NCBI GenBank assembly: GCA_016188625.1 | Contig: JACPHL010000268.1 | Location: forward strand, 1-22,407 | DNA: 22,407 bases | From: Candidatus Rokuibacteriota bacterium | GTDB lineage: Bacteria > Methylomirabilota > Methylomirabilia > Rokubacteriales > JACPHL01 | Direction of reading: 5' to 3' | Part shown: piece by piece, positions 1 through 22,407 of the stretch | How positions within the stretch are numbered: position 1 is the first letter of the stretch | Layout: each line of letters starts with the position of its first letter | The notes under the pieces: model-generated | Seen by the model: the letters and a program-made list of their open reading frames with translations, nothing else | Database searches by the model: none | What the model was told of the DNA's origin: nothing | Position numbers and translations under genes: made by a program

Positions 1-74
1 AGCCCTGCGCCGCTCAGCCCTGCGCGCCGAAGCAGCCGTGCGGGGCCAAGCAGCCCTGCGCCCCCAAGAAATAG
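1..74 (+). CDS. 3' end of an upstream gene encoding a Cys-Pro-Lys repeat tail (partial)
   Basis: Reading from base 3 in one frame up to the TAG at 72-74 gives a tail made of imperfect repeats of the type PCAPKQ / PCGAKQ / PCAPKK, with a cysteine every six to seven residues (four Cys visible). The regular spacing and the clean stop followed by an intrinsic terminator at 119-153 argue that this is the true C-terminus of a gene entering from the left. Nothing of the main domain is inside the window, so its function cannot be given. Such Cys-Pro tails could bind metal or be periplasmic low-complexity extensions; that is a guess. Confidence 0.6.
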   Translation, partial: PCAAQPCAPKQPCGAKQPCAPKK

Positions 75-118
75 CTTACTGAGCACGCAGGGTCGTCCCA
101 TCCTTCAGCGACGACCTC

Positions 119-153
119 GCGAGGGGCCCTCTCACAGGGCCCCTCGCGTCTTT
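119..153 (+). terminator. Rho-independent terminator after the Cys-Pro tail gene
   Basis: A perfect 12-bp GC-rich stem (119-130 with 136-147) closes a 5-nt loop CTCAC and is followed by GTCTTTC. The T run is short, but stem quality and position 45 nt after the TAG stop support termination of the upstream gene. It also separates that gene from the DUF302 gene. Confidence 0.7.
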
Positions 154-225
154 CAGCCCCCCGCTGACCCGGCCGGCGGCGGGCGCCGGTTCCCACGGGC
201 CGGAGGGCTCGGAGGAGACATCGTC

Positions 226-702
226 ATGGGCCGATGGAGTATCCTGGTAGGGTTCGTCTTCGCGCTGTCCGTCCCCGCCGCCCATGCCCCGCAGGCCGTG
301 GCCGGCGAGGCGGAAAAGGTGCGGCTGGTCTCCCGGGCGCCGTTCGCCGTGGTGGCCCGGGCGCTGGAGAAGGCCATCGCGGACGAGAAGATGGGCCTCG
401 TCTGCCACGCCAACGCCCAGGCGGGGGCGGCGGCGCGCGGCGTGAAGATCGCCGGCAACCAGGTCCTGGAGGTCTTCCGCAACGACTACGCGGTCCGGAT
501 GCTCCGCGCCAACCCGGAGGCGGGCTTCGAGGCCCCGATCCGTATCTACCTCTACGAGCGACCGGACGGGACGGCCACCCTGGTCTACCGGAAGCCCTCC
601 GCCGTGTTCCGCCCGTACGGCCATCCCGAGCTGGACACGCTCGGGGCGGAGCTGGACGAGATCTTCGACAGGATCGCCAGGCAGGCCATGGCGGCCAGAT
701 AG
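226..702 (+). CDS. Secreted DUF302 family protein
   Basis: This 158-residue protein begins with a signal peptide: residues 2-21 are hydrophobic after MGRW, with possible cleavage after AHA (21) or AVA (26). The rest, about residues 33-152, has the pattern of the DUF302/TT1751-like fold: an N-terminal PFAVVARALEKAIADEKMGL helix, then V-LEVFR-DYA, then a strand IRIYLYE and a final strand-helix with LVYRKP and a C-terminal helix. The biochemical role of DUF302 proteins is unclear; some sit near sulfur or redox genes. The ATG start has a good GGAGGA at 211-216. The TAG is followed only six bases later by the next gene, in the same reading frame, so the two are probably co-transcribed. Confidence 0.75.
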   Translation: MGRWSILVGFVFALSVPAAHAPQAVAGEAEKVRLVSRAPFAVVARALEKAIADEKMGLVCHANAQAGAAARGVKIAGNQVLEVFRNDYAVRMLRANPEAGFEAPIRIYLYERPDGTATLVYRKPSAVFRPYGHPELDTLGAELDEIFDRIARQAMAAR

Positions 703-708
703 CGGCCG

Positions 709-1527
709 GTGATGCTCCTCGCGCTCGGCCTCACCACCCTCCTCCTCGGGCCCTGCGGCCCCGGAGAGGCCAACGTCCCGGCCGGCCCGTTCCTGATGGG
801 GAGCGATGCCGGAGAGCGGGCATGGGCGTACCGCGTCTCGAGCCCGCCGGTCCGGGAGGCCCGCTGGTTCGACGACGAGCTGGCCCGCGGCCGCGCGGCC
901 CTCCCGTCCTACTGCGTCGACCTCCAGCTCGTGAGCCAGCGCGACTACCAGGCCTTCGTCCGGGCGACCGGTCATCGCGTCCCCTTCATCTCCCGCGAGA
1001 ACTACCAGCGCCAGGGCTTCCTGGTCCACGGCTACGAGGCCGGGGTCACCCTGTATCTCTGGCGGCAGGGCTCCGCGCCGCCGGCGCTCCTGGACCACCC
1101 CGTCGTCCTGGTGAGCGTGGCCGACGCCGAGGCGTACTGCCGATGGCGGTGGGAGCGCGACGGGGTGAGGCGCCGGCTCCCCAGCGAGGCGGAGTGGGAG
1201 AAGGCGGCTCGCGGCGCCGACGGCCGGTGGTTCCCCTGGGGGAGCCGATGGGACGCCCGGCGCCTCAACAGCGCCGAGCGGGGGCCCGGGACGACCACGC
1301 CCGTGGCGGCCTACCCGAACGGCCGGAGCCCCTTCGGACTCTTCGATGCCGTGGGGAACGTCTTCCAGTGGACGGCCACCGCCGATCCGGACGGGCGGCA
1401 GGTCCTGAAGGGGTGCGCCTGGGACGACGAACGCGGGCTCTGCCGCCCGGCCTTCCGTCACGGGCGCCCGCCCGCCTCCCGGCACATCCTGATCGGATTC
1501 CGCTGCGCCGGCCCCGCCGGAGAGTAG
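709..1527 (+). CDS. Formylglycine-generating-enzyme-fold (FGE/SUMF1-like) protein, probably not a true FGE
   Basis: The 272-residue product shows FGE-sulfatase family landmarks: G-FLMGSD near residues 27-33, then VSQRDYQAFVRATG, the hallmark RLPSEAEWEKAARG (around 156-169), FPWG, GLFDAVGNVFQWT and a terminal IGFRCA. Genuine FGEs carry two Cu-binding cysteines in a GGSY-LC-x4-YC segment near the C-terminus. Here the segment reads KGCAWDDERGLCR, so one Cys of the pair appears to be missing and formylglycine formation is unlikely. The family includes many non-catalytic or ligand-binding members. The N-terminus is hydrophobic (MMLLALGLTTLLLG) but lacks positive charge and has only a poor lipobox (LGPC), so export is uncertain. 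The start is GTG at 709 or ATG at 712; no clear ribosome site is visible. It shares the frame of the preceding DUF302 gene, separated by one TAG and two codons. Confidence 0.75.
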   Translation: MMLLALGLTTLLLGPCGPGEANVPAGPFLMGSDAGERAWAYRVSSPPVREARWFDDELARGRAALPSYCVDLQLVSQRDYQAFVRATGHRVPFISRENYQRQGFLVHGYEAGVTLYLWRQGSAPPALLDHPVVLVSVADAEAYCRWRWERDGVRRRLPSEAEWEKAARGADGRWFPWGSRWDARRLNSAERGPGTTTPVAAYPNGRSPFGLFDAVGNVFQWTATADPDGRQVLKGCAWDDERGLCRPAFRHGRPPASRHILIGFRCAGPAGE

Positions 1528-1538
1528 GCCGCCCCGAA

Positions 1539-1567
1539 TTGTCAACCCCCCGCTCATCGTGTAAGCT
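1539..1567 (+). promoter_or_regulatory. Sigma-70-like promoter for the glycosyltransferase-VOC pair
   Basis: TTGTCA (1539-1544) and TAAGCT (1562-1567) are separated by 17 bp. Start of transcription would be near 1574, giving a leader of about 15 nt with AGGGG (1578-1582) ahead of the GTG at 1589. The AT content stands out from the surroundings. Confidence 0.6.
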
Positions 1568-1588
1568 GGAATTTGCCAGGGGCTCGCC

Positions 1589-2662
1589 GTGAAGATCGCC
1601 CTGCTGACGCCTTATTACGCCTCCGCGCGAGGGAACGCGGTCACCGTCCGGCGCATCGCACGGGGACTCCGGTCGAGCGGCGTGACCGCGGAGGTCGTGG
1701 ATCTCTCCACGACCGGCCCCGAACCGGCCCTGGCGATCCTCCGCGAGTTCGCCCCGGACCTCGTCCACGGCTTTCACGCCTTTCGCGCCGGTCCCCTTGC
1801 GGCGCGCTACGCCGAGGAGGCCGGGCGCCCCCTGGTGATCTCTCTCAGCGGGACGGACGTCAACCACGATCTCTTCGACGGCGCGCGGCGGGAGGCCGTC
1901 GTCGGGGTGCTGCGGGCCGCCTCCGCCGTGGTAGGCTTCCACGAGACGATCCGGGAGGCCGTGGCCCGCGCCCTCCCTGACCTCGCCGCCCGGCTGTCGG
2001 TCATCCCCCAGAGCGTCGCGCTCGGGGACCGCCCCTTCCCGCTGGGGGCGCTCGTCCCCCTCCGGCCCGGCGAGGTGCGGTTCCTGCTCCCGGCCGGGAT
2101 CCGACCGGTCAAGAACGTCTCCTTCCCCCTGGCCCACCTCGGAGAGCTGGCCGGCCGGTACCCGATCAAGTTCCTGGTGGCCGGCCCCGTCCTGGACGAG
2201 GAGGAAGGGGCCCGGCTCCTCCGCGCCCTCAAGGGGTGCGGATGGGCCTCCTACCTGGGCGAGGTCCCGCACGAGCAGATGGGGGCGCTCCTGGACGCGG
2301 TGGACGTGGTGGTCAACTCCTCGCGCTCGGAGGGGGGGATGGCCAACGCGATCCTGGAGGCCATGAGCCGGGGGAAGGCGGTGCTGGCCTCCGACATCCC
2401 CGGCAACCGCTCCATCGTCGTGGACGGCGTGGACGGTCTCCTCTTCGACTCGCCGGAGGCTTTCCGGTCGAAGGCCGAGCGGCTCGTCCGGGACGCGGAG
2501 TTCCGCCGTCGCCTGGGGGAAGCGGCCAGGGAGAAGATCGAGCGCTGCTACCCGCCCCGCCGGGAGCTCGCGGGGTACCTCGACCTCTACCGTCGGCTGC
2601 TCGGGTCGGGCCCGGCCGTCCCGGGACGGGCCGGTGCCCCGGGGCGGGGAGGGGCGGGGTGA
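1589..2662 (+). CDS. GT4-family glycosyltransferase, GLT1D1-like
   Basis: This 357-residue protein has a GT-B fold. The N-terminal domain starts with KIALLTPYYASARGNAVTVRRIARGL and contains the APDLVHGFHAFRAG and LSGTD strands. The C-terminal domain carries the donor-binding block VVNSSRSEGGMANAILEAMSRGKAVLASDIPGN followed by VDGVDGLLF. The block NSS-SEG-AILEAM...IPGN resembles the GLT1D1 branch of GT4 more than typical capsule transferases. Donor and acceptor cannot be told from sequence. No signal peptide or membrane span is seen. The last 20 residues are Gly/Pro/Ala-rich and probably disordered. The GTG start is favoured because it sits just behind a promoter and gives the standard MKIALL N-terminus. 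The stop overlaps the start of the next gene (GTGA). Confidence 0.85.
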   Translation: MKIALLTPYYASARGNAVTVRRIARGLRSSGVTAEVVDLSTTGPEPALAILREFAPDLVHGFHAFRAGPLAARYAEEAGRPLVISLSGTDVNHDLFDGARREAVVGVLRAASAVVGFHETIREAVARALPDLAARLSVIPQSVALGDRPFPLGALVPLRPGEVRFLLPAGIRPVKNVSFPLAHLGELAGRYPIKFLVAGPVLDEEEGARLLRALKGCGWASYLGEVPHEQMGALLDAVDVVVNSSRSEGGMANAILEAMSRGKAVLASDIPGNRSIVVDGVDGLLFDSPEAFRSKAERLVRDAEFRRRLGEAAREKIERCYPPRRELAGYLDLYRRLLGSGPAVPGRAGAPGRGGAG

Positions 2663-3132
2663 GGGTCGTCCCCAAGAAGCTCGGGCACGTGGTCCTCAAG
2701 GTGCGGGACCTCGAGCGCGCCGAGGCCTTCTACGCCGGTCTGCTCGGCCTCACGGTGACCGGGTGCCTCCCCGGGCGGATGGTCTTCTTCGCGGCGCCCG
2801 GCAACACCGATTCCCACGATCTCGCCGTCTACCTGGTGGGCCCCGAGGCCGCCCCGCAGGCGCGCGAGCAGGTCGGCCTGTTCCATGTGGCCTACCAGGT
2901 CGAGAGCCGAGAGGCCCTGGAGGGGGCCTACCACCACCTGAAGGGCCACGGGGTCACGATCCTCGGGACCATGGACCACGGGGCGAACCTCTCGGTCTAC
3001 TTCGAGGACCCCGATGGCCACACCGTGGAGCTGACCTACGAGGTCCCCCGCGGGGAGTGGCCGCCTCGCGCCAACCCCTTCGCCGGCCGCGACCCGCTGC
3101 CCTTCGACGAGGCCGCGAAGACCCCCCGCTAG
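2659..3132 (+). CDS. VOC-superfamily metalloenzyme (extradiol dioxygenase/glyoxalase-like)
   Basis: The GTG at 2659 overlaps the glycosyltransferase TGA (GTGA) and lies behind a GGGGAGGGG-type ribosome site, so translational coupling is likely. The 157-residue product has two beta-alpha-beta-beta-beta modules: GHVVLKVRDLERAEAFYAGLLGL and LFHVAYQVESREALEGAYHHLKGHGV. It ends with the strand VYFEDPDGHTVELTYE. Putative metal ligands H10, H76 and E124 match the 2-His-1-carboxylate pattern of catechol-2,3-dioxygenase-like VOC proteins. DHG-N-SVYFEDPDGH is typical of small single-domain extradiol relatives, but the substrate is unknown. A role in aromatic ring cleavage is not supported by the neighbours, since no other catabolic gene is present. 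The same frame stays open far upstream, but that part is a shadow of the glycosyltransferase gene. Confidence 0.82.
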   Translation: MRVVPKKLGHVVLKVRDLERAEAFYAGLLGLTVTGCLPGRMVFFAAPGNTDSHDLAVYLVGPEAAPQAREQVGLFHVAYQVESREALEGAYHHLKGHGVTILGTMDHGANLSVYFEDPDGHTVELTYEVPRGEWPPRANPFAGRDPLPFDEAAKTPR

Positions 3133-3140
3133 GTCGGGGT

Positions 3141-3173
3141 CCGCGGCGCACCGTGGGGCGCGGCGAATTTTTC
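3141..3173 (+). terminator. Possible Rho-independent terminator after the VOC gene
   Basis: CCGCG (3141-3145) pairs with CGCGG (3159-3163) and is followed by CGAATTTTT. The stem is short and the loop long, so termination is only moderately likely. The T run stands out in this GC-rich DNA. Confidence 0.35.
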
Positions 3174-3175
3174 TG

Positions 3176-3206
3176 TTGACGACATCGGCGCGGAGTAGAG
3201 TAAAGT
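3176..3206 (+). promoter_or_regulatory. Possible promoter for the moxR operon
   Basis: TTGACG (3176-3181) is followed by TAAAGT (3201-3206) at a long 19-bp spacing, or by TAGAGT (3196-3201) at a short 14-bp spacing. This is the only AT-rich stretch upstream of moxR. Non-ideal spacing could indicate an activator-dependent promoter. Confidence 0.45.
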
Positions 3207-3467
3207 AACTCAATGTCAGCGATCAACGGAAGCGTCATCGGCAGGGTGACCGTCGGCCGCGGCTCTCCTCAGTCCATCTCATCGACCCTTGGTCCTTCGC
3301 CTTCCCGTCCGCTCCCTCCCGAGCCCGCCTCGGCCGCTGTCCGGTGGCATCCTTCTTGCTCCTTCGAGGGTGGAGCCTGGCGGGAGATCCTCTCGCCCCG
3401 TCCCGGGCGTCCAAAGAGACAGGAGTGACGGACCCGAGCAGACACCAGGCCCGTCGAGGAGGGTGGT
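3207..3467 (+). other. Long untranslated leader of the moxR operon, no convincing gene
   Basis: About 260 nt separate the putative promoter from the moxR ATG. A 71-codon open frame (3213-3428) exists but its Ser/Pro/Arg-rich product looks non-coding, and its ATG would sit almost at the transcription start. No riboswitch class, tRNA or strong hairpin with a T run was recognised. GAGGAGG just before 3468 is the moxR ribosome site. Confidence 0.45.
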
Positions 3468-4478
<1,011 letters not shown>

Positions 4479-4520
4479 CGGTCGGGCGGCGCGGCCGGCC
4501 GCCAGGTCGGGGAGGGGGGC

Positions 4521-5960
4521 ATGAGATCTGAAGAGGCCATCCGGGCAGCGGTTCAACGGGTCGGCCGGATCGTCAGGGTCCGTCGGGCGGCCCTCTACGG
4601 GCTCCGGGGCCTCGCCTGGGGGCTGACCACCGGCCTGATCCCGCTCCTGGGGAAGGCCGGTCTGGGACCGGCCGCCCTTCCTGCCGCCCTCGCCCTCGCC
4701 GCAGTCGGCGGGATGGCCGGGATCGTCTACGGGCTTCTGCTCCCCGTCCCCTTGCGGGAGCCCGCGCGCCTGGTGGACCGTACCTTCCGGCTCGACGACC
4801 GCCTCGCCACCGCCGTGGAACACCTCGGCCAGGTCCCGCGCGGCCCCCTGGTCGAGGCGCTGATCGAGGACGCCGCGGACCGGGTCCGGGATCGAGACCT
4901 CGGGGCCACGGTCCCCTGGCGGTGGCCGCGGGAGGTCAGGATCCTTCCGGCCTCCGCGCTGGCGCTCTGGGTCCTCGTCCTGCTCCCCCCCGTGCGTTTC
5001 CCGGAGGGCGTCTTCCCCTCGCTGACCCCCTCGGGCGAGCAGGAGGCCGAGCGCCAGGCGCAGAGCGTGCCGGTGGCGCAGGATCGCCGGCTCGCCCGGG
5101 CGCGGGAGACCGCCCCGCGGGTGGAGGTCCAGGAGCGGGACTACCTCCGACGGCGCGGGACGGGGCGGGAGACCCAGCAGGGCGACCTCTCGGCCATCTT
5201 CCGGGACACCAACATCGCCCAGCGACGACCGGACTTCTCGAGCTTCCTCAAGCACGGTGACGACCGCCTCAAGATCCTCGGCCAGGTCGAGAGCCTCCCC
5301 GACCTCCAGCGTGACTTCACCCAGAGCCAGTTCCGGGTCGCCTTCCGCAGGGCCAAGCGCCTCCTGGCCGGGATCCGGCCCGATCAGGTCTCCCCCGAGA
5401 AGCTCAGGGAGCTCCTGGACGAGATGCGACGCCTGGGTCGCCGGGGCGGGGGCGAGGAGTGGGGCCAGGACGTCTGGGAGGGGTCCGAGGCCCTGGCCGA
5501 CGGGCGGATGCAACGGGCCCTCGAGGCCATGGAGCGGGCCCTGTCCAGGATGCGGGCCATGGAGGAGCGGAGCGGCAAGGGCCTCGAGGGGGGTCGCGAC
5601 CGCGGGAGGGGCCAGGGCCGGAACCCGGGGATGCGGGGCGGCGAGGGGGAAGACTTCGGCGAGTACGAGGGCTCCCTGCCCGGGAAGGGGACCAACCCCG
5701 ACTGGCGGGGCGCGCCCAGCACCCGGCTCGCTCAGGACCCGCTCGACTCGGCGGTGGAGGGGCAGCCCCGCCGGGGCCGGCGCGACGCCTTCGACACCAA
5801 CCTGCTCGGCAAGGGATCCAGAAACCCCTCGCACCTGCCGTACATGTCGGTCTACGCCCAGTACCGGAAGATGATGGAGGAGGCCCTGACGAAGGAGACG
5901 ATTCCCCTGGACTACCGCACCCAGGTCAAGGAGTACTTCCGGGCCCTGGAGGAGCGCTGA
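4521..5960 (+). CDS. Membrane protein of the MoxR/vWA operon (DUF4175-like N-terminus)
   Basis: The 479-residue product has predicted membrane segments near residues 24-44, 51-75 and 139-157. Between them is a cytosolic-looking stretch LVDRTFRLDDRLATAVE, a motif seen in DUF4175-like proteins that accompany MoxR operons. The remaining 320 residues are charged and partly coiled coil (QAERQAQSVP..., RAKRLLAGIRPDQ), followed by a Gly/Arg-rich low-complexity part (about 355-415). The C-terminal conserved-looking block is PYMSVYAQYRKMMEEALTKE. Its function is unknown; it may scaffold the vWA proteins at the membrane. GGGGAGGGGGGC precedes the ATG. Its TGA overlaps the next ATG (TGATG). Confidence 0.75.
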   Translation: MRSEEAIRAAVQRVGRIVRVRRAALYGLRGLAWGLTTGLIPLLGKAGLGPAALPAALALAAVGGMAGIVYGLLLPVPLREPARLVDRTFRLDDRLATAVEHLGQVPRGPLVEALIEDAADRVRDRDLGATVPWRWPREVRILPASALALWVLVLLPPVRFPEGVFPSLTPSGEQEAERQAQSVPVAQDRRLARARETAPRVEVQERDYLRRRGTGRETQQGDLSAIFRDTNIAQRRPDFSSFLKHGDDRLKILGQVESLPDLQRDFTQSQFRVAFRRAKRLLAGIRPDQVSPEKLRELLDEMRRLGRRGGGEEWGQDVWEGSEALADGRMQRALEAMERALSRMRAMEERSGKGLEGGRDRGRGQGRNPGMRGGEGEDFGEYEGSLPGKGTNPDWRGAPSTRLAQDPLDSAVEGQPRRGRRDAFDTNLLGKGSRNPSHLPYMSVYAQYRKMMEEALTKETIPLDYRTQVKEYFRALEER

Positions 5961-6853
5961 TGCCCCCGAGCCCGCGCCCTGAGGGCCTCTTCTCCACCCA
6001 CCTCCTGGCCCAGCTCGAGCGACTGACCTTCGTCTCCCGGCGGACGTGGCCCGGCCGGGTCAAGGGCGAGCGCAAGAGCCCCAGGAAGGGGGTCAGCGTC
6101 GAGTTCTGCGACTACCGTCCCTACGAGATCGGGGACGACCTCCGCTACGTGGACTGGAACGCCTTCGCCCGCCTCAACCGGCTCTACCTGAAGCTCTTCG
6201 TGGACGAGGAGGACCTCTGCATCCACCTCCTGCTGGATGCCAGCGCCTCCATGGCCTTCGGCGAGCCGTCCAAGTTCCGCTACGGCCAGCGCCTGGCCGC
6301 CGCCCTGGCCTTCATCGGCCTGGTCAACCTGGAGCGGGTGGGCGCGGGGCTCTTTCGCGAGCAGGTCGCGGCGGGCTGGTCGCCGTCCCGCGGTCGCAAC
6401 CAGTTCCTCCCCTTCGTGGGGTCCCTCCTCGGGGTCGAGCCCGGGGGGCGCACCTCCTTCAACGGCGCCCTCAGGCAGTACGCCCGGAAGGCGCGGGACC
6501 CGGGCCTGGCCGTGGTCATCTCCGACCTCCTGGCCCCGGACGGGTTCGAGGAGGGCCTCCGGGCCCTCATGGAGCGGGGGTTCGACCTCCACATCGTCCA
6601 CCTCCTCTCCGAGGAGGAGCTGGATCCGCCCTACGCCGGGGACCTGGAGCTGGTCGATGCCGAGACGGAGGAGAGCCGGGACGTCACCCTGGACGCCGAG
6701 GCCCTGGCCGGGTACCGCCGGCGGCTCGCGGCGTTCCTCGAGCGCGTCGAGGGGTTCTGCCGGACCAACGAGCTGAGCTACCACCGGGCCTCCACCGGCG
6801 TGCCCCTTGAGGACCTCCTCCTGCGGCGCCTCAAGGGCAGCCTCGTGCAATGA
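5960..6853 (+). CDS. DUF58 domain protein (vWA-like, MoxR partner)
   Basis: The 297-residue protein starts at the ATG overlapping the previous TGA. It contains the DUF58 signature RPYEIGDDLRYVDWNAFAR (around 53-71), followed by a vWA-like Rossmann region with the metal-site motif DASASM (DxSxS, around 93-98) and VVISDLL. No membrane span is evident, unlike some DUF58 proteins that carry two N-terminal helices. In this operon type the protein is a presumed substrate or adaptor of MoxR. The same frame is open further upstream but that part overlaps the previous gene. Its TGA overlaps the ATG of the next gene (ATGA). Confidence 0.9.
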   Translation: MPPSPRPEGLFSTHLLAQLERLTFVSRRTWPGRVKGERKSPRKGVSVEFCDYRPYEIGDDLRYVDWNAFARLNRLYLKLFVDEEDLCIHLLLDASASMAFGEPSKFRYGQRLAAALAFIGLVNLERVGAGLFREQVAAGWSPSRGRNQFLPFVGSLLGVEPGGRTSFNGALRQYARKARDPGLAVVISDLLAPDGFEEGLRALMERGFDLHIVHLLSEEELDPPYAGDLELVDAETEESRDVTLDAEALAGYRRRLAAFLERVEGFCRTNELSYHRASTGVPLEDLLLRRLKGSLVQ

Positions 6854-9800
6854 GCTTTCTCGCCCCGCTGGCCTTCGCGCTCCTCGGGCTGGCGGTCCCG
6901 CTCTTTTTGCTCTACTTCCTGAAGGTCCGCCGCCGCCGGCAGCCGGTCCCCTCGGTCCTCCTCTGGGAGCCGGCCCTGCGCGACCAACAGGCCTCGGCCT
7001 TCCTCCGGCGCTTCCAGCGGGATCCCCTCCTGATCCTGCAGCTCCTGGCCCTGGTCGTCCTGGTCGTGGCCCTGGCCCGGCCCGCCGTCACGATCACAGG
7101 GCGCGGGGCGGACAGCCTGGTGCTGGTCATGGACGTCTCGGCCTCGATGCAGGCGACGGACGTCGCCCCCACCCGCTTCCGCGAGGCCCAGCGCCGGGCC
7201 CTCGCCCTCATCGACGCGATGGAGAGGGGCGGGGAGGTCATGGTGGTCGAGGCCGCGGCCCAGCCGACGGTCCTGGTGCCCCTCACCCGGGACCGGGATC
7301 AGGCCCGTAGGGCGATCCTCGCCCTCCAGCCGCAGGACACGCCGGGCCGCCTCTCCGAGGCCCTCCGGACCGCCCTGGCCCTGTTCCCGAGGTCCCGGCC
7401 CCTCCAGGTCCACGTGCTGACGGACGGGGCCCTCGACGTCGGGGAGGCCTCCGAGTTCAGGGATCCCCGGGTCCGGTGGACGGCCGTGGGGCGTCGCGGC
7501 CACAACGTGGGGATCACCGAGCTCGCCCTCCGGAAGGCCTACTACGGGGTGTACGAGCACCAGGCCTTCCTCTCGCTGGTCAACTTCTCCCAGGCGCGCC
7601 TGGCCTTCCCCCTCAAGGTCTCCATCGACGGGCGCACTGTGAGCGAGCAGGCGATCTCCCTCGACCCCGAGGTGAAGCGGAACGTCATCGTCCCCTTCAC
7701 GCACAAGGGGGGCGGCATCGTGCGGGTGGAGATCGGGGCCGACGACGACCTGGCCGTGGACAACGTCGCCTACGGGATCATCCCGCCGCCCCGGCAGCTG
7801 AAGGTCCTCCTGGTCACCCCCGGGAACCTGTTCCTCGAGAAGGCGCTCCGGGCGGATCCGCAGGTGGCGGTCGAGGTGAGGGCCCCCGAGACGTACGAGG
7901 GCGGCATGGCCGGGTTCGACGTGGTGGTCCTGGACAGCGCGTCCCCCGCCAGGATCGGGCCCGGGCGCTTCGTCCTGGTCAACACCCTCCCCGCCGACGT
8001 CCCCCTGGAGCACCTCGGGACGCTCGAGCAGCCCGTGGTCCTCGACTGGGCCCGGCAGCACCCGGTGATGCGCTTCGTGGACCTCAGCAAGGTGGCGGTG
8101 GAGCAGGCGATGCGGGTGCGCCCCGTGGCCGCCGGGAAGGCCCTCCTGGAGGCCGTGGGGGGGGCCCTCCTCTACCTCCTCGAGGACCGGGACCGCAAGC
8201 TGATCTTCGTCGGCTTCGACCTGTTCAAGACCGATCTCCCCCTCCGGGTCGCCTTCCCCCTGATCCTCTCCAACAGCCTCCGCTGGCTCTCCCCGGTCGG
8301 CCTGGAGGGCGCCGACCTCATGGTCCAGACCGGCACCCCGTTCCTGCTGCCGGTGGAGCACGGGGTCGAGGAGGCGCGGGTGCGGGACCCCTCCGGGGAG
8401 GAGTGGAGAGCGCCGATCACCCGCGGGCTGCTCTCCTTCACCCGGACGGATCGGACGGGACTCTACTCCCTCGAGACCGGCAAGGGGGCGATCCGCTTCG
8501 CGGTCAACCTCGCCTCGGAGGCGGAGTCGAACACCGCCCCGCGGCCCCTCCCCGAGGCCGGGGCCGCGGCCGGCGGTGTGGGGGAGGTGTTCCAGTTCCA
8601 TCGGGAGGTCTGGACGACCCTCCTCCTCCTCGCCCTGGGCCTGCTCATGCTGGAGGGGATCCTCTACTGGCGCCGCCAGACGGCCGGGCGCTGGACCATC
8701 CCCGCCCGGGGGGCGGACCGGTGGGCCCTCGGACTCCGGCTCCTCCTCCTCCTCCTGCTCGGCGTCGCCCTGGGCAAGCCCCAGTGGACGCGCTGGGTGG
8801 ACCGCCAGAACGTCTTCTTCCTCCTGGACCACTCGGACAGCGTGGGCCTGGCCACCCGGGAGACGGCCTATCGCGCCGCGGTCCAGGCCCTCGAGGGGAT
8901 GAAGGACGACGATCGGGCGGGGATGATCGTCTTCGGGGCCGAGGCCCGGCTGGTCGAGCCCCTCCGGCCCAAGCCGACCTTCCGCCGCTCCGAGGCGGAG
9001 GTCCCGGGGAAGGGGACGGACATCGAGCGGGCGATCCAGCTCGCCCTGGCCTCCCTGCCGCCCGGGGAGGCCAACCGCGTCGTGCTCCTCTCCGACGGCC
9101 GGCAGAACCTCGGCCACGCCCTGGCGGCGGCGCAGGCCGCCGCGGATCGCGGGGTCGAGATCTACCACGCCCCCCTGGCCCTCCCCTTCGCCGATGAGGT
9201 CGTGGTCGAGCAGCTCCTGCTCCCCTCCGAGGCGAAGTTCGGCGAGCCCTTCTACGCCAGGATCGTGGTCTCGAGCGTGCGGGAGACCTCGGGGCGCCTG
9301 GCGCTCTACCGCAACGGGGAGTTCCTCGGCTCCCAGCTGGTCAAACTGACCCCGGGGAAGAACGTCTTCACCTACCGCCAGGCCCTGGAGCAGTCGGGGG
9401 TGCACGTCTACCAGGCGCACCTCGAGGTGGACGGCGACACCATCGAGGAGAACAACCGCGCCGTTGGGATGGCGGTGGTGCGCGGCAAGCCCCGGGTCCT
9501 CTACGTGGAGAAGGACCGGCCCCAGGCCCAGAACCTGGTCGCGGCCCTCCGCGCCCAGCACATCGACGTCGAGCTGGCAGGGCCGGAGGGCCTCCCGAAG
9601 GACCCGGAGGGGCTCGAGAAGTACGACGGGGTGATCCTCTCCAACGTCTCCTCCCTGAAGCTCACCACGCGGCAGATGGAGTCGGTCCGGGACTACGTCC
9701 GGGACCGCGGCGGGGGGCTGGTCATGCTGGGCGGGGAGGAGAGCTTCGGTCTCGGGGGGTACTACCGGACCCCGATCGAGGAGGCCCTCCCGGTGACCAT

Positions 9801-11205
9801 GGACGTCAGGCAGAAGGTCGAGATCCCGAGCCTGGCCGTCGTGCTCTCCATCGACCGGTCGGGCTCCATGGCGATGTCCACCGACGACCGGGTCACCAAG
9901 CTCGACATCGCCAAGGAGGCTGCGCACCTGGTGGTGGAGCTCCTGGACGAGCGGAACGAGGTCGGCGTCCAGAGCTGGGACACCGAGTTCAACTGGGTGG
10001 TCCCCATCGTCCCGGCCAAGGACAAGGAGACGATCCACCACGAGATCGCCTCCGTCCGGGCCGGGGGCGGGACGGACGGCTACCCGGCGCTCAGGGAGGC
10101 CTACAAGGCCCTCTACGAGCGCCAGGCCATCCTGAAGCACGTGATCTTCCTCTCCGACGGCCAGATGACCCGGGGGGATTTCGCCGGCCTGGTCAGGCGC
10201 ATGGCGAAGGACAAGATCACCGTCTCGGCGGTGGCGATCGGCAAGGACGCCGACGTCCAGCTCATGATCGACATCGCCAAGTGGGGGAAGGGACGGTTCT
10301 ACTACACCGATGACACCCACACCATCCCGCGCATCTTCACCCTGGAGACCCAGCTTGCCTCCAAGTCGTCCCTGATCGAGCAGCCGTTCCGGCCGGTCCT
10401 GGCCACCCCCTATCACGAGATCGTCCAGGAGATCGATTGGTCCAAGGCCCCCCCGCTGGGGGGATACGTGGCCACCAGCCTGAAAGGGAGCGCGGAGATG
10501 CTCCTGATGACCCATCAGGAGGATCCCCTCCTGGCCGCGTGGCAGTACGGCCTCGGGCGGGGCGTCGCCTTCACCGCCGACGCCAAGGCGAAGTGGGGGA
10601 TCCTCTGGCTCCGCTGGAAGGATTTCAACCGCTTCTGGTCGCAGACGGTCCGCTGGACCCTCAGGACCGGGGCCCGCAGCGACACCACGGCCACGGTGAG
10701 GCGGCACGGCGGGCTGGGGGTGGTCACCGTGGAGGCGGTGGACCCCAGAGGCGAGTTCATCAACTTCCTCGAGGCGCAGCTCGGCGTGGTCGCCCCGGAC
10801 AAGACCCAGAGCGCGGTGAGCCTCGAGCAGGTGGCCCCGGGGCGGTATCAGGGGGTCTTCCCCGCCACCCAGGAAGGGGTCTACCTGGTCGGCCTCGCCC
10901 AGCGCAAGGATCAGAAGATGGTCGGCTCCCAGATCGTGGGCCTGGTCGTCCCCTACGCCCAGGAGTTCCGCGAGCTGGGATCCGACGAGACCTTCCTCCG
11001 CGAGATCAGCGAGCTGACGGGCGGGGGAGGCCTCGCGAACCCCAAGGACGCCTTCGAGCTCCATCGCCGTCGGTCCCGGATCTTGGTGGACCTTTGGCCG
11101 TGGCTCGCCGGGTTCGCGACCCTGCTCCTGGTTCCGGAGATCGCCCTCCGCCGGCTGGGCCCGCTGGTCTCGTACGCCTGGAGGGGGTTCCGGCGGCGGA
11201 GCTAA
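6850..11205 (+). CDS. Giant membrane protein with three vWA domains, BatA-like N-half fused to a GATase-like/vWA C-half
   Basis: One uninterrupted 1451-codon frame. The N-half has a BatA-type N-terminus (TM near 5-22 and 58-80, FLKVRRRRQPVPS between), vWA-1 with DVSAS at D95, and a Rossmann-like region from about 317 (LKVLLVTPGN). New membrane segments at about 590-606 and 627-642 start the C-half. This half has vWA-2 with DHSDS at D660 plus GTDIERAI and LLSDGRQN, a class-I glutamine-amidotransferase-like domain at about 880-980 (RVLYVEKD...GGGLVMLGGEESFG), vWA-3 with DRSGS at D1002 plus GTDGYPA and FLSDGQ, and a final TM near 1416-1437. All three vWA domains keep DxSxS, so metal-dependent adhesion is plausible for each. 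The halves resemble two proteins often encoded separately, so this looks like a gene fusion. It is coupled to the DUF58 gene by ATGA. It probably works in the envelope with MoxR; the exact role is unknown. Confidence 0.88.
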   Translation: MSFLAPLAFALLGLAVPLFLLYFLKVRRRRQPVPSVLLWEPALRDQQASAFLRRFQRDPLLILQLLALVVLVVALARPAVTITGRGADSLVLVMDVSASMQATDVAPTRFREAQRRALALIDAMERGGEVMVVEAAAQPTVLVPLTRDRDQARRAILALQPQDTPGRLSEALRTALALFPRSRPLQVHVLTDGALDVGEASEFRDPRVRWTAVGRRGHNVGITELALRKAYYGVYEHQAFLSLVNFSQARLAFPLKVSIDGRTVSEQAISLDPEVKRNVIVPFTHKGGGIVRVEIGADDDLAVDNVAYGIIPPPRQLKVLLVTPGNLFLEKALRADPQVAVEVRAPETYEGGMAGFDVVVLDSASPARIGPGRFVLVNTLPADVPLEHLGTLEQPVVLDWARQHPVMRFVDLSKVAVEQAMRVRPVAAGKALLEAVGGALLYLLEDRDRKLIFVGFDLFKTDLPLRVAFPLILSNSLRWLSPVGLEGADLMVQTGTPFLLPVEHGVEEARVRDPSGEEWRAPITRGLLSFTRTDRTGLYSLETGKGAIRFAVNLASEAESNTAPRPLPEAGAAAGGVGEVFQFHREVWTTLLLLALGLLMLEGILYWRRQTAGRWTIPARGADRWALGLRLLLLLLLGVALGKPQWTRWVDRQNVFFLLDHSDSVGLATRETAYRAAVQALEGMKDDDRAGMIVFGAEARLVEPLRPKPTFRRSEAEVPGKGTDIERAIQLALASLPPGEANRVVLLSDGRQNLGHALAAAQAAADRGVEIYHAPLALPFADEVVVEQLLLPSEAKFGEPFYARIVVSSVRETSGRLALYRNGEFLGSQLVKLTPGKNVFTYRQALEQSGVHVYQAHLEVDGDTIEENNRAVGMAVVRGKPRVLYVEKDRPQAQNLVAALRAQHIDVELAGPEGLPKDPEGLEKYDGVILSNVSSLKLTTRQMESVRDYVRDRGGGLVMLGGEESFGLGGYYRTPIEEALPVTMDVRQKVEIPSLAVVLSIDRSGSMAMSTDDRVTKLDIAKEAAHLVVELLDERNEVGVQSWDTEFNWVVPIVPAKDKETIHHEIASVRAGGGTDGYPALREAYKALYERQAILKHVIFLSDGQMTRGDFAGLVRRMAKDKITVSAVAIGKDADVQLMIDIAKWGKGRFYYTDDTHTIPRIFTLETQLASKSSLIEQPFRPVLATPYHEIVQEIDWSKAPPLGGYVATSLKGSAEMLLMTHQEDPLLAAWQYGLGRGVAFTADAKAKWGILWLRWKDFNRFWSQTVRWTLRTGARSDTTATVRRHGGLGVVTVEAVDPRGEFINFLEAQLGVVAPDKTQSAVSLEQVAPGRYQGVFPATQEGVYLVGLAQRKDQKMVGSQIVGLVVPYAQEFRELGSDETFLREISELTGGGGLANPKDAFELHRRRSRILVDLWPWLAGFATLLLVPEIALRRLGPLVSYAWRGFRRRS

Positions 11206-11207
11206 GG

Positions 11208-12584
11208 ATGGAGCGGTTCGGTCGGTCAGGCGGATGGGCGAGGGCGCTCGCCGTGCTCGCCGCGCTCCTTTCGATCACCGTCGGGGCCGGGACGGGGGAG
11301 GCCAAGGCCCGCCCGCTGCTGGTCCTGCCCTTCCAGGCCACGAGCCCGGGGGGCGGGGACGACTGGATCGGCGAGGGGCTGGCCGAATCCCTCATCCTCG
11401 CCTTCCGGAGCCATCCGGCCTTCCTGCCGGTGGACCGGGCTCGGGTGCGGCAGGCGATCAGGGCCGCCGGGGAGGACCCCGAGGGCCCGCTTCCGGAGCG
11501 GACAGTGCTCGCGGTGGCCCGGTCCGTGCGGGCCGAGTCGGTCCTCCTGGGCGAGTATCGCCGGGAGGGGGGGAGCCTGACCGTGGTCCCCCGTCACCTC
11601 GAGGTCCGGACGGGTGGCGCCGAGGCCCGCTCGGGGGAGCCGCTCCAGGGATCGCTGGACCGCTGGAAGGCGCTCCAGGGAGACCTCGTGCGCTACTACC
11701 TCAAGGCGCTCAAGGTCGCCGAGAAGCCGGAGGAGGTCCAGCGGCTCGCGGAGACCGCGGGGCTCACGGCCAACCTGACCGCCTTCGAGGCCTTCGTGAA
11801 GGGGCGCCGGGCCTACCTCCGGGGGAGCCAGTCGGGGTACGAGGGGGCGGTGGAGCTCTTCGGGCGGGCGGCTGAGCTCGATCCCGGGTTCGCCCTCGCC
11901 CACTTCGAGCTGGGACAGGCCCACCTCGCCCTGGGCAACCGCTGGAAGGCCGCGGCCCAGTTCCGGGCGGCCTCCCAGTTCGACCCCGCCTCCCCAGAGC
12001 CCTTCAAGGCCCTGGGGGACCTCTTCATGTCCAGCCCCCGGCGCCTCTACGAGCAGGCGATCGAGGCCTACCGCCGGGCCATCGGGCTCAGGCCCCACTA
12101 CGCGGAGGCCTACGTGGGCCTCGGGGATGCCCGGGCCGCCAAGGGGGACTACGAGGCCGCGATCGCCGAGTACCAGAAGGCCCTCGACTTCGACCCACTG
12201 AACGCCCGGGTCCACTTCAGCCTCGGGCGGATCTACTACGGCGAGAAGGGGCTGTACTACGAGGCGGTCGCCGCGTACAAGAAGGCGATCGAGCTGGATC
12301 CCTACTTCCTGGAGGCCCGGATGGGGCTCGGGGAGGTCTACGAGGAGAAGGGGCTCTACGACGGCGCCATCGCCGAGTACCGGAAGGTGATCGAGGTCAA
12401 CGCCAGGCACCCGGGCGCCCACTACAACCTGGCCCTGTCCCTCGAGAAGGTGGACGTCAAGGAGGCCATCGCGCAGTGGGAGCGCTACATCGAGCTCGCC
12501 TCCCAGCTCCCGAGCGAGAAGGACTGGGTGGACATCGCCCGTCAGCACCTGAAGAAGCTGCGGGGCCTTGAGAAGGGGCAGTAA
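11208..12584 (+). CDS. Exported TPR protein with a TolB/CsgG-like N-terminal domain
   Basis: The start chosen is the ATG two bases after the previous TAA; it yields a signal peptide (about residues 1-33, ending in GEAKA). Residues 35-140 (RPLLVLPFQ...DDWIGEGLAESLILAF...RVRQAIRAAG...VLLGEYRREGGSLTVVPRHLEV) resemble the nucleotide-free TolB/CsgG-like domain found before TPR arrays. From about 190 to 440 there are six or seven tetratricopeptide repeats (YEGAVELFGRAAELDPGFALAH, YEQAIEAYRRAIGLRPHYAEAY, YEAAIAEYQKALDFDPLNA, YDGAIAEYRKVIEV). These would form a protein-binding solenoid. Bat-type operons commonly end with TPR proteins, so it is a likely periplasmic partner of the vWA protein. Total length 458 residues. 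Confidence 0.88.
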   Translation: MERFGRSGGWARALAVLAALLSITVGAGTGEAKARPLLVLPFQATSPGGGDDWIGEGLAESLILAFRSHPAFLPVDRARVRQAIRAAGEDPEGPLPERTVLAVARSVRAESVLLGEYRREGGSLTVVPRHLEVRTGGAEARSGEPLQGSLDRWKALQGDLVRYYLKALKVAEKPEEVQRLAETAGLTANLTAFEAFVKGRRAYLRGSQSGYEGAVELFGRAAELDPGFALAHFELGQAHLALGNRWKAAAQFRAASQFDPASPEPFKALGDLFMSSPRRLYEQAIEAYRRAIGLRPHYAEAYVGLGDARAAKGDYEAAIAEYQKALDFDPLNARVHFSLGRIYYGEKGLYYEAVAAYKKAIELDPYFLEARMGLGEVYEEKGLYDGAIAEYRKVIEVNARHPGAHYNLALSLEKVDVKEAIAQWERYIELASQLPSEKDWVDIARQHLKKLRGLEKGQ

Positions 12585-12586
12585 GA

Positions 12587-12774
12587 AACTCGGAGGGGGG
12601 CGGAGCCCCCCTCCGAACCTCCCCCAAGATGGCGCGGGCCAAGCCCGCGCTCGGAGCGGACATGCATCTCCGAAAGGTTCCGGGGGGAGGCAGGCCCCGA
12701 AGCCGGTCGCTGAAGAGCGACCGGCCGGCTTCGCCGGGGGCCGTCGGAAGGGGGGCAGCGCCCCCCTCCGAGTT
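12587..12774. repeat. 188-bp hairpin-rich element with 15-bp terminal inverted repeats
   Basis: AACTCGGAGGGGGGC (12587-12601) is repeated exactly in inverted orientation at 12760-12774. Each end is itself a hairpin: 12590-12600 with 12606-12616 (11 bp, 5-nt loop), and 12744-12755 with 12761-12771 (one bulged A). Inside are three more stems: 12632-12639/12643-12650 (8 bp, CAA loop), 12703-12711/12716-12724 (9 bp, GAAG loop) and 12725-12729/12733-12737. There is no coding capacity. The element begins three bases after the TPR gene stop and ends inside the stop codon of the convergent HMA gene. It could act as a bidirectional transcript end and looks like a REP/BIME- or MITE-like intergenic unit. 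Copy number elsewhere cannot be seen. Confidence 0.7.
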
Positions 12775-13078
12775 AGTCGCGCCCGAGGAGCCGGCGGAGC
12801 CCGGACAGGATCGCCGTCGCCTCCACCGGCCCGGGGAACGCCGCCGGGCTCACCGCCTCCGGCCGGTACACGACGCGGGCGTGATCGCCCGCGAGGCTGA
12901 CCTCCACCCGCTCCACCCCTTCGAGCCCTGCCAGGGCCCGGCGGACCCGATCGGCTCAGAGGGAGCAGAGCATCCCCGTGACCGAGATCACCGCCTGCCG
13001 GCGTCCCCCGGGGAGGGGAGTGTCCTCGAGGACCCTGGCGGCCGGCCGGACCCTCCAGTTCCCGAGCTTCAGCTTCAC
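12773..13078 (-). CDS. HMA-domain (MerP/CopZ-like) protein, candidate selenoprotein with in-frame TGA (CxxU)
   Basis: On the minus strand a GTG at 13078 opens a frame of 101 codons plus TAA (12773-12775), interrupted only by TGA at 12958-12956 (codon 41). The product is a 30-residue N-terminal part, then a heavy-metal-associated domain: QAVISVTGMLCSL-U-ADRVRRALAGLEGVERVEVSLAGDHARVVY, then AFPGPVEATAILSGL, matching the ferredoxin-like beta-alpha-beta-beta-alpha-beta HMA fold. The TGA lies exactly where the second Cys of GMxCxxC is expected, and protein similarity continues without a frame change, so selenocysteine insertion is favoured over a pseudogene. A SECIS-like hairpin follows (12922-12940). 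Upstream in frame there is an earlier TGA and no better start; GGGGG precedes the GTG. Its role is probably binding or transfer of soft metals (Cu, Hg) or redox. Gene callers would split or miss it. Confidence 0.72.
12922..12940 (-). promoter_or_regulatory. Candidate bacterial SECIS hairpin
   Basis: Directly 3' of the TGA (minus strand) the RNA can form CGGGCCCU-GGC-AGGGCUCG: 8 bp including one G-U pair, with a 3-nt apical loop starting with G. The loop begins 23 nt after the TGA. Bacterial SECIS elements generally need a G in the first two loop positions at about 16-37 nt from the UGA, so both rules are met. GC-rich DNA makes chance hairpins common, so this alone is weak evidence. Confidence 0.5.
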
Positions 13079-13164
13079 GCCCGAGCCCCCGGTCCCCCGT
13101 TGAGGTCCCTGAGCCGCACGCCCCTCGTATCATACCCGATCCGTTCCGGACGGGCCATCAGACC

Positions 13165-13194
13165 TTGACACCACGAGTCGGAGTGGCGTACATT
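13165..13194 (+). promoter_or_regulatory. Sigma-70-like promoter of the galT-like gene
   Basis: A consensus TTGACA (13165-13170) and TACATT (13189-13194) are 18 bp apart. Transcription would begin near 13201, leaving a leader of about 65 nt that ends in GAGAGGGGG before the ATG at 13266. Confidence 0.75.
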
Positions 13195-13265
13195 CTGCTC
13201 GTGCGGGGTTTCACAACCACGCCATCTCGGAGTACGCCGCCGCGATCCCGAACCGAGAGGGGGCC

Positions 13266-14261
13266 ATGAGGGGAGAGTTGCGGAAGGACCTCGCCACGGG
13301 CCAGTGGGTGCTGGTCCGTCAGCCGGAGCAGGAGTGGCAGGCCGACGCCGAATGCCCCTTCTGTCCGGGGAACGAGCACCTCACCCCGCCCGAGATCGCC
13401 GCCTACCGGAAGGAGGGGGCCATGCCGAACGGCCCCGGGTGGCAGGTGCGGGTGGTCCCCGAGCGGAACCCCTTCTTCCAGGTCGAGGATGACCTGCTGC
13501 GGGAGGGGCTCGGGATGTACGATCGGATCTCCACCCGCGGGGCCAGCGAGATCGTCATCGAGGATCCGGCCCACGACCGGGCCCTGGCCGGGATGGCGGA
13601 GGAGCAGGTGGTGCGGGTCCTCTGGATGTACCGCGACCGGCTCCAGGACCTGAAGCGGGACGCCAAGATCCGCGACGTGCTGATCACGCGCCGCTACAAG
13701 AAGCCCGGGGCCCGGATCCCCCACCCCTACTCGCGGATCCTGGCCGCGCCGATCATCTTCGGGCAGATCCGGACCGAGCTCGACCGCGCGCGGGAGCACT
13801 ACCTCTATAAGCGCCGCTGCATCTACTGCGACATCCTGCGCGAGGAGATCGCGGCGGAGGCCCGGATCGTCAGGCTCACCCCCCACTTCCTGGTCTTCGT
13901 CCCCTACGCCGCCCGAACCGCCTGCCAGACCTGGATCCTGCCGCGCCAGCACGCCTGCGCCTACGAGACCGTCTCGCCGGAGGGGGTGAACGACCTGGCC
14001 GGCCTCCTCAAGGGGCTCGCGGCCACCTTCGACAGGGCCCTGGGGGATCCGCCCTTCGAGCTGGCCCTGCACACCGCGCCGAACCTCGCGGTCAAGCTCT
14101 TGCCCGATGAATGGGCCACGGTCGCCCGAGACTACCACTGGCACCTGGAGCTTACCCCGCACCCCGAGCGCCTCGCCCTGGTGGGGGGGATCACCGTCAA
14201 CGAGACGCCCCCCGAGCAGGCGGCCCGTCTCCTCCGGGAGGCCTGGGCCGCGACCCGCTAG
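13266..14261 (+). CDS. galT: Galactose-1-phosphate uridylyltransferase-like protein with an altered active site
   Basis: The 331-residue length and domain order fit GalT: N-terminal DLATGQWVLV, zinc motif CPFCPGN (C30, C33) with H103 in the EIVIEDPAHD segment, the VLWMYRDRL helix, a second CIYCDIL pair, and the closing YHWHLELTPHPERLA. GalT uses the middle His of HPHxQ as its UMP-accepting nucleophile. Here this reads HPYSR, with Tyr at 155 and Arg in place of Gln. Classical uridylyl transfer is therefore doubtful; it may use another nucleotide or chemistry, or be a structural relative. No other Leloir gene (galK, galE) is nearby. It is convergent with gdhA, whose stop is only 8 bp away, and no terminator lies between them. 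Confidence 0.8.
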   Translation: MRGELRKDLATGQWVLVRQPEQEWQADAECPFCPGNEHLTPPEIAAYRKEGAMPNGPGWQVRVVPERNPFFQVEDDLLREGLGMYDRISTRGASEIVIEDPAHDRALAGMAEEQVVRVLWMYRDRLQDLKRDAKIRDVLITRRYKKPGARIPHPYSRILAAPIIFGQIRTELDRAREHYLYKRRCIYCDILREEIAAEARIVRLTPHFLVFVPYAARTACQTWILPRQHACAYETVSPEGVNDLAGLLKGLAATFDRALGDPPFELALHTAPNLAVKLLPDEWATVARDYHWHLELTPHPERLALVGGITVNETPPEQAARLLREAWAATR

Positions 14262-14269
14262 GAGGCCCC

Positions 14270-15520
<1,251 letters not shown>

Positions 15521-15573
15521 TTTGTCCTCCAAAACCGTCTGCTCTTCTTCTGATTTTGCCCTGCGATTCCCTC

Positions 15574-15602
15574 TTGACAGGAGCCGGCGGGTATCCTACC
15601 CT
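15574..15602 (+). promoter_or_regulatory. Promoter of the isc operon
   Basis: A consensus TTGACA (15574-15579) and TACCCT (15597-15602) lie 17 bp apart, with start of transcription near 15609. GGGTA-TCC-TACCC forms a small palindrome over the -10 region. The IscR-like operator begins right after the -10. Confidence 0.75.
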
Positions 15603-15605
15603 GAC

Positions 15606-15630
15606 TGAGGCGACCATTTTAGTCGGAGAT
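15606..15630 (+). promoter_or_regulatory. Type-1-like IscR operator overlapping the transcription start
   Basis: The core CGACCATTTTAGTCGG (15611-15626) fits the known type-1 IscR motif (YYGACT-RWWW-YAGTCRR) at nearly every position; the main departure is C for T at the sixth position. The half sites GACCA and TAGTC are near-perfect inverted repeats around TTT. Location at about +1 suits repression by [2Fe-2S]-IscR. The match is by eye. Confidence 0.6.
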
Positions 15631-15644
15631 GCAAAAGGTCGGAG

Positions 15645-16046
15645 ATGCTTAGGCTGACCAAGCGGGCCGATTACGGGTTGATCGCGATCCATTATATCGC
15701 GTTCCACCAGGGCGACGGGATCGTCAATACCAGGAAGATCGCAGAGGAGTTTAACATTCCTGTCGAGCTTCTGGCCAAGATCCTTCAGCGCATGGCCAAG
15801 CGGGGGCTCATCGTCAGCCAGAACGGTCCCAAGGGCGGGTACCTCCTGGCCCGGGCCCCCGACCGGATCACCGTCGGGGAGGTGATCCGGGCCATCGAGG
15901 GACCCGTCAACATCGTGAGCTGCTATCAGACCCCGACCTGCCCCCAGATGACCCGCTGCAGTCTCCGGCACCCGGTGCGGAAGATCCAGGACTCGATCAC
16001 CCGGTTCCTGGACGAGATGACCCTGACCGAGATGAACGCGAACTGA
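15645..16046 (+). CDS. iscR: IscR, Rrf2-family Fe-S cluster-sensing regulator
   Basis: The 133-residue protein starts [19 protein letters not shown], a winged-helix N-terminus of the Rrf2 family, with the recognition region [34 protein letters not shown]. The sensor loop has cysteines C93, C99 and C105 (CX5CX5C) and H109, matching the [2Fe-2S] ligand set of IscR (three Cys, one His). Holo-IscR normally represses the isc operon when Fe-S supply is adequate. It is the first gene of the operon, 13 bp ahead of iscS, and an IscR-like site overlaps its promoter, so autoregulation is expected. AAAAGG and GGAG precede the ATG; an 11-bp direct repeat covers the start (15622-15632 and 15638-15648). Confidence 0.93.
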
Positions 16047-16059
16047 GCGAGGAGACGAC

Positions 16060-17286
16060 ATGGCCTTGAAGCTTCCCATCTTCATGGACAGCCACTCGAC
16101 GACCCCGGTGGACCCCCGGGTCCTCGAGGCGATGCTCCCGTATTTCACGGAGCGCTTTGGTCACCCGGGCAGCCGGAACCACCCCTTCGGCTGGGAGGCC
16201 GAGAAGGCGGTGGACGAGGCGCGGGCCAAGATCGCCCGCCTCATCGGCGCCCGGGACCCCAAGGAGGTCGTCTTCACCTCGGGCGGGACCGAGTCGGACA
16301 ACCTGGCCCTCAAGGGCGCGGCCGAGATGTACCGGGAGAAGGGGACCCACATCGTCACCACGGCCATCGAGCACCGGGCGGTCCTGGACGTCGCCCGCCG
16401 GCTCGAGAAGCAGGGCTTCGCCGTCACCTACGTCCCGGTGGGCCACGACGGCCTCGTGGATCCCGAGGCGATCCGGGGAGCCATCACGGACAAGACCATC
16501 CTGATCTCGGTCATGTTCGCCAACAACGAGATCGGGACCCTCCAGCCGATCGCCGAGATCGGGAAGGTCGCCAAGGAGCGGGGGGTCCTCTTCCACACCG
16601 ACGCCACCCAGGCGGTGGGGAAGGTCCCGGTGGACGTCGAGGCCATGGGGATCGACCTCCTGACCTGCTCGGCCCACAAGATCTACGGCCCGAAGGGGAT
16701 CGGCGCCCTCTACGTCCGCCGGAAGAACCCCCGCGTCCGGATCGCGCCCATCATCGACGGGGGCGGGCACGAGCGCGGGGCGCGCTCCGGCACCGTCCCC
16801 GTCCCCCTGGCGGTGGGGTTCGGCACGGCCGCGGAGATCTGCCGGGAGGGCATGCCGGAGGAGGCGGCCCGGCTGGCCAGGCTGCGGGACGCCCTCCAGG
16901 ACAAGATCCTCTCCAGCGTGGACGAGGTCTACCTCAACGGGCATCCCGAGAAGCGGCTCCCCCACAACCTGAACGTCTCCTTCGCCTACGTGGAGGGGGA
17001 GTCGGTCCTGATGGGGGTCAACAAGGAGGTGGCGATCTCCTCGGGGTCCGCCTGCACCTCGGCGACCCTCGAGCCCTCCTACGTCATCGCCGCGCTGGGG
17101 GTGGACCCGGAGCTGGCCCACTCCTCCATCCGGTTCGGGCTGCACCGGTTCAACACCGAGGAGGAGGTCGAGTACGTGGGCGGCCGCATCGTCGAGGTGG
17201 TGATCCGGCTCCGGGAGATGTCCCCCCTCTACGAGCTGGCCAAGGAGGGGGTTGACATCAAGTCCATGCGTTGGAAAGCTGAGTAG
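16060..17286 (+). CDS. iscS: IscS cysteine desulfurase
   Basis: A PLP enzyme that converts cysteine to alanine and a protein persulfide, the sulfur donor for Fe-S assembly and other thiolations. The 408-residue product has the group I layout: [17 protein letters not shown]105 in IEHRAVLD, D181 in [13 protein letters not shown] lysine K207 in [10 protein letters not shown], and the long mobile loop SSGSACTSA with catalytic Cys332. Length and loop match IscS rather than SufS. AGGAG lies before the ATG. It is followed 30 bp later by iscU, its direct sulfur acceptor. Confidence 0.97.
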
Positions 17287-17316
17287 GGACGGCCACCGCT
17301 CGATAAGGAGGGATCC

Positions 17317-17736
17317 ATGGCCTATAGCGACAAGGTGATCGATCACTATAACAACCCGAGGAACGTGGGCTCCTTCCCCAAGGGGACCCCTGGCGTGGGG
17401 ACCGGTCTGGTCGGGGCCCCGGAGTGTGGCGACGTGATGAAGCTCCAGATCAAGGTCAATCTGGAGTCGGGGCTCATCGAGGACGCCAAGTTCAAGACCT
17501 TCGGCTGCGGCTCCGCCATCGCCAGCTCCAGCCTGGCCACCGAGTGGCTGAAGGGGAAGTCCGTCGAGGAGGCCCTGAAGATCAAGAACACCGACATCGT
17601 CAACGAGCTGAAGCTCCCCCCGGTGAAGATCCACTGCTCGGTCCTGGCCGAGGACGCCATCAAGGCCGCCCTCCGGGACTTCCAGGAGCAGTGGGCCGCG
17701 AAGCAGGCGGCGGCGACCCCGTCCGTGACCTCGTAG
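17317..17736 (+). CDS. iscU: IscU Fe-S cluster scaffold
   Basis: The scaffold on which IscS sulfur and iron form [2Fe-2S]/[4Fe-4S] clusters. All key residues are present: C37 and D39 (PECGD), C64 (GCGSAIASSS), and H106/C107 (KIHCSVLAED). LPPVK at 100-104 is the recognition motif bound by the HscA chaperone, consistent with hscA in the same operon. The 139-residue length is slightly above E. coli IscU because of an Ala/Thr/Ser tail. AAGGAGG sits 6-7 nt before the ATG. Confidence 0.97.
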   Translation: MAYSDKVIDHYNNPRNVGSFPKGTPGVGTGLVGAPECGDVMKLQIKVNLESGLIEDAKFKTFGCGSAIASSSLATEWLKGKSVEEALKIKNTDIVNELKLPPVKIHCSVLAEDAIKAALRDFQEQWAAKQAAATPSVTS

Positions 17737-17758
17737 GGAGAAGGAGGGAACCGACGCG

Positions 17759-18085
17759 ATGGCCGTGAACGTCACCGAGAGCGCGATCAAGCAGGTCAAG
17801 CAGCTCATCGAGAGCCAGCACCTCGAGAACGTCTACCTTCGGATGGGCGTCCGAGGGGGCGGGTGCTCCGGGCTCTCCTACAACCTCGAGTTCGACACCG
17901 AGGTGAGCCAGCACGACAAGGTCTTCGAGATCGACGGGATCAAGGTGGTGGTGGACCCCAAGAGCTACCTCTACCTGAACGAGACCACCCTCGATTACGT
18001 GACCCAGGGGCTCACCGGGGGCTTCACCTTCGTGAACCCCCAGGCCAAGTCGAGCTGCGGGTGTGGGAGCTCCTTCTCGGCCTGA
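17759..18085 (+). CDS. iscA: IscA, A-type Fe-S carrier
   Basis: A 108-residue A-type carrier with the three conserved cysteines C36 (RGGGCSGLSY), C100 and C102 (SSCGCGSSF), which bind Fe or transfer clusters to apo-targets. The start is the ATG behind AAGGAGGG, 22 bp after iscU. A 126-bp gap with terminator-like structure separates it from hscB, the longest gap in the operon. Confidence 0.96.
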   Translation: MAVNVTESAIKQVKQLIESQHLENVYLRMGVRGGGCSGLSYNLEFDTEVSQHDKVFEIDGIKVVVDPKSYLYLNETTLDYVTQGLTGGFTFVNPQAKSSCGCGSSFSA

Positions 18086-18136
18086 GCCGGGCGCGCCGTC
18101 GGGGCGCCCCTGTCCAGCGGTGAGGAGATCGCGCGT

Positions 18137-18206
18137 GAGGCCCGGGTGAGGGTCGCTGCTCGGGGTGAACGTCCCACGGGCCTCCCAGCGAGGCCCATTT
18201 CTTTTT
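18137..18206 (+). terminator. Intrinsic terminator with a competing stem (attenuator-like) between iscA and hscB
   Basis: GGGCCTC (18178-18184) pairs with GAGGCCC (18190-18196) over a 5-nt loop and is followed by ATTTCTTTTT (18197-18206), a good intrinsic terminator in GC-rich DNA. An identical GAGGCCC lies upstream at 18137-18143. With the next G it can instead pair with CGGGCCTC (18177-18184), giving 8 bp that would block the terminator. This is the geometry of attenuation. It lies 6 nt before the favoured hscB ATG. Whether it is regulated is not shown. Confidence 0.55.
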
Positions 18207-18211
18207 CGGCC

Positions 18212-18865
18212 ATGAGGTGTTGGAACTGTCACGAGTCCGCCCCGGCGGGTGATCGCTGCCCGGCGTGCGGCCGGCTCCAGCCCTTCGAGGAGGGGGGGGA
18301 TCACTGGAGCCGCCTGGGCCTGCCGCGGCGGCTCTCCCTGGGCGGCGAGGAGCTGGAGGCCCGGTTCCACGCCCTCAACCGGAGGTTTCACCCCGACTAC
18401 TATCAGCGGCGCTCCGAGCGGGAGCAGGCGATCAGCCTGGAGAACTCGGCGGCGGTCAACGTCGCCTACCGGACCCTCCGGGATCCCATCGCCCGGGTGG
18501 AATACCTGCTCGGGCTCATGGGGATGCCCCTCGAGGGAGGGCAGGGGCAGCCCCCGGCCGAGCTCTTCGAGGAGATCATGGAGCTGCAGGAGCGCTTGCA
18601 GGAGTACCGGGAGGTCCGGGGGGACGGGGCCAAGCTGGAGCGGCGCCTCGCCGCGGATCGGGCCGATCTGGGGGCCCGGAAGGCCGAGGTGGAGAGCCGG
18701 CTCTTCGGCCTCTACCCCCGCTGGGACGAGCTGGCCGAGCGGGACGGGGAGGCGAGCCGCGGGCTCCTGGGGGAGATGCGGACGCTCCTGGCGACGCGCG
18801 CCTATCTGCGGACGATCCTGAGGGACCTCGACGAGGTTCTCGGCACGGCGGAAAGGACCGAGTGA
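18212..18865 (+). CDS. hscB: HscB J-domain co-chaperone with N-terminal zinc-ribbon-like motif
   Basis: Delivers IscU to HscA and stimulates its ATPase. The 217-residue product has a J-domain with HPD at 60-62 (RRFHPDYYQ), then the HscB-specific helical IscU-binding domain (AELFEEIMELQERLQEYRE onward). Ahead of the J-domain is a tetracysteine module C3-x2-C6, C16-x2-C19, like that of eukaryotic HSC20 and absent from E. coli HscB. The ATG at 18212 is preferred because it begins exactly at this module. A GTG at 18146 is in frame but would add 22 residues through the terminator-like region. No clear ribosome site precedes the ATG, so the start is not certain. Its TGA abuts the hscA ATG. Confidence 0.9.
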   Translation: MRCWNCHESAPAGDRCPACGRLQPFEEGGDHWSRLGLPRRLSLGGEELEARFHALNRRFHPDYYQRRSEREQAISLENSAAVNVAYRTLRDPIARVEYLLGLMGMPLEGGQGQPPAELFEEIMELQERLQEYREVRGDGAKLERRLAADRADLGARKAEVESRLFGLYPRWDELAERDGEASRGLLGEMRTLLATRAYLRTILRDLDEVLGTAERTE

Positions 18866-20701
18866 ATGGCGGATCTGGTCATCGGCATCGATCTGGGGAC
18901 CACCAACAGCCTGGTGGCGTACATGGACGGGGATCTCCCGCGGGTCATCCCCGACCGGGAGGGGCGCGCCCTGCTCCCGTCGGTGGTGACCTTCGGGCCG
19001 GACGCGCCCGTGGTGGGGGAGGGCGCCAAGCGCCAGCTCATCCGGCAGGCGGACCGGACCGTCTACTCGATCAAGCGCTTCATGGGGAAGGGCTTCGAGG
19101 ACGTCCGGGAAGAGCTCCGGTACTTCCCCTTCCGCGTCAGCCCCAGCCAGGAGGTGGTCCGGATCCGGATCGGGGAGCGCGAGCTGACGCCCCCGGAGAT
19201 CTCGGCCCTCATCCTCCGGGAGCTCAAGCAGTGGGCGAAGGCGCACCTGGGCCGGGAGGTCGAGAAGGCGGTCATCACGGTCCCGGCCTACTTCAACGAC
19301 AGTCAGCGCCAGGCCACCAAGGACGCCGGCCGGCTCGCCGGGCTCGAGGTCATGCGGATCGTCAACGAGCCCACGGCCGCCTGCCTGGCCTACGGCCTCC
19401 AGCGGAAGAAGGAGGGGATCATCGCGGTCTACGATCTGGGGGGCGGGACCTTCGACATCTCGATCCTCAAGGTCAAGGAGGGGATCTTCGAGGTCCTGGC
19501 GACCAACGGGAACACCCATCTCGGCGGGGACGACTTCGACCGGGAGCTGGTCGACCTCATCCTCCGGGAGGTCCGGGAGCGCCACGGGGCCGACCTCGCC
19601 GCCGACCCCGAGGCGATGCAGGAGATCCGCCTGGGGGCGGAGGCCGCCCGGGTGCGGCTCTCGGCCGAGGAGTGGACGGTCCTGACCATCCCCTTCCCCC
19701 AGCACGGGTTCACCTTCCGCCGGGAGATCGGCCGGGCCGAGCTGGAACGGCTGCTCGAGAGGCTGGTCCAGGAGACCCTGGAGCCTTGCCGGCTGGCCCT
19801 GGCCGACGCGGGCCTCGAGGCCTCCCAGCTCGACGAGGTGCTGCTGGTGGGCGGCGCGACCCGGACGCCCCTGGTCCGGCGGCGGGTCCAGGAGCTCTTC
19901 GGCCGGGTCCCCCACAGCGAGCTCAACCCGGACGAGGTCGTCGCCCTGGGGGCCGCGGTCCAGGCCCACATCCTGGCGGGGGGCATCACCCACATGCTCC
20001 TCCTCGACGTGACCCCGCTCTCGCTGGGGATCGAGACCCTGGGGGGCGTGATGAGCGTGATCATCCCCCGCAACACCACGGTCCCGACCTCGGCCAAGGA
20101 GCAGTTCACGACCTCGGTGGACGGCCAGACGGTCGTGGACTTCCACGTCCTCCAGGGGGAGCGGGAGCTGGCCAAGGACAACCGGAGCCTCGCCCGCTTC
20201 GAGCTCCGAGGGATCCCACCCATGCCGGCGGGGATCCCGCGGCTCGAGGTGACCTTCCTGATCGACGCCAACGGGATTCTCCAGGTCTCCGCGCGGGAGC
20301 TCCGGAGCGGGACGGCCGCCTCGGTGGAGGTCAAGCCCTCCTACGGGCTGACCGACGAGGAGGTGGAGCGGATGCTCCAGGAGTCCTACGAGCACGCCGA
20401 GGCCGACGTCCGCGCCCGCCTGCTGATCGAGACGCGGAACGAGGCCGACACGGTCCTGCGGGCGACCGAGAAGGCGCTCGGCCAGGGGGCGGGGCTGATC
20501 GGCCCCGAGGAGGCGGACCGGATCCGGGAGGCCCTCGAGGCCCTCCGGGCCGTCCGGGACGGGGAGGACCTGGACCTGCTGCGGGAGCGGCTGGACCGGC
20601 TCAACCAGGCGACCCTCCACCTCGCCGAGGTGCTGATGGACAGCGTCCTCCGGGAGGCGCTCCGGCATCGGCGGGTGACGGAGACGCCGGAGAAGCGGTG
20701 A
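18866..20701 (+). CDS. hscA: HscA, specialised Hsp70 of the ISC system
   Basis: The ATP-driven chaperone that binds the LPPVK motif of IscU and promotes cluster transfer. The 611-residue protein has the Hsp70 ATPase domain: [12 protein letters not shown] at 7-18, [49 protein letters not shown]. It then has the linker [17 protein letters not shown], a substrate-binding beta domain and a short helical lid. It lacks the long acidic DnaK tail, and its length and place between hscB and fdx identify it as HscA rather than DnaK. Confidence 0.95.
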
Positions 20702-20705
20702 GACG

Positions 20706-21029
20706 ATGGGCAAGGTACGGGTCACCTTTCTGCCCCTGAACAAGACCATCGAGGTGGACGAGAAGGACTACCCCTTCGGGGATCACGGTCTGCCGGGCTC
20801 CATCCTGGACATCGCCCTGGCCAACGGCATCGACCTCGAGCACAACTGCGGGGGGAACTGCGCCTGCACCACCTGCCACGTCATCGTCAAGGAGGGGATG
20901 GAGAGCCTCTCCCCCATGGAGGACGACGAGGAGGACCGGCTGGACATGGCCGAGGGGCTGACCCTCAGGTCCCGCCTCGGCTGCCAGGCCGTGGTGCGCG
21001 GCGACGTGGTGGTGGAGATCCCCGACTGA
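20706..21029 (+). CDS. fdx: ISC-type [2Fe-2S] ferredoxin
   Basis: Supplies electrons for cluster assembly. The 107-residue protein has the adrenodoxin-type ligand set C48-x5-C54-x2-C57 and C93, with an extra Cys52 in the HNCGGNCACTTCH segment, as in other ISC ferredoxins. The acidic stretch MEDDEEDRLDMAEG around 71-84 is the usual partner-docking helix. It follows hscA by four bases. Confidence 0.96.
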   Translation: MGKVRVTFLPLNKTIEVDEKDYPFGDHGLPGSILDIALANGIDLEHNCGGNCACTTCHVIVKEGMESLSPMEDDEEDRLDMAEGLTLRSRLGCQAVVRGDVVVEIPD

Positions 21030-21041
21030 GGGAGGCCTCGC

Positions 21042-21248
21042 ATGGAGCTGACCTGGAGGGACGCCGAGGAGATCGCCATCCGCCTGGCCGAGAGATTCCC
21101 GGAGACCGATCCGCTCTCGGTCCGGTTTGTGGATCTCCACCGGTGGGTGACCGAGCTGGAGGGGTTCTCGGACGACCCGAAGACCTCCACCGAGGGGCAC
21201 CTGGAGGCGATCCAGATGGCCTGGCTGGAGGAGTTCCGGAATAAGTGA
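21042..21248 (+). CDS. iscX: IscX (YfhJ-like) ISC accessory protein
   Basis: The 68-residue protein with TWRDAEEIAIRLAERFPETDPLSVRFVDLHRWV and the C-terminal EAIQMAWLEEF matches the small acidic winged-helix IscX family. IscX binds IscS and iron and modulates the rate of cluster formation. It is preceded by GGGAGG and ends the operon; its TGA is four bases from the stop of the convergent sulfur-relay operon, and no terminator lies between them. Confidence 0.94.
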   Translation: MELTWRDAEEIAIRLAERFPETDPLSVRFVDLHRWVTELEGFSDDPKTSTEGHLEAIQMAWLEEFRNK

Positions 21249-21252
21249 GGGC

Positions 21253-21504
21253 CTACCAGGCGACGACGGAATCGGCGGCGAAGATGAGCTCGAGGAGCCG
21301 GGCGTGGCTGATGGCAGGGTAGGGGGAGGCGGTCGCGCCGTCGTCCAGGCGGTAGATCTCGGCCTGGAGGGGGAGGGTCGTCCCCGCAGCCTCCTGCATG
21401 AGGACCACCGAGAGCCGGCAGTCGGGGTCCTGGGCCTGCCGGCTGAGGATCTCGAGCACCTGGCCGGAGGGCGGGGCCTTGAGCAGGTGGAGGAGATGCG
21501 GCAC
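21253..21504 (-). CDS. DsrH/TusB-like small sulfur-relay protein
   Basis: The 83-residue product starts at GTG 21504, six bases after the upstream gene's stop. MPHLLHLLKAPPSGQVLEIL and the closing SHARLLELIFAADSVVAW fit the DsrH/TusB fold, where the protein is the smallest subunit of a DsrEFH-type heterohexamer. A single Cys lies in DPDCRLSVVL. Assignment rests on size, gene order and fold pattern, not on strong sequence motifs. It is last in its operon and convergent with iscX. Confidence 0.6.
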   Translation of the reverse strand: MPHLLHLLKAPPSGQVLEILSRQAQDPDCRLSVVLMQEAAGTTLPLQAEIYRLDDGATASPYPAISHARLLELIFAADSVVAW

Positions 21505-21510
21505 TCGGCC

Positions 21511-21861
21511 CTAGAAGGCGAGGACGCGCTCGCTCCCCGCCACCAGCTCGGCGATCTCGGCGGCCGAGACGGGAACGACCTCGTGCCCCTCCGGGTTCCA
21601 GTCGTCGCCGGTGGGGACAGCCTCGCGCGCGGCATGGAAACGCTGGCCGAGCTTCTTGAGGGTGGCCAGGTGCCTGACGATGTCGTCCCCGTCCACGTAG
21701 TCGTCGGCGCCCGCGTCCAGGAGCTTAGCGCCCCTGCCGGTCAGCACGATCTCCACGGGGGTCTCGCCGGCCACGACCCCCAGGGCGATCCGGAGCGCCT
21801 CGTTGGCCTTGTGGGTTTCCCGGGGATCGGCGGAGATCAGGACCAGGACGCGGGAGGGCAC
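21511..21861 (-). CDS. DsrE-superfamily protein in the DsrF/TusC position
   Basis: A 116-residue protein beginning MPSRVLVLISADPRETHKANEALRIALGVV, the standard first strand-helix of DsrE/F proteins, followed by VEIVLTGRGAKLL and ending in ELVAGSERVLAF. It contains no cysteine, so it cannot itself carry a persulfide; TusC subunits are likewise thought structural. The GTG start lies just before the stop of the preceding gene (gap three bases), so co-transcription is clear. Confidence 0.68.
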   Translation of the reverse strand: MPSRVLVLISADPRETHKANEALRIALGVVAGETPVEIVLTGRGAKLLDAGADDYVDGDDIVRHLATLKKLGQRFHAAREAVPTGDDWNPEGHEVVPVSAAEIAELVAGSERVLAF

Positions 21862-21864
21862 GGG

Positions 21865-22182
21865 CTAGTTGAGGGCGACGAAGCGCTCGCAGCCGTTGAG
21901 AAGGTCGGTGAGGACGACCAGCCCGCAGTAGGCGGCCTTGTCCGTGATGGGGAGCCCCCGCCGCTGGCAGCCGTACGCGCAGACGAAGAGCTTGGCCCCC
22001 TCCCGTCCGAGCTCGAGGACCCGGTCGTCGTCGATCGCCCGGACCCCGTCGTCGATCAGGTAGAGGTAGAGATCCACCCCCGAGGCCAGGGCCTCGCGCG
22101 AGAGGGCGAGGCAGGTCTCGAGGTTGGGGTGCTCGGGGTGGGTGGAAAGCAGGAGGCCGAGCTTTTTGCCCTTGAGATTCAT
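21865..22182 (-). CDS. DsrE/TusD-like persulfide-carrying protein
   Basis: The first gene of the three-gene operon. The 105-residue product starts MNLKGKKLGLLLSTHPEHPN and has the motif FVCAYGCQRRGLP. Cys68 aligns with the active cysteine of DsrE/TusD (C-x5-R-R-G), and an extra Cys72 makes a C-x3-C pair; C86 and C98 are also present. It probably accepts persulfide sulfur. The partners TusA, TusE and MnmA are not in the window, so tRNA thiolation versus another sulfur route is undecided. Proximity to IscS offers a possible sulfur source. Confidence 0.75.
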   Translation of the reverse strand: MNLKGKKLGLLLSTHPEHPNLETCLALSREALASGVDLYLYLIDDGVRAIDDDRVLELGREGAKLFVCAYGCQRRGLPITDKAAYCGLVVLTDLLNGCERFVALN

Positions 22183-22200
22183 GGCGACCTCGTGGAAACT

Positions 22201-22229
22201 ACGGTAACATCTGGCCTCCCCGATGTCAA
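22201..22229 (-). promoter_or_regulatory. Sigma-70-like promoter of the DsrE/F/H-like operon
   Basis: On the minus strand, TTGACA (22229-22224) and TACCGT (22206-22201) are 17 bp apart. Transcription would start near 22194, giving a leader of about 12 nt with GAGG before the ATG at 22182. Confidence 0.7.
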
Positions 22230-22280
22230 ACGCGCCGAGGCCCCTGGCGCCTCCCGGCGCGCACCCGGGGAGCCGGTGAC

Positions 22281-22407
22281 GTGAGCGACGCCGACCGCCG
22301 CTTCCACGAGTCCTGGCTCGGCATGGTCCAGCCCGTGGCCGGGCTCACGGTGTCGATCCCGGTCCTCGTGGACGCGGGCGCGATGGTCCGCCACCCGCCC
22401 TCGTTCC
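22281..22407 (+). CDS. 5' end of an unidentified gene (runs off the window)
   Basis: GTG at 22281 behind GGGGAG opens a frame that continues to the window edge without a stop: SDADRRFHESWLGMVQP, then VAGLTVSIPVLVDAGAM. Only 42 residues are visible. The amino acid composition looks like real protein, but I do not recognise the family. It is divergent from the sulfur-relay operon across a 98-bp gap that holds the promoter at 22201-22229. Confidence 0.5.
   Translation, partial: MSDADRRFHESWLGMVQPVAGLTVSIPVLVDAGAMVRHPPSF

Follow-up and report, generated by a model that had tools for sequence, protein, structure and literature searches.

Does the region at 12773-13078 of the window (the whole stretch of DNA analysed, 22,407 nucleotides) encode a selenoprotein, its only in-frame TGA being read as Sec at the metal-binding site of an HMA domain? 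Judging from sequence comparisons, the region is very probably a functional selenoprotein gene with an HMA fold. This confidence covers the selenoprotein claim together with the fold, and excludes the identity of the metal.

The gene, its in-frame TGA and the Sec machinery

Retranslation returned the coordinates, the minus-strand frame and the proper TAA end of the original prediction, with a single internal stop in 101 codons, the TGA at 12958-12956. The features considered here are:

12773..13078, minus strand: very probable selenoprotein gene, 101 codons, GTG start at 13078, TAA stop at 12775-12773, one Sec codon; start aligned with those of the relatives
12956..12958, minus strand: predicted Sec codon UGA, residue 41, replacing the second Cys; TGA in 9/9 subfamily members
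12965..12967, minus strand: Cys38 codon, first ligand of the CxxU motif; TGC/TGT, Cys invariant in 9/9 members
12842..12991, minus strand: HMA domain, residues 30-79, Pfam PF00403 match
12922..12940, minus strand: candidate SECIS hairpin CGGGCCCU-GGC-AGGGCUCG; same register in Sec-HMA genes, covariation, fit to the published model
12593..12611, minus strand: possible intrinsic terminator, from a pattern scan only; weak, 160 nt downstream of the gene

With C in place of U, the predicted protein matched Pfam HMA with an E-value of 4.2e-11 and 43.5 bits, above the gathering score of 24.8, in agreement with the domain originally assigned. The alignment also placed the TGA exactly at the second metal-binding Cys of GMxCxxC, as had been proposed; the motif of the window protein is C38-S-L-U41. 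The ribosome-binding site of the gene is poor.

The original prediction had been made to depend on the presence of Sec machinery, and all components were found in the source genome, a draft of 2.6 Mb in 344 contigs that is 84% complete. The tRNA-Sec (75.7 bits, anticodon UCA), selB (380.7 bits) and the adjoining selA (599.6 bits) lie on the same contig, C273, and selD (395.7 bits), on contig C179, has an in-frame TGA of its own in SHGAGUACK. Across the phylum, selB was found in 84/95 genomes, including all nine with a member of the subfamily described below.

Relatives and the candidate SECIS hairpin

Searching 95 genomes of the phylum, we found eight full-length relatives (36-47% identity) in three other family-level groups. 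Each had exactly one internal TGA and no other stop, so that the scattered stops proposed as a sign of decay were not seen in any relative; the TGA occupies one and the same alignment column throughout the nine members. As these genes come from other assemblies, the argument that a TGA would rarely fall at this site by chance was borne out. Cys38, Leu40 and Ala42 are invariant across the nine members, which carry the motif G[MF][LIV]C[SGA]LUA, a conserved N-terminal start RNLxVxP and, in most cases, a C-terminal end of the TVVLPxxRR type. A profile built from the nine scored its own members at 130-168 bits and every other HMA domain of the phylum at 55 bits or less, and because of this gap we regard them as a discrete subfamily.

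Cys counterparts exist at the level of the domain, the phylum having 50 CxxC HMA domains. No Cys orthologue of the CxxU subfamily was found, either by scanning the genome contigs for the Cys form of the pattern or with the subfamily profile in the phylum. A profile search of 46 genomes from another phylum identified no subfamily member, and a search of viral contigs and plasmids likewise found nothing.

Bacterial SECIS elements have been modelled with a loop of 3-9 nt, a stem of 4-16 bp, a G within the first two positions of the loop, a UGA-to-loop distance of 16-37 nt and an energy no higher than -7.5 kcal/mol (PMC13188914). The window hairpin, with 8 pairs and a 3-nt GGC loop located 23 nt after the UGA, conforms to this model, and the 45-nt stretch from the UGA has a folding energy of -24.0 kcal/mol. 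Folding of the window sequence downstream of the UGA by itself gave no significant hairpin (z about -1.3). In the same register, stems of 6-8 pairs around a GGN or GTC loop were present in 19/19 Sec-HMA genes of the phylum, while none of the 50 Cys-Cys HMA genes exceeded 4 pairs. Since the register was picked on the nine-member subfamily, the ten other Sec-HMA genes constitute the independent part of this test. A free hairpin scan chose another stem in the three f5 sequences, and the shared register was tested separately.

Three pairs of the hairpin showed changes on both sides (e.g., CG to UA and CG to GC), and 96.4% of hairpin cells were paired, compared with 86.1% after shuffling and no more than 66.1% when the register was slid. 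Besides the UGA, the only invariant codons from -14 to +31 were GCC, CTG and GGG, all inside the hairpin; the other invariant residues in this interval vary in codon. By codon usage alone, the chance of these three codons being common to the four lineages is about 4e-4. The ALxGL protein motif eases hairpin formation, with a chance of about 1-20% per gene. The putative SECIS is revealed by comparison across genes and not by single-sequence folding. Together with the relatives and the Sec machinery, this covarying hairpin lends strong support to the selenoprotein reading.

Fold, proposed function and alternative readings

The fold expected of a Pfam HMA domain is ferredoxin-like, its metal loop preceding helix 1. 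In a single-sequence AlphaFold model of the protein (pLDDT 70.7), strands span residues 26-33, 55-61 and 66-71 and helices 39-50 and 88-99; Cys38 and residue 41 sit where the first helix begins. Foldseek placed the model nearest to MerP (1osd; TM-score 0.82 by target, the last strand being absent from the model), followed by the Menkes and RAN1 HMA domains and CopZ, and a profile search of the PDB agreed with these HMA neighbours (6ff2, 1cpz, 1osd, 1afi). No signal peptide was apparent by eye in the window protein.

We propose that SelB and Sec-tRNA(UCA) would decode the UGA as U41. The product, of 101 residues and probably cytosolic, would have a Cys38-Sec41 pair opening helix 1. Like the ligand pairs of CopZ and MerP, it may bind a soft metal, for example Cu(I) or Hg(II), and the selenolate would then alter metal affinity or exchange. 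A cytosolic binder or chaperone of soft metals (Cu(I)/Hg(II)-type) appears the most likely role, one that we favour with moderate confidence, followed by that of a redox selenol. The metal role rests on fold and motif, since no metal-resistance genes were found beside the window gene and the neighbours were not conserved across the four lineages. In the window the gene stands by itself, with a TPR gene on one side and a galT-like gene on the other. Other subfamily genes are located close to groEL, flanked by der and a gene for a CDP-alcohol phosphatidyltransferase, or preceding a redoxin gene and a CcdA-type gene.

The last of these arrangements was observed in two genomes, at L073 (L073:1716-3483) and L072, where the CxxU gene is followed by the redoxin gene and then by the CcdA-type (DsbD_TM) gene; in L073 the three are co-directional with short gaps.

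A selenoprotein with a thiol/selenol redox role, its CxxU motif cycling between a selenenylsulfide and a reduced form, is the alternative that we take most seriously, and we consider it rather unlikely. CxxU serves as a redox motif in many selenoproteins (PMC13188914), and one of the four lineages has the gene immediately before the redoxin gene and the CcdA-type (DsbD_TM) gene, a context that is missing from the other three. The Sec is preceded by an invariant Leu, at a position where copper chaperones usually have polar residues, so that the CxxU subfamily differs from them in this respect. The predicted fold, however, is HMA and not thioredoxin-like.

The remaining alternatives dispute that the UGA is productively read as Sec. 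Any Sec-UGA gives some truncated product, and the UGA could act mainly as a regulatory stop, with a functional product of 40 residues. We find this very improbable, as the UGA precedes most of the conserved residues and a product of that length would be without helix 1 and the strands that follow.

Where divergence sufficed, in two sets, dN/dS was 0.15-0.21 upstream of the UGA and 0.22-0.30 downstream (informative pairs only, the f5 sequences being too alike to judge). Because the ratio is low on each side, both sides of the UGA look translated and constrained, and on these estimates purifying selection acts on the part after the TGA.

That selection, together with the conserved hairpin, also speaks against a pseudogene or a sequencing error, in which a chance change would have turned TGC into TGA at the Cys codon. 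A single substitution turns a Cys codon into TGA, and the window comes from a draft genome; nevertheless, separate assemblies have the TGA in the same column in 9/9 members with no other internal stop, and the relatives refute this explanation, to which we give almost no weight.

Equally negligible, and with no point found in its favour, is a genome-wide reassignment of UGA to an ordinary amino acid, which is refuted by the UGAs that terminate several intact window genes (IscR, IscA, HscB, HscA, ferredoxin and IscX) and 8/9 subfamily members, there being no hairpin in the SECIS register after the terminal stops of subfamily members or of UGA-ending window genes.

Known families and other Sec-containing HMA genes

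Having favoured a selenoprotein that binds soft metals, we compared it with described families. Table 1 of a 2026 review of prokaryotic selenoproteins lists 119 families and subfamilies, split by Sec motif, and its HMA- or Mer-related entries are a UxxU protein, a C/SxxU protein of the MerT type and a P-type ATPase with UxxC (PMC13188914). A small stand-alone CxxU HMA protein is absent from these 119 entries (PMC13188914) and, by the convention of that table of separating Sec motifs, represents a new subfamily. The same review mentions one Methylomirabilota genome in which 63 selenoprotein genes were predicted (PMC13188914), and members of the subfamily may be among these, unnamed.

The best NCBIfam match of the window protein was NF041115 (UxxU_metal_bind; “putative mercuric reductase” in Table 1 of PMC13188914), likewise a small HMA-type (seleno)protein. 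The match reached 54.7 bits, below the cut-off of 95 bits, and relatives scored 57.6, 46.7 and 22.3 bits, all under the same cut-off. NF041115 has two Sec (UxxU), whereas the window subfamily has one (CxxU), with Cys first in 9/9 members and with N-terminal RNLxVxP and C-terminal TVVLPxxRR regions of its own. The MerT/CopZ fusion-like selenoprotein NF045683 also has a CopZ/HMA-type domain with Sec, but the window protein lacks the membrane MerT part and scored 19.5 bits, where the cut-off is 375. The MerT-type “putative mercuric transport protein” (C/SxxU) has the CxxU motif in common with the window protein (PMC13188914). CopZ copper chaperones and MerP share its predicted HMA fold and ligand position; they carry a Cys-Cys pair in contrast to Cys-Sec, and the window protein fell below both family cut-offs (CopZ, 40.7 of 91; MerP, 24.8 of 92.55). 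Finally, the cation-transporting P-type ATPase selenoprotein (UxxC; Table 1 of PMC13188914) likewise has Sec in a heavy-metal binding motif, but it is a large membrane ATPase with Sec first, unlike the soluble window protein of 101 residues with Sec second.

The phylum also has two-domain CxxU, UxxC and UxxU HMA proteins, and its UxxU genes carry a hairpin homologous to the window SECIS. Its HMA domains thus comprise four ligand pairs (CxxC, CxxU, UxxC and UxxU), with the hairpin at one common position in the Sec forms; selenium may thus have been tried at either ligand of one metal site. Whether the nine members represent a Sec-only HMA subfamily, that is, a dedicated Cys-Sec metal-binding protein without Cys counterpart in a phylum using all four pairs, we consider an evenly balanced question.

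The stand-alone CxxU HMA subfamily adds to the 2026 inventory of 119 families and subfamilies, from which it is missing (PMC13188914), and gene callers that read UGA as a stop would overlook its genes. Since related metal-binding domains carry Cys-Cys, Cys-Sec, Sec-Cys and Sec-Sec pairs, the phylum offers a natural experiment, and the contribution of selenium to a metal-binding site could therefore be tested directly, a question usually put only to redox enzymes.

Several other Sec-containing HMA genes were observed. In the source genome, L049 (G000:C9) encodes at about 550-780 a MerT-like membrane protein with a terminal HMA domain and two in-frame TGAs (GMTUGSU); this UxxU fusion scored 94.5 bits against NF041115, just under the 95-bit cut-off. 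Downstream of it, at roughly 1500-1780, lies an HMA-like sequence with the metal loop GMTPTGCSGPPAV, possibly an altered metal site. L055, L056, L057 and L058 are signal-peptide-like proteins with a CxxU HMA domain (GMVCQSUP), accompanied in L055-L057 by a second HMA-like domain; they are a second CxxU type, distinct from the window subfamily and missing from Table 1 of the review. In L052 and L053, also signal-peptide-like HMA proteins, Sec is the first ligand (UxxC). In a tree of HMA domains (57 columns), UxxU forms a group and UxxC forms a group, and L052 and L053 neighbour L058, a CxxU protein, as though Sec had switched from one ligand position to the other.

The window also holds a complete isc operon (IscR, IscS, IscU, IscA, HscB, HscA, ferredoxin and IscX). 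Adjoining it on the minus strand (21256-22182) are two DsrE-like genes plus a small third frame, which together look like a sulfur-relay set of the TusBCD/DsrEFH type.
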